Origin: Acidobacteriota bacterium
GTDB taxonomy: Bacteria > Acidobacteriota > Terriglobia > Acidiferrales > UBA7541
Direction: 5' to 3'
NCBI GenBank assembly: GCA_003225315.1
Contig: QHZD01000017.1
Coordinates: 186,001-250,000, forward strand
Length of the DNA: 64,000 nucleotides
In this document: positions 1-64,000 of the stretch, one piece after another
Numbering within the stretch: the first letter of the stretch is position 1
Layout of the letters: every line of letters starts with the position of its first letter
Translations under genes and position numbers: made by a program
The notes under the pieces: generated by a model
Told to the model about the DNA's origin: nothing
The model's input: only the letters and a program-made list of their open reading frames with translations
The model's database searches: none

Positions 1-1512
1 CAGCTGCAGTCGCTAGGCCCGAAGAAGGTGGCTTTCCTGTGGTCGAACTTCAAGGCCGGCACAGTGGCGGACGTGGAAAAGCTGGCGAAGGAAGGAAAAC
101 TTCGCGACTTGGCGGGCTTTGGCGAAAAGAGCGAACAAAATATTTTGAAAGCCGTGGAAGTGTTCAAGAAATCCAGCGGACGATTTCACATCAATACCGC
201 AGAAGACGCCGCAAACGCAATCGTTGCGCACATTGAAAAAGCGGGAAAGGCCGCCGAGTCGGTTACGCCCGCTGGATCATTACGGAGAGGCAAGGAGACT
301 GTCGGCGATCTGGATCTGCTGGTTACGCTTGCCGACGGACACACGTCGCAGAAGCACGTCGACGCGCTGGCTAAGCATATTCTTACATTTCCGGGCATCG
401 ATCAGACGCTGGCGCATGGGGAAAACAAAGTCAGCTTCACGCTGGAGAATGGATTGCAGGTTGACGTTCGACTGCTCGAAAAAGAGAATTTCGGCGCTGC
501 CCTGCTCTATTTTACCGGCTCGAAAGAGCACAACGTGGCGTTACGCGGCCGCGCCAACGACATGGGGCTGACGCTCAATGAATATGTGCTGGCGACGTTG
601 AAGGGGGAAAAGCGCGTCGCCGGACGCACTGAAGAAGAGATTTATTCGAGGCTCAAGCTGGATTTCATTCCGCCGGAGTTGCGGGAAAACACCGGCGAAA
701 TCGCCGCCGCCGAACACCACAGGCTGCCGCATCTGGTGACCTTGAAAGACATGAAGGGCGACTTGCAGATGCACAGCACGGCCAGCGACGGGAAGAACTC
801 GATTGAAGAAATGGCGGAAGCGGCCAAGGACCTTGGCCACCAATACATTGCGATTACGGACCATTCGAAGGCCGTCACAGTGGCCAACGGGCTGGACGAA
901 AAGCGCATGGCGGCGCACATCAAAAAAATCCACGTCGCCAATGAGAAAGGCCTGGGCATCCGCGTTCTAGCCGGTGCCGAAGTGGACATCCTGAAGGACG
1001 GCTCGCTCGATTACTCCGACGAAATTCTTGCGCAATTGGACGTGGTAGTTTGCTCGATCCACTCCTACTTCAATGTCGACCGCGCGGCGATGACGGAGCG
1101 CATGCTTGCGGCAATCGAAAATCCTTACACGCAAATTATCGCGCACCCGACGGGGCGACTGCTGCTGCGCCGCGATCCGCTCGATTACGACATGGAAAAG
1201 GTGCTGGAAGCGTGTGCTAAACACGGAGTAGCCATGGAGTGCAATTCCTATCCCGACCGGCTGGACCTGAAGGACGTCTATCTTCGGATGTGCAAGGAGC
1301 GGGGCGTCAGAGTGGCCATCTCGACCGACTCGCACAACACCGGCAACCTGGCCTTCATCCGCTACGGCGTCACGATGGCCCGCCGGGGCTGGCTGGAGAA
1401 AAAGGACGTGATCAATACGCTGCCAGTCAGCGATTTCCTGGCTGCCCTGCGCGCCAAACCGGGAGCTGGCCGCTCAGTGGGACAGAACAAGCGGGCGGCG
1501 AAGGGAGACTGA
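1..1512 (+). CDS. polX: DNA polymerase X family protein with C-terminal PHP domain (5' partial)
   Basis: The reading frame is open from the first base, so the N-terminus lies outside the window. The visible part begins in a helix-hairpin-helix-like stretch (GPKKVAFL). It continues with the nucleotidyltransferase motif GSLRRGKE followed by GDLDLLV, whose aspartates bind the catalytic metals in family X polymerases. The C-terminal part is a PHP phosphoesterase domain with DLQMHSTASDG, ITDHSK and, near the end, STDSHN metal ligands. Bacterial PolX enzymes of this layout act in base-excision gap filling, and the PHP domain provides 3'-5' exonuclease activity. The family name is secure. The role is inferred from the family. 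Confidence 0.93.
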   Translation, partial: QLQSLGPKKVAFLWSNFKAGTVADVEKLAKEGKLRDLAGFGEKSEQNILKAVEVFKKSSGRFHINTAEDAANAIVAHIEKAGKAAESVTPAGSLRRGKETVGDLDLLVTLADGHTSQKHVDALAKHILTFPGIDQTLAHGENKVSFTLENGLQVDVRLLEKENFGAALLYFTGSKEHNVALRGRANDMGLTLNEYVLATLKGEKRVAGRTEEEIYSRLKLDFIPPELRENTGEIAAAEHHRLPHLVTLKDMKGDLQMHSTASDGKNSIEEMAEAAKDLGHQYIAITDHSKAVTVANGLDEKRMAAHIKKIHVANEKGLGIRVLAGAEVDILKDGSLDYSDEILAQLDVVVCSIHSYFNVDRAAMTERMLAAIENPYTQIIAHPTGRLLLRRDPLDYDMEKVLEACAKHGVAMECNSYPDRLDLKDVYLRMCKERGVRVAISTDSHNTGNLAFIRYGVTMARRGWLEKKDVINTLPVSDFLAALRAKPGAGRSVGQNKRAAKGD

Positions 1513-1611
1513 GATGTGCCAGGACGCGGGACAGGTGTTGTCCCAGGGAACATTTTTGAGCCGGTTGTCGTACCTTATGGGCAGAACGGCATATTACGGA
1601 GGATATTGGAA

Positions 1612-2538
1612 ATGAAACTGTTTCTCCACCGCTCGGCTGCAATCCGGATGGGAATGGCTTGCGGGATCCTGTTGGCTGTTTCGGCGGTCGCGGCTAATGC
1701 CGAGGATGTCACCAAGTCGTTTGCCGTGACTGGGCGCGCAAATGTGCGCGTGGAAACGAATGACGGCGGAGTGCGGGTCACTTCGGGAGACGCGAAACAG
1801 GTCGAATTTCGCGTTGAATATCAGGGTTATGAGCTGGGCAAGACTCTGCGCGTTGACGCCCACCAGGACGGCGACAAAGTCCAGTTGACGGCGCGCGTCA
1901 CCGGACATTGGGGATTTTCGTGGGGCGGCAATTCGCGGCGGCTGCACATTGAAGTTCGCATGCCTCGCGAGGCTGACCTGCAGGTGGAAACGGGCGATGG
2001 GTCCGTACAGGCCGAATCCATCAATGGCACGGTGAACGTGCACACCGGCGATGGGTCAGTGAAAGCCAATTCGTTGAGTGGCACGATCGATCTTCATACC
2101 AACGACGGCAGCATTACTGTAGAAAACCTCAAGGGTGATATGCGGCTGCGCACGGGAGACGGTTCGATTGAAGCCCGCGATCTGGACGGCAAGGTGGAAG
2201 CGGACTCGGGCGATGGGCATATTCGCATCGCCGGCCGGTTTGACGCGCTCAACGTGAAGACGGGCGACGGCAGCGTGGACACTCGTGTTCTGCCGGGATC
2301 CAAGATGGCGACGAGTTGGACGATTCGGACCGGCGACGGAAGTGTGGACTTGGTCCTGCCGGCCGATTTCCAGACGAATATTGACGCCAGCACGGGCGAC
2401 GGGCACATCAGCCTGGGCATCCCGGTTACCATCGAGGGAACATTCAAGAACTCGGAGATGCACGGAAAGATGAACGGCGGCGGACAGGCTTTGACTATCC
2501 ACACGGGTGATGGCTCAATCCGGCTGAGCAAGAGTTAA
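1612..2538 (+). CDS. DUF4097 family beta-solenoid protein, secreted
   Basis: The start at 1612 is preceded by GGAGGA at a good distance and gives a signal peptide (charged start, hydrophobic core, Ala-rich end near residue 30). The rest is ten repeats built around (T/S/N)(G/N)DG(S/H/G)(I/V), such as TGDGSVQAES, TGDGSVKANS and TGDGSIEARD. Spacing is about 18-24 residues in the central run and wider near the N-terminus and between the last two repeats. That is the stacked beta-strand architecture of DUF4097 ('putative adhesin') proteins. No catalytic motif is visible. It stands alone between polX and the LytS region. The molecular role of this family is not established. A surface or periplasmic structural role is inference. 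Confidence 0.82.
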   Translation: MKLFLHRSAAIRMGMACGILLAVSAVAANAEDVTKSFAVTGRANVRVETNDGGVRVTSGDAKQVEFRVEYQGYELGKTLRVDAHQDGDKVQLTARVTGHWGFSWGGNSRRLHIEVRMPREADLQVETGDGSVQAESINGTVNVHTGDGSVKANSLSGTIDLHTNDGSITVENLKGDMRLRTGDGSIEARDLDGKVEADSGDGHIRIAGRFDALNVKTGDGSVDTRVLPGSKMATSWTIRTGDGSVDLVLPADFQTNIDASTGDGHISLGIPVTIEGTFKNSEMHGKMNGGGQALTIHTGDGSIRLSKS

Positions 2539-2669
2539 GGCGCGTCGAGTCCCTTTGAAACGAGAGCGTGTGCTTCGCTCGCTGGCTCCAGTACTTGGCC
2601 CATGCAAACTTGCGCCCCCAGTTGTCCGTTTTTGACGACTTCCCTGCACATTTATTCGACTGCAACCTA

Positions 2670-2699
2670 TTGAAAACACTGGAAGTGTGCTGGTATCTA
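2670..2699 (+). promoter_or_regulatory. putative sigma70-type promoter with internal inverted repeat
   Basis: TTGAAA at 2670-2675 and TATCTA at 2694-2699 are 18 bp apart. The spacer contains a perfect 5-bp inverted repeat (ACACT-GGA-AGTGT, 2676-2688) that could be an operator. The site is 40 bp upstream of the small reading frame at 2739 and would also feed the LytS/LytTR pair. The call rests on hexamer match only. The stretch 2539-2669 upstream shows no gene. Confidence 0.35.
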
Positions 2700-2738
2700 A
2701 CTTGCTCCTTTTTCATCTAAGTCTTAGGGAGACCACTT

Positions 2739-2831
2739 GTGATCATCTTCGCTCTCGTCGGCGCCCTCATTCTTCTGGTAGCGGTCACGCTGATCAGCTC
2801 GATCGACTCTTCCCGCACCCGCCGCCACTGA
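2739..2831 (+). CDS. putative 30-residue single-span membrane microprotein
   Basis: A GTG start is preceded by AGGGAGA at 8-9 bases. It opens a 30-codon frame encoding a hydrophobic helix (IIFALVGALILLVAVTLI) followed by a short polar tail ending in RTRRH and a TGA. The composition, an uninterrupted 18-residue hydrophobic span with a basic C-terminus, is typical of bacterial membrane microproteins and unlike a chance frame. It sits between a plausible promoter and the sensor kinase gene 108 bp downstream. Function is unknown. It could be a leader or accessory of the two-component pair, or spurious. Confidence 0.4.
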   Translation: MIIFALVGALILLVAVTLISSIDSSRTRRH

Positions 2832-2939
2832 CTCCGTGGTTTCCACCGGAACTAGTCTGTATTCGGCCTTGAATCCTCGTTCCCCCAGGCCTTTTCGCTT
2901 TGCCGCAATGGGCGCATAATCGTTCCGCGAATTCCGGTA

Positions 2940-4076
2940 ATGGTTATGACGCAAACTATGCCGAGCTCGTCTCGACCACCCCGATTTAGCTGGGGGCTAT
3001 TCTTCCTCCTTTTCACTGCGCTCGGCTTTTTATCCTTCAGCTACAGATACCTGGACGACCTAGCGCGCGGCCACATGGGAACGTTTCCGCGCCGCTTGCT
3101 TGAGGAGGCAACGAGAGTGTACTCGGTGCTCCTCCTGCTGCCGCTCATTCTTCGCTTTGCCCGAGTTTATCTATTTGAAAAAAAAGGATGGCTATTGCTC
3201 GTTTCGAAACATCTTGCCGGAGCCGTCGCTTTTTCTGCTGCACATACCACAATCATGGCCTTCAGCCGCCACTTTCTTTTTCCGCTCGTCGGACAGGGGC
3301 CGTACGACTACGGCATTATGTTCTTTCGCTACCCGATGGAGCTTTCGAATGATTTGATCAGCTACACCGTTTTCGTGACCGTCTTCTATTATCTCGAACG
3401 ATTGCGGATTGCGCAGGCGCAGCAGCTTGCCGCTGCCAAACTGCAGACTGAGTTGGCGCAGGCGCAACTGGAAAATCTACGCTTGGAATTGCAGCCGCAC
3501 TTTCTTTTCAACACGCTGAACACGATTTCTTCGGTCATGTACGAAGACGTGCGCGCCGCTGACGCGATGACCACGCAACTAAGCGACCTGTTGCGGCTCA
3601 CACTGCAGGCTTCGCGTGCTCATGAGATTCCGCTTGCAGAAGAACTGCAAATCACGCGGCTGTACCTTGACCTGATGCAGAAGCGATTCGAGAACAAATT
3701 GCGCGTGTCCTATGCGATAGACCCATCCCTGAACGAGACCCTCGTGCCGCAGCTTATTTTGCAGCCGCTACTGGAGAATTCGCTTCGTCACGGAATGAAA
3801 TCCGGAAACGGAGCGATGGAACTCTCCATCACGGCGCATCGCGAGAATGGCAGCTTGATCCTGCAGGTTTGCGATACCGGCTGCGGGCTCGCGGGGGATA
3901 ACCCGGGGCAACTGTTTGGCCACGGGTTGGGGCTTTCGAATATTCGAGACCGTTTGGCGCATTTGTACGGCGAGCGTCAGAAGTTTTCGATCACCAACCG
4001 GCCCAGCGGAGGCGCGGAAGTGACGCTCCGCGTTCCCTTGCACACGTCAACACAAATTCACCGAACTTCCGAATGA
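2940..4076 (+). CDS. LytS-type sensor histidine kinase (His_kinase/HATPase)
   Basis: This is a membrane sensor kinase of 378 residues. The N-terminal 150 residues hold about four hydrophobic spans with no recognisable periplasmic sensor domain. A short coiled linker (about 155-180, rich in Ala/Gln/Leu) leads into the phosphoacceptor motif QPHFLFNTLN with His187. This is followed by the N box LLENSLRHG (278-286), DTGCG (312-316) and GHGLGLSN (327-334) of the ATPase domain. This is the LytS/YehU class that signals to LytTR regulators. It overlaps the downstream regulator gene by the 4-bp ATGA, so the two are co-translated. The signal sensed is not evident. Confidence 0.92.
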   Translation: MVMTQTMPSSSRPPRFSWGLFFLLFTALGFLSFSYRYLDDLARGHMGTFPRRLLEEATRVYSVLLLLPLILRFARVYLFEKKGWLLLVSKHLAGAVAFSAAHTTIMAFSRHFLFPLVGQGPYDYGIMFFRYPMELSNDLISYTVFVTVFYYLERLRIAQAQQLAAAKLQTELAQAQLENLRLELQPHFLFNTLNTISSVMYEDVRAADAMTTQLSDLLRLTLQASRAHEIPLAEELQITRLYLDLMQKRFENKLRVSYAIDPSLNETLVPQLILQPLLENSLRHGMKSGNGAMELSITAHRENGSLILQVCDTGCGLAGDNPGQLFGHGLGLSNIRDRLAHLYGERQKFSITNRPSGGAEVTLRVPLHTSTQIHRTSE

Positions 4077-4852
4077 GCCTGGCGTCTCCACTTCGCGTCC
4101 TCATCGTCGATGATGAAGCGCCGGCACGGCGCAAGATACTACGGCTGCTGCGCCAAGAGCCTGCCGTAGAGATTGCCGCCGAGGCTGACGGGGGCGAGTC
4201 GGCCGTCGCGGCGATCAAGAAACATCGGCCTGATCTGATTTTTCTTGACGTGCAGATGCCGGGGCTGGACGGCTTTGGAGTCATTCAGTCGCTCAACACG
4301 GCAAAAATTCCGCTGCCGCGGGTGATTTTCATCACGGCGCATGACAAGTTTGCGCTGCGGGCCTTTGAGGTGCACGCTTTCGACTATCTGCTCAAACCCG
4401 TCGGCGAAGAGCGCTTTCGCGAAGCGCTCCGGCGGGCAAGAATTCAGCATGAGCAATCGGCGGATGGATTCGCTTCCCGTTTGGGCGCGATGCTGGAACA
4501 ACTGCAACGTGAAAAGTCGCTGCCTGATCGCTTGCTCGTCGAGGAAGACTCGCGAGGGGTGTTCGTCCCGATAAAGGAAATCGCGTGGGTGGAAGCGGAC
4601 CGGAACTACGTGCTGCTGCATTGCGCAAAGAAAACGCACACGCTGCGGAGCACGCTGGACGCGCTGCAAAATTCGCTCGACCCCAAGCTGTTCGTGCGCA
4701 TCAACCGGGGGACGCTGGTGCGGCTCGATGCCATTCGCGAGCTTCTGCCATGGTTCCACGGTGAATACAAGGTGATGCTCCACGACAACACGGAACTCCG
4801 CTGGTCACGGCGCTACGTGACACAGCGGCCGGAACTTTTGAAACTCACCTGA
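4073..4852 (+). CDS. LytTR family response regulator
   Basis: A receiver domain occupies residues 8-125 with the acidic pair Asp13/Asp14, phosphoacceptor Asp59 (LIFLDVQMPG) and Lys108 in YLLKP. A LytTR DNA-binding domain follows at about 155-258 and shows the family signature WVEADRNYVLLH, RSTLDALQ and FVRINRGTLV. It is the cognate regulator of the overlapping LytS-type kinase (ATGA junction). LytTR domains bind direct-repeat sites as dimers. Targets cannot be named here. The next gene is convergent, so none follows in the operon. Confidence 0.93.
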   Translation: MSLASPLRVLIVDDEAPARRKILRLLRQEPAVEIAAEADGGESAVAAIKKHRPDLIFLDVQMPGLDGFGVIQSLNTAKIPLPRVIFITAHDKFALRAFEVHAFDYLLKPVGEERFREALRRARIQHEQSADGFASRLGAMLEQLQREKSLPDRLLVEEDSRGVFVPIKEIAWVEADRNYVLLHCAKKTHTLRSTLDALQNSLDPKLFVRINRGTLVRLDAIRELLPWFHGEYKVMLHDNTELRWSRRYVTQRPELLKLT

Positions 4853-4899
4853 AACGCAATTGCGGGACTGCAAAGTCCTTCCTGGGTAATTTGAGTGAT

Positions 4900-7527
4900 T
4901 CATTCATAGCGTAGAGCAATCAGGGGATCAATCCGCGTAGCGCGGCGCGCGGGCGGGACCGCAGCCAAGGCAGTGACCGCGAGAACAAGGAAGCAGACTG
5001 ATGCAAGCGTAACTGGATCGGTTGGAGTGACCTCAAAGAGAAGGCTCTGCAGAACGCGGCTTAGGGCTATAGAACCCGCCAGGCCGAGGAGCAACGCGAT
5101 TGCGGCAAGGACGAATGCTTCGCAAAGAACCAGACGAACAACGTCCGCCGCGCGAGCGCCCAGAGCGATACGAATCCCGAGTTCGTTGGTGCGCTGGCTG
5201 ATGGAATAGGAAACGATGCCGTAGACGCCGATCATCGCCAGAGCAACCGCAAGTCCCGCGAATACTAGCAATAAAATGGCCTGAAAACGAGGACTGGAAA
5301 CGGAATCGGAGAATACGGTTTCCATAGTCTGAATGTCTGAAACTGCCTGATCGGGATCGACACGATGGATGGCTTCCTCGGTGGACCGCGCAATCTGGAT
5401 TGGATCGCCGGTGGCTCGTACTACGAGCGTGGCGAAATACATCGGCGCCTGCGAGTTGGAGAGAAAGATGGTAGGTTTTGGAGCGTCCTGCAATTGCGCC
5501 TGGCGGGCATCAGCGACGACGCCGACGATTTCGACAGGTTTCTCAATGTCCCAGCAGACACGGAGCTGCTTGCCGAGAGCATTTTGTACGGAATAGTAGC
5601 GGTGCACAAAAGCATGGTTGACGATTGCGACGGGCAGGGAGTTGAAACGGTCGCGGTGATCGAAGTCGCGCCCACGGATTAGCGCGGTACCCATGGTTTG
5701 GAAATAGCCAGAGCTAATGATGAGGAATTGGGCCGATGGCGAGTCGGCAGGCGAAGGAGCGGGTTGGTCTGCAAAAGAAAAGCAGGAGCCAGAGATCCTT
5801 TCCGTGAGCGGGAGGAAGTGAGTCGATCCGGCGGCCTGAACGCCTGGAGCGCTGCGGATTTCCGCAAGGACACGATCGAAGTACTGGGAGCGCTTGAGAT
5901 TATCGTGATAACGCGCGGGCGAGGTCCAGATGTGCATGGTTAGGAGATGTTCAGGGCTGAAACCGGGATCGACGGAGATAAGACGCGCGAAGCTGCGAAG
6001 CATGAGGCCCGCACCGACGGAGAGAAGAAGCGCAAGGGCAACTTCAGCGACAACGAAAGAGCGGCGGAGAGTTTGGTGGCCGCCAACGCCGCCCCGGAGA
6101 GTGCCCTGCTTGAGCGCGTTTTGGAGATCCACACGAGAAAGCCGGAGGGCGGGGACGAGTCCGAAGACGACGGCGGTGAAAAGAGAAGCGAGAAAGGTGA
6201 AAAGCAGAACACGCGCGTCAATCGCGATGGGTTCGCTGCGAGGCAAGGGCGCGTTTTGAGGAATGAGCGCGAGGAGGCTGCGCAATCCAACCTGAGCGAA
6301 GACCAGCCCCGCGGCCATGCCCGCGAGCGTCAGAAGCAGACTTTCCACGAAGAGCTGCCGAACGATGCGGGAGCGCGGAGCACCCAATGCAGAACGAACA
6401 GCCAGCTCGCGAAGGCGACCAGTTCCGCGCATGAGAAGAAGATTTGCCACATTGGCGCACGCAATAAGAAGAAGAAACCCAACAGACGCGAGCAACACCC
6501 AAAGCGGACGGCGGACGCCTCGCGTGACATCTTCGAGCATCGGAAAGACATTGGCGCTCCAGCCCTTGTTGTTGTCGGGGCGGGTTTGGACCGTAAAGTT
6601 GGCAACGCGAAGCATGTCTTGCTGGGCTTGGCTGAGCGAAACGCCCGGCTTGAGGCGCGCAATCACGGTCAGGAAACGCCCTCCCTTCCATTCCTCGGAG
6701 CGGGTCAAGGGTAACGGGGTCCAAACTTCAGACTTGAATTTCGGATAAGAAAAATCGCGGGGCATTACACCAATCACTGTGTACGGCACGGAGTCGACGT
6801 CGATCTTTGCACCGATGATTTTTGGTTCCGCGCCGTACTGCCGTTGCCACAGATCGAAGCTGAGGATAACAGCACGTTCGTGGCCCGGAATGCCATCTTC
6901 TGCAACGAAGGTACGGCCAAGCAGGGGAGGAACGCGAAGCGTGGAGAAGAACTCCGGAGTGACTTGCATGCCCTGAACGGCAATCGGCCGACCCTGGGAG
7001 CTGAGATTGGTCATCAATCCCGAAATGGCAGCCATAGACTCGAAAGATTGAGCGTGGTCGTGCCAATCGAGAAAATTGAGAGGATTCACGACGTTGCGGG
7101 GACTGTCATGCTTGATGGAAGACTCCCACACGCGGACCAGCCGCTCGGGCTCCGGATAAGGCAGCGGACGCAGAAGAATGGCGTCCACCACGCTGAAAAT
7201 GGCGGTGTTGGCGCCGATGCCGAGAGCGAGCGTGAGTACGGCGACGGCGGTGAAGCCCGGGCTGCGTTGCAGCATGCGGAGCGCATAGCGGAAATCGCGG
7301 GCGCACTCGTCGAGCCAGCCAATGATGTCCACGGCGCGAGTGTCTTCCTTGAGGAGCGTAGTATTGCCGAAGCGCTTTTGTGCATCGATGCGGGCGGCCT
7401 CGGACGACATGCCCACGGCGAGATTGTCCGCAGCGCGCATCTCGAGGTGGGAGCGCAACTCTTCGTCGAGTTCGCGGTCCAATTGTTCCTTCCGCAACAG
7501 GCCCTTCAATCGTGCAATGAAAGACAC
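4900..7527 (-). CDS. ADOP-type duplicated MacB/FtsX permease
   Basis: I chose the GTG at 7527 because GGGAGGTG lies just upstream. The frame continues further upstream, but only into the PadR gene. The 875-residue protein starts with a short cytosolic helical region ([17 protein letters not shown]), typical of the 'acidobacterial duplicated orphan permease' group. It then has two copies of MacB periplasmic core plus FtsX transmembrane modules. The first begins at [20 protein letters not shown]. The FtsX spans around [19 protein letters not shown] belong to repeat one, and the repeat-two spans start at [21 protein letters not shown]. No ATPase domain is fused or adjacent, as is usual in this group. 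The PadR gene 14 bp upstream is its probable regulator. The substrate is unknown. Confidence 0.92.
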
Positions 7528-7541
7528 GATACACCTCCCTT

Positions 7542-7874
7542 TCAAGCGAATCGGAGAACCTGGGCCACGGCCTGCGTGAGGCGTTCCCAATTCTTTTCTT
7601 CTTCGGCAAGCTGCTTGCGACCGGTGGATGTGAGGCGATAGTAGCGAGCGCGACGATTGTTTTCTGTTGTGCCCCAGTCGGCGCTGATCCATCCGTCCTG
7701 CTCCATGCGGTGAAGCGCGGGATAGAGCGAGCCTTCCTCAACGCGAAGGAAGTCCTTTGAAACCATCTGGATATGAAGAGTGATGCCGTATCCGTGGAGG
7801 GGACCGCGAGCCAGGGTCTTGAGGACGAGCAGGGCGAGGGTGCCTTGGAGAAGGTCGTTCTTGGGCTTGCTCAA
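7542..7874 (-). CDS. PadR family transcriptional regulator
   Basis: This is a 110-residue winged-helix protein with the PadR pattern: [23 protein letters not shown], then [19 protein letters not shown] and the wing [17 protein letters not shown] short C-terminal dimerisation helix follows. The start is TTG, placed by AGGAG seven bases upstream. It lies 14 bp upstream of the duplicated permease in the same orientation, an arrangement repeated many times in acidobacterial genomes, so it most likely represses that permease and itself through the palindrome at 7882-7899. PadR proteins normally respond to small hydrophobic or phenolic ligands. The ligand here is unknown. Confidence 0.93.
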
Positions 7875-7881
7875 GGCCGCT

Positions 7882-7899
7882 CCTATAGATAGCTATAGG
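7882..7899. promoter_or_regulatory. palindrome overlapping the PadR ribosome-binding site (putative autoregulatory operator)
   Basis: CCTATAG-ATAG-CTATAGG is an 18-bp inverted repeat with perfect 7-bp arms, eight bases upstream of the TTG start. On the minus strand its end forms part of the AGGAG ribosome-binding site. PadR dimers bind short AT-rich palindromes, so this is a natural operator candidate. Binding is inferred, not shown. Confidence 0.5.
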
Positions 7900-8033
7900 T
7901 AGAGACGGTCCATTTTGCAAAATGTTTCATTACAAGCCCACATAAAACGGCGTGCGGCAACGGGTCGGCCCATTCGTCCCTGGAGGCGGCCCTGCTGTCC
8001 CAAAACTATTGTGCTGCCTGGTCTACTTACATT

Positions 8034-9956
8034 ATGAACAGGATCATGAAAACAATTCGACCGTTTTGCCTTCTGTTCTGGCTCCCCGTGTTTGTGCTAC
8101 CGATGTGGATGGTGGGTACGGCCAGGGCGCAGTCAAAGAGCGACGTGGGCTGGCCGACTTATTCGAACGATCCGGGCGGCACTCGGTATTCTCCGGCCGC
8201 GCAGATTGACCGCGGCAATGTTGGGCAACTTAAGGTGGCGTGGACGTTTCGAACTGGGGCGCTGCCTCATGATGAGGAGCTCGATAAGAAAGCGGCGTTT
8301 GAAGCCACGCCCATTCTGGTGGATGGAAAACTCTTCCTGAGCACTCCTTACGATCACGTGATCGCCTTAAACGCGGAGACTGGCGCTAAATTGTGGGAAT
8401 TTGACCCCAAGCTGGAGCTGCCTTACGGCTCTTCGGAGGTGACTTCGCGCGGCGTCTCCGCGTGGCGCGACCCGCATGCCAAAGCGGGCAAACCGTGCAC
8501 TCTTCGAATCTTCATCGGGACGCTCGATGCGCGCTTGATCGCGCTGGATGGAGGCACGGGAAAACCGTGCAAAGACTTCGGGATGGACGGTGAAGTTGAC
8601 CTTACCACCGGCGTGAGGCTGCGCGATCCGGGCGACTACCAAGTCACTTCTGCCCCAGCCATCTTCAAGGACTTGATCATTACCGGTTCATCGTTAGGAG
8701 ACAATCGCGCGGTCACCGTGGAACGCGGCATTGTTCGCGCGTTCGATGTCCGCACGGGCAATCTTCGCTGGACTTGGGATCCCATCGCACCCTGGGCTTA
8801 TCAAACCACGCCTCGCACTGGTGCGGGCAACGCCTGGTCCACGATATCAGTGGACGCGGAACACGATCTCGCCTTCATCCCTACGGGAAGCGCCAGCCCC
8901 GACTATTTTGGAGGCTTCCGGAAAGGCGATAACAAGTGGGCGAATTCTGTCGTTGCACTCCGCGCCAGCACAGGCGAATTCGTTTGGGGATTCCAGGTGG
9001 TTCATCACGATTTATGGGATTACGACGTAGCGTCGCAGCCGACGTTGTTTGCGTGGAAAGACGGGACGCCGGCGATCGCGATCACGACAAAAATGGGTCG
9101 CGTGTTCGTCCTGAACCGGCTGACGGGCGCGCCGCTCCTGCCCGTCGAAGAGCGCGCTGTGCCGAAGAGCGACATTCCCGGCGAAGAGGCTTGGCCGACG
9201 CAACCGGCGTCGACGATCTCTCTGGTACCGGAAAAATTATCGCCCGAGGATGCCTGGAGAAAAGACGCACAAGAAAAACAATGGTGCACGGAGAAAATCA
9301 AAGCCGCGCGAAGCGGTGAGATTTTCACGCCGCCGAGTCTGCAAGGCACGCTGGTTTTCCCGAGCAATGTCGGAGGCGTGAACTGGGGGAGTGCCGCTTA
9401 TGACTCGCAGCGGCACCTGTTATTCGTGGACACCAATCGTTTGCTGATTCTCGTGAAGCTGATTCCGAGGGATGAACTTGCGGAAGCGCGGAAGAACGCG
9501 AGCGATCTCGACCGTTTGCACGGTGAATTCGCGCGGCAGACGGGTGCGCCCTTCGCGATGTTTCGGACGCCACTGTTGGCACCGAGCGGGCTTCCCTGCA
9601 ATGCACCACCCTGGGGGACGGTTGCGGCGGTGGATCTCTTCGAGGGAAAGAAAGTTTGGGACGTGCCGCTCGGCAGCTTTATTCCGGGCATGAACACAGG
9701 AACGATCACGCTCGGTGGACCCATGGCAACGGCGGGCGGGCTGGTGTTCACGGCGGCGACGATGGACAACGGCTTGCGCGCGTTTGACTGCGAAACCGGC
9801 AAGGAGCTTTGGAAATACGATCTTCCGGCGGGCGGACAGGCTACGCCGATGACCTACGCTCTGAAGGGCAAACAGTACCTGGTGATCGCCGCCGGGGGCC
9901 ATGGAAAACTTGGGACCAAGCAAGGCGACTATGTGATCGCCTTCACGCTGCCATGA
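8034..9956 (+). CDS. secreted PQQ-dependent dehydrogenase (quinoprotein, eight-bladed propeller)
   Basis: The N-terminus carries a clear signal peptide ending in TARAQS. An ATG at 8046 would give the same mature protein. The mature region starts with WPTYSNDPGGTRYSPAAQI, the classical beginning of PQQ dehydrogenases. It contains repeated propeller motifs, among them VGQLKVAWTFRTG, ALNAETGAKLWEF, ALDGGTGKPC and AFDCETGKELWKYDLPAGGQATP. At about 640 residues with no N-terminal membrane bundle and no CxxCH, it is a periplasmic enzyme of the glucose/alcohol dehydrogenase type without fused haem. The substrate cannot be set from sequence. It oxidises an alcohol or sugar with PQQ in the periplasm. 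The next gene starts inside its stop codon (ATGA). Confidence 0.88.
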   Translation: MNRIMKTIRPFCLLFWLPVFVLPMWMVGTARAQSKSDVGWPTYSNDPGGTRYSPAAQIDRGNVGQLKVAWTFRTGALPHDEELDKKAAFEATPILVDGKLFLSTPYDHVIALNAETGAKLWEFDPKLELPYGSSEVTSRGVSAWRDPHAKAGKPCTLRIFIGTLDARLIALDGGTGKPCKDFGMDGEVDLTTGVRLRDPGDYQVTSAPAIFKDLIITGSSLGDNRAVTVERGIVRAFDVRTGNLRWTWDPIAPWAYQTTPRTGAGNAWSTISVDAEHDLAFIPTGSASPDYFGGFRKGDNKWANSVVALRASTGEFVWGFQVVHHDLWDYDVASQPTLFAWKDGTPAIAITTKMGRVFVLNRLTGAPLLPVEERAVPKSDIPGEEAWPTQPASTISLVPEKLSPEDAWRKDAQEKQWCTEKIKAARSGEIFTPPSLQGTLVFPSNVGGVNWGSAAYDSQRHLLFVDTNRLLILVKLIPRDELAEARKNASDLDRLHGEFARQTGAPFAMFRTPLLAPSGLPCNAPPWGTVAAVDLFEGKKVWDVPLGSFIPGMNTGTITLGGPMATAGGLVFTAATMDNGLRAFDCETGKELWKYDLPAGGQATPMTYALKGKQYLVIAAGGHGKLGTKQGDYVIAFTLP

Positions 9957-11560
9957 AGCAAATGGTGAAAATGAACATGACAACTGAGCCGACGCCGGCT
10001 CTTGAGAATCAAAAGACATCCCTTCTCACGGATGGGATGTTCATCGCCGTTATTCTTGCCCTCGCCAATTTTCTGATGCATGTCTACTTCAACAATCGCT
10101 ACGGCTACTTCCGCGACGAGTTCGATTACATTTCCTGCGGTGATCACCTTGCGTGGGGATACGTCGACCAGCCCCCGCTGATCCCTTTCCTGATCCACAT
10201 CTGCCGCGCCCTGCTGGGTGACTCCCTGCGCAGCATTCGCTTTATCCCGGCACTCGCCTCCTCCCTGTTGATCGTGCAGACTGCTGCAATCGCCCGCGAA
10301 CTGGGAGGACGCCGTTACGCCCTCCTCCTCAGTGCTGTCTGCGTGCTCATTGCGCCGCAATACCTCTCCAACGGAAGCCTGCTGGGGACAAACTGTCTCG
10401 AACCCAACTCGTGGATGGGTTGCGCCTACTTCGCCATCCTGGCCATCCAACGAAATGGTCCACGATACTGGCTCTGGTTTGGCGTGCTCGCGGGTCTTGG
10501 CCTTGAAGAGAAATACTCCATTGCTCTCTTCGGCCTCGGCATCGTCGTCGGCCTGCTGTTGACGGAGCAACGCCGAGTCTTCCTCAACAAGTGGATCTGG
10601 CTCGGCGGGCTCGCTGCCCTCCTCATCTTCCTTCCCAATGTGCTCTGGAACATCAAGTACGACTGGCCGTTTGTTCAACTCATTCGGGGCGTCCGCGCGG
10701 AAGGCCGCGACGTGGTGCTGGGGCCGTTTTCCTACTTCTTCCAGCAGACACTGCTTGTAAACCCCCTCACTGCTCCGATCTGGCTGGCGGGATTGTTCGC
10801 TTTGCTGTTCTCTATGCGACTCAAGCCCTACCGCGCGCTAGGATGGTGCTATCTGGTCTGCTACACGGTCTTTTTCATGCTGCATGGCAAGAACTACTAC
10901 CTCGCTCCGGTTTATCCCATGTTGCTGGCCTCCGGCGCTGTCGTAATTGAGTCCGCGATTCATCGCTCGGCGAATGCCGGCCCGCATCGCCGATGGTTGA
11001 AACTGGTCATCGCGCTTGTCCTACTGGCCAGCGGAGCACACCTTACTCCGGTGGTGGTGCCGGTTCTTTCTCCTGACGGCTTTCTGGCTTACACGAAATA
11101 TCTTCCTTTCAAGCTCCCGGTAATGGAACACGCCCACGCCAGGGCCGCCCTGCCGCAGTGGTACTCTGACCAGTTCGGCTGGAAAGAAATCGTCGATGAA
11201 ACTGCTGTCGCCTGGAATCGAATCCCTGCCGCGGAGCGCCAGGGCTGCGGCATCTTCGCCCAGGACTACGGCCAGGCCGGCGCCATCGATTTCTTTGGCC
11301 GCCGCGCCGGACTGCCGCCAGCCCTCAGCGGCCATCAGACTTATTTTCTGTGGGGCCCGCGCGGCTACTCCGGCAACTGCATGATTGTCCTGGACGACAG
11401 AAGAGAGGTTCTCGAACGTCTCTGGGAACACGTGGAGTACGTTGGCACATCTGCTGACAACCCCTACGCGTTGGAAAAACAAATCGACGTTTTCCTTTGC
11501 AAGGGCGCGAAATTCGGAACCCTCACCCAGCTGTGGCCGAAATTGAAGAGATGGCGCTAG
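9953..11560 (+). CDS. glycosyltransferase family 39 / ArnT-like membrane protein
   Basis: The start overlaps the dehydrogenase stop as ATGA. Upstream in-frame codons lie inside the dehydrogenase. The 535-residue protein has about ten to twelve hydrophobic spans. The first external loop carries the family's acidic motif (RDEFDYISCGDHLAWGYVD), and PPLIPFLIHICRALLGDSLR follows, both typical of PMT_2/GT39 enzymes. These use a polyprenyl-phosphate sugar to glycosylate a protein or lipid at the outer face of the inner membrane. A soluble C-terminal domain of about 150 residues follows the last span. The acceptor is unknown. The coupling to the PQQ enzyme may be only positional. Confidence 0.85.
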   Translation: MKQMVKMNMTTEPTPALENQKTSLLTDGMFIAVILALANFLMHVYFNNRYGYFRDEFDYISCGDHLAWGYVDQPPLIPFLIHICRALLGDSLRSIRFIPALASSLLIVQTAAIARELGGRRYALLLSAVCVLIAPQYLSNGSLLGTNCLEPNSWMGCAYFAILAIQRNGPRYWLWFGVLAGLGLEEKYSIALFGLGIVVGLLLTEQRRVFLNKWIWLGGLAALLIFLPNVLWNIKYDWPFVQLIRGVRAEGRDVVLGPFSYFFQQTLLVNPLTAPIWLAGLFALLFSMRLKPYRALGWCYLVCYTVFFMLHGKNYYLAPVYPMLLASGAVVIESAIHRSANAGPHRRWLKLVIALVLLASGAHLTPVVVPVLSPDGFLAYTKYLPFKLPVMEHAHARAALPQWYSDQFGWKEIVDETAVAWNRIPAAERQGCGIFAQDYGQAGAIDFFGRRAGLPPALSGHQTYFLWGPRGYSGNCMIVLDDRREVLERLWEHVEYVGTSADNPYALEKQIDVFLCKGAKFGTLTQLWPKLKRWR

Positions 11561-11685
11561 GCGTCATTCACGACCTGGCGCGCCGCCAACTTCGATCCTG
11601 CGTCTAGCCCGAATATCATTGCCCTTCATTTGCCGCCCGTCCCAGAGGTGGTTTTGCTTTCTGCGATACAATCGTTCCCGGGAAA

Positions 11686-12153
11686 ATGACGAAACCAAAA
11701 GCCCAGGGCCGAGGGCTGCGGCTCATCGCCGCCTTCAAACTATTGAAAGGCCTGGCGCTTCTCGCACTGGGCATCGGCGCGCTCAAACTTTTGCACAAGG
11801 ACGTCGAAGCCATTATCGTGCATTGGATCAGCGTTTTTCAGGTTGATCCACACAGCCACTATCTGCAACTGCTTCTCGAGAAGTTGTCGATTCTGGATGA
11901 CCGGCGATTGAAGGAACTCAGCGCCGGCACATTTATTTATTCCGCTATTTTTCTGACTGAAGGCGCAGGCTTGGCCTTTCGTAAGAGCTGGGCGGAGTAT
12001 CTTACGATCATCACGACCGCTTCCCTGCTCCCGCTGGAAATCTACGAGCTCGCAAAGCACGCCAGCATCGGCAAAGTACTGGCGCTGGTGATCAATCTAG
12101 CCGTGGTGATCTATCTGGTTCTGGAGATTCGCCGGTCCAGGAAGCCCTCCTGA
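11686..12153 (+). CDS. DUF2127 family membrane protein
   Basis: This is a 155-residue protein with a basic start (KPKAQGRGLRLIAAFKLLKG), which is the DUF2127 signature, and four hydrophobic spans. The loop between spans one and two includes VDPHSHYLQLLLEKL, and spans three and four are separated by RKSWAEYLTIITT. DUF2127 proteins have no established activity. It is monocistronic, and the next gene is convergent. The family call is from the conserved N-terminus and topology. Confidence 0.8.
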   Translation: MTKPKAQGRGLRLIAAFKLLKGLALLALGIGALKLLHKDVEAIIVHWISVFQVDPHSHYLQLLLEKLSILDDRRLKELSAGTFIYSAIFLTEGAGLAFRKSWAEYLTIITTASLLPLEIYELAKHASIGKVLALVINLAVVIYLVLEIRRSRKPS

Positions 12154-12205
12154 CGGCTTCCCGCGCTGCATCCCGGGGTTCTGCTTCAGGAGCACTGGCG
12201 AAACT

Positions 12206-12877
12206 CTACGGAATCGTCAGCGTGTACCCTTCGCGCACGAAAGTGGCGGCTTCTTGGCCTTGGTACCGGTAGATGACGATCAAGTATTTGTCTGCGCCAA
12301 CTGCTGGGTCGCCACCCAGGGCATTGTTGGTCACTACGAAACTCATTGCTCCGTCGCGGACCCGGGCGCGCAGCATGTCCGTCACGTTGACGGTCCGTCC
12401 TTGAATGCCATAGTAGGCGCGGATGATCTTAAGGCCATTCCAGTCATCGCGATCGCGATTACCGTATCTTGCAGGGCGGTCATCCCAGTCATCGCGCCGC
12501 GCCTCCTGCATGCGTACGTCAAACATGCGCACTTCCACGAAGCCACCTTCTTTGTAGTCCCATTCGCGCTCGACGAAGCCACCCCTGTTGTTTTCGCGAC
12601 GTCGGGCAAAGATGCGGAGCGATTTATCGGCTCCCACGGCGGGATCCCCGCCCATGGTTTGGTTGGTGATCGCGACCCGCCCATTCACACCGCCGCGCCC
12701 GACGAGATCCTTAAGAATATCGGTGACATCCGTGCGTCGATTCTTGAAGCCGTACTCCGCGCGCACGATCTGCCAGCCTTCTTCCTGTGCGACTACTCCG
12801 GCGCTAAAAATGCCGGCGCCAATCGCTAAAATAACCACAGCGAGGACAAACAACACGTATCGATTTGCAAGCTTCAT
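12206..12877 (-). CDS. secreted protein with two DUF3395-like domains
   Basis: An N-terminal membrane or signal segment (YVLFVLAVVILAIGAGIF) is followed by two similar halves. The first begins WQIVRAEYGFKNRRTDVTDI and contains NQTMGGDPAVGADKSLRI. The second begins LKIIRAYYGIQGRTVNVTDM and contains NNALGGDPAVGADKYLIV, ending EGYTLTIP. The pattern (A-x-YG, DVT, N-x-x-x-GGDPAVGADK-x-L, terminal L-x-IP) resembles the DUF3395 domain found at the C-terminus of some DnaJ-type proteins. That family link is my reading and is not certain. The duplication itself is plain. No enzymatic residues are seen, and function is unknown. Confidence 0.7.
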   Translation of the reverse strand: MKLANRYVLFVLAVVILAIGAGIFSAGVVAQEEGWQIVRAEYGFKNRRTDVTDILKDLVGRGGVNGRVAITNQTMGGDPAVGADKSLRIFARRRENNRGGFVEREWDYKEGGFVEVRMFDVRMQEARRDDWDDRPARYGNRDRDDWNGLKIIRAYYGIQGRTVNVTDMLRARVRDGAMSFVVTNNALGGDPAVGADKYLIVIYRYQGQEAATFVREGYTLTIP

Positions 12878-13104
12878 TCAAGACTCCTTCAGGGCGAAGG
12901 CCCTCCGTACTCTTTCTCTCACTTTAACTCTGATTGCGGCTCCCCGTAATCCCAATGCAACTGCAGTTGTCCTGAATGTCTACAGCGCCGGAGGGGCATT
13001 AATTGATTGCTGGTCCCCATTTCGTTTTCAGCAATGGAGTGATTATCGCCAATCGACATTGCGCGTTGCACGTCGCGATTAAAGGCAGGTAAACTTCGGG
13101 TCCT

Positions 13105-14175
13105 ATGAAACGCAGATTCTTCGTCGTAGCAGCGATCATCCTTTTTGGTCTTCCGCTCCGCGCCGGACAACCCAAAGCCCTTTTCTACCTGACGCGTGAC
13201 CACAAGTCCGTACGCTCCTTCTTGGCTCATGCCGACAAAATCGACATCCTCGTTCCCACGTGGTATTCCGTCGATTCGAATGGCCTCGTCTCCGGTGGCC
13301 CCGATTCGCTCGTCCTCGAAACAGCCCGCCAGCACCATGTCTCCGTCATGCCGATCGTGGTTAACGGCGAATTTTCGCAGGAAGACCTTCACAAATTGCT
13401 TGCCAACCGGGCGGCTTATGAAACGATGGCCAGCAGGCTTATGGCCGCCTGCAAGGAGAACGGCTACATAGGCATCCAGTTGGACTTCGAGAACGTTCAC
13501 TGGACGGACCGCAGTGCATTCTCCACCATGGTTGCCAATGTCGCCTCGGAGTTTCATGCCGTCAAACTCCAGCTCACCATCGCCACCGTGCCGAATGCCC
13601 CGGGCGCGCCCGGCGAGGGCGGATTTTCCAAATGGATCTACGAAAATTGGCGCGGGGCGTACGACTTGACGGCGCTCGCGCAAAGCGTCGATCTCATCTG
13701 CTTGATGACTTATGACCAGCACACGCGCTGGACGGCGCCCGGTCCCGTTGCCGGGTGGGCATGGACCACCGGCAACCTCGATTACGCTCTCAAGTCTGTG
13801 CCTCGGGAAAAGCTTTCGCTGGGCATCCCGCTCTATGGCTATCATTGGTTCGCTGGCACTCCCACAAAGGCTCCTCCGCAACCCGGCTTCCCTCCGACGG
13901 ACAAGCCCAATCCAAGCGCCGAGTACATCGCCACCGACGACGCGTTGGATCTTGCCAGGGTTTATGGAGGCCACGTGGAGTGGGATTCCGTCGACCGTTC
14001 TTCTTGGTTTTTCTTTTATCGCGATGACATGCGCGAATGGATTTTTTTCACCGACTCGCGCACCTTCCGCGAGCGCTATTCCCTGGTGAAAGACCGCGGC
14101 CTGCAGGGATTCTGCTCCTGGGTTCTTGGGACGGAGGACGCTGCCATCTGGGATCTCTTGCCTTCGCACAAGTGA
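13105..14175 (+). CDS. secreted glycoside hydrolase family 18 protein (YaaH/SleL-like)
   Basis: A signal peptide ends near LPLRAGQ. A GH18 barrel follows, with strand motifs KIDILVPTWYSVD, the active-site strand GYIGIQLDFENV (about residues 129-140), VDLICLMTYDQH and LSLGIPLYGYHW. The catalytic glutamate and preceding aspartate (DFE) are kept, but the outer DxxD positions of chitinases are Ile and Gln. This matches the spore-cortex lytic SleL/YaaH subgroup better than true chitinases. No LysM repeats are present. A peptidoglycan- or N-acetylglucosamine-directed hydrolase is likely. The substrate is inferred. Confidence 0.83.
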   Translation: MKRRFFVVAAIILFGLPLRAGQPKALFYLTRDHKSVRSFLAHADKIDILVPTWYSVDSNGLVSGGPDSLVLETARQHHVSVMPIVVNGEFSQEDLHKLLANRAAYETMASRLMAACKENGYIGIQLDFENVHWTDRSAFSTMVANVASEFHAVKLQLTIATVPNAPGAPGEGGFSKWIYENWRGAYDLTALAQSVDLICLMTYDQHTRWTAPGPVAGWAWTTGNLDYALKSVPREKLSLGIPLYGYHWFAGTPTKAPPQPGFPPTDKPNPSAEYIATDDALDLARVYGGHVEWDSVDRSSWFFFYRDDMREWIFFTDSRTFRERYSLVKDRGLQGFCSWVLGTEDAAIWDLLPSHK

Positions 14176-14343
14176 GCGGGCAGCACGCGATCGTTTCGCC
14201 TGTTGCGATTTGCAAATCCTGGGGTCTTCCCTCATCATTACTAATTTGTTTGGGGACGCAGCACGCTTCTGCTGCGGCGATTCTTGTTTTGAGTTCAGTC
14301 TTACCGTCGATCGCATTCTGATCGTCCAATAAAAAGGAGCGGC

Positions 14344-15657
14344 ATGGAAAAGCCTTCCAAAATCGCGCCCGCCAAGGGAAAACTGGGGATTCTGCTTCCC
14401 GGCATGGGCGCTGTCAGTACGACTTTCATGGCCGGAGTCGAACTTGTCCGCAAGGGCAAGTCCCAGCCCGTGGGATCGCTCACGCAGATGGGCACGATTC
14501 GGCTGGGCAAGCGTACGGACGCGCGCTCGCCACTCATTAAGAAATTTGTCCCGCTTGCCGAGCTGTCGGACCTCACCTTCGGCGGCTGGGATATTTTCAA
14601 GGACAACGCTTACCAGTCCGCGGCGAATGCGGGCGTGCTGAATCCGCTGGACCTGGAAAAGGTGAAGCCCTTCCTATCCACTATCAAGCCTATGAAAGCC
14701 GCGTTCGATCACGATTTCGTGAAGATGATCGACGGTCCAAACATCAAGAAGGGCAAGAACAAGTACGAGATGGCGCTGCAAATTAAGGAAGACATAGCCA
14801 ACTTCCGCAAGGCTTCGCGCGCTTCCCGCCTGGTAACCTGCTGGTGCGCGTCGACCGAATCGTTCGTTAAGCCCGAAGAGGTGCACTCCACGCCGGAAAA
14901 ATTTGTCGAGGCCATGCAGGCCAATCATCCGGCAATTGCCCCTTCAATGCTTTACGCCTGGGCGTCGGTGACCAGCGGCGTGCCCTTTGCCAACGGCGCG
15001 CCCAACCTGACCGTGGATATTCCCGCGATCCAGAAGCTCGCGCACGATCACAACGTGGCCATCTGCGGAAAAGATTTCAAGACGGGTCAGACGTTGATGA
15101 AGACTATCCTCGCACCAGGCTTCAAGGCGCGCATGCTGGGGTTGGAAGGCTGGTTCTCTACCAACATCCTCGGCAACCGCGACGGCGAAGTTCTTGAGGA
15201 CCCGGGTTCCTTCAAAACCAAGGAAGAGTCCAAGCTCAGCGTCCTGGAATACATTCTTCAGCCACAGCTCTACCCGCAGCTTTACGGCAAGATGTGCCAC
15301 AAAGTGCGGATCAACTACTACCCGCCGCGCGGCGACAACAAAGAAGGCTGGGACAACATTGACATCTTTGGCTGGCTTGGCTACCCGATGCAAATCAAGG
15401 TGGACTTCTTATGCCGCGATTCCATTTTAGCTGCGCCGATCGTGCTCGACCTCGTGCTGTTCCTCGACCTAGCGCAACGCGCGGGTATGCGCGGTATTCA
15501 GGAATGGCTCAGCTTTTACTTCAAGTCGCCGATGACCGCGCCCGGGCTGTACCCCGAGCACGACCTCTTCATTCAGTCCATGAAGCTGAAGAACACGCTC
15601 CGGTGGATGAAGGGCGAGGACCTCATCACTCACCTCGGCCAGGAGTATTACGACTAG
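14344..15657 (+). CDS. ino1: inositol-3-phosphate synthase
   Basis: This 437-residue protein matches myo-inositol-1-phosphate synthases. It has an NAD-binding GILLPGMGAVSTTF at 17-30, GGWDIFKDNAYQSAANAGVL, GKDFKTGQTLMKTI, and NILGNRDGEVLEDPGSFKTK. The enzyme converts glucose-6-phosphate to 1L-myo-inositol 1-phosphate in the cytosol, feeding inositol lipids or osmolytes. AAAAAGGAG sits upstream of the ATG. The gene stands alone, with a convergent carboxymuconolactone-decarboxylase family gene 6 bp downstream. Confidence 0.93.
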   Translation: MEKPSKIAPAKGKLGILLPGMGAVSTTFMAGVELVRKGKSQPVGSLTQMGTIRLGKRTDARSPLIKKFVPLAELSDLTFGGWDIFKDNAYQSAANAGVLNPLDLEKVKPFLSTIKPMKAAFDHDFVKMIDGPNIKKGKNKYEMALQIKEDIANFRKASRASRLVTCWCASTESFVKPEEVHSTPEKFVEAMQANHPAIAPSMLYAWASVTSGVPFANGAPNLTVDIPAIQKLAHDHNVAICGKDFKTGQTLMKTILAPGFKARMLGLEGWFSTNILGNRDGEVLEDPGSFKTKEESKLSVLEYILQPQLYPQLYGKMCHKVRINYYPPRGDNKEGWDNIDIFGWLGYPMQIKVDFLCRDSILAAPIVLDLVLFLDLAQRAGMRGIQEWLSFYFKSPMTAPGLYPEHDLFIQSMKLKNTLRWMKGEDLITHLGQEYYD

Positions 15658-15663
15658 TTCGCG

Positions 15664-16020
15664 CTAACCGGCGTGGGCGGCAGCGGATTTTGCCTCGACG
15701 GCGTCGAGAACGCGAGCCGAATAAATCAAAGCGGCCCCAGCGTTCATGCTGACGGCAACACCCAGGGCTTCGGAAATCTCCTCCCTGGTCGCGCCAGCCT
15801 TCAGAGCGGCGTCCGTGTGGAATACAATGCAACCGTCGCAACGAGTGGTGACGGCGACAGCAAGGGAAATTAACTGCCGCGTCTTTTCGCCCAGTTTGGT
15901 CGTCTTCGAGTTGGCGGCGCTCAACGTCTGGTACCCGCGAAGCGTGTCAGGCGAAAGCTTGCCAAGCTCGCCCACTCTGCCACCGATTTCCTTATGGTAT
16001 TGATTCCAATCCATGACCAT
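15664..16020 (-). CDS. carboxymuconolactone decarboxylase / AhpD-like protein
   Basis: This is a small (118-residue) all-helical protein with the CMD/AhpD core: LISLAVAVTTRCDGCIVFHT includes a CxxC pair next to a histidine, followed by AALKAGATREEISEALGVA. This CxxCxxxH arrangement is that of AhpD-type disulfide oxidoreductases that act in peroxide defence. GGAG lies eight bases before the ATG at 16020. A second ATG two codons in is possible. It may work as a thiol-dependent antioxidant protein. The exact partner is unknown. Confidence 0.87.
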   Translation of the reverse strand: MVMDWNQYHKEIGGRVGELGKLSPDTLRGYQTLSAANSKTTKLGEKTRQLISLAVAVTTRCDGCIVFHTDAALKAGATREEISEALGVAVSMNAGAALIYSARVLDAVEAKSAAAHAG

Positions 16021-16201
16021 GGTGATTTCTCCTGTCTTGAGAAGTTCGGGTCGCGCGCGATTATACTCCCCGCCCGTGCGAATATGATATCTTCCCAGTT
16101 CACCCGAACCTGCCAGGTGCTAAGGCGGTCGTAGCGGTGTGGCGCACCCTTCTCCTCGTGTGCCGCCGAAGCAGTGGAACTTATTCCAAGGAGCCGTATT
16201 C

Positions 16202-17623
16202 ATGAAGAGTTCGTATAACGGGAACGCTGTTCCCTCCCAAGGCAAGCCGATCGGCTACAGCGGCGGCGAGCTGCAAGTGCCGGACACTCCGATTATTCCG
16301 TTCATCGAAGGCGATGGAACGGGGCGAGACATCTGGAAAGCGTCGCGGCGGGTGTTCGATGCGGCCGTGGAGCACGCTTATGGCGGCAAACGCCGCGTGG
16401 CTTGGTTCGAAGTTTTCGCCGGCGAGAAAGCGTTCAAGACCTTTAACGAATGGCTGCCGAATGATACGGTTGAGGCGATCCGCGATTTTCGTGTGGCTAT
16501 CAAAGGCCCCCTTACCACTCCAGTCGGAGGCGGTATACGCTCGTTGAACGTCGCGCTTCGGCAGCTTTTGGACCTTTATTCCTGCGAACGCCCGGTGCGC
16601 TACTTCATGGGCGTACCTTCTCCGGTTCGCGAGCCGGAAAAAATGGACGTTTTCATCTTTCGCGAGAATACCGAAGACGTTTACATCGGCATCGAGTGGA
16701 AATCCGGCTCCCCGGAAGCGAAAAAGCTCCTCGAATTCCTGAACAACGAAATGCTGAAAGACGGTAAGAAGCAAATTCGCTGGGATTCCGGCGTAGGCAT
16801 CAAGCCGATTTCTCCGACAGGAACAAAACGCCTGGTCCGCCGCGCCATTAAGTACGCCCTTGCAAACAGGAAGAAGAGTGTGACGCTGGTTCACAAAGGG
16901 AACATCCAGAAGTTTACCGAGGGCGGCTTCCGTGATTGGGGCTACGAACTGGCGCGCGAAGAGTTTCGCGTTCAGACGATTACCGAGCGCGAGAGTTGGA
17001 TCGTCGACAATCGCGACAAGAATCCGTCGCTCACTGTCGAGCAGAACGCGGCGATGATCGAGCCGGGACTCGAACAAGCCACGGATGCATTCAAGAAAAC
17101 GGTCTACGCCGAAGTAAAGCAAACGCTCGACTCAATTTACACAACCCACGGCAAGGGACAGTGGAAACAGAAGCTGATGATCAACGACCGCATCGCCGAC
17201 TCCGTCTTTCAACAAGTGTTGATGCGCGCCGATGAATACAGCGTTCTGGCCACTTCCAATTTGAACGGAGATTATTTGTCCGATGCCTGCGCCGCGCAGG
17301 TGGGTGGCCTCGGCATGGCGCCGGGCTCAAATATAGGCGATGGTTTCGGCGTCTTTGAAGCCACCCACGGCACCGCTCCAAAGTATGCGGATAAAGATGT
17401 CATCAATCCAAGTTCTGTGATGCTTTCGGGCGCGATGATGTTTGAGTTCCTCGGGTGGAAGGAAGCCTCGAGACTGATTGAGGACGGCATCGCGCGCACC
17501 ATTCAACAGAAACGCGTGACCTACGACCTCGAACGCCTGATGCCCGGCGCGACGAAAGTGGGCACCTCCGCTTTTGCGTCCGCCATCATTGAAAATATGA
17601 AGGGCGCCGCTGTGGCCCGCTAG
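16202..17623 (+). CDS. icd: isocitrate dehydrogenase (NADP-type)
   Basis: The start at 16202 has AAGGAG upstream. The longer frame from 16139 has no such site. The 473-residue product shows all landmarks of homodimeric [41 protein letters not shown] (substrate loop with the regulatory serine position), [39 protein letters not shown] and [19 protein letters not shown]. It catalyses oxidative decarboxylation of isocitrate to 2-oxoglutarate. The malate dehydrogenase gene follows after 33 bp, so the two TCA enzymes probably form an operon. Confidence 0.95.
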
Positions 17624-17656
17624 CAAAAGAAGTTTGTTCGACACACAAGGAGAGGC

Positions 17657-18598
17657 ATGAGCAGAAAAAAAGTGACCGTCGTAGGCGGCGGATTCGTGGG
17701 CTCGACCACGGCGCAACGCATCGTGGACATGGAACTGGCAGACGTGGTCCTGGCCGATATTTTGGACGGCCCGCCCGCTGGCAAAGCGCTGGATATGATG
17801 GAATCCGGCCCGATCACCCGGACGGATTCACGCGCGACCGGCATTTCTACGGCGAACGGAGATTATTTGGGAACTGCCGGCAGTGATGTGGTCGTGATCA
17901 CCGCGGGGTTCCCACGCAAGCCGGGGATGAGCCGCGACGATTTGCTGAAAGCCAACTACGACGTCGTAAAAGCCGTCGTCGAGCAAATCGTAAAGCATTC
18001 GCCAAAGTGCATCATCATTGTGGTCACGAATCCCCTCGATGCTATGGCCCAGGCGGCGCTCAAGGTCAGTGGCTTCCCGAAAAATCGCGTCATTGGAATG
18101 GCGGGCGTTCTGGACTCCGCGCGCATGAGCACGTTCGTGGCGATGGAGTGCAAGGTTAGCGTGGAAAACGTGCACTCCTTCGTGCTTGGCGGTCATGGCG
18201 ACGACATGGTGCCGCTGCCCCGCTACTCGACCGTGGCGGGAATTCCCCTCCCCGATCTTTTGTCCAAGGAGCGCATCGACGCCATCGTGGAGCGCACGCG
18301 CAAAGGCGGCGCCGAAATCGTGAACTTGTTGAAGACCGGCTCGGCCTATTATGCTCCCTCCGCAGCGGCAGTTGAGATGGTGGAAGCCATTCTCAAGGAC
18401 AAGAAAAAAATTCTCCCCTGCGCCGTCTATCTCGACGGAGAGTACGGCATCAAAGGACTGTTTGTTGGCGTGCCCGTTAAGCTCGGCGCGAGCGGCGTCG
18501 AAGAAATCGTTCAGATCAAGCTGACGCCGGAAGAAAACGCCGCGTTACAGAAGTCTGCTAGTTCCGTAAAGGAATTAGTCGCTGTGATGGGAATATAA
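17657..18598 (+). CDS. mdh: malate dehydrogenase
   Basis: This 313-residue protein is of the LDH-like MDH class: NAD-binding [15 protein letters not shown], aspartate at the end of beta-2 (VVLADIL), [17 protein letters not shown] (with substrate-binding arginines), [12 protein letters not shown], and the catalytic histidine in [14 protein letters not shown]. It oxidises malate to oxaloacetate with NAD. AAGGAG precedes the ATG. The short distance from icd supports co-transcription, and a VOC-family gene follows after 12 bp. Confidence 0.95.
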
Positions 18599-18610
18599 TC
18601 GTTTCTTACA

Positions 18611-18988
18611 ATGTGGGGCAGAAAAACTTTCTATTTTGGGGACAATATCTCGGTCGGAGTTCGAGATATCAGCAGGGCCGTCGCCTGGTACGAAGAAAAA
18701 CTCGGGCTCCGTCTAACTCCTCTTACATCTGAAGATTTTGACGCATTCCTGGCGTTTTCAAAGGATGAAGGGACAGGACTAGCCTTAGTTGCCATTCCCG
18801 CTGGCCAAACAACCGTAAACGTCGAGCGTCACCCCATTCTGTTCTCGAAGAAACTTGAAGCGTGCAGAGAGGAGTTCGCCTCTCGAGGAGTCCAGGTGGG
18901 ACCGCTTCAACGTGATTCAGGCGGAAACTCCTTTTTTCAGTTTCAAGACCTTGAGGGCAACGTCATCGAAGTCTGCATCGAGCCCTGA
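18611..18988 (+). CDS. VOC superfamily (glyoxalase/bleomycin resistance-like) protein
   Basis: The product is 125 residues with a single VOC module pair. GVRDISRAVAWYEEKLGLRL is the canonical first half, and FQFQDLEGNVIEVCIE the metal-binding last strand. The histidine or glutamate metal ligand of the first strand is not obvious, so activity is uncertain. It is placed directly behind mdh without a clear ribosome-binding site of its own. Possible roles are dioxygenase, isomerase or binding protein. None can be chosen from sequence. Confidence 0.8.
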   Translation: MWGRKTFYFGDNISVGVRDISRAVAWYEEKLGLRLTPLTSEDFDAFLAFSKDEGTGLALVAIPAGQTTVNVERHPILFSKKLEACREEFASRGVQVGPLQRDSGGNSFFQFQDLEGNVIEVCIEP

Positions 18989-19017
18989 GAGGCACAAGGG
19001 CGCGCCCAACCATATCC

Positions 19018-20103
19018 CTACCAGCCGAAGATTTTGCTGGCTCCGTAGACCAAGGCCAGCGTAAACCCCGCGATCACCACTTCTCCGATCGCTCCCACCG
19101 CGAACGGCCGCAGACCCTGCTTGCGCATCTCGCTAAAATTGGTGCGCAGTCCAACGCCCGCAAATGTCAGCAAAAAAGCCCAGCGCGAAAGATTGGCAAG
19201 CGCTCCGACTTGGTCCTTATTGAAAAAGTGATACGTCGCAAGCACCGAGATCAGCAGGAAGCCGAGCACGAACTTGGGGAATTTCTGCCACAGAAACTTG
19301 GCCTTGTTCCCTACTTCTTGCGCCTGCCCTTTGCTGGCCCAGTAGATAGCATAAGCGAGCACCACGAATCCAATCATAGCGTTCCGCGTGGACTTCACCA
19401 GCACGGCGAGTTTGCCGGCAGCATCTGAATAGAGCGCTCCCGCAGCTGTCGCTTCCGCCGTATTGTCCACGCCAAGACCGGCCCACAGGCCATAAGCGCG
19501 GTCGCTAAGATGGAGAGCATGCCCAATCAACGGAAACGTGAAGAGCGCCAGCGCGCCAAGCGCGAGAATCGCAGCGATAGAAAAGGAAGAATCTTCGTCG
19601 TCGGCTTCAATGGCGCCTTTCGTGGCGATGATCGCACTGACGCCGCACACCGCCGAGCCGACCGCAAGCAGCGTCGTAAGTTTGGGCTTGAGCTTGAACA
19701 ACCTGCCGAGAAAGGTCATGAACGCAAGCGAGCCGGCGATTTCGATGGCCACAAGAACGAGACTCACTCCGCCCAGCTTCAAAATGTCGCCCAACAGAAA
19801 ACGCGAGCCGAGCAGCACGATCCCCGCCTTCAGCCAAAATTCATAGGTAGCGACGCCCGTTCGGAAAATCTCCGGAACTCCGACCGTGTTGGAAATCAAG
19901 AGGCCGAGAACGATAGCCCACAGGACGTATTCGATGTTCGGAAATGTCCAGTGATGGGCCTTAGCGAAGGCGCCGACGTTTTGCTCCAGCAATTTGCCTG
20001 CGTACCCGACGCCGGCGAGCAATAGCACGCCGGGAATGACTCGCAGGAATCGCAACGCCGGTCGTACCTGCTGAACTTGTCGAACCGTAAGGACATCAGC
20101 CAT
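19018..20103 (-). CDS. YeiH family putative sulfate/sulfite transporter
   Basis: This is a 361-residue polytopic membrane protein with about ten spans and the family motifs VLWAIVLGLLISNTVG, FWLKAGIVLLGSRFLLGD, AVGSAVCGVSAIIATKGAI and GLGVDNTAEATAAGALYS. It belongs to the UPF0324/YeiH family, members of which have been described as sulfate exporters. It is the last gene of the sulfite reductase operon. A small membrane gene lies 29 bp upstream, and GGAGA precedes its ATG. The context supports a sulfur oxyanion substrate. Direction of transport is not known. Confidence 0.87.
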   Translation of the reverse strand: MADVLTVRQVQQVRPALRFLRVIPGVLLLAGVGYAGKLLEQNVGAFAKAHHWTFPNIEYVLWAIVLGLLISNTVGVPEIFRTGVATYEFWLKAGIVLLGSRFLLGDILKLGGVSLVLVAIEIAGSLAFMTFLGRLFKLKPKLTTLLAVGSAVCGVSAIIATKGAIEADDEDSSFSIAAILALGALALFTFPLIGHALHLSDRAYGLWAGLGVDNTAEATAAGALYSDAAGKLAVLVKSTRNAMIGFVVLAYAIYWASKGQAQEVGNKAKFLWQKFPKFVLGFLLISVLATYHFFNKDQVGALANLSRWAFLLTFAGVGLRTNFSEMRKQGLRPFAVGAIGEVVIAGFTLALVYGASKIFGW

Positions 20104-20132
20104 GTTTCGTCATCTCCATTTTCCAGAAACCT

Positions 20133-20264
20133 TCACCAGGGAACGTGCTTGAAGACTCCCGTGCGCACCAGCAACGCTAAAAGAAAAGCCACCAGCACGG
20201 CCCAGGTGTCCAGCGACAGCTTCCAGCGGCTTCCCGTCTTTGCTCCCACGGCTTCTGCACTCAT
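20133..20264 (-). CDS. 43-residue membrane protein of the YeiH/sulfite reductase operon
   Basis: An ATG at 20264 with CAGGAG upstream opens a 43-codon frame. It has an N-terminal polar part (SAEAVGAKTGSRWKLSLDTW), one hydrophobic span (AVLVAFLLALLVRTGVF) and the end KHVPW. It lies 18 bp after cobA and 29 bp before the YeiH gene in the same orientation, filling the only gap in the operon. I believe similar small 'WKLSLDTWAV' proteins accompany YeiH genes elsewhere, but could not check. It may be a small subunit or assembly factor of the transporter. Confidence 0.68.
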   Translation of the reverse strand: MSAEAVGAKTGSRWKLSLDTWAVLVAFLLALLVRTGVFKHVPW

Positions 20265-20282
20265 AGCTATGCTCCTGACGAT

Positions 20283-21059
20283 CTAACTTACCGACCTGCG
20301 TTCACCAGACGGATCTCTTCGATTCCGGTCCCAAAACGACGCGCTGATTTCCGCAACATCGCGCGACGCCACACGGCCGACAATCAACAAAGCCGGGGCC
20401 GGAAGTCTTTCTTCGCTCGCAAGCCGCGCAACGCTCGACCACCGCACTTGCTGCTCGAAACCACTGGCGCGCGAGACGATCACGCACGGAAGGTCCGCCG
20501 GCAGCCCGCCCGCCAGCAATCGATCGGAAACTTCCGCGTAATCCGCGCCGGGCATGTACAGAACAAGCGTGGTGGTGCTGGTAACGCATCCCCAGTCCAT
20601 CACGCTGCCGTCGCTTCCCCGTGAAAACGTTGTAAAGAGGATTTGTGAAGCTACCCGGCGATCCGTCAGCGAAATTCCTGCTGTTGCTGCAGCACCCAGC
20701 GCCGCGCTAATGCCCGGAACGATTTCGTATTCAATTCCGGCTTTGCGAAGCGCTTCGATCTCTTCCCCTGCGCGCCCAAAAATCGTCGGGTCTCCGCCCT
20801 TCAACCGGACGACGGTCTGGCAGGTCTGCGCATAGGAAACCAGCAGCGAGTTGATTTCATCCTGCGTAAGAAGTTTCCGCCCGGCGCGCTTGCCAACGTT
20901 GATCACCTCAGCAGCGGGCGAAATCAAGGCCAGGACACCATCGCTGACGAGCGCATCGTGCAGAACCACGTTGGCGGCAGCCAGCAAGCGCGCCGCTTTC
21001 AAGGTGAGCAGTTCGGGATCGCCCGGCCCCGCTCCAACGAGATAGACCTTGCCACTCAT
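20283..21059 (-). CDS. cobA: uroporphyrinogen-III C-methyltransferase (SUMT)
   Basis: The start at 21059 overlaps the sulfite reductase stop by ATGA. The 258-residue single-domain methyltransferase has KVYLVGAGPGDPELLTLKA (SAM-binding P-loop-like motif) and the signatures VRLKGGDPTIFGRAGEE and VPGISAALGAAATAGISLTDR. It methylates uroporphyrinogen III twice to precorrin-2. There is no fused CysG dehydrogenase/ferrochelatase half. The product is the precursor of sirohaem, the cofactor of the enzyme encoded immediately upstream, so the pairing is functionally coherent. Confidence 0.94.
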   Translation of the reverse strand: MSGKVYLVGAGPGDPELLTLKAARLLAAANVVLHDALVSDGVLALISPAAEVINVGKRAGRKLLTQDEINSLLVSYAQTCQTVVRLKGGDPTIFGRAGEEIEALRKAGIEYEIVPGISAALGAAATAGISLTDRRVASQILFTTFSRGSDGSVMDWGCVTSTTTLVLYMPGADYAEVSDRLLAGGLPADLPCVIVSRASGFEQQVRWSSVARLASEERLPAPALLIVGRVASRDVAEISASFWDRNRRDPSGERRSVS

Positions 21060-22822
21060 GCCATGCATTCTCCACGGCCGAGCTTCAACGAATATGTTTC
21101 CGTGTCTCCCCAATCCACGAAGAGATCCTCAGTGGCGCTGTTAACTTCAGCCAACGGGCGGAGGCGCTCCTTAATGGTTGCGTCCGGCGTGCGCGTCACC
21201 CACGCGGAAAATGTTTCCGCCGGTTGCCGGTCCGCCTGGTAAAACGCCAGCAGTTCGCGGATAATCGCGGGGATTGGCCGCGCCGGTACGGACATGATTT
21301 GCCTGCCAAAGCGCACCCCATCAGCATTCACTTTCCCGCCCAGCAAAAGTTGGTAGTAGGGCGCTTGCCGTTCACCAACTTTCCTGACGTTGCCGTAGAA
21401 TCCGATGTCGGCAATATGATGGTGCCCGCAGGAATTGGGGCAGCCGCTGATCTTGATGCGCAGCTTTTGGATTTCTGGATCGCTGTATCCATCCAATTCG
21501 CGGGAAAGCACGTCGGCTAGCGTCAACGAGCGTGTGATCCCGAGGTTGCAAGTAGTCGCTCCCGGGCAGCCGGTGACGTCGGAGATAGTACGCGCTCCGG
21601 GCGTAGCGAGGTCCAGTGCGCCAAGCTGGTCGTAAATCGCGCGCACACGGTCAAAAGGAACCCATGGAATGACAAGATCCTGATTGACGGCAATCCGCGC
21701 GCCCGTCAGTTCGTTCTTTTCCAAGACATCCGCAAGCCCGCGCATTTGATTGCTGTGGAACGTCCCAGCCGGCAGCTTGATCCACACCGCGCCGTATCCC
21801 GTCTGCCGTTGAGACATCAGGTTGTGCTCCGCCCAGCGGTCGTACTCGGGATCGTTCTGCGTTTCCGTCGCAGGTGACAAACATGCCGCCGCGATCGTGA
21901 CCAGTGCAGGCCGGATAGGTGTAGGCACGGTGAAAACTTCCGCAGGAGCCTGCGAGAATTTGCGCTTCTCCGCCACCAGGCGGCGAAACTCCTCGATTCC
22001 CTTTGCGCGCAGAACGTACTTCAGTCGTGCCAGCAGTTTGTTCTTGCGATTCCCCGTTTCCGTGAAAACGCGCAGGACAGCCTCAATGGTCGGGAGCAGT
22101 TCTTCCTCGGGCAGAAAGTCCGTCAGGACCGCGGCCTCCGTGGGCAAGCTTCCCAGCCCACCGCCGACAAGGACTTTGAATCCGCGTCGCGAAGTCCCGT
22201 TGTTGCCACGGACTTGCGCGATGAGTCCCACGTCATGGATTCCCGCCACGGCGCATGCGCCATCGTCCTCGCAGCCCGAAAACGCAATCTTGAACTTGCG
22301 CGGCAAGTCGTGAAAATCGGGATGCCGAAGGAGATATCGTGAAACTCCCAAAGCGTACGGCGTAACGTCGAACGCTTCGCCAGGGCAAATCCCTGCCACC
22401 GGACAGGCCGTGACGTTGCGCACGGTGTTCCCGCAAGCCTCGCGCGTGGTCAGTCCCGCATCAGCCAACAGGCGCATCGCCGCGCCTACATTTTCAAGCT
22501 TCACAAAATGGAATTGTACGTTTTCACGCGTGGTGAGGTGCCCGCGCCCTGTCGAGTACTCGTCCGCAATGTCCGCCAGGACGCGAAGCTGCGCAGGTTT
22601 CAACACGCCCGCCGCGATCTTGACGCGCAGCATTTGGAATCCCGGCTGTCGCTGGCCGTACGTGCCGTGCTTCAGGCGAAAAGGCCGGAATTGCTCCGCC
22701 GTAATGGCGCCGCTTTGTAGTTGTCGCGCACGCTCTTCAAAACGCACGATTTCCGCTTCGATGGCTTCGCGGCTGTGCCGCTCTTCGACTTCCGCTATAG
22801 CCGTTAATTCCGTCACACTCAT
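21056..22822 (-). CDS. sirohaem [4Fe-4S] sulfite (or nitrite) reductase, ferredoxin type
   Basis: This is a 588-residue hemoprotein with the duplicated NIR/SIR layout. The first half has GHLTTRENVQFHFV and NVTACPVAGICPGEAFD. The second half has the cluster cysteines CPGATTC (419-425) and CPNSC (461-465), four residues that hold the coupled sirohaem-Fe4S4 centre. It performs a six-electron reduction. Sulfite and nitrite enzymes of this family look alike. Sulfite is favoured because the leader encodes a cysteine-rich peptide and a YeiH transporter follows. It is the first enzyme gene of the operon with cobA. Confidence 0.92.
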   Translation of the reverse strand: MSVTELTAIAEVEERHSREAIEAEIVRFEERARQLQSGAITAEQFRPFRLKHGTYGQRQPGFQMLRVKIAAGVLKPAQLRVLADIADEYSTGRGHLTTRENVQFHFVKLENVGAAMRLLADAGLTTREACGNTVRNVTACPVAGICPGEAFDVTPYALGVSRYLLRHPDFHDLPRKFKIAFSGCEDDGACAVAGIHDVGLIAQVRGNNGTSRRGFKVLVGGGLGSLPTEAAVLTDFLPEEELLPTIEAVLRVFTETGNRKNKLLARLKYVLRAKGIEEFRRLVAEKRKFSQAPAEVFTVPTPIRPALVTIAAACLSPATETQNDPEYDRWAEHNLMSQRQTGYGAVWIKLPAGTFHSNQMRGLADVLEKNELTGARIAVNQDLVIPWVPFDRVRAIYDQLGALDLATPGARTISDVTGCPGATTCNLGITRSLTLADVLSRELDGYSDPEIQKLRIKISGCPNSCGHHHIADIGFYGNVRKVGERQAPYYQLLLGGKVNADGVRFGRQIMSVPARPIPAIIRELLAFYQADRQPAETFSAWVTRTPDATIKERLRPLAEVNSATEDLFVDWGDTETYSLKLGRGECMA

Positions 22823-22861
22823 AAATCCGTGGCCCCCAAATTTCTCGGCACTGAAAATTTC

Positions 22862-22912
22862 CGCTCCAAAAACAAAAAGCCCACGATGCCTAGGTCTCTG
22901 GCACGTGGGCTT
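22862..22912 (-). terminator. leader intrinsic terminator (attenuator) before the sulfite reductase gene
   Basis: On the minus strand a hairpin with arms AAGCCCACG/CGTGGGCTT, extended by TGCC/GGCA with one bulged base and a 9-base loop, is followed at once by TTTTTGTTTTT. It ends about 40 bp before the reductase ATG and after the small cysteine-rich frame, so it lies inside the operon leader, not behind a gene. Leader bases 22958-22965 and 22968-22973 are complementary to its ascending arm and loop (22895-22902 and 22900-22905), giving possible alternative pairings. Positions may be off by one base. Confidence 0.75.
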
Positions 22913-22936
22913 CGGAACTCTATGATTCAGCTACCG

Positions 22937-23032
22937 CTAAGTCCGGAAACTCCTCTGGCCAGAGATGCGTGCCTTGCGACACGCAGCGTTACACGCGCAA
23001 CAGCAACACATCATCTGGCAACAGGTCTTCAT
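22937..23032 (-). CDS. cysteine-rich leader peptide of the sulfite reductase operon
   Basis: A 31-codon frame starts at ATG 23032 with MKTCCQMMCCCCACNAAC. Eight cysteines fall at residues 4, 5, 9-12, 14 and 18. It then runs RKARISGQRSFRT to a TAG. The predicted transcription start is about 0-3 bases before the ATG, so it would be read from a leaderless or nearly leaderless mRNA. Its end is about 24 bases before an intrinsic terminator. The arrangement is that of amino-acid attenuators: ribosomes short of Cys-tRNA would stall on the Cys run and change folding of the leader. Cys-rich upstream frames are known ahead of cysteine genes in mycobacteria. I know of no described acidobacterial case. 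Confidence 0.75.
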   Translation of the reverse strand: MKTCCQMMCCCCACNAACRKARISGQRSFRT

Positions 23033-23040
23033 GAAGCTAA

Positions 23041-23070
23041 AGAATACTTTCCCTTGCGCTCCCCTGTCAA
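23041..23070 (-). promoter_or_regulatory. consensus promoter of the sulfite reductase operon
   Basis: Read on the minus strand, TTGACA (23070-23065) is separated by 18 bp from TATTCT (23046-23041). The predicted start point falls at about 23034-23032, at the ATG of the Cys-rich leader frame. The -35 is a perfect match, and no other promoter of this quality lies between here and the reductase gene. Confidence 0.65.
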
Positions 23071-23137
23071 AGGGAAGCTCTCCACAAAGATTAGATGCAC
23101 CGCATTCAAAAAAGTAATCAATGAAAAGCAACAATTA

Positions 23138-23944
23138 TTAGGGCTTAGAACCTTCCCCGCCCGGCGCAATCAGGGTGGCGGTCTTAATGGAATCCAGCTT
23201 TGGAAAATACTTGTCCACATAGGCTTTACCCAGTTGGGAGATTTTGTCCTGCTCCGGGCCGGAGCTCTCGGTGTATTGGTCGTACAGCATTTCGACCACG
23301 TTCATCCCTTTGCCATCGACAACCCCAAAGGGCGCGAAGCCCTGCCGGTCCAGCTCGGCGTTGTCCTTCAAATTGATGAAGATCTGCGTCGACCGCGTAT
23401 TGGGCAAGCTCGTCTTTGCGTACGTCAGGTAGCCGCGCTTGTTGGACTGGATAACCGGCTCGTCCTGAATATTGGCATTGTCCCATGCCGCCGAAATCGG
23501 CGGATACGCGCTGATCCCGAATTGCACCACGAAGCCGGGCACCACGCGGAAAAAGCTGCCGTTGTCATAAAAATGGTGCTTCACCAGGTTGTAGAAGCGG
23601 TCCGCGCCGATGGGCGCCCACGCACGGTTCACCGTCACTGTGAAATCACCACGCGTAGTCGTGAACTTCACGTGAAACTTCTCCGGAGCCGTGTCTTTGA
23701 GCAGCGCAGGGCGAAGCAATGCGCGGTCAAAACCCTTGCGCGGCGCTTCCGCTGGAGCGTTCGCCGTTGCCTCCGGCAGTGCCGCAGGCGCCGCCGGGGC
23801 CGGTGTCTCCACTTTTGGCGTGGCAGGAGCCTCCGCTTTGGGCTTTTCCGGCGGCTGCGTTTCGGCGGTCTGCTCTTTCGCCTTGCATCCGAAAATCAAT
23901 GTTCCCACCGCTACAACGGCAACGAACCAATTCACTCGTCTCAT
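23138..23944 (-). CDS. cyclophilin-type peptidyl-prolyl isomerase lipoprotein
   Basis: I chose the ATG at 23944, which gives a type II signal with lipobox LIFGC near residue 20. A Pro/Ala/Glu-rich linker (about 25-75) resembles other envelope lipoproteins. The cyclophilin domain spans about 90-260 with TTRGDFTVTVNRAWAPIGADRFYNLV, FYDNGSFFRVVPGFVVQFG and TQIFINLKDN, followed by FAPFGVVDGKGM. It should catalyse prolyl isomerisation at the inner face of the outer membrane or in the periplasm. The domain is slightly divergent from the usual FHR motif (FFRVV). No operon partner is evident. Confidence 0.88.
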   Translation of the reverse strand: MRRVNWFVAVVAVGTLIFGCKAKEQTAETQPPEKPKAEAPATPKVETPAPAAPAALPEATANAPAEAPRKGFDRALLRPALLKDTAPEKFHVKFTTTRGDFTVTVNRAWAPIGADRFYNLVKHHFYDNGSFFRVVPGFVVQFGISAYPPISAAWDNANIQDEPVIQSNKRGYLTYAKTSLPNTRSTQIFINLKDNAELDRQGFAPFGVVDGKGMNVVEMLYDQYTESSGPEQDKISQLGKAYVDKYFPKLDSIKTATLIAPGGEGSKP

Positions 23945-24053
23945 TTTCGAATATCCCCCTATCAAGCTGCTGGAAAACCAAGTTTGTCATTCTGAGAACC
24001 CCGGCTCGGTCGGGGCCTGAAGAACCTTAGCTTCAAATGTCGCAGACACGTAT

Positions 24054-25274
24054 CTACTTCCCGGCATTCAAGTCGCGGCTAACGCGTTCCACTTCCGTCA
24101 TCACTCGAAGTGTATTTTCGCCGAGAATCTTCCGTACGTCACCCTCGGAGTAGCCCTTCTTCAACAGCGCTTCCGTGATCTTTGGCAGCTTCGTGGCGTC
24201 TTCCATTCCGTACGGCATATTGGCGCCGTCGAAATCTGAACCCAAGCCCACGTGGTCTATTCCGGCAACCTTCACCGCATGATCGATGTGCTCGATGATT
24301 TTGCCGAACTCCACACGCGGTAGTTTGCCCTGCCCCACGTATTCACGCGTGATGTGGTCGCCCTCGATGAGCTGGCAGCCCTCATTGTCGCCGCAGCGTT
24401 TTGTCACTTCCGCGCTGATGGACTTATTGATCTCCGGATCGGCCTTTTCCGCGTCGCGGAACTCCTGACTCAGAAACCCGACGTGGTAGTTGATTTGCAC
24501 GACTCCGCCCTTCGCGGCAAGATCCTTTATCATCTGGTCCGTCATGTTGCGCGGCGCGTCGCAAATCGCGCGGCAGGATGAGTGCGACGCGAACAACGGC
24601 GCCTTGCTGACTTCCAGCGCGTCGTAAAACGTCTTGTCGCTGACGTGGGAGATGTCCACGATAACGCCGAGACGGTTCATCTCGCGCACCACGTCTTTGC
24701 CAAAATCGGTGAGGCCATTGTGTACCGGCTTGTCGGTCGACGAATCCGCCCATTCGTCGTTGCCGCTATGGGTGAGCGTCATGTAGCGGACGCCCAGCGC
24801 CGCGTAACTACGCAGCACGCCGAGGCTCGCATTGATCATGTGTCCGCCCTCGACTCCCATCAGCGCGGCGATCCTGCCTTGCTTCCGCGCCTCGCGCACT
24901 TCCGCGGCAGTCGTAGCCAGAACCACGTCATTCGAATGCTTGCGAACCTGTTCCCGCACCGCATCGATCTGCACCAGCGCGCGGTCCACGGCTTCCGGTC
25001 CGGTCACTTTGCTGGGCATCCAAATGGAAAAGAAAATCGCGCTGAGGTTCCCTTCGCGCATGCGCGGAATGTCGATGCTTCCCGTTGCACTGCGCGTTCC
25101 AAGGTCAAATTTGCCGTCCAGAAACCGTTGCGTCGTGTCGTCGTGCGTGTCCACCACAATGGATGAAAAATGCAGCTTGCGCGCCTTCTCGGAGATGGCG
25201 TCGGCGGAGATGGCCAGTCCAGCCACGCAAACCGAAGATACACACACGGCAACGAGCAACAGAGTGCGAACCAT
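24054..25274 (-). CDS. membrane dipeptidase (peptidase M19), secreted
   Basis: A signal peptide (hydrophobic to about residue 23) precedes a 380-residue amidohydrolase barrel. Metal ligands start with VDTHDD (His44, Asp46), then GVEGGH, the glutamate bridging two zincs, and SHSSCRAICDAPRNM and DHVGLGSDFDG as later ligand strands. These are the diagnostic motifs of renal dipeptidase-like enzymes. It cleaves dipeptides, including those with D-residues at the C-terminus, in the periplasm. It lies alone between the isomerase gene and the sdh operon, all on the same strand. Confidence 0.92.
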   Translation of the reverse strand: MVRTLLLVAVCVSSVCVAGLAISADAISEKARKLHFSSIVVDTHDDTTQRFLDGKFDLGTRSATGSIDIPRMREGNLSAIFFSIWMPSKVTGPEAVDRALVQIDAVREQVRKHSNDVVLATTAAEVREARKQGRIAALMGVEGGHMINASLGVLRSYAALGVRYMTLTHSGNDEWADSSTDKPVHNGLTDFGKDVVREMNRLGVIVDISHVSDKTFYDALEVSKAPLFASHSSCRAICDAPRNMTDQMIKDLAAKGGVVQINYHVGFLSQEFRDAEKADPEINKSISAEVTKRCGDNEGCQLIEGDHITREYVGQGKLPRVEFGKIIEHIDHAVKVAGIDHVGLGSDFDGANMPYGMEDATKLPKITEALLKKGYSEGDVRKILGENTLRVMTEVERVSRDLNAGK

Positions 25275-25330
25275 TTCTCCCCCCGTGAAGCGATTGATGG
25301 TAACGGAAACTAGCCTAGAGCGCTACGTGA

Positions 25331-26083
25331 TTAGCCGACAAGCCAGCTCAGCAGCGCCTGCTTCCACGCATCCCGATTGACTTCAGCAATGGACTCGGTC
25401 AGCGGAATTCCCTTGGGACAAGCGTGTACGCAGTTCTGCGCGTTGGCGCATTCCTGAATTCCTCCCGGCCCTATGATTGCCGCGATCCGCTCGCTCTTGT
25501 TCATCGCTCCCGTGGGATGCATATTGAAGAGACGCACCTGGCTGATGATCGCTGCGCCCACGAACTGGTTGTGCTCATTCACCTGTGGGCAAACCTCTAG
25601 GCAATTCCCGCACGTGATGCAATTCGAAAGCGGATACCCTTTTTCCTGCACTTCCGGCGACACTCGCGGCCCTTCGCCGAGATTGTACGTGCCGTCAATG
25701 GGAATCCAGGCCTTCACGCGCTTCAGGCTTTCAAACATAAACTGCCGGTCGACCGCCAGATCCCGCACCAGCGGGAACTTGGACATCGGCTCGATTCGAA
25801 TCGGCTGTTCGAGTTGATCCACCAGCGCCGAACACGCCATTCGCGCTTTCCCATTGATCAACATCGCGCAGGAGCCGCAAATTTCTTCCAGGCAATTCGA
25901 ATCGTAGGTGACTGGCGTAGTCTTTTTCCCATCGCGCGTAACCGGATTTTCCGCAATGTCGCGCAAGCAAATGATCACGTTCATCGACGGCCGCCATTTG
26001 AGAGAGAATTCCTCCCATCGCGCGGCTTCTTTCGGCCCCGCTTGCCGTTTCACTTTGACGATGACCTGTTTTGTTTCCGCCAT
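25331..26083 (-). CDS. sdhB: succinate dehydrogenase iron-sulfur subunit
   Basis: This 250-residue subunit holds the three cluster motifs in order: CLEEICGSCAMLINGKARMAC for [2Fe-2S], CITCGNCLEVCP for [4Fe-4S], and CANAQNCVHACPKG for the third cluster. GGGGGA lies before the ATG at 26083. It passes electrons from the flavoprotein to the membrane quinone site. It is the last gene of sdhCAB, 48 bp after sdhA. Sequence features (such as SNCITCGNCLEVCPQVNEHN) are of the type-B, Bacillus-like group. Confidence 0.94.
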   Translation of the reverse strand: MAETKQVIVKVKRQAGPKEAARWEEFSLKWRPSMNVIICLRDIAENPVTRDGKKTTPVTYDSNCLEEICGSCAMLINGKARMACSALVDQLEQPIRIEPMSKFPLVRDLAVDRQFMFESLKRVKAWIPIDGTYNLGEGPRVSPEVQEKGYPLSNCITCGNCLEVCPQVNEHNQFVGAAIISQVRLFNMHPTGAMNKSERIAAIIGPGGIQECANAQNCVHACPKGIPLTESIAEVNRDAWKQALLSWLVG

Positions 26084-26131
26084 AATCCCCCGGCGATTTC
26101 CGCCTCGTTCCAAAAAACTAAGCTTCTACAC

Positions 26132-27916
26132 TTACTTCGCTGCGTCGTAACGCCTGGGCCGCGGCTTGATCAAGGAAATATCCACCGGCTCATACGTAAG
26201 CTGGATGTCGTTATTCACCCACTTCGCGCGCGTAGTCTTCAGCCAATTCGCGTCGTCGCGGTCCGGATAATCCGGCTTGTAATGCGCCCCGCGCGATTCG
26301 TTGCGAGCCAGCGCGCCTAGAGTGATCACTCGTGCCAGGACGAGCATATTCTCCAGTTCGCGCGCGAAATTCAGTGTCTGGTTCGACCACTTCGTGCGGT
26401 CGCTCAGATTGATCTTCTTGTAGCGCTCTTGTAAAGCGCGAATCTTTCCGTCGGTCATTTCCAAATCCTTGTTGATGCGCGTGACAGTCACGTGCTCCGT
26501 CATCACCTGTCCCAGTTCGCGCCAAATTGTAATGGGATTCTCCGAGCCATCCTGGTTGATGAGCTTATGATTTTTCTCTTCCTGGCGTTTTCTTTCGCCG
26601 TCAAAAACTGCAGCTGGTGTGGACTCCGCGCTATTCTCGAGATTCTTCGCGTACTTCACCGCCGCTCGTCCCGCGATTCCTCCGCCAAAAATACATGACA
26701 CCAGCGAGTTCGCTCCCAGCCGGTTCGCGCCGTGATACTGGTATTCGCATTCACCCGCCGCGTAAATTCCGGGAACGTTGCTGGCCTGATCCTCGCCGTT
26801 CACCCAGATTCCGCCCATGGTGTAGTGCATCGCTGGAAAAACTTTCATCGGCTCGACGCGCGGATCGACCCCCAGGAACTTTTCGTAAATTTCCAAAATC
26901 CCTTCCAATTTGCGGTCCAGCGTTTCTCGCGGAATGTGCGTCACATCCAAATAAACCGCCGGCTGCCCATCGATCCCCAATTTTTCCTGATAAACGATGC
27001 GATGAATGGCGCGCGTGGCAATATCGCGGGGCACCAAATTCCCGTACTTCGGATACCACTCTTCCAGAAAATAAAATCGTTCCGCCTCGGGAATGCTTTT
27101 CGGTGGGCGCTTCTCAGCGGGATTCCGCGGCACCCACACGCGTCCGCCTTCGCCGCGAGCCGATTCGCTCATCAGGCGCAGCTTGTCTTCGCCGGGGATC
27201 GCCGTCGGGTGTACCTGGATGAATTCTCCATTGGCGTAGTCCACGCCCTGTTGAAAAAGCGCGGCCTGTGCGGAGCCCGTGCACACCACCGAATTCGTCG
27301 AGCGCCCGAAGATCGCCCCGTTTCCGCCAGTGGCAAAAATCACCGCGTCCGCCGTGAACGTTTTCACTTCCATGGTGCGCAAATCCATCGCGCAAATGCC
27401 GCGGCACACGCCACCGCCATCGATCACCGCGGAAAGAAACGTCGCTCCCTCAAACTTTTTGACTTTGCCTTCCGCTTCGTGCCGCCGTACTTGCTCGTCC
27501 AACGCGTAAAGCAATTGTTGTCCAGTCGTCGCGCCAGCAAACGCCGTGCGGTGATACAACGTTCCGCCAAATCGACGGTAGTCCAGCAATCCTTCCGGCG
27601 TGCGATTGAACATGACGCCCATGCGGTCGAGCAGGTCGATAATTCCCGGCGCAGCCTCGCACATGCGTTTCACCAGCGGCTGATTCGCCAGAAAATCACC
27701 GCCATAAATCGTGTCGTCAAAATGTTTATCGACCGTGTCGCCTTCACCCTTTTGATTTTTCGCCGCGTTGATGCCGCCCTGCGCGCAAACCGAATGTGAA
27801 CGTTTCACTGGCACAATTGAAAACAAATCCACCGGGATTCCCGCTTCCGCAACGCGGATGGTCGCCATCAGTCCGGCCAGACCACCGCCTACCACTATGA
27901 TTTTGGGCTGTCTCAT
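26132..27916 (-). CDS. sdhA: succinate dehydrogenase flavoprotein subunit
   Basis: This is a 594-residue flavoprotein: dinucleotide-binding IIVVGGGLAGLMATIRVAEAG at the N-terminus, the covalent FAD histidine region RSHSVCAQGGINAA, active-site RTAFAGATTGQQ, and HYTMGGIWVNGEDQ followed by AAGECEYQYHGANRLGANSL. It oxidises succinate to fumarate in the TCA cycle. The ATG overlaps the sdhC stop (ATGA), so the two are translationally coupled. The sequence is typical of type-B complexes that pair with a single cytochrome b subunit. Confidence 0.95.
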   Translation of the reverse strand: MRQPKIIVVGGGLAGLMATIRVAEAGIPVDLFSIVPVKRSHSVCAQGGINAAKNQKGEGDTVDKHFDDTIYGGDFLANQPLVKRMCEAAPGIIDLLDRMGVMFNRTPEGLLDYRRFGGTLYHRTAFAGATTGQQLLYALDEQVRRHEAEGKVKKFEGATFLSAVIDGGGVCRGICAMDLRTMEVKTFTADAVIFATGGNGAIFGRSTNSVVCTGSAQAALFQQGVDYANGEFIQVHPTAIPGEDKLRLMSESARGEGGRVWVPRNPAEKRPPKSIPEAERFYFLEEWYPKYGNLVPRDIATRAIHRIVYQEKLGIDGQPAVYLDVTHIPRETLDRKLEGILEIYEKFLGVDPRVEPMKVFPAMHYTMGGIWVNGEDQASNVPGIYAAGECEYQYHGANRLGANSLVSCIFGGGIAGRAAVKYAKNLENSAESTPAAVFDGERKRQEEKNHKLINQDGSENPITIWRELGQVMTEHVTVTRINKDLEMTDGKIRALQERYKKINLSDRTKWSNQTLNFARELENMLVLARVITLGALARNESRGAHYKPDYPDRDDANWLKTTRAKWVNNDIQLTYEPVDISLIKPRPRRYDAAK

Positions 27917-28569
27917 TTGCTTGGCAGGTACACCGAGAAGGGGTGCCAGTCGTACCGGAAGCTAATAATAATCAAAATTCCCACCACACTGAACGCCACT
28001 CCCACCAGCGCGCCTAAACGTCCCGCTGCCTGCTGTGCTTTAACGGTAGCGGCCAATCCCCATTTGCACAGAAAATTCCAGATGCCCGCCCCGAGATGGA
28101 ACGAAGACGCGAGCACGCCAACCACAAAAAAAGTTAGGTACCATGGATTTCGCATATCCGCGGCCACATTCGCGTACGTCGACCGGCCATGCGTCAGCCA
28201 GCGTTCGGTGTAAAGATGCCACCCAATATAAGCAAACGCGATCAGTCCCGTATATCGCTGTGTGACATACAGCCAATTCCCTACCCACGGATACGCCGAG
28301 ACATTGGATTTCCCGCGCAGCCAAATGTAAATCCCATATCCGCCGTGAAACAGCATTGGCAGAAAAATCGCCGCCCATTCCACGATCAGCCGGAACGGAA
28401 TCGTCTGCAGCTCTTGCGATACCGTGTTGTATTTTTCTGCGCTCACCAGCGCGGCGCTGTTGGACCAAAAGTGTTCCGCCAGGAATGCGCCAACAGGAAG
28501 GATGCCGGTAAAGGAATGCAGCTTTCGGAGCAGATAACTTGTGTCAGGCCGGGTTGCCGTCGAAGACAT
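27913..28569 (-). CDS. sdhC: succinate dehydrogenase cytochrome b subunit (type B)
   Basis: The start at 28569 is preceded by GGAGAGGG. The 218-residue protein has five hydrophobic spans and the type-B signatures LRKLHSFTGILPVGAFLAEH near the N-terminus, RYTGLIAFAYIGWHLY and SFHLGAGIWNFLCKWG, with histidines placed for two haems. A single large subunit replaces SdhC plus SdhD, so no sdhD is needed, and none is seen. It is the first gene of the operon sdhC-sdhA-sdhB. Confidence 0.92.
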   Translation of the reverse strand: MSSTATRPDTSYLLRKLHSFTGILPVGAFLAEHFWSNSAALVSAEKYNTVSQELQTIPFRLIVEWAAIFLPMLFHGGYGIYIWLRGKSNVSAYPWVGNWLYVTQRYTGLIAFAYIGWHLYTERWLTHGRSTYANVAADMRNPWYLTFFVVGVLASSFHLGAGIWNFLCKWGLAATVKAQQAAGRLGALVGVAFSVVGILIIISFRYDWHPFSVYLPSK

Positions 28570-28817
28570 GCCCTCTCCGCCGCGTAAGTCCCAGCCGGAT
28601 CGCGCAAATTGACTCGGATGGAACGTTGAGAACCGCGGCAAAATCAGTATAGGCAGATGGTTGCGCCTATGCAAGTTTGACTGTTCTTTCAGCGAGCACA
28701 AACAATTCGAAATTTTCTTGCCGTGAAGTCACGAGTACCGGAAAATAGTAACCTGACGAACGGGATTTGCTGGGCCACATCTCTCCCGGCCTCGGCTGCA
28801 AGATTCCCCACATTACC

Positions 28818-29357
28818 ATGACCGCGACAACGAGCTTGGTGTCGGAGATGGAGCGCATCGCCAATGCCCTCGGTGCGGAAACAGAGGGCGCACCGGGCGT
28901 TTCTCTTTCTGTCGTGGCGGAAAAAATCGCCAAAAACCTCGGTGTCAAACACGATGAAGTAGCCATCCTCGCGGTTTCCACCCGCTGGCGTCACCTTCAC
29001 TTTCTGGTCCCAGAAGCCTTGAAAAACGTCGGCTTTGTTCCGCTCTCCAGCAATTCGGCGCTCGCCGCGCGCACCGCCCGTGAGAGCCGCCCCGAAATCG
29101 AAAACAATTTCGCTGCCACGCGGCACGCCACCGTTTTCGAAAGTGTGAAGTTCGCTTCGGATGCCTCTGGAGCGATCCAGAAGATGGTCAGCGCGCCGAT
29201 TTTGCTGGATGGCAAGGTCATCGGCGTCATCCAAGTCAGCCGCAAAGGCGCAAATCCGCACAGCGCCGGACCTGACTTTACTGCTCAAGACCTCGGAAAC
29301 ATCCTGGCTCTTTGCAAGCCGCTCGGCAAAATGCTGCGTCACGTGGCGGGCGAATGA
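28818..29357 (+). CDS. GAF domain-containing protein
   Basis: The 179-residue product from ATG 28818 (TATTSLVSEMERIANALGA) has one GAF-like domain. The core strands are AILAVSTRWRHLHFLVPEAL and SAPILLDGKVIGVIQVSRKG, and FTAQDLGNILALCKPLGKML is the closing helix. No output domain is attached, so it is either a stand-alone ligand sensor or a partner of another regulator. It is divergent from sdhC. The next gene is the arginine decarboxylase, 165 bp away with its own promoter. Function is not assignable. Confidence 0.75.
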   Translation: MTATTSLVSEMERIANALGAETEGAPGVSLSVVAEKIAKNLGVKHDEVAILAVSTRWRHLHFLVPEALKNVGFVPLSSNSALAARTARESRPEIENNFAATRHATVFESVKFASDASGAIQKMVSAPILLDGKVIGVIQVSRKGANPHSAGPDFTAQDLGNILALCKPLGKMLRHVAGE

Positions 29358-29433
29358 TCCCTGCGTGCCGCCGCGGTTGTCATCTCGCGTTCATAAATCT
29401 CTCTTGCTTCTCGTTCTCAGGTTCGGAATTGCG

Positions 29434-29462
29434 TTGACACTGCAATACCTTCTTGTTACTTT
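29434..29462 (+). promoter_or_regulatory. putative promoter of the pyruvoyl arginine decarboxylase gene
   Basis: TTGACA at 29434-29439 and TACTTT at 29457-29462 are 17 bp apart, giving a start point about 53 bases before the ATG at 29523. A GGAGG lies within the resulting leader at 29502-29506, somewhat far from the ATG. This is the only strong hexamer pair in the gap. Confidence 0.5.
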
Positions 29463-29522
29463 TCACAGCGGCTCAATTTTTTCGCTCCCACACTAATCAC
29501 GGAGGCACGGCAAACCGGCACC

Positions 29523-30080
29523 ATGGCGTTCGTTGCGAAGAAAATTTTCCTCACCAAAGGCGTCGGTAAACATCGTGAAAGACTTTCGAGCTTCGAGCTC
29601 GCCCTCCGCAACGCAGGCATCGCTGCGTGCAACATTGTCCGCGTCTCCTCGATTTTCCCTCCTAACTGTAAATTGATTTCCCGCAGCGAAGGGCTGAAGC
29701 ACATGAAGCCCGGGCAGGTGGCCTTCACCGTCATCAGCGAGAATTCCACCAAGGAAGCGCACCGCCTCATCGCCGCCAGCATCGGCCTCGCGCTTCCCAG
29801 CGACAAATCCATGTATGGATATTTGTCCGAGCATCACTCGTTCGGCGAAACCGAAGAAGTCGCCGGGGAATACGCCGAAGAGCTCGCCGCCGAAATGCTC
29901 GCGACCACTTTGAACGTGGAATTTGACCCGGACTTGTCCTTCGACGAAAAAAAAGAGGTCTACCGCATTTCCAACAAAATCGTCCGCACCATGAACGTCA
30001 CGCAATCCGCCGTCGGCGACAAGCGCGGCCTCTGGACCACCGTCCTCGGCGCCGCCATCCTCATTGGCGAAGACGACTGA
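29523..30080 (+). CDS. pyruvoyl-dependent arginine decarboxylase
   Basis: This 185-residue protein has the self-cleavage site VSSIFPP. Chain splitting between Ser42 and Ser43 would create the pyruvoyl group on the alpha chain. Other conserved parts are [20 protein letters not shown] at the N-terminus and the glutamate-containing [20 protein letters not shown]. It decarboxylates arginine to agmatine. The genes for agmatine deiminase and N-carbamoylputrescine amidase occur 4-5 kb downstream, so this is the entry step of a putrescine route without ornithine decarboxylase. Confidence 0.93.
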
Positions 30081-30115
30081 GGCTCTTTGCCAGCTTTTTC
30101 CCAGGAGGACTTTCG

Positions 30116-31009
30116 ATGAAAGTCATTCGCGGACTCTTCGCGCTCATCGCAGCTTTTGTCCTGTTTACAATTTCCGGCAATGCTGTCGCCGCCAAGGATC
30201 GCGTTACGATTCTCTATGACGCGTTTTCCGACAATAAAACTGTCACGAAAGATTGGGGGTTTTCCGCCCTCGTCGAACATGACGGCAAGCACATCCTCTT
30301 CGACACCGGGAACAACGCAGCGACCTTCGAGCACAACGTCAAGGCTCTTGGCGTGGATCTCTCCAAGCTGGATTTTGTCGTCATCTCTCACCGCCATACC
30401 GACCATACCACCGGACTGAAATATCTTCTTTCCGTAAACCCAAACGTTCCCATTTATGCTCCGATGGAGTCGTTTGGCCTCTTCGGCGGTGCCGCTCCGC
30501 CTACATTGATTAAGCCGGTTGCTTCCCTGCCCGAGCGTATGCGTTATTACGACGGAAAATACCCGGACAAGATTCCGACCGGGTATCCATGGAGTGGCGG
30601 GAACTTCGTGCTGATTGACAAACTGACCGAAATATCCCCAGGTATCTTCATCGTTTTCACGATCTCAAAAACTCCTGGTACGCTTGAACTTCGTGAACTG
30701 TCGCTCGCGCTCCGAAGTCGCGATGGCCTGTCCGTCATTGTCGGTTGCTCCCATCCCGGAATCGAGGAAATCTTGCAGGCCGCCACTGCCATCGATCCGC
30801 ACATGCACTTCCTTTGCGGCGGTCTTCACCTTGTAAGCACCCCTGAAACCGAGATCGACCGGCTTGTGGACAACCTGAAGAACAAATGGAAACTCGAAAA
30901 GGTCGCTCCCGGCCACTGCACCGGCGAGCCGGCCTTTCTGCGGCTACAGAAAGCCTTCGGTGATAATTATCTTTACGCGGGAGCGGGCACGCGGCTCGAA
31001 ATACCCTGA
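30116..31009 (+). CDS. secreted MBL-fold metallo-hydrolase
   Basis: A signal peptide (LFALIAAFVLFTISGNAVAA) precedes a metallo-beta-lactamase fold with HRHTDHTTGL (the HxHxDH metal motif), ILFDTGNN, VGCSHPGIEEIL and a late histidine in APGHCTGEP. It resembles the group annotated as 7,8-dihydropterin-6-methyl-aminobenzene-phosphate synthase-like hydrolases. Those names are generic and the substrate here is not known. CCAGGAGGA lies before the ATG. It follows the arginine decarboxylase by 35 bp and may be co-transcribed with it. Confidence 0.88.
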   Translation: MKVIRGLFALIAAFVLFTISGNAVAAKDRVTILYDAFSDNKTVTKDWGFSALVEHDGKHILFDTGNNAATFEHNVKALGVDLSKLDFVVISHRHTDHTTGLKYLLSVNPNVPIYAPMESFGLFGGAAPPTLIKPVASLPERMRYYDGKYPDKIPTGYPWSGGNFVLIDKLTEISPGIFIVFTISKTPGTLELRELSLALRSRDGLSVIVGCSHPGIEEILQAATAIDPHMHFLCGGLHLVSTPETEIDRLVDNLKNKWKLEKVAPGHCTGEPAFLRLQKAFGDNYLYAGAGTRLEIP

Positions 31010-31014
31010 AAGGT

Positions 31015-31644
31015 CTACCTATCCAGGTCGTACGCCGTCTTCAGCCACCTCTTCACGTCACCATCAATCTGCTCCGCGGCCGTAATCTCAATGCGATGCG
31101 TGATGCGGTCCTTCTTCGCCAGCCCGCCAGTATCGATCAGCCGCTTGGGCAATTTCCCTTTGTAGTGCGTCAGGGCGAAGCCCAGATCGACCCGCGAATT
31201 GGTCGTTGGTTTGATTTGCGCGAACACATGCTGGCGATAGAGCGGCACAATCGTCTTGCACGGGCAGGCCTTCACGTCCTTCCCAAGCGATTTGCCGAGC
31301 GTCAGCAGTTCGTCAAAAATCGGCCGCAACTTCTGCTTCGGCCCCGCGTACTGCTCCTGTACATACTGGACCGCGCTCTTCAAATACATTTCTGGCGTGT
31401 CTAAATCCCCGCCCTTTCCGTCCCCGCGATCCGCGATCCACCCCGCGCGATTCATTCCTAAGTTGTGCTTCGTCTTCAGCCATTCGCGCCGCGACTTTTC
31501 ATCCTTTAGCCCTTCCTTCCTCACCAGCGCAATCCACTCTTCCAATGAACGTCCTGTTTTCTCCTTCAGCTCCGCCATCGATTTCTGCACCATCGCCACG
31601 CTTGGATGGATGTCATAGATCGTTTTCGACTTTGCTTGCGCCAT
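31015..31644 (-). CDS. DUF4287/DUF5655 domain protein
   Basis: The N-terminal 75 residues match the DUF4287 pattern (MVQKSMAELKEKTGRSLEEW, then REWLKTKHNLGMNRAGWIAD). The C-terminal 100 residues match DUF5655 (GKDVKACPCKTIVPLYRQHV, then RVDLGFALTHYKGKLPKRL), a domain of unknown function thought to be related to DNA-binding transport proteins. There is no signal peptide and the protein is cytosolic. It starts 3 bp after the stop of the membrane protein gene upstream on the same strand, so the two form an operon. Role unknown. Confidence 0.8.
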   Translation of the reverse strand: MAQAKSKTIYDIHPSVAMVQKSMAELKEKTGRSLEEWIALVRKEGLKDEKSRREWLKTKHNLGMNRAGWIADRGDGKGGDLDTPEMYLKSAVQYVQEQYAGPKQKLRPIFDELLTLGKSLGKDVKACPCKTIVPLYRQHVFAQIKPTTNSRVDLGFALTHYKGKLPKRLIDTGGLAKKDRITHRIEITAAEQIDGDVKRWLKTAYDLDR

Positions 31645-31647
31645 CGG

Positions 31648-32238
31648 TTAACTCCTGGCAACCGTCTCGCTCTTGACGAAAGCAGCGATGACAAAACCCG
31701 CCCGCACAAACCCCACAATTTGCGTGGTCATGTATCCGGCGATGTAGTTTCCCGGGAAGTCATACCAGATCCAATCTTCAACGTTGGTGCTTATCGCGGC
31801 AAGAACACCGGCGACGGTCACGACACCCACTCGCGCGCTGTAATTTCGTCCGCTCGCGGCCCGCCAGACAAGCCACGCAGCAAGCAATGCCTGCAGAACA
31901 TTAAGTCCAAATTCGCGGCCCAGCGCCGCACCAAAGTGAAACGGACCTGACGGCGGGTGGTAGACCAGCACTCCGTGCGGGGATTGTTCATACTTCTTCA
32001 AATATTCGGGCATTGCCGCGTTTCGCTGCGCGCTGGTTGGCTTTGGACCCAGTCCGAAGCCCGGAAAAATATAAAAGCCGGCTTCAGGAATTGCTCCTCG
32101 CATTGCGGTCAGCGCCACAGCTTCGTTTGGAATCTCTCCCACGCCCATTTCACCGAGCCCGAGTAAGTCGTGCGCCACATACATCCAAACAAACAGAGTC
32201 AAGCCACCCAGGAAAGCCGCCAGCACGATTCGTTTCAT
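31648..32238 (-). CDS. hypothetical membrane protein
   Basis: This is a 196-residue protein I do not recognise. It has an N-terminal span (IVLAAFLGGLTLFVWMYVAH), a loop of about 90 residues rich in Pro and Gly (GFYIFPGFGLGPKPTSAQR, HGVLVYHPPSGPFHFGAAL), and three later spans. A conserved-looking WIWYDFPGNYIAGYM lies between the last two. GGAGAA precedes the ATG. It is co-oriented and nearly contiguous with the DUF4287/DUF5655 gene. Topology predicts an inner membrane protein. No catalytic motif is visible. Confidence 0.7.
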   Translation of the reverse strand: MKRIVLAAFLGGLTLFVWMYVAHDLLGLGEMGVGEIPNEAVALTAMRGAIPEAGFYIFPGFGLGPKPTSAQRNAAMPEYLKKYEQSPHGVLVYHPPSGPFHFGAALGREFGLNVLQALLAAWLVWRAASGRNYSARVGVVTVAGVLAAISTNVEDWIWYDFPGNYIAGYMTTQIVGFVRAGFVIAAFVKSETVARS

Positions 32239-32347
32239 TTTCGGTTCTCCTTCTGCAAATTACTTTGGACTCCGGGGACCCGCTGCTAAACTTTTTGAAG
32301 CAACCAATCCTCTCCAATCATGCTGACGATCAACGGCAGCACCTCTC

Positions 32348-33421
32348 TTATTTTTTGCGTTTGAAGTACCCGATGCGCTCCAGCACGGCCCTGGCGATCA
32401 GAGGCAACGCTACGGTGGCATCATCGAATACTTCCGCGAAACGTCCTCCTTCTTCCGGCGGCACAAACTTTCCCCAGGAAACCGCTTCTGTGTACGTGCT
32501 TCCGCTCAAGCCGCCCCAATGGACCGGCTCCGGGCAAATGCGCACACCATAGTTGTAGCGCTTCAGCGGCAGCTTCTTGTAGCCGCGCCGCGCCAGCAAT
32601 TCCGCGTAAACGCCGAACTGTTGCGACCAGTTGCGCGGCACTCCACCGCCGATCGTCAGAATTCCCATGCGCCTGGTGGCCAGCATGGTGTCGGCAAACT
32701 TCTCAAAATCCAGGAACGGGTCGAAGCGCAGCAGCGGGCGCTTATCCTTCTGCCGGGCGATTTTGTGCAGCGCAAAATCAATGCCCAACTCCGAGTCGCT
32801 GAACGCGGGAACAAAAACAGGGACATTGTGCTCGAAAGCGGATTTTAGGATTCCTCGCCCTTGCGCCGTCTTGTGCAGGTACTCGCCGATACGCCGGTGA
32901 ATTTTCCAGCTGCACGCCGTGTCTTCCGCGTCCCATGCCTTGAAAATGTGGTCCATCACCTCTTCGACGTGATCGAGGTTCGTTTCCGGCTCGAGCGAGT
33001 CGTACACGCGGTTGTATCCGGCGTGGAAAAGTTCCTTGTCGCCCATATTGGGGTTGTAGCGGAAATGCGAGTAACCCGTCGCTTCCACCAGTCCATGCGC
33101 CATCAGCGCGCCCGTTGAGACAATCGCGTTGACCACGCCTGATTCGATCAGGTCGCAGAAAATGAGCCCCATCTTGCCGACCGTCAAAGCGCCCGAGAGC
33201 GTCATCACCACGAAGCAATCCTTGTCGCGGGCCATTTGTTCGAAAACGTCGGCGGCATCGCCGATCTGCCGTCCCGTGAACGCGGTGTCCCCCATCGCGC
33301 GGACCAGCTCGTCGACAGTGCGGCATTTGGACAAATCCAGCGGAAACATCGGCCGCAGTTTGTCTTTTACTGGATCGTGGAGCACTCTCCCGGTCACAGT
33401 TTTCTCTCGCTGCTTCGCCAT
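32348..33421 (-). CDS. deoxyhypusine synthase-like enzyme (probable polyamine aminobutyl transferase)
   Basis: This is a 357-residue member of the deoxyhypusine synthase family. NAD-binding segments DCFVVMTLSGALTVGKMG and VNAIVSTGALMAHGLVEATG, and the active-site EAVSWGKF with Lys318 (equivalent to the enzyme-imine lysine), are all kept. Bacteria have no eIF5A, so such enzymes act on another amine acceptor. Transfer of an aminobutyl group from spermidine to putrescine, making homospermidine, is the favoured activity. The neighbouring aguA and aguB genes, which supply putrescine, fit this. GGAGA lies upstream of the ATG. Exact acceptor and product are inferred. Confidence 0.86.
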   Translation of the reverse strand: MAKQREKTVTGRVLHDPVKDKLRPMFPLDLSKCRTVDELVRAMGDTAFTGRQIGDAADVFEQMARDKDCFVVMTLSGALTVGKMGLIFCDLIESGVVNAIVSTGALMAHGLVEATGYSHFRYNPNMGDKELFHAGYNRVYDSLEPETNLDHVEEVMDHIFKAWDAEDTACSWKIHRRIGEYLHKTAQGRGILKSAFEHNVPVFVPAFSDSELGIDFALHKIARQKDKRPLLRFDPFLDFEKFADTMLATRRMGILTIGGGVPRNWSQQFGVYAELLARRGYKKLPLKRYNYGVRICPEPVHWGGLSGSTYTEAVSWGKFVPPEEGGRFAEVFDDATVALPLIARAVLERIGYFKRKK

Positions 33422-33581
33422 CGGGTCTCCTGGACGAAAATAAATTCGGGATCACAAATAAAATGCTGCTTCGCGGGCAACCGCGCGATTGCAGTCTGAT
33501 TGATATTACAAATGCTGCTGCAAAAGATACTACAAAACGCGTGCAAATATTTTATTTCCGGCTCATGCTAGACTGAATTTC

Positions 33582-34475
33582 ATGGCGGACAAATTTACCA
33601 TCGGGCTCGTGCAGATGAAATGCACGGCGAACGCGGATGAGAATCTGGCGCGGGCCATCGGGAAAATTCGCGAAGCCGCCGCGCGCGGCGCGCAAATCAT
33701 TTCCCTGCACGAGCTTTTTCATGGCGAATACTTTTGCCGCAAGGAAGACGCGGAACTTTTCAATCTTTCGGAGCCGGTTCCCGGCCCGACCACCGAAAAA
33801 CTCGCGCAAATCGCCAAAGAGAAAAAAGTCGCTCTTGTTGTTTCACTTTTTGAGCGCCGCGCTCCCGGCGTCTATCACAATTCCTGCGCCGTACTGGACG
33901 CTGACGGATCGTTTCTCGGCAAATACCGCAAAATGCACATTCCCGACGATCCGCTCTATTACGAAAAGTTTTATTTCACGCCGGGCGATCTCGGCTTCCC
34001 GAATTTCGATACAAAATATGCGCGTGTCGGCGTGCAAATCTGCTGGGACCAATGGTACCCCGAAGGCTCGCGCCTCACCGCTCTTGGCGGCGCGAACGTG
34101 ATCTTTTATCCCACCAGCATTGGCTGGCATCCCCACGAAAAAGCGCAATTCGGCGCCGCGCAGCTCGACGCGTGGAAAACCATTCAGCGCGGCCACGCCA
34201 TCGCTAACGGTGTCTACGCAGCCGTGGTGAATCGCGTGGGATTCGAAGGCAAGCCGCAAAATGGCGATCCTGGCTTGGAATTCTGGGGAAATTCTTTCAT
34301 CGCCGATCCTTTCGGCCAAATCGTCGCGGAAGCTTCGAACGACAAGGAAGAAATTCTCGTTGTCGAGTGCGACCCCGCCAAGAGCGAAGATACACGCCGC
34401 AACTGGCCTTTCCTGCGCGACCGCCGCATCGACGCCTATCAGCCCATCCTCAACCGCTGGCTCGGCGAAAAGTAG
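33582..34475 (+). CDS. aguB: N-carbamoylputrescine amidase
   Basis: This is a 297-residue nitrilase-family hydrolase with the catalytic triad Glu44 (LHELFHGEYF), Lys117 (GKYRKMHIPDD) and Cys154 (VQICWDQWYPE), plus IGWHPHEKAQ and the C-terminal RRNWPFLRDRR typical of AguB. It hydrolyses N-carbamoylputrescine to putrescine, CO2 and ammonia. It is divergent from the deoxyhypusine-synthase-like gene and precedes agmatine deiminase by about 250 bp. The Shine-Dalgarno sequence is weak. Confidence 0.94.
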   Translation: MADKFTIGLVQMKCTANADENLARAIGKIREAAARGAQIISLHELFHGEYFCRKEDAELFNLSEPVPGPTTEKLAQIAKEKKVALVVSLFERRAPGVYHNSCAVLDADGSFLGKYRKMHIPDDPLYYEKFYFTPGDLGFPNFDTKYARVGVQICWDQWYPEGSRLTALGGANVIFYPTSIGWHPHEKAQFGAAQLDAWKTIQRGHAIANGVYAAVVNRVGFEGKPQNGDPGLEFWGNSFIADPFGQIVAEASNDKEEILVVECDPAKSEDTRRNWPFLRDRRIDAYQPILNRWLGEK

Positions 34476-34652
34476 CGTGCTCTTCTCTCCCCGCTTTTTA
34501 GTTTCCGTGTTTTATGCGTTCCTTTCTTTCTCTGCCCTCTTTGTTAATTCTTCCGTCCTTGCTTTCTCTGCGTTCTATGTGCTCCAACCTCGGTGATCTC
34601 TGTGTTAAATTCCTTTTCCCAATGAAGACCCCGTTGCAAATAAAAACGCCCG

Positions 34653-34780
34653 GCTCTCTCGGCTTTCGCATGCCACCAGTAGGACAGGCTTCAGCCTGTC
34701 TGCCTCTCCACGATCGAGGTCCAGCCAGTGCCTAGAGATCAACTTATCTCTACTCCCCGCTCTCTCGGCTTTCGCATGCC
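34653..34780. repeat. 22-bp direct repeat flanking a palindrome at the start of agmatine deiminase
   Basis: The same 22 bases (encoding SLGFRMP) occur at 34653-34674 and 34759-34780. Between them lies a perfect palindrome GACAGGCT-TC-AGCCTGTC (34683-34700). The first copy follows an ATG at 34623 in a frame reading KTPLQIKTPGSLGFRMP, closely like the current protein start (STPRSLGFRMP). The pattern suggests an inserted repeat element with duplication of the 5' end of the gene. Confidence 0.7.
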
Positions 34781-35801
34781 CGCCGAATGGGAACCCCACG
34801 AAGCGACTTGGCTCGGCTGGCCGCACGAAGTAACCGACTGGCCCGGAAAATTCACAACCATTCCTTGGGCCTTTGCAGAAATCGTCCGCCACCTGTCGCA
34901 AGTCGAGCGCGTCTATCTTCTCGTTGAAGATCGCGCCGCCGAAGCGCGCGTTCGAAGCATGTTGAAAAAGTCCGGGGCCAATCTCGATGCCGTCGATTTT
35001 TTCCGCGTGCCCACGGATCGCGGCTGGATGCGCGACTCCGGCCCCATCTGCGTTCGAAACGAAGCCGGCGAAGTCGCCTACAACAATTTTCTTTTCAACG
35101 GCTGGGCGAAATATCCAAATCACAAAAAAGACGCCGCCGTCGCCGCCAAGGCCAACCAAAAGTCAAAACGCCGTGTCTGGCAGCCGCAGCACAAAGGCCG
35201 TCGCGTGATCCTCGAAGGCGGCAGCATCGACGTCAACGGCCGCGGAACGCTGCTCACCACGGAAGAATGCCTGCTCAGCAAAGTGCAGGAAAGAAATCGC
35301 GGATTCACCAAAGAGGATTACGCCGACGTTTTTCGCGAACACTTTGGCGTCACAAATGTTCTCTGGCTGAAAAATGGAATCGCCGGCGACGACACGCACG
35401 GCCACGTTGATGATCTCGCGCGTTTCGTGAATCCGTCAACGGTCGTAACGATTGTCGAGGATGATCCGAAAGATGCAAATTACGGCGCGCTGCAAGAGAA
35501 TCTCACGCTGTTGAAAGCGATGAAAGATCAGGATGGGCGGGAGCTGCGGGTGGAGACGCTTCCGATGCCCGCACCGGTTTATTTCGAAGAATTCCGGCTT
35601 CCCGCGAGCTACGCAAATTTTTACATCGCCAACAAAATTGTGCTCGTGCCCACGTTCAACGATCCGAACGATCGCGTCGCGCTGAATACTCTGGCGAAAC
35701 TATTCCCCGATCGCGAAGTCGTCGGCATCGCCTGCCGCGACCTTGTGCTCGGGTTGGGCACGATTCATTGCATGACGCAGCAGCAACCGAGCATCCGATG
35801 A
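34728..35801 (+). CDS. aguA: agmatine deiminase
   Basis: This is a 357-residue member of the guanidine-modifying fold. WMRDSGPICVRN carries a substrate aspartate, GGSIDVNGRGTLLTTEECLL the middle strand, GDDTHGHVDDLARF the catalytic His/Asp, and LGTIHCMTQQ near the C-terminus the nucleophile Cys348. It converts agmatine to N-carbamoylputrescine. The GTG at 34728 has GAGGT eight bases upstream. The N-terminal ten residues appear to have been replaced, because an older start survives upstream of a repeat insertion (34623). Together with aguB and the pyruvoyl decarboxylase it completes arginine to putrescine. Confidence 0.93.
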   Translation: MPRDQLISTPRSLGFRMPAEWEPHEATWLGWPHEVTDWPGKFTTIPWAFAEIVRHLSQVERVYLLVEDRAAEARVRSMLKKSGANLDAVDFFRVPTDRGWMRDSGPICVRNEAGEVAYNNFLFNGWAKYPNHKKDAAVAAKANQKSKRRVWQPQHKGRRVILEGGSIDVNGRGTLLTTEECLLSKVQERNRGFTKEDYADVFREHFGVTNVLWLKNGIAGDDTHGHVDDLARFVNPSTVVTIVEDDPKDANYGALQENLTLLKAMKDQDGRELRVETLPMPAPVYFEEFRLPASYANFYIANKIVLVPTFNDPNDRVALNTLAKLFPDREVVGIACRDLVLGLGTIHCMTQQQPSIR

Positions 35802-35823
35802 CGCATTTGCGCCTGTTTGCATC

Positions 35824-35873
35824 CCGCACGTTCTTGCGGGACGAGTCCTGCGCGAGTGCAGCGAGTCGAAGGA
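35824..35873. repeat. two adjacent hairpins downstream of aguA
   Basis: CCCGCA-CGTTCT-TGCGGG (35824-35841) and a GTCCTGCGC/GTCGAAGGAC inverted arrangement lie directly behind aguA. There is no T tract, so a canonical intrinsic terminator is not supported. The second looks like an interspersed repeat of the host genome. It may still act as an mRNA 3' end structure. Confidence 0.35.
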
Positions 35874-35960
35874 CCTACTGCGCGACTTCCAGCCGGCCCC
35901 CGATGATGGACTGACATTCAGAGAAGTTCAGCTACAATCGGTGGTCACCGTGGAGGCTTC

Positions 35961-36266
35961 ATGTTCGCCGCACACTTGCTCTTTCAGCAGGGTTTCGGAA
36001 TCTGGTTCCAGTCGCACGGCTTCGTTTCGTGGCTGCTCCTCGGCCTGGTCGCAGGATGGCTTGCGGGAAAAATCGCGCGTGGACGCGGATTTGGATGCAT
36101 CGCGGACATTGTGCTTGGCTTGATTGGTTCCTACATCGGCGGATGGGTCTTTGTGAAACTTGGAATTTTCGGCGGAGGATTCCTTTACTCACTCGCCGCC
36201 GCGACACTCGGCGCGGTCATTCTCGTATCCATCGCGCATCTTTTTGTTGGCGGCAATCATCATTGA
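35961..36266 (+). CDS. GlsB/YeaQ/YmgE family membrane protein
   Basis: This is a small (101-residue) Gly-rich membrane protein with three spans and the family pattern LLGLVAGWLAGKIARGRGFG, IVLGLIGSYIGGWVFVKLG and LAAATLGAVILVSIAHLF ('transglycosylase-associated', stress-linked). GGAGG precedes the ATG. It sits between the polyamine genes and RNase J with no clear operon link. The family is general-stress related in several bacteria. The biochemical role is unknown. Confidence 0.88.
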   Translation: MFAAHLLFQQGFGIWFQSHGFVSWLLLGLVAGWLAGKIARGRGFGCIADIVLGLIGSYIGGWVFVKLGIFGGGFLYSLAAATLGAVILVSIAHLFVGGNHH

Positions 36267-36382
36267 ACGCGCGAGTTCATCCAATTTGTTTACTAGCAAT
36301 TGTTTTTGCTAGTTATGAGTCACCAGTTACAAATCAGTTCCTATGATACGATTCTCGTTTGCGTCCCGGAGCTGACGCGTCA

Positions 36383-38050
36383 TTGAGCAAGACCGCGCAA
36401 TCCCTCACCGCCATCCCCCTGGGTGGTCTCGGCGAATTCGGCATGAACATGATGGCACTGCGGCTCGGCGACGATATCATCGTCATCGACGCGGGCATGA
36501 TGTTCCCGGAATCGGAGCTCCTGGGCGTCGACCTGGTCATTCCCGACATCACTTATTTGAAACAGAATCGCGCGCACGTCCGCGCGATCGTGCTGACGCA
36601 CGGGCATGAGGATCACATCGGGGCGCTGCCGTATATCCTGCGCGATTTGAACGTTCCGGTGTATGGAACGCGCTTCACGCTGGCGCTGGTGAAAAAGCGT
36701 CTAGATGAAGCGGGCTTGCTGGAGTCGAGCACGCTGCGCGAGGTGCTGCCGGGGCGGCTGGTGGAGGTCGGGCCGTTTGAAATTGAATTCATTTCCGTGA
36801 CGCACAGCACGGTGGATTGCGTGGCGCTGGCAATTCGCACGCCGCTCGGCGTGGTCATCCATACCGGAGATTTCAAGATTGACCAAACGCCAGTGGGCGG
36901 CGCGCCGTTTGATTTGCACTCGTTCGCCAAATACGGGACGGAGGGAGTGCTGGCGCTGTTCAGCGATTCGACGAACGTGGAGCGGCCCGGGTTTACGCCA
37001 TCGGAGCGGGCTGTCGTTCCGCGAATTGAAGAATTGTGCCGCTCGGCGCCGCGGCGCGTGATCTTGTCGTGCTTCGCTTCGTCGATTCATCGCATTCAGC
37101 AGGTCATCGACATTGGGTCGCGCGTGGGCCGCAAAGTGGCGTTCGTCGGGCGCAGCATGGTCGACAACGTGGAGATCGCGCACTCCCTGGAAATTCTGCA
37201 AATTCCGGATGGCATGGTGGTGCGGCCGCAGGATATTCGCGGATTCGATCCGAAGCGCATCATTATTCTGGCAAGTGGCAGCCAGGCAGAGCCGATGTCG
37301 TCGCTTTCGCGGATCGCGGTGGATAATCATCGCTTCGTTTCCGTGGATGAAAACGACAGCGTGATTCTTTCCGCGCGCATCATTCCGGGGAATGAAAAAT
37401 CTATTTTCCGCATGCTGGATCACATGTTCCGGCGGCGCGCGCTGGTTTATTACGACAATTCCGGCGGAATCATCCACGTTTCCGGCCACGGCAGCCAGGA
37501 AGAGCAGAAACTTTTGCTGCAACTGGTGAAGCCAAAATATTTCATCCCGGTACACGGGGAATACCGTCACCTGTTCCGGCACGCGGCGCTGGCGCATCAA
37601 CTGGGATCCGTTTCGCAGGAAATTTTGTTGCTCGAAGACGGCAGGCCGGTCGAATTCACGGAAGACGGGGCACGGCGGCTCGATCCAGTGACGGCCGGGC
37701 GAGTTTGCGTGGATTCCGGTTCGCTCGAAGAGATTGAAGAGGTGGTGATTCGCGACCGCAAGCATCTTTCCGAAGACGGCATCGTGGTGCCGATTATCGC
37801 CATCGACAAGCACACCGGAAAGATGGAGTCGCACCCGGAAATCGTGACGCGCGGATTGATGAGCGACAACGGCCAGGAACTGATCACCGGCGCGCGTGTG
37901 GTGGTTATGAAGACCGTTGAGGAATCGAACGCCGAGGAAAAATCGGACTGGGGCGTCATCAAGGAAAAAATCCGCGTGGACCTCAAGCGCTACATCAACA
38001 AACAAACTTCCAAACGGCCGCTGATTCTTCCCGTGATTCTGGAAGTGTAA
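36383..38050 (+). CDS. rnj: ribonuclease J
   Basis: This is a metallo-beta-lactamase/beta-CASP RNase of about 555 residues. IPLGGLGEFGMNMM is the usual start region, and HGHEDHIGALPY holds the zinc ligands. Others are SVTHSTVDCVALAI, HTGDFKID, SDSTNVERPGFTPSE and the C-terminal PVHGEYRHLFRHAALA. The enzyme has endo- and 5'-exonuclease activity on mRNA and matures rRNA. I place the start at the TTG at 36383 (GGAG upstream). Another TTG at 36359 would add eight residues. An MFS gene follows after 15 bp. Confidence 0.94.
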   Translation: MSKTAQSLTAIPLGGLGEFGMNMMALRLGDDIIVIDAGMMFPESELLGVDLVIPDITYLKQNRAHVRAIVLTHGHEDHIGALPYILRDLNVPVYGTRFTLALVKKRLDEAGLLESSTLREVLPGRLVEVGPFEIEFISVTHSTVDCVALAIRTPLGVVIHTGDFKIDQTPVGGAPFDLHSFAKYGTEGVLALFSDSTNVERPGFTPSERAVVPRIEELCRSAPRRVILSCFASSIHRIQQVIDIGSRVGRKVAFVGRSMVDNVEIAHSLEILQIPDGMVVRPQDIRGFDPKRIIILASGSQAEPMSSLSRIAVDNHRFVSVDENDSVILSARIIPGNEKSIFRMLDHMFRRRALVYYDNSGGIIHVSGHGSQEEQKLLLQLVKPKYFIPVHGEYRHLFRHAALAHQLGSVSQEILLLEDGRPVEFTEDGARRLDPVTAGRVCVDSGSLEEIEEVVIRDRKHLSEDGIVVPIIAIDKHTGKMESHPEIVTRGLMSDNGQELITGARVVVMKTVEESNAEEKSDWGVIKEKIRVDLKRYINKQTSKRPLILPVILEV

Positions 38051-38065
38051 CGGGCCGCCCTGCCG

Positions 38066-39343
38066 ATGGATGAACCTACCACCACACCCGCGTCGAGCGT
38101 TGGCCGGGCGGCGTTCACGTTTATCCTGATCGTGGTGGCGTTTGACATGGTGGCGTTTGGCATCATCGCGCCGGTGCTGCCCGATCTCATCCGGCAATTC
38201 GAGGGCGGAGATTTTGCCCGCGCTTCCAGCGTCACTGGCTATTTCGGATTTGCGTGGGCCACCATGCAATTTATTTTTTCGCCGATTCTGGGCGCTTGGT
38301 CGGACCGCTTTGGAAGGCGCCCGGTGATTCTGATTTCGTGCTTCGGATTGAGCATCGATTACGTTTTCATGGCGGTGGCGCCGTCGCTGCGATGGCTTTT
38401 GGTGGGCCGCATCATTTCCGGCATCACGACTTCCAACATATCCACGGCGTTCGCGTATGTCACCGATGTGACGAAGCCCGAGGAGCGGGCGAAACCCTTC
38501 GGCCTGATTAGCGCGGTGTTCGGTTTGGGGTTTGTGATTGGGCCGGCCGTGGGCGGCTGGCTGGGCAACATGAATCTGCGTTTTCCGTTCTGGGCGGCTG
38601 CGGCATTGAGCCTGGGCAATGCGCTCTACGGATATTTCGTGCTGCCGGAATCCTTGCCGCCGGAAAAGCGCGCGAAGAGCGCCTGGCACATGGCAAATCC
38701 TCTGGGCTCGTTGAGGCTTCTTAGCGCGAATCGAGAACTCGGCGGGCTTGCCGTGGTGACAACGCTTTACTATCTGGCGCACAACTCACTGCCTTCGATG
38801 TGGGCGCTTTACACCGAGTATCGCTACGCGTGGAGCCGGCGGGACGTTGGTCTTTCCCTGGCCGTTGTTGGCGTGTGCGCGGCGGTGGTTTCCGGAACGA
38901 TGGTCGGCCCGTATGTAAAACGCTTTGGCGAACGGCGGAGCCTTTTGTCGGGCTTGGTATTTGGGACAATCGGCTTCGCGGGCTTTGCGCTGGCGGCGCA
39001 CGGATGGGTCATCCTCGCTGTAATTCCTTTCATTGCGCTGTGGGGCATTGCAGCTCCGGCCATGCAGTCGCTGATGGCAAGGCATGTCGATCCTTCGTCG
39101 CAAGGCAAGCTCCAAGGGGCGATCAATTCGTTGCGCGCCATCACGGGAATGGCGGGCCCGGTGCTGTTCACGCAAATTTTCACGATTGCTATTTCGCCGC
39201 GCTATGGCATCCACTTGCCGGGCTCGCCGTACTATCTGGCGGCATTGCTTCTGGGAGCGAGCCTGCTGCTGGCGGTTTACGTGACAAGGCCGAGTGCAGT
39301 GACGAAGCCTGCTTCGTCAGTAGCAACCTCGAAAACACTGTAG
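38066..39343 (+). CDS. MFS transporter (TetA-like 12-span)
   Basis: This is a 425-residue major facilitator with twelve spans. It has the motif-A loop GAWSDRFGRRPVILIS between spans two and three, and a drug-antiporter type motif in span five (GLGFVIGPAVGGWLG). It most resembles the TetA/multidrug proton antiporters. The substrate is not predictable. It lies 15 bp behind RNase J. The C-terminal tail from LLLAVYVTRPSAV onward is repeated in a diverged copy behind the toxin-antitoxin cassette (40085-40171), so the present end of this gene may be a product of recombination. Confidence 0.88.
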   Translation: MDEPTTTPASSVGRAAFTFILIVVAFDMVAFGIIAPVLPDLIRQFEGGDFARASSVTGYFGFAWATMQFIFSPILGAWSDRFGRRPVILISCFGLSIDYVFMAVAPSLRWLLVGRIISGITTSNISTAFAYVTDVTKPEERAKPFGLISAVFGLGFVIGPAVGGWLGNMNLRFPFWAAAALSLGNALYGYFVLPESLPPEKRAKSAWHMANPLGSLRLLSANRELGGLAVVTTLYYLAHNSLPSMWALYTEYRYAWSRRDVGLSLAVVGVCAAVVSGTMVGPYVKRFGERRSLLSGLVFGTIGFAGFALAAHGWVILAVIPFIALWGIAAPAMQSLMARHVDPSSQGKLQGAINSLRAITGMAGPVLFTQIFTIAISPRYGIHLPGSPYYLAALLLGASLLLAVYVTRPSAVTKPASSVATSKTL

Positions 39344-39374
39344 GGAAGCCACGCCGAGCACATAAGCCCACACT

Positions 39375-39395
39375 TGTATTACAAAACGTAATACA
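39375..39395. promoter_or_regulatory. palindromic operator of the RHH/PIN toxin-antitoxin pair
   Basis: TGTATTAC-AAAAC-GTAATACA has perfect 8-bp arms and ends 25 bp before the antitoxin ATG. A plausible promoter (TTACAA, 17 bp, TTATAG at 39402) overlaps it, so binding of the antitoxin would block transcription. Ribbon-helix-helix antitoxins typically autoregulate through such sites. Confidence 0.65.
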
Positions 39396-39420
39396 GTACG
39401 CTTATAGACGAGGTAACACG

Positions 39421-39681
39421 ATGGCATCTCCTCTGACGCTAAGGTTGGACGAAAAAACCCGCAAACGCATCGCGCGAATCGCTCGCCGCAAGCGGCTCTC
39501 TACGTCGGAGGTCGTTCGCCAAGCGATTGAGGCGTGGGCGGAGCGGCACGAGCCGGTTACATCCCCGTATGAGGTAGTGAAGGATCTGCTGGGCGTCGTC
39601 CACGGAGGAAACCCGAAGGGGTCCGTGCAGACGGGCCGACGCTTTACCAAACTCCTGAAGCAGCGACGGAGCAGGCGTTGA
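39421..39681 (+). CDS. ribbon-helix-helix antitoxin (CopG/VapB-like)
   Basis: This is an 86-residue protein whose first 45 residues form a ribbon-helix-helix domain: strand SPLTLRLDEK, helices TRKRIARIARRKR and STSEVVRQAIEAWAERH. The C-terminal half, with DLLGVVHGGNPKGSVQTGRR, would wrap the toxin. GAGG lies upstream of the ATG, and a 21-bp palindrome upstream is the likely operator. Its stop overlaps the start of the PIN toxin (TTGA). Likely antidote and autorepressor. Confidence 0.88.
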   Translation: MASPLTLRLDEKTRKRIARIARRKRLSTSEVVRQAIEAWAERHEPVTSPYEVVKDLLGVVHGGNPKGSVQTGRRFTKLLKQRRSRR

Positions 39682-40082
39682 TCCTAGTAGATGCCGGGCC
39701 GCTGGTCGCGCTGGTCAATGCCGATGACCAATACCATTCCCGATGCATCGCGGCGCTGGAAACGTTTCGCGAGCCAATGGGTACGGTATGGCCCCCGTTG
39801 ACCGAGGCGATGTACTTCCTCGGTAACCTGCCGAAGGCGCAAGAAGCCCTTTGGGAAATGCTAGAACGCGGAGGCCTGGTACTTCTTCCTCTGGATGCCG
39901 CGGACGCTCCCCGGATCCGGGAGCTTATGCGGAAGTACGCGAACCGTCCCATGGATCTGGCTGATGCGGCTCTCCTTCGCGTGGCGGAGCGCGAAGGCAT
40001 CCGGAAGATATTCACAGTGGATCGTCGCGATTTCAGCGTTTATCGGCTTCACGGCCGGACGCGAGCCACGCTGCTTCCGTGA
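39678..40082 (+). CDS. PIN domain toxin (VapC-like ribonuclease)
   Basis: The 134-residue PIN domain keeps the acidic residues Asp5 (ILVDAGPLVAL), Glu43 (LTEAMYFL), Asp93/Asp96 (PMDLADAALL) and Asp115/Asp118 (FTVDRRDFS), which bind the metal used to cut RNA. The start is a TTG overlapping the antitoxin stop, so expression is coupled. Such toxins cleave tRNA or rRNA when free of the antitoxin. The cassette lies at the 3' end of an MFS gene and seems to be an insertion. Confidence 0.9.
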   Translation: MILVDAGPLVALVNADDQYHSRCIAALETFREPMGTVWPPLTEAMYFLGNLPKAQEALWEMLERGGLVLLPLDAADAPRIRELMRKYANRPMDLADAALLRVAEREGIRKIFTVDRRDFSVYRLHGRTRATLLP

Positions 40083-40171
40083 GGGCGAGTCTGCTGCTTG
40101 CGGTGTACGTGACGCGGCCAAGTGCGGTAAGCCAGCCGGCCGAACAAAGTGCCATCAATCCCAACCCGTGA
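40083..40171 (+). pseudogene. remnant of an MFS transporter 3' end
   Basis: From 40085 the frame reads ASLLLAVYVTRPSAV, identical over 15 residues to the end of the MFS protein at 39259-39303. The DNA differs at about nine positions, nearly all synonymous. It then diverges (SQPAEQSAINPNP) and stops at 40169-40171. No start or upstream part is present. It is the tail of a second, diverged allele or paralogue, left behind the toxin-antitoxin cassette. Confidence 0.75.
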
Positions 40172-40190
40172 AGATAAAACCAGAAGAAAC

Positions 40191-40341
40191 CTCACCGCTG
40201 AAGGGGTGAGCTACAGGTGGCTCATCCTCTGTAAAATAAGCAGAGAGATCCATCGACTCGCTCCGCTCGCTCAGGATAAGCATCCTTGTCGGATGTAAGA
40301 GAGATCCCTCACCCTGAAGGGGTGAGCCACAGGGCTCATCC
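40191..40341. repeat. pair of imperfect hairpin repeats
   Basis: Two related segments (40191-40226 and 40308-40341) both contain a CTCACC...GGTGAG hairpin around TGAAGGG, followed by ACAGG and CTCATCC. Between them is a second small inverted repeat (AGGATAAGCATCCT). The stretch 40172-40502 holds no gene. These look like interspersed repeats of the host, perhaps also acting as 3' ends. Confidence 0.55.
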
Positions 40342-40411
40342 ATATTGGACAGCTTATCTTCTCCGGATGCTTAGTTAACCATAACTGGCTCCCCCTCCCC
40401 CTGTTTTTCAT

Positions 40412-40486
40412 AAGTGTTCATTCTAAAGATAGTTAAAACCCTTTGTTTTGATACAGTTTTGGAAGTGTTGATTCTAAAGGGAGTTA
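40412..40486. repeat. 24-bp imperfect direct repeat upstream of the 3' end of a hypothetical gene
   Basis: 40412-40435 and 40463-40486 match at 21 of 24 positions (AAGTGTTCATTCTAAAG-type sequence), with starts 51 bp apart in an AT-rich stretch. No function is evident. It could be the relic of a target duplication or a tandem protein-binding site. Confidence 0.4.
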
Positions 40487-40502
40487 GGGTCTCTGCTCAC
40501 TT

Positions 40503-41057
40503 CTACGAAGTTTGATCGATGTTGATGGGATTAGGAACTGCAGGCGGCGCTGGTTGCGAAGTGAGATGTGGAGGTACTTGCGAGGCAGGAAGGGGCGCCG
40601 GTGGGGCGGGCTGAGATGCAGGCTTGGAAACCGGGGCGGAGGGAGTGAACGACGAACGGATGGCTCTGCGCCAGGCGTCCGAGCTGAATGCCTCACAGTA
40701 TTCATGCTGGGCGATGGGGATGGATTGGATCATGGTCTGGCTGAGATAGGCGAGCGTGGAGGCGACTTTGGGCTTGATTTGGCCTTGGGCAACGGCGGAG
40801 AAGAGGCGCGCCATGGCGGAGCTCAGGTCGCAAGCAGAAAGCAGATTTGTTGAAAGGAAGGAAGATATGTCCTCGCCGGCCTGCTTGGCGGCGAGGGCTT
40901 CGGCTTCTTTTTGGGCGTGGAAGTAACAGAGATGCGGATGGCCGGTGCGGCGCGGAGTGCGGCATTGGCGGCCATCGGCAAAGGTAAAAGCACACAGACC
41001 GGAACGGTCTTTTTTATGGGTGGCCGTAAAACGGCCAACGGATTTAATCGTGGACAT
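40503..41057 (-). CDS. hypothetical protein with N-terminal Cys/His motif and Pro-rich tail
   Basis: The 184-residue product begins with a probable zinc-binding motif, C-x7-8-C-x-TPRRTG-HPHLC-x2-H (residues about 22-47). A helical middle part follows (AMARLFSAVAQGQIKPKVAS, TLAYLSQTMIQSI). The last 45 residues are a low-complexity Pro/Ala/Ser tail. I recognise the pattern as a recurrent acidobacterial protein but know no function. The Cys/His start resembles small zinc motifs in phage-related 'HGG' proteins. AGGAGA precedes the ATG. It sits alone beside the wHTH/PLD cassette. Confidence 0.65.
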   Translation of the reverse strand: MSTIKSVGRFTATHKKDRSGLCAFTFADGRQCRTPRRTGHPHLCYFHAQKEAEALAAKQAGEDISSFLSTNLLSACDLSSAMARLFSAVAQGQIKPKVASTLAYLSQTMIQSIPIAQHEYCEAFSSDAWRRAIRSSFTPSAPVSKPASQPAPPAPLPASQVPPHLTSQPAPPAVPNPINIDQTS

Positions 41058-41287
41058 GGAAGTCTCCTGAACTAAAAGTTTTTAGTCGTAAGTTTTAAGT
41101 TGTAAGGGGAGTCTCGCGGAAGGCGAGGCGCACTTCTTTACGGGAGTAATGTAGCATAGTCGTAACCGGGTTGTCAATGAAAAACCGCTACGACCCCTGC
41201 CATGCTTTATGCACATTAATAATAAAAAAGGATTTAGTGAAGCCCGGTCTGGTATTCGGGGGGCAACTGTGAACCAAGAGATCTTAG

Positions 41288-42061
41288 TCAAAAGTCGGGC
41301 GAGTTTGCCCAACGCTCTTCAAAAGATTCAAAAAGTGTCTTTCTAATATCCTTTCCGAAGGGATCTTGTAGAAGAACCACGAACGATTCCTTGGCCCCAA
41401 TATCTTTGATTCCATGACCCACAAACCAGACTTCTTTGTCGAATAGTACGTATCTATCGTGCAGCTCGTGTGGGGCAGGATAGGCCTTAAATTCCGCGCT
41501 AGAGAACTCTTTCTTAAACCTTACCACCTCACGCTGAAGATGACCCAAATTCTTGGGCGGATGGGAGGTTAGGAATCGGATTCTACGGTGCCTTTGGAAG
41601 TCCTGCAGAAAATCGAGCGATTCCATGCCGAAATATTTATCCAGGATTCGCACATCTCCACTCGCCTTTTTCATGGCCTCCTTCACCACAAATCGTCTAT
41701 CGGACCACGGCGCTTTTCCCGTGATATGGAGCGCGAGGGGGCCTTGGTTTCCAGCCCGTTCCTCCAGGAACCTTTCGCCTTGCCCCACGATTCGAAATTC
41801 CGTCTCTTGACCCCTACCTTTCCTTGCGACAGCATCTCCAGCTCGGGCGAGTGCCCGCTGCACGCGCACAGAATTCAAACTAACGTTCGATCGAAGGAGC
41901 AGCTCTGAGAGTGCGCCAGCCGTGATGAATTCCGGGTAGTCATTGGAAAGTTTGGCTGCCTTTAATCCCCAAAGGCACTTCAGCAAAGGGGTGTCACAAC
42001 CCTCGACTTGCGGTAGGCGTCGAATGACGGATACCAACCCGTGAGATTTCTTGGTGGACAT
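41288..42061 (-). CDS. winged-helix plus PLD-like domain protein with variant catalytic motif
   Basis: The 257-residue protein has an N-terminal half (about 45-100) that looks like a winged helix (ITAGALSELLLRSNVSLNSV and ETEFRIVGQGERFLEE). Its C-terminal half resembles a phospholipase-D-like fold: DVRILDKYFGMESLDFLQDF, IRFLTSHPPKNLG, and the motif HDRYVLFD at 201-208, followed by GHGIKDIGAK. The usual HxKx4D is present as HxRx4D, with Arg in place of Lys. Such single-motif PLD domains occur as nuclease-like parts of defence and restriction-type systems. It starts 4 bp after the small gene upstream and ends the cassette. Activity is inferred. Confidence 0.62.
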   Translation of the reverse strand: MSTKKSHGLVSVIRRLPQVEGCDTPLLKCLWGLKAAKLSNDYPEFITAGALSELLLRSNVSLNSVRVQRALARAGDAVARKGRGQETEFRIVGQGERFLEERAGNQGPLALHITGKAPWSDRRFVVKEAMKKASGDVRILDKYFGMESLDFLQDFQRHRRIRFLTSHPPKNLGHLQREVVRFKKEFSSAEFKAYPAPHELHDRYVLFDKEVWFVGHGIKDIGAKESFVVLLQDPFGKDIRKTLFESFEERWANSPDF

Positions 42062-42065
42062 AGCT

Positions 42066-42425
42066 CTAAGATCCTGGCGGGTATTTTTGAATCCAGCGGT
42101 AGCTTCCTCTTTCCCCGTGCCGTGTCAGAAATTTCGCTCTTTCAAGTGCTTTGGCTAGGGAAGGCTTCGGGAAGTTGCAATCTATCTTGCCAAGTTCTTC
42201 TTCGACTGCTTGGAATTCCCTCTCAATTTTGAAAATGCTCTTTTGGTGCAGTCTGTGCAAAGCATCTGTTGGAGTGCGCGGATGTTCTGCAGACGCCGAA
42301 TGCGCCGACCTTGGCACATTGTGCTTCGTGGAGGGGGGCTTTGCGGTCGACCGTTTCAGCTTCAGGTCCACATCGCCTTCAAAAACGTGGCCGCTGTCGT
42401 CCTCTAATAGGAAAGAGAGTTTCAT
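42066..42425 (-). CDS. hypothetical protein, second gene of the wHTH/PLD cassette
   Basis: This is a 119-residue protein with a short beta-rich start (KLSFLLEDDSGHVFEGDVDL), a basic low-complexity middle, and a helical C-terminal part ending LTRHGERGSYRWIQKYPPG. The ATG at 42425 is chosen because AGGAG lies eight bases upstream. A GTG two codons earlier is possible. It is squeezed between the winged-helix gene and the PLD-like gene with gaps of about 50 and 4 bp, so it is part of the same transcript. No family recognised. Confidence 0.55.
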   Translation of the reverse strand: MKLSFLLEDDSGHVFEGDVDLKLKRSTAKPPSTKHNVPRSAHSASAEHPRTPTDALHRLHQKSIFKIEREFQAVEEELGKIDCNFPKPSLAKALERAKFLTRHGERGSYRWIQKYPPGS

Positions 42426-42474
42426 CGTCACGTCTCCTAGTTACAGCCCGGACCTCAACATGCGCGTTTGGAAA

Positions 42475-42816
42475 TTACGAGACAAAGGCAACCTGTTTTC
42501 TTCCCCCGGTTGCCTTTGAAGCTTTGCGGAGTTCTCGACGCCGGTGGAGTCGTAGCAGCGCCATGGCAACTCGGTTAGGCTCGCAGGGATATTTTGTTTG
42601 CAGGCGTGCGTGAACTTCGCTCGAGGTCTTAGCTGAATCAAAAAAGCCCGTATCGCGCAGCTTCAAAATATGATCCGGGAGCGCCATGCCATGTGGTCTC
42701 CTAGGACCTGCCTTTACTTGTTTCGGATGCCTATGCTTGGATCCAAAAACGGCCTGTTCCAGACACTCGATTCGATCAAGGATTTCCTTTTCCGGCTTCT
42801 CTTTTTCCGCAGTCAT
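42475..42816 (-). CDS. winged-helix-like small protein (paralogue of the gene at 42976)
   Basis: The 113-residue protein has a charged N-terminal helix (EKPEKEILDRIECLEQAVFG), a basic linker, and a C-terminal domain starting LPDHILKLRDTGFFDSAKTS. That continues with SEVHARL, ALLRLHRRRELRKAS and GRKQVAF. The GFF-x5-S-x-EV ... RRRELR ... KQV pattern is shared with the protein encoded at 42976-43380, so the two are paralogues. The fold is probably a winged helix that binds DNA or a partner. It begins the three-gene unit with the hypothetical and PLD-like genes. Confidence 0.6.
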   Translation of the reverse strand: MTAEKEKPEKEILDRIECLEQAVFGSKHRHPKQVKAGPRRPHGMALPDHILKLRDTGFFDSAKTSSEVHARLQTKYPCEPNRVAMALLRLHRRRELRKASKATGGRKQVAFVS

Positions 42817-42891
42817 ATGCCACCGTCAAACAATTTAAAGCACCCACATCATATTCCAAAATACTTTTCTAAGTCAAGCAATACTCATGTC

Positions 42892-43041
42892 TGCGAGAAC
42901 ACAGTCTTATCTTGACGGGGCACGCTTGGAGCATCGGGCGGCGTGTCGGCGGATGCTCGTCTCCTCACAGCTCCGTTACGCATTGGAGTACTTCCAAACC
43001 TGCTTGTTTCCCACGCTCACCCGCTCACGCCTCAGTTCGCG
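42892..43041. repeat. 150-bp direct repeat, copy 1
   Basis: This segment is repeated at 43459-43608 with only two mismatches. It contains the last 22 codons of the winged-helix gene at 42976 and 84 bp behind its stop, with an inverted repeat GAGCATC...GATGCTC. The two copies flank that gene in direct orientation, 567 bp apart start to start. Confidence 0.85.
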
Positions 43042-43380
43042 TCTCCGCACCAGTGCCTGCATCACCCCGCTTAACGTGGTAAGCGGATAGTGCCATCCTC
43101 TTGAGCCTAGGGCCTCTCGGACCTCACTTAGAGATCGCTGCGGCTTAAAGAATCCTTCGGACCTTATGGCAAGGATTCTCTCTGTCAGCGTGCGCGGTTG
43201 CTGTTTCCTGCCGGGCAGTGCTCTAGACGGTGGTGGCTGGACCTGCTCACCAACGTCAGCATCGGCCAGTAGTTTTGCCAAAATCGTCTGAAACGCAGCG
43301 GTTTTCAGCGGCCCCTCCGCCATGCCCGCCACAGCGTGCTCGGCCCTTTTTCTTGCCCGAACCAACGAATCGTCCGCCAT
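42976..43380 (-). CDS. winged-helix-like protein between 150-bp direct repeats
   Basis: The 134-residue product has a helical N-terminal region (LVRARKRAEHAVAGMAEGPL, AAFQTILAKLLADA) and a basic linker. Its C-terminal domain LTERILAIRSEGFFKPQRSL, SEVREALGSRGW and MQALVRRRELRRERV resembles the protein at 42475-42816. AAGGAG lies before the ATG. Its 3' end lies in a repeated 150-bp segment, a second copy of which lies upstream, so the gene is bracketed by direct repeats. Function unknown. DNA binding is inferred from the fold guess only. Confidence 0.6.
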   Translation of the reverse strand: MADDSLVRARKRAEHAVAGMAEGPLKTAAFQTILAKLLADADVGEQVQPPPSRALPGRKQQPRTLTERILAIRSEGFFKPQRSLSEVREALGSRGWHYPLTTLSGVMQALVRRRELRRERVSVGNKQVWKYSNA

Positions 43381-43458
43381 TACAGCTCCTTTTCCGGGAA
43401 AAACGCGCTATGCCTCTATATTATACAATACGATAGCCGTACTACAAATAGCTATCTT

Positions 43459-43608
43459 TGCGAGAACACAGTCTTATCTTGACGGGGCACGCTTGGGGCA
43501 TCGGGCGGCGTGTCGGCGGATGCTCGTCTCCTCACAGCTCCGTTACGCATTGGAGTACTTCCAAACCTGCTTGTTTCCCACGCTCACCCGCTCGCGCCTC
43601 AGTTCGCG
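43459..43608. repeat. 150-bp direct repeat, copy 2 (contains a severed 3' end of a winged-helix gene)
   Basis: This is the second copy of the segment at 42892. On the minus strand it still encodes the last 22 residues of the neighbouring protein (through NKQVWKYSNA and the stop), but no upstream coding part is present. It is therefore a gene fragment as well as a repeat. Confidence 0.8.
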
Positions 43609-43643
43609 CCCGCGCATGGGGATGCCATAGCCCGGATCGTAAA

Positions 43644-43663
43644 GGGCACGATGTATCGTGCCC
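43644..43663. repeat. palindrome GGGCACGAT-GT-ATCGTGCCC
   Basis: A perfect inverted repeat with 9-bp arms is followed by CTACA. The same element, with one base changed in the spacer, lies in the 5' end of the GH5 gene at 49839-49860, so it is an interspersed repeat. Confidence 0.7.
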
Positions 43664-43758
43664 CTACAGAGCGGTCTAGCACGCAGTTTTGAGCTAGGCC
43701 GCCCACTTCATCCTGAGTTCTAGCGCTCCTTGGCGCAGTCGAGAAGATGAAGATCGGA

Positions 43759-44450
43759 GCACAGCCAGGAATGGCTGTGCCACAAAGGGGGAAATGCCGG
43801 GCTGAAGCCCGGCGCTACGCGCCCGAAGAGAAGAGAGACTTCTCCGCATAAACCGCGGAGAGGAAGCGGTCTCTCTGCGCAAGCGGACCGATTCGTCCCG
43901 CAAAACCATCCGGGACGGCAAATGACGGGTGGGGCTTGGTGCGGCTAGGACGGGGTCTAAGTGGGCGCCAAGTGTGGAGCCAGGAGCACAGCCAAGAGTG
44001 GCTGTGCCACAAAGAGGGAAATGCCGGGCTGAAGCCCGGCGCTACGAGGGCAGGTGGTCGAGAAGATGAAGATCGGCGCACAGCCAGGAATGGCTGTGCC
44101 ACAAAGAGGGAAATGCCGGGCTGAAGCCCGGCGCTACGCGCCCGAAGAGAAGAGAGATTTCTCCGCATAAACCGCGAAGAGGAAGCGGTCTCTCTGCGCA
44201 AGCCGACCGCTTCGTCCCGCAAAACCATCCGGGAAGGTAAATGACGGGTGGGGCTTGCGGCGGCTAGGACGGAGTCGCGGTGGACGCCATGTGCGGAGAG
44301 AGGCGCACAGCCAGGAATGGCTGTGCCACAAAGAGGGGAAATGCCGGGCTGAAGCCCGGCGCTACGAGGGCAGACGAGAAGATGAATCGGAGCACAGCCA
44401 GGAATGGCTGTGCCACAAAGAGGGGAAATGCCGGGCTGAAGTCCGGTTCT
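43759..44450. repeat. array of five 60-bp double-hairpin repeats with two interleaved 120-bp repeats
   Basis: A 60-bp unit made of CACAGCCA-GGAA-TGGCTGTG and GCCGGGCT-GA-AGCCCGGC hairpins occurs at 43759, 43986, 44078, 44305 and 44392 (the last truncated and mutated). Another repeat of about 120 bp, beginning GCGCCCGAAGAGAAGAGAGA, lies at 43819-43938 and 44139-44258. Units are in the same orientation and nearly identical. No gene is supported between 43609 and 44663. The layout (palindromic units, uneven spacing) is that of REP/BIME-like elements, not CRISPR. Confidence 0.85.
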
Positions 44451-44669
44451 CTTTTCTTCGGTTACGTGGGAGCTGAAGCTCCCACCTCCTAAAGAGACGA
44501 GGCGACCGCGACTCGGCGCAAATGATGGGCTGGGAGATGAATCAGGAAGGCACGATGGGCGGGCTCTTTCATTTCCCTCGTCGGGAATCGGTTGAATTCA
44601 TTTTTGTAACTAACGGCTTTACTTCCGGCATCAAACGGGTTCACTGTAGGCCCAGAAAAGGGGATGATC

Positions 44670-45566
44670 ATGAGTTCCAAGCAAGTAGTTTTTATCACCG
44701 GCTCCAGCACCGGCTTTGGCAGACTGTTCACCGAAACGCTGGCTCGCAAAGGGCACACTGTTTTCGCGACGATGCGTGACCCCGGAGGCCGCAACGCCAA
44801 GAATGCTTCTGAAATCCGCGCGCTGGCGCAAAAGGATTCGCTGCCAATACACGTCCTTGAACTGGATGTAACCGACGACGCCTCGGTGCAGCAAGCCGTG
44901 GATGCCGCCGTCGCCAAAGGCGGCCGCATCGACGTGGCCATCAACAATGCCGGCTACTACCTTACGGGGCTGGAGGAAGCAGTCACCACCGAACAGGCGC
45001 GGCGCCTGATGGACACCAATTTTCTTGGTCCGGTGCGCGTAAATCGCGCGGTGCTCCCGCACATGCGCCGCCAACGCAGCGGGGTGCTTATGCACATCAG
45101 CAGCGTCGCCGGCCGCGTGGTTCTCCCTTCGGTGGGTTTCTATTGCGCCAGCAAATTTGCGCTTGAGGCCCTGGCCGAATCGTACCGCTACGAACTTGCC
45201 GGGCAAGGAATTGAATCCGTGATCGTCGAACCCGGCCAATATGAGACTTCTATTTTCGGCAATAACCTGGCGGGCTCCGACGAGGCTCGCGCCAATACGT
45301 ATGGCGCTGTCAAGGAGATCCCCGCAAAGATCAACGCGGCACTTTCCTCCACGGCCGGCAACGCTCAGGAAGTCGCGGACACCGTTCTGCGGATTGTTGA
45401 GACTCCCGCGGGAGAGAAGCAGCTGCGCTATGTGGTTAGCCCCCAAAGTATCGGTGTCGACGAGATCAACGCCCTTACAAAGCAAGTGCAAGCCAACATT
45501 CTAGAAGCGTTCGGCCTCGCTGCCGACACCAAATTCCGCAAAGGTAAAGCAGCTGGCTCGGCCTGA
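44670..45566 (+). CDS. short-chain dehydrogenase/reductase
   Basis: This is a classical SDR of 298 residues. The cofactor motif is FITGSSTGFGR (T-G-x3-G-x-G), the NNAG motif reads INNAGYYL, the catalytic serine lies in HISSVAGR, and YCASK holds the catalytic Tyr and Lys. The C-terminal part is longer than minimal SDRs. The substrate is unknown. The start is ATG 44670 with AAGGGGAT six bases ahead. An ATG two codons upstream is too close to that site. It is monocistronic behind the repeat array. Confidence 0.9.
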   Translation: MSSKQVVFITGSSTGFGRLFTETLARKGHTVFATMRDPGGRNAKNASEIRALAQKDSLPIHVLELDVTDDASVQQAVDAAVAKGGRIDVAINNAGYYLTGLEEAVTTEQARRLMDTNFLGPVRVNRAVLPHMRRQRSGVLMHISSVAGRVVLPSVGFYCASKFALEALAESYRYELAGQGIESVIVEPGQYETSIFGNNLAGSDEARANTYGAVKEIPAKINAALSSTAGNAQEVADTVLRIVETPAGEKQLRYVVSPQSIGVDEINALTKQVQANILEAFGLAADTKFRKGKAAGSA

Positions 45567-45610
45567 GGCTCTCTTGCAGGAACACCTGCTGGAGGGATCC
45601 GAACCAATAG

Positions 45611-47752
45611 CTACTTCTTTGAGGATGCGGAGTTACCGGCGTATTGGAGGCGTGCTGCGCGGTCGGAATACGCAATTCCCCATTGCTGCAAGCGCCTGGC
45701 AAGTTCGGCGGGAACGCCGGCATCACGGAACTGTTGTGCCGCTTCCCAAACGCTTCCACCACTGATCTCACCGTAGGCCTGGGGAGGAGCATAGGGCCGC
45801 GCGGGCAACCCGCCCATGGGCAAGTACTTCGCGACCGGGTATTGGAGGTTCTTGTCCATCCATGCAGAGAGCAGCGAAGCGGTCAGCGCGCGACGCAATT
45901 CGACCGGCAGCGGTTTGAAGATTGGTTCCCAAACAGGACTAATCAGGATGCGAGGATCGATGTTCTGCTCCGGCCGCCAACCCTGCCGGTAGTCGCCGGG
46001 ACCTAAGCGAGGATCGGTGGACTGCAGCGCTTTGGTTACGGCCACCAGGAGCCGCGCCGGCTCCGGCTGGTGCGTCTGGGCATGCAGGTCGTTGAAGCGC
46101 CCGATCACATAAACCCAATCCACGGGAGCGCGATCGCGGTGTTGATGGTTGCCGCTGTTCAGGACGATTTGCAGTTCGTACCAGGCGGCCATGAAATATT
46201 CGTTGGTCAGCGCGCTGCCACCGACTCCAGCCGCTCCATCCGGAATGAGGGCTGACGATGGAGCGGTCTCTGCCGGAATGGTGTTGCACCAGGTGCGGGA
46301 ATCCGCAAGCGATCCAAAAATTTCGCGGCCGCGTCCTTCCAGCGCAAACTCCTGCATCATCTCCCAGGTCTTTACGAGCTGCCATAGCTGAGTCGAGTAC
46401 ACTTTGTCCGTCAACGCCGGCCACCACTCCATCTTTGGCTTGACGAAGCGTTTGAGGAAAGCACGCCGCGCTTGAGTCCAGTCGTCGAAGGCGGCAGGGA
46501 CGGGGCGAACGTTGCGATCGGAAGATTGGGTGGCCACCAGAAGGGCGCGCAGCGGCTGCCTCGCGGTGCGTTTGCTTTTGCCCTCTGGCTGCGTTTCGCC
46601 ATCGTACAGGGCTGCGAATTCGCTCTGTGCAAAGTCCGGCCCCCAAGCATCCTTGGGATGCACGCGCGGCAGCCAACCACTCCAATCGGGAAGCTGCAAG
46701 GCAATGGGAATCTCGCGAGGATTGAGGTTGCCGTCGGGGCGAAAGAGGTCGGGGGTAATCTTTCCCGCGAGTTCGCGGAGGGTGGAGAGATTTACTGGAG
46801 AATTGGCGGCGTCACCGTTCACCCGCGCCCCTTGCTGGTTGATCAGATATGGCAACGCATCCATATCCCGGTCAAGAACCCAGGAGAGTCCGGCACCAGC
46901 CGCCCAGTTCGAGACAGGCTGCTCGTCGAGCCCTGGTCCGGGCTGGTAAGGAGGGTTCCACGGGCGCCCCGGACTCGGCAACGGCAAGTTGCGAATGTAG
47001 CTGGCGATCTGTTCACCCTGGAGTGTGGACAAGCCATGGAAGCGCGAGCGGTCAACAATGCTGGCGTTGGAGAAGTTGAAGTATTTCAGGTCGCGCCCAT
47101 CCCTGGCGTGACAGTCCGCACAGCGCGCCTGAATCCTGGGACTATTGGGGAGGCTGTTTGCCGCGAGGGAGGCGGTCTCCCAGAGTTCGCGCCCAGCCCG
47201 AATAGAGGCGGCATCCGGCAAGGGCGGAGCCCAGGTTTCGGGCGCATCTTGCACAAAATCGTCTGGAGGGAGGAGCTTGCTTCCGTCGCTGGTGAGGAGG
47301 TTGAATGCCAGGACGCGATAGGCGCTGACGATACCGTCGGTCTGATTGAACCGGAAGCGGAGTGTATTAGCACCAGGGACGACTGTGCCGTTGGGGAGGG
47401 AGAGAGTCATCACGAGAGTGGAGAAGCCTCCACCGATTCCGCCGAAACTCCTGGCGGGCTCGGGGATTGAGACCGTGCTGTTGTTGAGCGGCATCCAGGC
47501 GCTGGAGTTGACTTGGACGCTGGCCTGATTCGCATAGCGCAGCCCATGGATCTGCAACCAGAGCGAGCGCACCGACTCGGCTCGTCCATCCTGAAGGGTG
47601 ATGGTCCTGCTGACCGTCGTGCCCGCTGCGCCCAAGACTTCGATCGGCAGCAAAACCCGGTCCGCGGTGGTACGGGCAGATCCCATGGAAATTGCAGCAG
47701 CAGCCAGGACGGCCGGAAATAGACGCGACGGCGACAACTGTTTGGGCCTCAA
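45611..47752 (-). CDS. secreted c-type cytochrome-like protein of unknown function
   Basis: I place the start at the TTG 47752, which has GGAG six bases upstream and gives a signal peptide (LFPAVLAAAAIS). The open frame extends to 47812, but a good promoter covers that part. Residues about 30-160 look like a beta-sandwich. A single haem motif CADCH lies at about 211-215. The remaining 500 residues contain no motif I recognise (for example YFMAAWYELQIVLNSGNHQH, later DWVYVIGRFNDLHAQ). A periplasmic redox or structural haem protein is likely. Similar long CxxCH proteins occur in acidobacteria and planctomycetes. Confidence 0.72.
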   Translation of the reverse strand: MRPKQLSPSRLFPAVLAAAAISMGSARTTADRVLLPIEVLGAAGTTVSRTITLQDGRAESVRSLWLQIHGLRYANQASVQVNSSAWMPLNNSTVSIPEPARSFGGIGGGFSTLVMTLSLPNGTVVPGANTLRFRFNQTDGIVSAYRVLAFNLLTSDGSKLLPPDDFVQDAPETWAPPLPDAASIRAGRELWETASLAANSLPNSPRIQARCADCHARDGRDLKYFNFSNASIVDRSRFHGLSTLQGEQIASYIRNLPLPSPGRPWNPPYQPGPGLDEQPVSNWAAGAGLSWVLDRDMDALPYLINQQGARVNGDAANSPVNLSTLRELAGKITPDLFRPDGNLNPREIPIALQLPDWSGWLPRVHPKDAWGPDFAQSEFAALYDGETQPEGKSKRTARQPLRALLVATQSSDRNVRPVPAAFDDWTQARRAFLKRFVKPKMEWWPALTDKVYSTQLWQLVKTWEMMQEFALEGRGREIFGSLADSRTWCNTIPAETAPSSALIPDGAAGVGGSALTNEYFMAAWYELQIVLNSGNHQHRDRAPVDWVYVIGRFNDLHAQTHQPEPARLLVAVTKALQSTDPRLGPGDYRQGWRPEQNIDPRILISPVWEPIFKPLPVELRRALTASLLSAWMDKNLQYPVAKYLPMGGLPARPYAPPQAYGEISGGSVWEAAQQFRDAGVPAELARRLQQWGIAYSDRAARLQYAGNSASSKK

Positions 47753-47793
47753 TTTTGCTCCAGTAGGCAAAGCAGGACGGCTACTAGTCTCGA

Positions 47794-47822
47794 AGTATTC
47801 TTCCGATCGCAAATCGTGTCAA
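47794..47822 (-). promoter_or_regulatory. putative promoter of the cytochrome c-like gene
   Basis: On the minus strand TTGACA (47822-47817) and AATACT (47799-47794) are 17 bp apart. It would start transcription about 35 bases ahead of the TTG at 47752, which argues against a longer N-terminus. Confidence 0.45.
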
Positions 47823-48330
47823 TGAAGAACCTTCTCGCTGCGGGAGACTACCAATCTTTAGAAGAATTGCGGGATGCCGCTGCGCTGAGCGGCTGAAGAT
47901 TGCAGGAAAAAGGCCGGGCCGCCTCCGCTCCAGGGCAAATGGATGTGGGGTACTAGGGTGGGGGCCCTGGACTCGGAGGCGGACCCGCTGTCCCGAATGT
48001 GGATGCATAGTGCATTAAGGCTGGGGGAGTGTGGAATATAGCGGATACCTTGATTTGGCATCAGGTGTTTGCCCTAGTACGCGCCTCAGGGTAGCCCAGG
48101 CTTTGGTGTAAGGACCAGGGACACGCTGCTTCGAATTGAACTTCCTTGCCTCCGCACTTCCACAGGTATAGGCTTCCGTCTCGCAACACGTTTGCGTCAT
48201 GCAGGGCTTGCCCTTCCGCGAGGGGTAAAAGGGGTTGCCCTGCACCCACCTATGTCATCGACGGCGAACAGAGGCTTCTCGCTGCGCTCGAAATGACGGC
48301 GCGACCTATTGCTGAAAAGAGGAGGAAACT
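47823..48330. other. intergenic region without recognised gene
   Basis: About 500 bp between divergent genes. Short frames on the minus strand at 48015-48249 lack a ribosome-binding site and a recognisable product. A phrase near 48270 (CTTCTCGCTGCGCTCGAAATGAC) resembles interspersed host repeats. GAGGAGG before 48331 is the ribosome-binding site of the aldehyde dehydrogenase. Confidence 0.5.
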
Positions 48331-49809
48331 ATGGCTACGGCAACTGCAACGATGCAACCGAATGTGAAGATTGGACCGACAAAATTACTGATCAACGGAA
48401 AATGGGTGGATAGCGTATCGGGAAAAACATTCCCGACGATCAACCCGTCGACAAGCGAAGTGATTACACAAGTGGCGGAAGCCGACGCACCGGACGTGGA
48501 CAAGGCGGTGGCGGCGGCGCGCGCGGCGTTTGACAAAGGCGCGTGGCGGAAGAAGATGAGCGCTGCCGAGCGCGGGAACTTGATGAACAGGCTGGCGGAC
48601 CTTATCGAGAAGCACGCCGATGAGCTGGCACAACTGGAAGCGCTGGATAACGGGAAGCCGGCGCACGTCGCGCGGGCGGCGGACCTTCCGCTGACGATTG
48701 CCTGCTACCGCTATTACGCGGGCTGGGCGGACAAGAATCATGGGAAGACGATTCCCGTGAGCGGCAATTATTTTTGCTACACGAAGCACGAGCCGGTGGG
48801 CGTGGTTGGACAGATTATCCCTTGGAATTTCCCGCTGCTGATGCAGGCGTGGAAGCTGGGGCCGGCGCTGGCGACGGGTTGCACGGTGGTGATGAAGCCG
48901 GCAGAGCAGACCCCGCTGACGGCGTTGCGCGTGGGCGAGTTGATACTGGAAGCGGGGTTCCCGGAAGGCGTCGTGAACCTGCTGCCTGGATACGGGCCGA
49001 CGGCCGGCGCGGCGATTGCGCGGCACATGGACGTCGACAAAGTGGCGTTCACGGGGTCAACGGAAGTGGGCCACTTGATCATGAAGAACGCGGCGGAAAC
49101 AAACCTGAAGCGGGTGACGCTGGAGTTGGGCGGAAAAAGCCCGAACATCGTGTTCGCCGATGCGGACATGGATGAAGCGATCGAAGGCGCGCACTTTGCG
49201 CTGTTCTTCAACCAGGGGCAGTGCTGCTGCGCGGGTTCGCGGTTGTACGTCGAGGAAAAGGCGTATGACGAGTTCGTGGATCGCAGCGTGGCGCGCGCGA
49301 AGAAGCGCACTGTTGGCAGCCCGTTCGACAAGAAGACGGAACAGGGACCGCAGGTGGACCAGGACCAGTTCAACAAAGTGATGAGCTACATCGACGCCGG
49401 AAAGCAGGAAAAGGCGAAACTGGTGGCCGGCGGCAATCGCGTGGGCGACAAGGGGTACTTCATCGAACCCACCGTGTTTGCCGACGTGCAGGACAACATG
49501 AAGATTGCACAGGAAGAAATCTTCGGGCCGGTGATGTCGATCCTAAAGTTCAAAGACTTGAACGAAGTGGTCGAACGAGCGAACAAGTCGCTGTATGGAT
49601 TGGCGGCGGCGGTGTGGACCAAGGACATCAGCAAAGCGCATGCCATCGCGGACAGCGTTCGCGCGGGCACGGTGTGGGTGAATTGCTACGACGTGTTCGA
49701 CGCGGGAGCGCCGTTCGGCGGATTCAAGCAGTCGGGGATCGGGCGCGAACTCGGCGAATACGGGTTGGCGAATTACACCGAGGTAAAGACCGTCACCGTC
49801 AAACTATGA
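48331..49809 (+). CDS. aldehyde dehydrogenase (NAD(P)-dependent)
   Basis: This is a 492-residue ALDH of the class 1/2 type: [51 protein letters not shown], the general base glutamate in [12 protein letters not shown], and the nucleophile in [12 protein letters not shown] (Cys at about 298-300). The C-terminal part reads [18 protein letters not shown]. It oxidises an aldehyde to the acid, and the range is usually broad. The GH5 gene overlaps its stop codon (ATGA), which is odd for functionally unrelated enzymes. Confidence 0.94.
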
Positions 49810-51017
49810 GCAAAACAATTCGAATCGGAACAGCAAGAGGGGCACGATTTATCGTGCCCCTACACTTTTTGGGGATGGTTGCGGCGCTGGCGGCGATCCT
49901 TTTCGGCGCGGAAACCGTCCAAGCACAATCCAATTCAACAACGGATGCGGCACAGCGCCACGCGCAGCATTTGCGTCATGGAATTAACTTGAGCGAGTGG
50001 TTTGCGCAGGTTTACGACCAGAAGGGGTACACCAAGGAACATTTTGAAGCATGGACGACGGCGCAGGACATCACGTTGATTAAGGCTATGGGATTCGACC
50101 ACGTGCGGCTGAGCGTGAATCCGCAGCCGATGTTCCGGCGTGGGCAGGCCGATCGCATCCCGGCGGACTATCTTGGCTACCTTGACGCTGCGGTGAAGAT
50201 GATTCTCGATCAGGGTCTGGGAGTGATTGTTGACATTCATCCCGACAGTGACTTCAAACAGAAGTTGGTGGCGGAGGATAGTTTCGTCGAGCAATTTGCG
50301 GACTATTGGCGGGCGCTGGCGCGGCACTATTCTTCGACGAATCCTGAACTTGTTTCGTTCGAAGTTCTGAACGAGCCGGAATTTCACGATCGGTATCGCT
50401 GGCAGGGCGTGCAAGCGAAGCTGGCTGTGGCGATTCGCGAAGGGGCACCGCAGCATACGATTATTGTGGCGGGGGCGTACTGGTCTTCGGAGAACGAGCT
50501 GCTGTTTTTCGATCCGTTGCGCGACCCGAACATTATTTACAACTTTCACTTTTATGACCCACACATTTTTACCCACCAGGGAGCGACCTGGAGCACGAAT
50601 TACGTCCATTATTTGAAGGAGCTGCCGTATCCTTCGACACCGGAAAATGTGCAAGCGGCCGCGGCGCTGATTCCGGACGCGGTGAACCGCTTGGCGGCGA
50701 TTCATTATGGCCTGGACCGATGGAACGTGGCGCGGATCGACGGCGGAATCGGGCAAGTGACGGCCTGGGCCAAACGCTGGAACGTGCCGGTGACTTGCAA
50801 CGAGTTTGGCGTTTACCGCAAGGCGGCGAATCCGCAGGATCGCGCGGCGTGGATTTTCGACGTTCGAACGACGCTCGAAAAATATGGAATGGGATGGGCG
50901 ATGTGGGATTACAGCGGCGGATTCGGAGTGGTGACGAAGCAAGAAGGCCATGCAGCCGTTCCTGACCCTGTTACCGTGAAGGCGCTGGGAATGAAGATGC
51001 CGCCCTCCGCGCCGTGA
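49806..51017 (+). CDS. secreted glycoside hydrolase family 5 protein
   Basis: The 403-residue frame has a signal segment at about 20-40 ([20 protein letters not shown]). GH5 landmarks follow: [34 protein letters not shown], the acid/base Glu190 in [24 protein letters not shown], and the nucleophile Glu333 in TCNEFGVYR. It probably cleaves beta-1,4-glucan or mannan outside the cytoplasm. The ATG overlaps the aldehyde dehydrogenase stop. A 22-bp palindromic repeat encodes residues about 12-19, so the true start might be the ATG at 49875 behind it. Confidence 0.85.
49839..49860. repeat. palindromic repeat inside the GH5 signal region
   Basis: GGGGCACGAT-TT-ATCGTGCCCC has perfect 10-bp arms and is followed by TACA. 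It matches the intergenic palindrome at 43644-43663 except for one spacer base and the length of the arm. If translated it gives RGARFIVPL just before the hydrophobic core. Confidence 0.8.
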
Positions 51018-51061
51018 CTGGCGCGCTGTTCAGCAGGGAGAGTTCAGCCTACAATCGCGCC

Positions 51062-51544
51062 ATGCCGGTCACGCTGCGTGCCCATGAACCGGGGGACTTT
51101 GCTGCCCTGCTGCGGCTGGACCAGTCATGCTTCCCTCCGGGGATCGCCTATTCCAAAACCATGCTGCGATATTTTCTGAAGCTGCCGTCGGCAGACGGAA
51201 TGGTGGCGGAGGACGCCGGGAAGATTGTGGGATTTATCTTGACGGAGGAAAATCCACCGCTGGCCCACGTCATTACGCTGGATGTAGCGGAATCGCACCG
51301 GAGGCAAGGAGTGGGCTCGACGTTGCTGGCAGAGAGCGAGAAGAACCTGGCGCTGCGCGGCGTTCGAACGATTTTGCTGGAAACGGCAATCGATAATGAG
51401 GCGGGCGTTGCGTTCTGGCAGCGGCATGGCTATCGTATCGAAGCGACGCTGAAGCGGTATTACTTGCGGCGAATCGACGCGTACGAAATGCGAAAAATCC
51501 TGCCGGGCGCGGTCAAATCCAGACCGGTACAAAAGGAAAGGTAG
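51062..51544 (+). CDS. GNAT family N-acetyltransferase (RimI-like)
   Basis: This is a 160-residue acetyltransferase. MPVTLRAHEPGDFAALLRLD is the usual start, IVGFILTEENPPLAHVITLDVA and ESHRRQGVGSTLLAESEKNL contain the acetyl-CoA loop (RRQGVG), and VAFWQRHGYR followed by YYLRRIDAYEM forms the end, as in RimI. N-alpha acetylation of a ribosomal or other protein is plausible. The target is not certain. I chose the ATG at 51062. The open frame to 51014 overlaps the GH5 gene. uppP follows 5 bp later. Confidence 0.9.
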   Translation: MPVTLRAHEPGDFAALLRLDQSCFPPGIAYSKTMLRYFLKLPSADGMVAEDAGKIVGFILTEENPPLAHVITLDVAESHRRQGVGSTLLAESEKNLALRGVRTILLETAIDNEAGVAFWQRHGYRIEATLKRYYLRRIDAYEMRKILPGAVKSRPVQKER

Positions 51545-51549
51545 CCTCG

Positions 51550-52392
51550 ATGCCTCTAATTCAGGCGATTATCCTCGCCGTAGTACAGGGGCTCACGGAA
51601 TTTCTTCCCGTGAGCAGTACGGCGCACCTCATCTTGTTCCCTTGGCTCCTTCACTGGGCGGACCCTGGTGAAGCTTTCGACGTGGCGCTGCACGCCGGAA
51701 CGCTGCTGGCCGTAATGTTGTACTTCTTCAAAGACTGGTGGACGCTGCTGGTTTGCGGTTTGGGCGGGAAATATCCCGCGAGCGCGCCGACAGAAGAAGT
51801 GGCACAACACAAGAAGTTATTTTGGTACATGGTTGCCGGGACCATTCCAGGAGGCATTCTGGGAAAACTCTTTGACAAGCCGATCGAAGAACACTTACGA
51901 ACGCCAATGATTATTGGAGTTTCAATGATCTTGGTAGCGCTCGTGATATGGTGGGCGGATTCCAAGAAGGATTTGACGAGAAAGCTGGAACAATCCAACT
52001 TTGGTGACGCGATCGGGATCGGCACCGCGCAGGCGGTGGCACTATGGCCGGGCGTTTCGCGTTCCGGGATCACGATTAGCGCGGGGCTTTTTCGCAAATT
52101 CACGCGCGAAGCGGCGACGCGGTTTTCGTTTTTGCTTTCGGCGCCGCTCATCGCCGGAGCTGTGGCCGCCAAACTCCCGGCGTTGATCAAGCTGCATAAG
52201 GCCGGCAGCCTGGACTTGCCGCTCTCCACTCTGGCGATCAGCATCCTGGTTTCGGGAGTGACAGGCTACCTGGTGATCGCATTTTTCCTGCGTTATTTGC
52301 AGACACGCACATTGAAAGTATTTGTTGTCTACCGGGTGGTGTTTGGTATCATCATTCTGGTTTGGTCGTTCCTCCAGGCGGGAGTGCGATAG
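51550..52392 (+). CDS. uppP: undecaprenyl-diphosphatase
   Basis: This is a 280-residue membrane phosphatase of the BacA/UppP family with the two inverted-repeat catalytic segments TEFLPVSSTAHLIL (near residue 17) and WPGVSRSGITISAGLFRKFT (near 168), each with the essential Ser/Glu/Arg residues, and about eight spans. It dephosphorylates undecaprenyl pyrophosphate to recycle the lipid carrier for peptidoglycan and other glycans. Resistance to bacitracin is a known effect of its dosage. It is close behind the GNAT gene. Confidence 0.95.
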   Translation: MPLIQAIILAVVQGLTEFLPVSSTAHLILFPWLLHWADPGEAFDVALHAGTLLAVMLYFFKDWWTLLVCGLGGKYPASAPTEEVAQHKKLFWYMVAGTIPGGILGKLFDKPIEEHLRTPMIIGVSMILVALVIWWADSKKDLTRKLEQSNFGDAIGIGTAQAVALWPGVSRSGITISAGLFRKFTREAATRFSFLLSAPLIAGAVAAKLPALIKLHKAGSLDLPLSTLAISILVSGVTGYLVIAFFLRYLQTRTLKVFVVYRVVFGIIILVWSFLQAGVR

Positions 52393-52447
52393 CGCCAGCG
52401 CCCCGCCGCGACACTCAGCCTTCCCCACAAAGCTGAGGAGATTCTTC

Positions 52448-54823
52448 TTGCGCTTACTGACTCCGACTGGAAACAAGCGTTTCAATGAACTGATTGGATT
52501 TTTGTGTATCACGCTGGCGGTGCTAATCGCGCTGGCGTTGCTGTCCTATTCCCCGAAAGACGCGTCATTTAACGTAAGTGCGGCAGCCTTCGACGGCAGC
52601 CCGGCGCGAAATTGGATTGGCCCGGCCGGAGCGTACGGCGCGGACCTGCTTTTCCAGATCTTCGGGTTTGCGGCATTTCTACTACCGGCGGCGATCCTCG
52701 TTTTGGGATGGCGCTGGCTCCGGAGCCGGGCGTTAGATTCCCAGGTTGCCACCGTAGTCGGCTTCGGGCTGCTGTTGGTTTCGCTGCCGACGTTGCTTTC
52801 CCTGTGGCACGTCTGGGACGTGCGTGGCGCGCTGCCACCCGGGGGATTGTTGGGCGAGCTCATTTCCAGCGGGCTGCGCACGGGTTTCAACCTGTGGGGC
52901 GCGAACCTGGTGACCGTGGCGCTGCTGGTCACGGCGCTGTTTATGACCACGCGGTTTTCTTTTTCCGGCGCGCATGCCTGGGCGAGCGGCCCGAATGGTC
53001 CGATCGGAAGAGTGGAGAGGCTCGGGATTTTGCAGAAGTCGCAGGCGCGGTGGCACGCGTGGCGCGAAGAGCGGGAACAACAACGCATGCGTCGTCGCGT
53101 GGAGGAGTCCCGCCTTTCGGGCAGGAAGCCCGTTCCGCCCCAATTGATTGGGAAGGCCGAGTTGCTGAATGAGGCTTCCAAAACAATTCGCCTGGCCGAC
53201 GAAAGCGAAGAGGAGGAGGACGACGAGAAGGAGACAAAGGACTCGTCCCGCAAGGCGCCGATCTTCGTGCTGAATCGCGACACGGCGAAATCTGCCGCCA
53301 AAAAAGGCGAGCCGAAAATCGCGAAGGGCAATCCGAATTATAAGCTGCCGTCCCCTTCCCTGCTCCGCGAAGGCGAGCGCGGGCAGAAACTTGATGAAGA
53401 AGAGCTGAAACAGCGAGCGCGCGCGATTGAAGCAAAGTGCCTGGAATTTGACATCCAGGGCCGCGTGACGCAAATCAATCCCGGGCCAGTCGTCACGACA
53501 TTCGAATTCAAGCCGGACGCGGGCATCAAGTACAGCCGGATTATCGGGCTGACGGAGGATTTGTGCCTCGCGTTGCAAGCCGAATCCATTTTGATCGAGC
53601 GCATCCCGGGCAAGTCGACCATTGGCATTGAAGTCCCGAACGACAAGCGACAGACCATCGCGCTGCGGGAAATTATCGAGGCGTCGGAGTTCATGAATTC
53701 TCCGAGCAAGCTGACGCTGGCGATGGGGCGGGATTTGCACGGCCGGATTCGCGTGACGGAGCTTGCGGCCATGCCGCACTTGCTGATCGCCGGCTCCACC
53801 GGTACCGGCAAGAGCGTGTTCATCAACTCGCTCATGATGTCGATTCTGTACAAGGCGAGTCCGGACGAAGTGAAAATGGTGCTGGTGGATCCCAAGCGGC
53901 TGGAGCTGAATCTCTACGAGAACATTCCTCACTTGATCGCGCCGGTGGTAACCGATCCGAAGATCGCCTCCAACGTGCTGCGAAACGCGACGCGCGAAAT
54001 GGAAAACCGTTTGAAGCTACTGGCGCAGCGCGGCGTTCGAAATATCGACCAGTACAACCGCACGTTCAAGAAGGAACACTCGCTATCGCTGTTCGACAAT
54101 CTGGAAGAGACCGAGCACAAGCCGCTTCCCTACCTGATTATCGTAATCGACGAGCTAGCTGACCTGATGATGGTGGACACCAACAACGTGGAAGAATCGA
54201 TCACCAGGCTGGCCCAAATGGCGCGCGCGGTGGGCATCCATTTGATCCTCGCGACGCAGCGGCCTTCCGTGGACGTGATCACTGGTTTGATCAAAGCGAA
54301 CTTCCCTGCCCGCATATCGTTCCGGGTGGCCAGCAAGGTGGACTCACGCACCATTCTCGATTCAAACGGTTCGGAATCACTGCTGGGAAGAGGCGACATG
54401 CTGTATTTGCCGGCAGGATCGGCGAGGCTGCATCGCATTCACGGGCCGCTGGTGACGGAAGAGGAAATCACCTCGGTGTGCGACTTCTGGCGCGAACAGG
54501 CCCAGGCGAAATATCAGGAAGAGCTGCTTGCGGCGCCGAAGGAGGAAGATGGCAAGACGGAGGGCGCAGCGGAGGGCGAGGCCGAGGGTGGCGAAGACGT
54601 TGACGACGATCTCTACCAGGACGCGATCCGCGTGGTCTGCGACGCGGGGCGCGCTTCCACTTCCACGTTGCAGCGGCGTTTGCGAATTGGCTACGGCCGC
54701 GCCGCGCGCCTGATCGACCTCATGGAAAAAGACGGAATCGTGGGTCCACCCGATGGAACCAAGCCACGCGAGGTCCTGAAGAACCGCAATTGGATGAAGG
54801 AATTCGACGAGTCGTCGCAGTAA
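52448..54823 (+). CDS. ftsK: FtsK/SpoIIIE DNA translocase
   Basis: The TTG at 52448 with GAGGAG seven bases upstream is the best start and gives 791 residues. The N-terminal part has four membrane spans. A charged linker (about 200-310, including EEEEDDEKE) leads to the motor: FEFKPDAGIKYSRI, Walker A GSTGTGKS at 449-456, and Walker B LIIVIDELADLMM near 565. NFPARISFRVASKVDSRTIL follows, and a C-terminal gamma winged-helix domain (YGRAARLIDLMEKDGIVGPP) reads polar DNA sequences. It pumps chromosome DNA through the septum and activates XerCD recombination. Confidence 0.95.
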   Translation: MRLLTPTGNKRFNELIGFLCITLAVLIALALLSYSPKDASFNVSAAAFDGSPARNWIGPAGAYGADLLFQIFGFAAFLLPAAILVLGWRWLRSRALDSQVATVVGFGLLLVSLPTLLSLWHVWDVRGALPPGGLLGELISSGLRTGFNLWGANLVTVALLVTALFMTTRFSFSGAHAWASGPNGPIGRVERLGILQKSQARWHAWREEREQQRMRRRVEESRLSGRKPVPPQLIGKAELLNEASKTIRLADESEEEEDDEKETKDSSRKAPIFVLNRDTAKSAAKKGEPKIAKGNPNYKLPSPSLLREGERGQKLDEEELKQRARAIEAKCLEFDIQGRVTQINPGPVVTTFEFKPDAGIKYSRIIGLTEDLCLALQAESILIERIPGKSTIGIEVPNDKRQTIALREIIEASEFMNSPSKLTLAMGRDLHGRIRVTELAAMPHLLIAGSTGTGKSVFINSLMMSILYKASPDEVKMVLVDPKRLELNLYENIPHLIAPVVTDPKIASNVLRNATREMENRLKLLAQRGVRNIDQYNRTFKKEHSLSLFDNLEETEHKPLPYLIIVIDELADLMMVDTNNVEESITRLAQMARAVGIHLILATQRPSVDVITGLIKANFPARISFRVASKVDSRTILDSNGSESLLGRGDMLYLPAGSARLHRIHGPLVTEEEITSVCDFWREQAQAKYQEELLAAPKEEDGKTEGAAEGEAEGGEDVDDDLYQDAIRVVCDAGRASTSTLQRRLRIGYGRAARLIDLMEKDGIVGPPDGTKPREVLKNRNWMKEFDESSQ

Positions 54824-54826
54824 GAG

Positions 54827-55273
54827 TTGTCCTCGACCCGTGTGCTTGAATCGGCGACGGAGAGGCTCCCGACTCAAGTGCGGCGCATCCACTTAATCGT
54901 CGGGCTGCTTGGCGTAATCGCTTTCGTGCTTACCGGCCTGGTCATGGCGCGGCACGTCCCGGATATCCACTCTCTTTCGGCTGAAGTGCAGCTGATGTAC
55001 CTTTCCCGGCACATCTACCTCCTGGGAGCGGCGCTGGTGAACTTGGTCCTGGGGCTCTATATGACGCTAAACGCGGCTGGATGGCGGCGCGTGCTACAGC
55101 AAATTGGTTGCCTGCTGATTCTTCTCTCCGTGATATCGCTGATTCTGGCCTTTATTACGGAACCGACGTTCGGGATTGCGGGGCGAAGTTGGAGAAGTTT
55201 CTCCGGACTGATCGCGCTATTCTCTGGCGTGATGGCACATACGGTGACAGGCTTCGCGCGGAAGCCGAATTGA
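54827..55273 (+). CDS. hypothetical four-span membrane protein
   Basis: A TTG start 3 bp after ftsK opens a 148-residue protein with four hydrophobic spans (LIVGLLGVIAFVLTGLVMAR, YLLGAALVNLVLGLYMTL, IGCLLILLSVISLILAFI, LIALFSGVMAHTVTGFA) and short loops. I do not recognise the family. Co-orientation and tight spacing suggest co-transcription with ftsK, and it is the last gene before tRNA-Phe. Confidence 0.65.
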   Translation: MSSTRVLESATERLPTQVRRIHLIVGLLGVIAFVLTGLVMARHVPDIHSLSAEVQLMYLSRHIYLLGAALVNLVLGLYMTLNAAGWRRVLQQIGCLLILLSVISLILAFITEPTFGIAGRSWRSFSGLIALFSGVMAHTVTGFARKPN

Positions 55274-55314
55274 CAGCGCTCACTATCGTCTCTAAAATTG
55301 AAAAGTCCAACAAA

Positions 55315-55389
55315 GCCGGGGTAGCTCATTGGTAGAGCGCCGCCCTGAAAAGGCGGGCGTAGCCAGTTCGATTCTGGCCCCCGGCACCA
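55315..55389 (+). tRNA. tRNA-Phe (anticodon GAA)
   Basis: The full cloverleaf is visible: acceptor GCCGGGG/CCCCGGC, D arm GCTC...GAGC, anticodon arm CCGCC-CTGAAAA-GGCGG with GAA at 55347-55349, a five-base variable loop, T arm GCCAG-TTCGATT-CTGGC, discriminator A and an encoded CCA. It lies between the ftsK unit and the recombinase gene, and its 3' half is very likely the attachment site of the element to the right. Confidence 0.95.
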
Positions 55390-57002
55390 TCAATGGGTAA
55401 CGTCCCGAGCAGTTTCCAGTCTCCTTTGGCAACGTAGCTCTTCCCGCGTGGCTCCATCTCGATTTTCGAGACGTGCTTTAGCAGCGCGGCGCGAGCTACC
55501 GTCACGTCGCCGCCCATAAGCCCGCGCAAATCCTTCACTTCCTCTATAGCTTCTGCCCGCATAGCCGCGACCTGCGACTTAATGGAATCTTCGTTAGAGG
55601 AAACCACTTGCTCAGTGATCTGGGCAATCTCACGCTCACGGTCGGCGATTGCTCCCATGATAGTCGGCGAGTACTGGCCGCCAGCCAGTGCCTTCGTAAG
55701 ATTGGCCAGTTCCCGTTCAAGTTCGCGTTTCCGTCTGTGCATCCGATCCATCTTGCCGGTGATGTTCTCTAATTCCTTGAGAAGCCCGGTCTGGAACTTC
55801 TCCATCACGCAATCGACGACTTCCTCCCTGAGAATCTTCTCATGCAACTGCGAGAGTAGTGCCGCCTCCAAATCGTCACGCCGAACCCGCGCCGTGTTCT
55901 TGCAGACGCCGCGATTCCAATTTGACGGGCATCCGTAAGTCTGGCTGGTTTTGTTTCGACCCTTGCCCCAGAGGATTGTCAGGTTCGCGCCACACTCACC
56001 ACACTTCAATAACCCGGAGAAGAGGTACGAAGAGTGCATCGACCGCGCACGCAAAGACCCATTAGCGCGAGCGTACACGCTCTGCACGATAGCTTGTCTC
56101 GCCTTGACCCGCTGCCACAGCTCATCGGGAACAATCCTCTGTTCTGGTATGTCGGTTCGTACCCATTCACTTTGCGGACGGCGGCGGTAGATTCGTCTGC
56201 CGGTATTTGGCGAGCGGACCTTCCGCGTCTTACCCCAAATCACGGTCCCGCAATAGCGTTCGTTGTGTAGGATCGTCCGCACGGATGAAGTGTCCCATCC
56301 TCGGGATATTCTCCCCTTCGATGGTCGCGGGGACTGCACACCCTCTGCATTCAATAACTTTGTGATGGTCTTCAGACTGCGCCCCTCGGCGGCCATCGTA
56401 AAGATTCGCACGACGGTCTTTGCTTGCTCAGGATCGACCTCAAGACGAACGCCACGGATAACTGGCCGTCCGTGGGAATCGCGCTCCGTTTCGTCTTCGA
56501 TGGGAATGTTTTTGTAGCCGAAGCACCGACCGCCAGTGTGTAGCTTTCTCTTGGCCAGCCCCTCAACGCCGCGAAATGTTTTCTTGCCAAGATCGACGAG
56601 ATACTGCTCGCCGATGCCGCCGAAAATTGCCGTGAGCATCCCGGCGCTCTCGGACTCGGTGTCGAACCCCTGTGCGACGAAGCAGATTTTCACTCCAGCG
56701 AATTTCAGTCGCTTAACGATGCGGTCGCCGTCTCCCAAGTCTCGGCTCAGGCGCGTTGTATCGTCAACCAAAACGCAGTTGAACTCTGGCGTTACGGCGG
56801 TCGCAGAAGCAATCATGCGCTTGAGGGCATCCCGGTTGTCACTGGCCCCGGAAATAGCGGCGTCGCGGTAGATGTGCTTTTCGGAGACAGTCCAGCCATG
56901 CCTTACCGCGTACTCCCGGCACTTGCGGATTTGGTCGTCTATCGAGGCCGCGTTCTGTTTCTCGCTGGAGAAGCGTGCGTAGATGGCGCAAATTGTGCTC
57001 AT
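55326..57002 (-). CDS. large serine recombinase reading into tRNA-Phe
   Basis: The start at 57002 (GGGAG upstream) gives 558 residues. A resolvase-type catalytic domain begins TICAIYARFSSEKQ, with nucleophile Ser12. It is followed by the recombinase domain (RCFGYKNIPIEDETERDSHG, RGWDTSSVRTILHNERYCGT), a zinc ribbon (LLKCGECGANL ... TYGCPSNWNRGVCKN), and a coiled coil (MHRRKRELERELANLTKAL). The last 20 or so codons (GAGGQNRTGYARLFRAALYQ) are the antisense of tRNA-Phe, so the gene ends inside the tRNA. It is the probable integrase of the element that extends to the right edge. Confidence 0.92.
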   Translation of the reverse strand: MSTICAIYARFSSEKQNAASIDDQIRKCREYAVRHGWTVSEKHIYRDAAISGASDNRDALKRMIASATAVTPEFNCVLVDDTTRLSRDLGDGDRIVKRLKFAGVKICFVAQGFDTESESAGMLTAIFGGIGEQYLVDLGKKTFRGVEGLAKRKLHTGGRCFGYKNIPIEDETERDSHGRPVIRGVRLEVDPEQAKTVVRIFTMAAEGRSLKTITKLLNAEGVQSPRPSKGRISRGWDTSSVRTILHNERYCGTVIWGKTRKVRSPNTGRRIYRRRPQSEWVRTDIPEQRIVPDELWQRVKARQAIVQSVYARANGSLRARSMHSSYLFSGLLKCGECGANLTILWGKGRNKTSQTYGCPSNWNRGVCKNTARVRRDDLEAALLSQLHEKILREEVVDCVMEKFQTGLLKELENITGKMDRMHRRKRELERELANLTKALAGGQYSPTIMGAIADREREIAQITEQVVSSNEDSIKSQVAAMRAEAIEEVKDLRGLMGGDVTVARAALLKHVSKIEMEPRGKSYVAKGDWKLLGTLPIDGAGGQNRTGYARLFRAALYQ

Positions 57003-57012
57003 TGGCTCCCGC

Positions 57013-57231
57013 CTATACGGAATCGTCGTCCCGGGAGTGTAGAGCTGTATGCTGTTGGGGTTCAACAGAAAGTTTTGCTAAGGCTTTGCGGATCAGTAGC
57101 GGCACAATGCAGTCGTCTATGAACTGCATAAGCTCCGGCTCGATTGGCGCTGGCTTGCGTGGCTTTCTTGCCGCCGGGACAGACCGACAGCACCAGTCCG
57201 TGCAAGTTATTCGTGCAAGGCTCGCGTTCAT
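57013..57231 (-). CDS. small accessory protein upstream of the serine recombinase
   Basis: This 72-residue frame ends 10 bp before the recombinase ATG. It has a basic Pro-rich middle (RKPRKPAPIEPELMQFIDDC) and an amphipathic helix (IVPLLIRKALAKL). I believe short frames with a similar 'F-x-D-x-x-I-VP' helix accompany recombinases of this type in other genomes, but could not check. Overlap of its end with the recombinase ribosome-binding region suggests translational coupling. Possible helper or directionality factor. Start not supported by a strong ribosome-binding site. Confidence 0.5.
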   Translation of the reverse strand: MNASLARITCTDWCCRSVPAARKPRKPAPIEPELMQFIDDCIVPLLIRKALAKLSVEPQQHTALHSRDDDSV

Positions 57232-57285
57232 TACCCGACCCTATCCGTTTTGCGGACTGCGGGAGAACTGGCACGGTGGACAGTT

Positions 57286-57417
57286 TTAGGCGGGGTAGGT
57301 GAACTTTTCGGGAGTGTGAAAAAACTTACAGAGTTTACGGGCGCAATCTGGTAGAGGGCGCGGCCCGAGCGTCAACGCACCGAGCACTGCGATAATCCAC
57401 ATTAAATGCGTGTCCAT
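57286..57417 (-). CDS. putative 43-residue protein in the integrase operon
   Basis: An ATG preceded by AGGGGGAA opens a 43-codon frame. It has a short hydrophobic N-terminal segment (LMWIIAVLGALTLG) and a Cys-containing basic tail (DCARKLCKFFHTPEKF). It lies between the membrane gene at 57447 and the 72-residue accessory gene in the same orientation. The ribosome-binding site is good. Nothing else supports it, and no family is recognised. Confidence 0.4.
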   Translation of the reverse strand: MDTHLMWIIAVLGALTLGPRPLPDCARKLCKFFHTPEKFTYPA

Positions 57418-57446
57418 GTTCCCCCTCATCTTTCGCCCAGTCATCC

Positions 57447-58220
57447 CTAGAGTTTATGTGGTCGCTCAAACCAAACCGGGAGACTCGCTCCAAAAGATTC
57501 GTTTACTCTTTCCAGCCATTGCTTCATGTCATCAAGGAATCTGACCCATCGCTCCCTTGAGTCTTCGATCTCTCGTCCCGCGCTCTCCTGATGCCCCAGA
57601 GGCAGGCTGGCGATCCACGTTCCAAGTTCTGGGACGGGCGATGAGTTCGGAATTGCCCACCGCTTCATCCTCATTCGCTCGAATGGTTCTGTGACGTAGT
57701 ACCTGTTGTACGAAGCAACGAGACCGTATAACTCATGTGCCGCCAGAAGGAACTGGCTCTCATTTTCGGATTGGCGCGTTTCCAAGTGCTGGACAAAAAG
57801 CGGGAACAAATCCCTCATATAATCTGGCGGACAGAGTTCAGCACATTTTTCAGCATTGTTGCCGCAAAGGCTGAAAATAATGGGCCGAATGTTGGTGCGG
57901 TCTCCCGTATTTGTAAACTGAGCAAAACGCCGAGCGAATCGCAATAGTTCCTTATATTCTGTCCGTGCGGCACTATCCCTCGCAACTCTGACTCTTCGCG
58001 TTTGGAGGGAAGCGATCACTCGGCTACCGAACGCCCATCCCACTACGGCCAGCGCGAGAACAACGAGCGCCCCTGCAAACTTGGGGTTATCTTTCGACTG
58101 TACAATTACGGCGAACACGGTAGCCAAAGCGACCACAATGGCAGCGGTCGTTTGGATGCCAGCTTGGACGGTGGAGGCGGGCGGCTTCGTCCATTTCTCT
58201 TTGAGGGTCGGAAGTGACAT
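57447..58220 (-). CDS. hypothetical membrane-anchored protein of the island
   Basis: The 257-residue product begins with a soluble stretch of about 20 residues. Two adjacent spans follow (TTAAIVVALATVFAVIVQ, FAGALVVLALAVVGWAFGS) with a short external turn, then a cytosolic domain of about 190 residues. This domain is mainly helical (YKELLRFARRFAQF, FLLAAHELYGLVASYNRYYV) and ends with a Trp-rich part (WVRFLDDMKQWLERV). No catalytic motif is visible. The topology resembles membrane-anchored effector or sensor proteins of unknown systems. Confidence 0.62.
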   Translation of the reverse strand: MSLPTLKEKWTKPPASTVQAGIQTTAAIVVALATVFAVIVQSKDNPKFAGALVVLALAVVGWAFGSRVIASLQTRRVRVARDSAARTEYKELLRFARRFAQFTNTGDRTNIRPIIFSLCGNNAEKCAELCPPDYMRDLFPLFVQHLETRQSENESQFLLAAHELYGLVASYNRYYVTEPFERMRMKRWAIPNSSPVPELGTWIASLPLGHQESAGREIEDSRERWVRFLDDMKQWLERVNESFGASLPVWFERPHKL

Positions 58221-58281
58221 TCAGGACATATTATCTTATTCGTGGATTACAGTAATCTCATGTCCAAGGGAGAGCACGCGG

Positions 58282-58854
58282 CTATATTCGGCCATGCTGT
58301 AGCTTGTCTCGTTCGTGATCGCAGGCATTCAGGAGCTTCTTTAGATCGTCGTACAGTTCAGAACGAAGCCCTTCGTCATCGTCGCCGTGATCTCTCTTTG
58401 CGACGAACATCCGGTCGAGAGCGTTCTGGAGCTGTAGGATGGCTCGGCGTACATCGTCATGTCGTGCGAAGCGACCAGCATCCTGCCGAAATTCTTCCAG
58501 CCTTGGACCAACGATTGATTGAGCGAGGGCGCGATGACTGGCTAGTTCTTCGACAAGCTGACCGGCACGTTCCTCCAGGGCAAGGAACCGCTCAGGCTCT
58601 TTGGACCATGAAAGCTGCCTGAGTTTCTCAATTTCTTTAGCTCCACTGTCTCTCTCGTTGCGCCAGACACGATAAGACGCCAAAAAGAAGGCTAGAACCG
58701 CTAGACCTGCCCACAGTACTTTTGCAGACGGTGCGTGCGCCCACCACACGGCAATTGGCCCGAACGGCACGCTCAGGGGGCCGCACATCCGAGACAGCCA
58801 ATCGTCCCAGAACGCTTTCAGATAAGTGCTAAGATGCGTGTCCGGTATACTCAC
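58282..58854 (-). CDS. hypothetical protein with one membrane span and coiled coil
   Basis: The 190-residue product has a span at about 48-63 (VLWAGLAVLAFFLASY). A long charged helical region follows (EKLRQLSWSKEPERFLALEE, LVEELASHRALAQSI, VRRAILQLQNALDRMFVAKR). It ends in an acidic patch (DHGDDDEGLRSELYDD). Similar in layout, not sequence, to the neighbour at 57447: both are anchored with a cytosolic helical domain. Co-oriented, 61 bp upstream of that gene. No family is recognised. Confidence 0.6.
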   Translation of the reverse strand: MSIPDTHLSTYLKAFWDDWLSRMCGPLSVPFGPIAVWWAHAPSAKVLWAGLAVLAFFLASYRVWRNERDSGAKEIEKLRQLSWSKEPERFLALEERAGQLVEELASHRALAQSIVGPRLEEFRQDAGRFARHDDVRRAILQLQNALDRMFVAKRDHGDDDEGLRSELYDDLKKLLNACDHERDKLQHGRI

Positions 58855-58898
58855 GGGCCAGAATTATACCGCGTCCACAGATGCCTCAAGGAGGGCCA

Positions 58899-59231
58899 AT
58901 GGTAGAAGGCTTCTGGATTGTGCAGTACGAAGGAATACAAGGAGGCGGCGGTGGAGTTGTTATGTTCATCAAGGGCCGAGTGTTCGGTGGCGACAGTGGT
59001 TCCACTTATTCGGGCACTTACGAAGCCGATACAAATAGGATGACAGCGCGTGTGAGGATTCACAACTACCTGCCAGGTGTCCGCAGTATAATTGGTATTG
59101 ATGGGGATTATGACCTAGAAGTGACGGGTACGATTGAAGGTGATGTAATCAAAGCGGCTGGTACTCCATTGGGACAACAAGCCACGGGAATGCGCTTGCG
59201 TTTGACGAAAATCGAAGAAATACCTTGCTGA
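58899..59231 (+). CDS. GrlR-like small protein
   Basis: The start at 58899 is set by AAGGAGGG. The 110-residue sequence begins MVEGFWIVQYEGIQGGGGGV and continues VMFIKGRVFGGDSGSTYSGT and YEADTNRMTARVRIHNYLPG. The pattern of a Gly-rich strand, then GGDS-x-Y-x-G-x-Y, is that of the GrlR fold, known from a negative regulator of virulence genes in enteric bacteria but widespread as a small lipocalin-like protein. It is transcribed away from the 58854 gene. The role here is not known. Confidence 0.68.
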   Translation: MVEGFWIVQYEGIQGGGGGVVMFIKGRVFGGDSGSTYSGTYEADTNRMTARVRIHNYLPGVRSIIGIDGDYDLEVTGTIEGDVIKAAGTPLGQQATGMRLRLTKIEEIPC

Positions 59232-59232
59232 C

Positions 59233-59814
59233 TTACGGCTTTTCTGGATTGCCTGCCTTCGGGGGCAGCTTCACAGGTGGAAAGTCTTCCACGAACTTCG
59301 CTATCGGGAGTTTCCTCTTCCCGTCAAGCAGTTCGAGTAGCTGTCTTCGCAATGTGTGTTGTTCAACTTCGACGTTACCAAGAAATTCAGGGTAGTATCC
59401 ACCCCTCTTCAAATAAACTTTGTCAAAGTGATAGCCCAGACTCTCTCCAATGGCAGCCAACAGAGCGGCGTTCAAGTCGGCAGACTTCTCCTCGGGATTA
59501 GCAGTGGTTTTATAGTTGTCGTAGAGGTCGCGCAGTTCCTTCCAGCACTCTCGTACAGCTTTTTCTTTTTCATTGTTCTCGGTGAACTCCACATCAATCA
59601 AGTTCAGAGCTTGCACATAAGCGGGTGCGAGGCGTGTCACGCGATAGCTCACCAAAGTCTTGAATAGTTGCAGCTTGCGATTCCTTTCCTCACGCTCTGC
59701 GTCCAATGCTCGCTGGATTTTCAACGCCTTGATCGGGCCGTAGTAGATGGCAAAGATGGTGATACCACTCAGAATCACACCGATGACACCAAGCACCACG
59801 GCGGATTTGTCCAT
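59233..59814 (-). CDS. DUF6680-like membrane-anchored protein
   Basis: This is a 193-residue protein with one N-terminal span (VVLGVIGVILSGITIFAIYY), a basic helix, then LFKTLVSYRVTRLAPAYVQA followed by LNLIDVEF, ECWKELRDLYDNY and SADLNAALLAAIGESLGYHF. This order matches what I remember of DUF6680 proteins. Their function is unknown, but they occur scattered in accessory regions. It is convergent with the GrlR-like gene, whose stop it nearly touches. Confidence 0.65.
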   Translation of the reverse strand: MDKSAVVLGVIGVILSGITIFAIYYGPIKALKIQRALDAEREERNRKLQLFKTLVSYRVTRLAPAYVQALNLIDVEFTENNEKEKAVRECWKELRDLYDNYKTTANPEEKSADLNAALLAAIGESLGYHFDKVYLKRGGYYPEFLGNVEVEQHTLRRQLLELLDGKRKLPIAKFVEDFPPVKLPPKAGNPEKP

Positions 59815-59987
59815 GCTGTCTCCTTGGATTTACAGCCGAAAGAATACACCCAGCCATTACCAGATGGCTACGCCACTATTGGGGAACGAGGATTTAGGGA
59901 CCATTTATATACCTTTTTGGGACACGCTCCTTACGCTTACAATCGAATGGCGGCGGTAAGACTGTCCCGATAGGATGGAGAAAACAC

Positions 59988-60191
59988 ATGATATTCGATC
60001 ACCTTCTTACTTTGCTCAAGCTCATCGTCCCTGCGTTTATGAGGAAAGAGAAAGCGCCAGTCGTCGCGTCTCCCTCCTCGTCTACCTTAGTTTTCGATAG
60101 TCGGGACGCTGCAATTTACAGTCTGTGTATCGCACTCGTTTTCACGACGCTCGCAGTGTTCTTCCTCGCGGCGTTTGCGGCCCGTCGTTAG
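59988..60191 (+). CDS. hypothetical 67-residue membrane protein
   Basis: GGATGGAGAAAA precedes the ATG at a good distance. The product has a hydrophobic N-terminal helix (FDHLLTLLKLIVPAF), a basic turn, and a clear C-terminal span (AAIYSLCIALVFTTLAVFFL). No family is recognised. It is the first of three small genes on this strand before the protease. Confidence 0.5.
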   Translation: MIFDHLLTLLKLIVPAFMRKEKAPVVASPSSSTLVFDSRDAAIYSLCIALVFTTLAVFFLAAFAARR

Positions 60192-60276
60192 ACCGATCCG
60201 CGTTCGGATTGACCTGGGACCGGCCACGCCAGTAGTCTGTGCCGGGATATACTGTAACTCCCTCCTCTACCATCAA

Positions 60277-60554
60277 ATGGTAGATTGTCGCGTTTATTTT
60301 CGTGATGCCCTTGGCGTCGAACACAGCGCCGAGGTCCGGGCGGAGTCTTTGTACGAAGCCGTCTGCCGTGGATGGGCCGCGTTCATGTTCGCTGGCGGCT
60401 GGGATTTGTTCGAGGCTTCTTTATCGTGGTTGCCGCCGATTCACGGACCTATCGCGTGGACAAGGATAAGTTTCTCGAATGGCTATCAAAGGACCGCGAC
60501 AGCTCCGACCGGAAGAAGTACCTCCGCAGGGTTCTGGATGGACTGGCAGATTGA
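60277..60554 (+). pseudogene. frameshifted small protein gene
   Basis: From ATG 60277 the frame reads VDCRVYFRDALGVEHSAEVR and ESLYEAVCRGWAAFMF. The expected continuation, FFIVVAADSRTYRVDKDKF, then LEWLSKDRDSSDRKKYLRRV to a TGA at 60554, is in another frame. The two parts together look like one common family of about 90 residues (GVEHS ... SLYEA ... TYRV ... WL). A one- or two-base indel in the stretch around 60390-60415 explains this. It is a decayed gene unless the sequence has an error there. Confidence 0.65.
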
Positions 60555-60576
60555 CCAGCGCATGCCTGCCCCGAGA

Positions 60577-60828
60577 TTACGCGCCGAGTAATCTCTTAAC
60601 TTCCTCGATGAGTTCAATGCAGCAGCCCTGAATCTCGAAGTTGAAAGTTTCTTTCAAGACAGCCTTCGCGTCCTGATCGTGAACAGTGCAATGAACAGCT
60701 TCAATTTTCCCTAGGAGACCACGCCTTACGGGTCCGGTCCCTAGCAACGCTGCTTTTAATTTCTCACCACGCCGTAAGGGGTCAAATACCTTACCTACGA
60801 CCTTAAACGTGACGTTGGTCAACGGCAT
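60577..60828 (-). CDS. hypothetical 83-residue protein
   Basis: GGAGGAACT precedes the ATG at 60828. The sequence (MPLTNVTFKVVGKVFDPLRR, then KLKAALLGTGPVRRGLLGKI, EAVHCTVHDQDAKAVLKETF) reads as an alpha/beta globular domain without hydrophobic span. It ends EVKRLLGA. I do not recognise it. The ribosome-binding site and coding-like composition support it as real. It faces the frameshifted gene. Confidence 0.6.
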   Translation of the reverse strand: MPLTNVTFKVVGKVFDPLRRGEKLKAALLGTGPVRRGLLGKIEAVHCTVHDQDAKAVLKETFNFEIQGCCIELIEEVKRLLGA

Positions 60829-61013
60829 AGTTCCTCCGAGCGGGCCAAGCCCAACTTAGTCCATATCGGCACCATCTTCCCACAATGGGCTGCTAATCGG
60901 TTTGGCGACCGTTTCAAAACTTCACTAAATCCTTTGTGCTGAGTGCTCGTTCTCCGTGGATGAGCAAGTGCAAAGCCTCGGGCCGGACTCGTTGAGAGTC
61001 TTCGTGGTGTCTG

Positions 61014-62633
61014 ATGATTTTGCGCAAGATCATTCCCATCTTGATTGTGTATACGTGTCTGCCTTCCTCGGCACCGGCCCAAACAGGCCCTTCTTCCACC
61101 GTGGAACACATTCAGGATTTTAGCGAGGTCGTCGTTCCGATTGCGTCAGTAAAGATGCTTATCCCATCGGTAGGGATTGGTATCACGGGTAAGCTCGGCC
61201 CTACGCTCGGCATGGAAGCTAATCTAGGTACGGGCTTTTGCCTCGATGCCGAGTGTCGTTTTATCGTAACCAATTACCACGTAGCTGCAATTGCTCGGCC
61301 TCATAGGATTAAACGGGAAAAGATTATCCAACGATATCTTGCCACAGGTCCGCACGATGAAGGCGCTACCGTCAACAACATCCCGAACGTGGGCATGCTT
61401 CCGTTCGCTTGGGAACGGGACATTGCCATCTTTGAGTTACAGCGCCCGCTGCCTCATCATCATGGTCTTACTTTCAGTCTCGATGAGCTGGGGGAGGGCC
61501 AAGAAGTTGACATTTACGGTTACCCGAAGGGAATTATCAATCCTATTCGTAAACTGACCCGATTTCCCGCCACATTCAAAGGCCCGACGACATCAGGTCT
61601 GCTCGCCTTTGACTTCGAGTTGTCCGGTCAGCCAATTCGCATAGGAGGGGCAAGCGGCGGCATCGTCGTTGATCGGGGAACCGAGAAGATTATAGGTATT
61701 TTGTGCGGGAGCAATGAAACGACGGCGGTTGCAGTTCCGACTCAAACCCTGGTGGACTTCGTGAGCAAAGTACAGCCCTTTCTAGCGGAAAGAGTATTCC
61801 CCACTGCCAATGATGTCCCTCCAGTCCCGGCAGACTTCTATCCAAAATTCGCGCCAAGCCCAGACCATAATTCGAAATTCGTATCAATCCATGTCGATGG
61901 GCTACAGCACCGCCCCGATGAATCCATTGAGGTCAAGGTGCTACGAAAGAAAGCTCAACTTCTTGCAGATAGCATGCGCAATTTTATCGCGGTGCAGAGT
62001 TTTTCGTGGGGTTCGGGAGACAAGGAAGAACCCGCTGCTGAGGGGGCGTATGAAGTCCGAGTCCTCGACGGCTACCAACGGTTCCGCCAATATCCCGATG
62101 GCAAGAAAGAGTTCCAGGATGTGCCTTTGCCTCCCCTAAACCATGTAGTAGGCACGGGTGGCGAGTGGTCGGAATTGCCGAATATGGTAGGGACAGAACT
62201 TGGATTGACAGTTCATCAAGCCGCCGACGTTGTAGTGAACGACCGGCGAATGAAGGTCTTTCAGTATCGAGCCGACATTGAGGATGGCGTGTGCAGTTTC
62301 AAATCCACCAGCGACTTTGTATTCTTGGAAATCAACAAGGTTTTCACCGTCGCTTGTTACGGCGAAGTCTGGACCGACGAGGATACCAACATTCTTCGAA
62401 TATCAGAGCACTACGAACTTCCCGGTAAGTGGAAAAACTACCAAGGTGTGGTCACTTACGGGTGGTTCCAAAAAAAGGACGAGCCGCCTCGGCTCATTCC
62501 TCTCACCATCTATACTCAGGCTGAACGCAAAGGGAGGGTGTACTGGTGTCGCGGCCAGTTTACGAATTACCAAAGATTCGACAGTGAAGTGAGGATCATA
62601 GCGAATGGGGTACAAAGCCTGCCACCGCGCTAG
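61014..62633 (+). CDS. secreted trypsin-like serine protease with unknown C-terminal domain
   Basis: This is a 539-residue protein with a signal peptide (IIPILIVYTCLPSSAPAQ). The chymotrypsin fold has GTGFCLDAECRFIVTNYHVA (His89), WERDIAIFEL (Asp136) and IGGASGGIVVD (Ser214), a complete triad in the order of S1/HtrA-type enzymes. No PDZ domain follows. Instead about 300 residues (DDVPPVPADFYPKFAPSP to the end) have no motif I know. Residues 400-500 are rich in aromatic strands (YGWFQKKDEPPRLIPLTIYT). An extracytoplasmic protease as cargo of an integrated element is notable. Confidence 0.82.
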   Translation: MILRKIIPILIVYTCLPSSAPAQTGPSSTVEHIQDFSEVVVPIASVKMLIPSVGIGITGKLGPTLGMEANLGTGFCLDAECRFIVTNYHVAAIARPHRIKREKIIQRYLATGPHDEGATVNNIPNVGMLPFAWERDIAIFELQRPLPHHHGLTFSLDELGEGQEVDIYGYPKGIINPIRKLTRFPATFKGPTTSGLLAFDFELSGQPIRIGGASGGIVVDRGTEKIIGILCGSNETTAVAVPTQTLVDFVSKVQPFLAERVFPTANDVPPVPADFYPKFAPSPDHNSKFVSIHVDGLQHRPDESIEVKVLRKKAQLLADSMRNFIAVQSFSWGSGDKEEPAAEGAYEVRVLDGYQRFRQYPDGKKEFQDVPLPPLNHVVGTGGEWSELPNMVGTELGLTVHQAADVVVNDRRMKVFQYRADIEDGVCSFKSTSDFVFLEINKVFTVACYGEVWTDEDTNILRISEHYELPGKWKNYQGVVTYGWFQKKDEPPRLIPLTIYTQAERKGRVYWCRGQFTNYQRFDSEVRIIANGVQSLPPR

Positions 62634-62651
62634 GAGTCGTCCCCAAATGAA

Positions 62652-62981
62652 CTATGGCGTGCCACGCGTTGCAGGCGGACGACGGTTGGCTTCTTCGACT
62701 AATACGCTCCATTCGACCAAGAACAGCCTGATCGCCTTCGTTGCCCCGGCGCAAATATCTAATGCAGTTTTTATGTAGGCTGCCCGCTCCGCCTCTTCCT
62801 TTGTTAGTGCCAGTTGTAGCACACTTTCCACTAGACCGTAGACGCTCGCCATTTGATGGCATAAATCCTCAAGGTGTCGGTGCGTATTCTCGTCTACGTA
62901 GATTCCGTTTTGCTTCCCAAGAAACTCTTCCAGGCGTTTCCGTAGGCTTTCGTTCGAGAGAATGTCTTCTGGTATCGCCAT
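62652..62981 (-). CDS. hypothetical helical protein
   Basis: The ATG at 62981 gives 109 residues (AIPEDILSNESLRKRLEEFL, HRHLEDLCHQMASVYGLVES, YIKTALDICAGATKAIRLFL) that are almost entirely amphipathic helix. A longer form starts with TTG at 63035, but that lies at the predicted transcription start, so I prefer the shorter one. No family is recognised. It has its own strong promoter. Confidence 0.55.
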   Translation of the reverse strand: MAIPEDILSNESLRKRLEEFLGKQNGIYVDENTHRHLEDLCHQMASVYGLVESVLQLALTKEEAERAAYIKTALDICAGATKAIRLFLVEWSVLVEEANRRPPATRGTP

Positions 62982-63040
62982 AAGGGGGCAGGGGACGACG
63001 GCGAGTGAGGATGCAATGAAACGACCCAGACGCAAACAGG

Positions 63041-63069
63041 TATATACTTTTGTTCTTAATTATTGTCAA
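63041..63069 (-). promoter_or_regulatory. strong consensus promoter in the island
   Basis: On the minus strand TTGACA (63069-63064) and TATATA (63046-63041) are 17 bp apart in an AT-rich stretch. This is one of the closest matches to a sigma70 consensus in the window. It serves the gene ending at 62652. Confidence 0.65.
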
Positions 63070-63102
63070 GCCGTGAATAGCCTTAGGCGGAGTCCTCACG
63101 AT

Positions 63103-63690
63103 TTAGCCTGTCCTTATGCCCATAGCCAGTAATTGTTGCCACTTCTGCTCAATCTCCGCTTTTCTAGCGGCTGGCACGCGGGCAAGGGGAGCTATCCCCC
63201 AGGTGGATAGCCGCTCAACGAGCAATCGTGCGTTTCCGAGCGCCCCATGCAAAGCGAACGGTCCGAAAATGAACACCGCTACTCGAACGACCTTCAAGAA
63301 CAGCAGCGCAACCAAAGCCGCGAATACAACCCCGGCCTCTTCTCGAAAAGTCACCTGCAAACCGTTTCGTACTAAAAAACGTCGGAACTTCCAAAGAGTG
63401 TGGACATCTTTCTTCAACTCGCCCAACCACAGCAGCACAATTCGGCGGCGATCCCGCCAAAACATCTGACGGACAGACTTCAGCTCCGGCCTAGTGCGAA
63501 GCTTTCGATAGTCGTCATTTCCAACGATAGCATCCGAAGGTGGAAGGAAGACAGCGGAGACGCCCACTATAGACACGTAGGCTTGGTTGTCGTTGAGGTG
63601 CTTGTCAGTCCCGTCATGTCTCAAAGAAAAGACAACCAACAAGCATAGGCCCAAGACTGCCACCAGAAAAGTAATGATGATTCCAACCAA
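63103..63690 (-). CDS. hypothetical membrane protein of the island
   Basis: The 195-residue product has an N-terminal span (IIITFLVAVLGLCLLVVFSL). A middle soluble region of about 80 residues includes the very basic FWRDRRRIVLLWLGELKKDV. A second hydrophobic segment (EAGVVFAALVALLFLKVVRV) and a helical tail follow. The TTG start directly follows the stop of the upstream gene (TAA-TTG), a re-initiation junction. No family is recognised. Confidence 0.55.
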   Translation of the reverse strand: MVGIIITFLVAVLGLCLLVVFSLRHDGTDKHLNDNQAYVSIVGVSAVFLPPSDAIVGNDDYRKLRTRPELKSVRQMFWRDRRRIVLLWLGELKKDVHTLWKFRRFLVRNGLQVTFREEAGVVFAALVALLFLKVVRVAVFIFGPFALHGALGNARLLVERLSTWGIAPLARVPAARKAEIEQKWQQLLAMGIRTG

Positions 63691-64000
63691 TTAAATACCT
63701 CGCCGCAGCAACGCCATCGTCCTACTCCAGAGATGCTGCCATTCTGTTTTCCATTGAGAATACTGATCGTCGCCTAGACTCGCTTGCTCTGGCGACGGAG
63801 CATATTGCCAAAAAGCCCACAGCCAAACAGCGATCATCCCAATGAACGTCGTGGGCGTTAGCAATCGCCAATAAGAAACGAAACCACGAAAAACTTGCAG
63901 GCTGGCAACATTGACGGAGCGCGCTAACACGTAGATGCCGAAACCGAGACAAAGTCCGCGAAGGTTCCGACCCAACGGCACGTGGTAGTACCACGCGATG
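63691..64000 (-). CDS. hypothetical membrane protein (5' end outside window)
   Basis: The frame is open to the right edge (reading IAWYYHVPLGRNLRGLCLGF), so the start is missing. At least two spans are visible (GLCLGFGIYVLARSVNVASL, FIGMIAVWLWAFWQYAP). It then ends with a Trp-rich soluble tail (YSQWKTEWQHLWSRTMALLR). YHVPLGRNLRGL reads like the last loop and span of a polytopic membrane protein. It is translationally coupled to the gene at 63103. Confidence 0.55.
   Translation of the reverse strand, partial: IAWYYHVPLGRNLRGLCLGFGIYVLARSVNVASLQVFRGFVSYWRLLTPTTFIGMIAVWLWAFWQYAPSPEQASLGDDQYSQWKTEWQHLWSRTMALLRRGI

Follow-up and report, generated by a model that had tools for sequence, protein, structure and literature searches.

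A candidate cysteine-responsive attenuator on a near-leaderless transcript upstream of a NirA-type reductase gene in an acidobacterium

A short reading frame with eight cysteine codons, followed by an intrinsic terminator, precedes a probable sulfite reductase gene (here called sir) in the 64,000-nucleotide stretch of acidobacterial DNA that we analysed (the window). Does this leader sense cysteine? The original prediction proposed a cysteine attenuator, and that reading is supported by conserved parts, alternative pairing and recurrence at other sulfur genes, while the cysteine response itself remains inferred. We consider it very probable that the sir leader is a cysteine-responsive, ribosome-mediated transcription attenuator on a leaderless or near-leaderless transcript. 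Start, translation, stalling and cysteine response are all inferences, as there are no expression data.

In the proposed mechanism, RNA polymerase would start at or beside the leader ATG, where a ribosome would initiate without a Shine-Dalgarno site and follow the polymerase. With sufficient Cys-tRNA, the ribosome would arrive at the stop codon and cover the last leader codons, and the terminator would form before sir. When Cys-tRNA is scarce, it would stall on the Cys codons. Taking the ribosome front edge as 16 nt past the P site, even a stall at codon 18 would leave this edge close to the first position of the conserved RNA (22967). The leader tail, left free, could then pair with the loop and 5' arm of the terminator, and RNA polymerase would continue into sir and the sirohaem gene.

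With the classical trp, his, thr and leu attenuators of enterobacteria, the mechanism has in common leader codons for the pathway product, a terminator and a competing antiterminator. Translation of those leaders begins at a Shine-Dalgarno site located some distance from the start of the RNA, whereas the sir leader would be translated from, or from directly beside, the 5' end. Nearer likenesses are found among other Cys leaders. In mycobacteria, leaderless Cys-rich uORFs precede cysA2, Rv0485 and nirA (Shell 2015, PMC4633059), with cysteine-dependent regulation of translation (Canestrari 2020, as described in PMC9031893). These polycysteine sORFs and the acidobacterial leaders are alike in being short Cys-rich frames before a NirA-type reductase gene and a sulfurtransferase gene, placed at or close to the 5' end of the RNA (in the acidobacterial case as inferred from promoter spacing), the latter being cysA2 in mycobacteria and a rhodanese gene in the acidobacterial genome. 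They differ in phylum and in output: translation attenuation is described for mycobacteria, where the Cys codons stand at the C-terminal end and no obvious terminator follows, while the Cys codons of the sir leader end well short of its stop codon and an intrinsic terminator with an antiterminator is present. Cys codon runs, likewise found by comparison, also occur in actinobacterial leaders before cys operons or cbs, but without conserved terminators, and Rho-dependent termination was suggested there (Seliverstov 2005, PMC1262725). A predicted Cys-codon attenuator that does have an intrinsic terminator is the uORFC-8-2 motif before cysS of Rhodobacterales (PMC8632094). It has two tandem Cys codons, targets cysteinyl-tRNA synthetase and is described from alphaproteobacteria only; the sir leader has no Rfam match.

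The acidobacterial leader would combine a mycobacterial-like leaderless start with a terminator and antiterminator, joining leaderless translation to classical attenuation, and it extends to a regulon. Within the open-licence literature we found no report of cysteine attenuation in Acidobacteria. Attenuators have been predicted in phyla such as this one, almost none with an associated function (Naville and Gautheret 2010, PMC2965389). One predicted acidobacterial attenuator now has a testable function, which points to an attenuation-run cysteine regulon in an abundant soil phylum.

The leader frame, its predicted promoter and the genes behind it

All features of the locus given here lie on the minus strand. 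The reductase (588 aa, 21056-22822) belongs to the NIR/SIR family (Pfam NIR_SIR). As the best NCBIfam models, the NirA family first (261.7 bits, cut-off 523), remain below cut-off, sequence alone cannot decide between sulfite and nitrite. The Cys leader supports the sulfite role that the sequence families leave open. The end of the reductase gene is overlapped by a gene for uroporphyrinogen-III C-methyltransferase of sirohaem synthesis (20283-21113; TIGR01469 and NF004790 above cut-off). Operon membership is uncertain for the YeiH-family transporter gene (19018-20103; PF03601 above, TIGR00698 below cut-off), which is separated from the methyltransferase frame by 179 nt.

The leader frame MKTCCQMMCCCCACNAACRKARISGQRSFRT (22937-23032, 31 codons plus stop) carries its eight Cys codons, as had been claimed, at positions 4, 5, 9, 10, 11, 12, 14 and 18. 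Cys thus makes up 8 of 31 codons, and codons 4-18 (22979-23023), the proposed stall region, contain all of them, with enrichment confined to this frame. The last Cys codon is codon 18 of 31. The ATG (23032-23030) indeed begins 8 nt past the -10 hexamer. The sigma-70-like promoter had been called perfect, which is correct for the -35 hexamer TTGACA (23065-23070) and overstated for the -10 hexamer TATTCT (23041-23046), which matches at 4 of 6 positions. The pair scores 10/12, with an 18-nt spacer and a predicted RNA 5' end at 23034-23032. A promoter scan of 22000-24000 returned 2 sites compared to 0.5 (sd 0.7) in shuffled sequence. An Rfam search of 22500-23500 detected no riboswitch, T-box or other leader, the best match being at chance level (16.2 bits, cut-off 70, E 0.45).

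In a single scan of named genomes, relatives of the reductase turned up at 71 loci, many of them in 'Acidobacteria gp2' metagenome assemblies. Absence of a Cys-rich frame or terminator from related acidobacteria would have refuted the prediction. The opposite was found: a short upstream frame with at least 3 Cys in 12 residues is present at 24/24 acidobacterial loci with a reductase at least 64% identical (L001 and L004-L026 in our locus numbering), and the terminator at 17/17 of the closest ones. The alignment of these 17 leaves out L016, whose leader layout differs (reductase 77% identical), and L075-L094, which repeat named loci. All 17 share a Cys-rich frame of 32 codons without indel, a terminator with U tract, and a promoter made up of TTGAC, a spacer of 17 or 18 nt and TANNNT exactly 8 nt before the ATG. 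The leader frame, in which codons for the pathway end product are enriched in every relative as expected of an attenuator, contains 5-8 Cys, other frames 0-2. Diversity per codon position amounts to 0.17-0.25 in codons 2-22 and drops to 0.013-0.026 in codons 23-31. Since the latter are near-invariant at all positions and the former variable, a function of the tail at the RNA level is suggested.

Cys-dense frames are otherwise rare. When loci L001-L074 were cut into 250-nt blocks on both strands, 23 of 3942 blocks held a short frame with at least 5 Cys in 12 residues, and in 20 of these 23 the block was the one immediately 5' of sir. The same tiling of the window gave 0/510, because a block boundary splits the sir leader itself.

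Start of the transcript and the repeat around the -35 hexamer

The near-leaderless start had been thought unusual for an attenuator. The spacing from promoter to ATG on which it rests is conserved in 17/17 relatives, although no 5' end has been mapped. In an earlier study of three acidobacterial genomes, 9.7-19.4% of genes are predicted to be leaderless (PMC3160421), so that such a start is not exceptional in the phylum. Consistently, mean anti-Shine-Dalgarno pairing is only -3.4 kcal/mol before the leader ATG versus -6.8 kcal/mol before the sir ATG (17 sequences each). At 37 of 41 Cys leaders a TANNNT lies 6-9 nt ahead of an ATG, GTG or TTG start, compared to 5.4% of 2886 control frames. These leaders, 23 from the genus and 18 from the class, stem from 24 and 20 loci, respectively, and several of the genus loci are training sequences of the covariance model R1 described below. 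Fourteen further genus or own-genome loci (ids L187-L214) were omitted, eight as repeats and six as non-Cys or weak own-genome matches. A leader with several possible starts has more chances of a match than a control frame with one.

The -35 hexamer lies in the loop of an inverted repeat of unknown role (23058-23078). Its arms vary between relatives, and each genome's own arms pair better than swapped ones (-12.8 versus -9.3 kcal/mol, 0/20000 permutations) in 16 sequences, from which L004 was excluded as nearly identical to the window. Slid arms gave no own-versus-swapped effect. Because the relatives are not independent, 0/20000 should not be read as a real probability, and for half of these relatives the own arm falls outside the best three. 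Just upstream of the repeat there is a second conserved block, ATTACTTTTTT...TGCATCTAAT (23118-23090). The repeat may be a 3' hairpin in the mRNA of the upstream isomerase gene, it may serve as an operator, or it may indicate that transcription enters from upstream.

The last possibility leads to the alternative that survives best, namely that the transcript starts further upstream and is not leaderless, the repeat being a 5' UTR hairpin and TTGACA/TATTCT merely part of the RNA. Attenuation would still be possible. The better pairing of own arms, its absence in slid arms and the second conserved block all speak for such a start. They are outweighed by the promoter-like arrangement that all 17 relatives keep, by the weak anti-Shine-Dalgarno pairing at the leader ATG and by the -10 element at 6-9 nt in other Cys leaders as well. 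The sense strand, in addition, shows no clear folding advantage over its complement (p 0.08), and the repeat may instead belong to the isomerase mRNA, since 17/17 relatives share this upstream gene. We therefore regard an upstream start as unlikely, without being able to discard it.

Terminator, antiterminator and the output step

The terminator predicted before the reductase gene is present as a GC-rich hairpin (AAGCCCAC...GTGGGC, 22868-22912) followed by a U tract that ends 45 nt before the sir ATG. It rests on the local fold (z = -3.9) and the alignment of relatives. A simple terminator scan did not list this hairpin, owing to its loop limit of 8. Within the last leader codons, near-invariant at all codon positions, lies the putative antiterminator 5' strand (22939-22965), whose segments TCTGGC and GGAGTTTCCGGACTT pair with GCCAGA and AAGTTCCGAAGCC in and 5' of the terminator. 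The 3' strand (22897-22921), supported by alignment, folding and a duplex test, overlaps the terminator 5' arm and its loop (GCCAGA). Two pairing segments had been proposed, of which the pair TCTGGC (22963-22958) with GCCAGA (22902-22897) holds up: 17/17 relatives keep GCCAGA and CTGGC unchanged, and the first T of TCTGGC is A in one. The other, 22968-22973, varies among relatives and was rejected as an antiterminator strand; the better conserved pair is 22953-22939 with about 22920-22907.

Folding of the leader RNA with a ribosome, suggested as a check, gave a divided answer. RNA lacking the terminator 3' arm folds with -22 to -30 kcal/mol in 17/17 relatives, and in each of the four structures inspected (L001, L012, L014, L022) the antiterminator is what forms before that arm exists. 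In equilibrium folding of full-length RNA with ribosome masks, by contrast, the terminator is favoured, with a probability near 1, in most of the stalled positions modelled. Values below 0.7 were obtained only at codon 14 in L006, L009, L010 and L015, at codon 10 in L013 and at codon 18 in L015. Equilibrium folding is therefore not used as evidence for the switch. As the terminator wins at equilibrium even with a stalled ribosome, the switch must be kinetic. Kinetic control is usual for attenuators.

The alternative pairing was also examined by comparison. Our script finds a terminator at 26 of 29 leaders tried (none at L019, L099 and L117). Against shuffled tails, the tail pairs better with its own terminator arm at p < 0.05 in 16 of these 26 loci; the remaining 10, with p of at least 0.05 in this test, include the cysD leader of the window genome (p 0.56). 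The combined p is 1.5e-16 for the 26 loci, 4e-16 for the 25 that remain after L113, for which a misplaced hairpin had been used, is excluded, and 4e-13 for the 16 among the latter that do not belong to the R1-type family. Column-wise covariation in 14 cysD leaders showed no antiterminator pair changed on both sides and one such terminator pair. It is weak because every strand takes part in two helices and is almost invariable, and arm-swap tests were accordingly used in its place. In a set of 17 loci, from which L113, L120 and seven more R1-type family members were omitted, own arms pair with -23.5 kcal/mol and swapped arms with -16.0 kcal/mol (0/20000 permutations), with four of the 17 (L021, L095, L098, L112) no better than their swaps.

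These data bear on a second alternative, in which the same Cys sensor acts on translation, through access to the sir start, or on termination by Rho, to which stalling would expose the RNA; the hairpin would then be incidental. The closest studied leaders would favour it, because the mycobacterial leaderless Cys uORFs are described as acting on translation (PMC9031893 and PMC13236596), and the actinobacterial Cys leaders lack conserved terminators (PMC1262725). Against it, a U-tract terminator is present in 17/17 relatives, most of the unrelated leaders tested (the 26 of 29 found by script) have terminators that differ in sequence, and the arm-swap test shows a match between tails and the arms of their own terminators. 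These findings render such an output improbable, and we retain transcription attenuation as the preferred reading.

A shared RNA core before other genes

To ask how far this type of leader extends, we turned to loci of the cysD/cysH family (PF01507), of which 20/30 were found by script to carry a Cys-rich frame (at least 3 Cys in 12 residues) followed by a terminator. L133, missed by the script on account of a short U run, has leader and hairpin on inspection. The window genome contains a second Cys leader of this kind, MTSIQLTGVCCCPHPTVTAAAYCLDGKPAF (contig C17, L135/L186), before a gene named cysD by NCBIfam. From 21 sir and cysD tails with their terminators we built the covariance model R1, which begins ten codons before the stop codon; three of the 21 training rows hold one Cys codon each, the others none. 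In the window genome R1 retrieves sir (E 3.9e-16), a rhodanese gene (3.0e-11), cysD (4.2e-6) and an aspartokinase gene (1.3e-4). The rhodanese, a two-domain sulfurtransferase, is preceded by a third Cys leader, MSMFTQKNAPLCICCMCYMRVSSGAERLSF (C49, L185), and aspartokinase by MMTPTAKRITSKSSMSIISTTTKKTISASGAWRNT (C50, L187), a Thr-rich leader with the same RNA core. Weaker matches lie before genes for DAHP synthase (E 0.10; C51, L189), ilvD (E 1.7; C39, L190) and an unidentified protein (E 0.07). As side observations at weak model scores, a candidate aromatic leader with YRWYRFTW stands before the DAHP synthase gene and an I/V leader with IVDSIVVRII before ilvD. At the L188 match (E 0.07) no matching leader is present, and it may be a terminator only. 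A poly-Cys DNA pattern was uninformative by itself in this genome (39 matches, 38 for the reversed control pattern).

R1 matches 36/36 genomes of the genus at E <= 0.1. Four of them (G007, G010, G034, G035), all without the reductase, have a single match, located before aspartokinase. Across the class, 49 of 151 sampled genomes, in 28 of 72 genera, match at E <= 0.01. At 20 new loci outside the genus (L222-L241; R1 matches without a locus were excluded), a frame ending inside R1 with at least 3 Cys in 12 residues was present in 18, as against 1.9% of 4000 control windows. The two others precede asd, assigned by eye, and ilvD, where L241 has a V/L/I leader. Behind the 18 Cys leaders, with assignments by Pfam where tested and otherwise by eye, are genes for reductases, rhodanese, sirohaem synthase, TauE/SafE, SrpI type 2A encapsulin, TonB-like, porin and FadL proteins, and one unidentified protein.

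Among these, encapsulin, transporter and outer-membrane genes are flagged as possible parts of a cysteine-shortage response. At L232, L233 and L237, a Cys leader with the R1 core lies 427-592 nt upstream of an SrpI type 2A encapsulin gene (Pfam/NCBIfam for L232, by eye for the others). Cys leaders also precede genes for outer-membrane proteins of the TonB-like, porin and FadL types (L224, L225, L226, L231), whose control is not certain; these targets possibly serve the uptake of sulfur compounds.

Of 20 genus regions at weaker R1 matches, 17 are aspartokinase loci (L242-L254 and L258-L261, in addition to L187 of the window genome), and 17/17 of their leaders are Thr-rich by eye; the other regions include one cysD. 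Codon sensing predicts such a combination of Thr codons and shared core before aspartokinase, and these leaders are probably Thr/Ile attenuators. In our estimate the balance tips slightly towards a modular near-leaderless attenuator in the class, in which a shared RNA core of tail and terminator is kept and the sensor codons have been swapped from pathway to pathway, for Cys and Thr and perhaps for aromatic and branched-chain amino acids. It would serve above all a cysteine regulon including sulfurtransferase, TauE/SafE and SrpI encapsulin genes, and it would match mycobacteria in leaderless sensor and two target types while differing in the output step.

The exchange of codons also weighs against the Cys-rich peptide itself being the effector, for instance by binding metal or sensing redox, instead of its codons sensing Cys-tRNA. 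Cys-containing copper-sensing uORFs provide a precedent, Cys-rich peptides can bind metals, and the Cys pattern is similar within the genus. Between lineages, however, peptide sequence, Cys number and Cys spacing differ freely, the same core occurs with Thr-rich leaders before aspartokinase and with a V/L/I leader before one ilvD, and the targets of Cys leaders are mostly sulfur genes, so that a peptide effector appears very improbable compared to codon sensing. Finally, chance could have placed a Cys-rich stretch next to the ordinary terminator of the isomerase gene upstream, given that short frames are common and that this gene runs in the same direction. Such a reading is refuted already by conservation, and further by recurrence and the block, window and arm-swap controls.

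Outside the core family the picture is patchier. Of 48 more distant loci (L027-L074), five had no upstream DNA; among the 43 scored, at least 5 Cys in 12 residues occur upstream in L031 (Anaerolineales), L045 (a Flammeovirgaceae MAG) and L048 (the cultured Flexithrix dorotheae DSM 6795), with little or no Cys enrichment in the remainder. The 3-4 Cys found at weaker loci, L044, L066 and L068 among them, may have arisen by chance. Nine further loci of the class (L095-L103) comprise L095, L096, L098 and L099, with 3, 5, 7 and 4 Cys, and five without a frame of at least 3 Cys in 12 residues within 700 nt. Among 20 stretches upstream of reductase matches (L104-L123), five have at least 5 Cys (L111, L112, L113, L117, L122) and four have 4. 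In genus members without the window's type of reductase (L122/L218, L215, L221), a related Cys leader stands before a different NIR/SIR-type reductase gene, and the L122 leader has a related tail.

The Cys leaders at some more distant sir genes are unrelated to the window leader. In the Bacteroidota loci L045 and L048, sir is preceded by a leader of very high Cys density, MNCFNNCCCNCCCCCEIQQLKEGFIRTD in Flexithrix dorotheae, that has a terminator of its own, and at L045, the one of the two that was tested, the leader tail pairs with its terminator arm.
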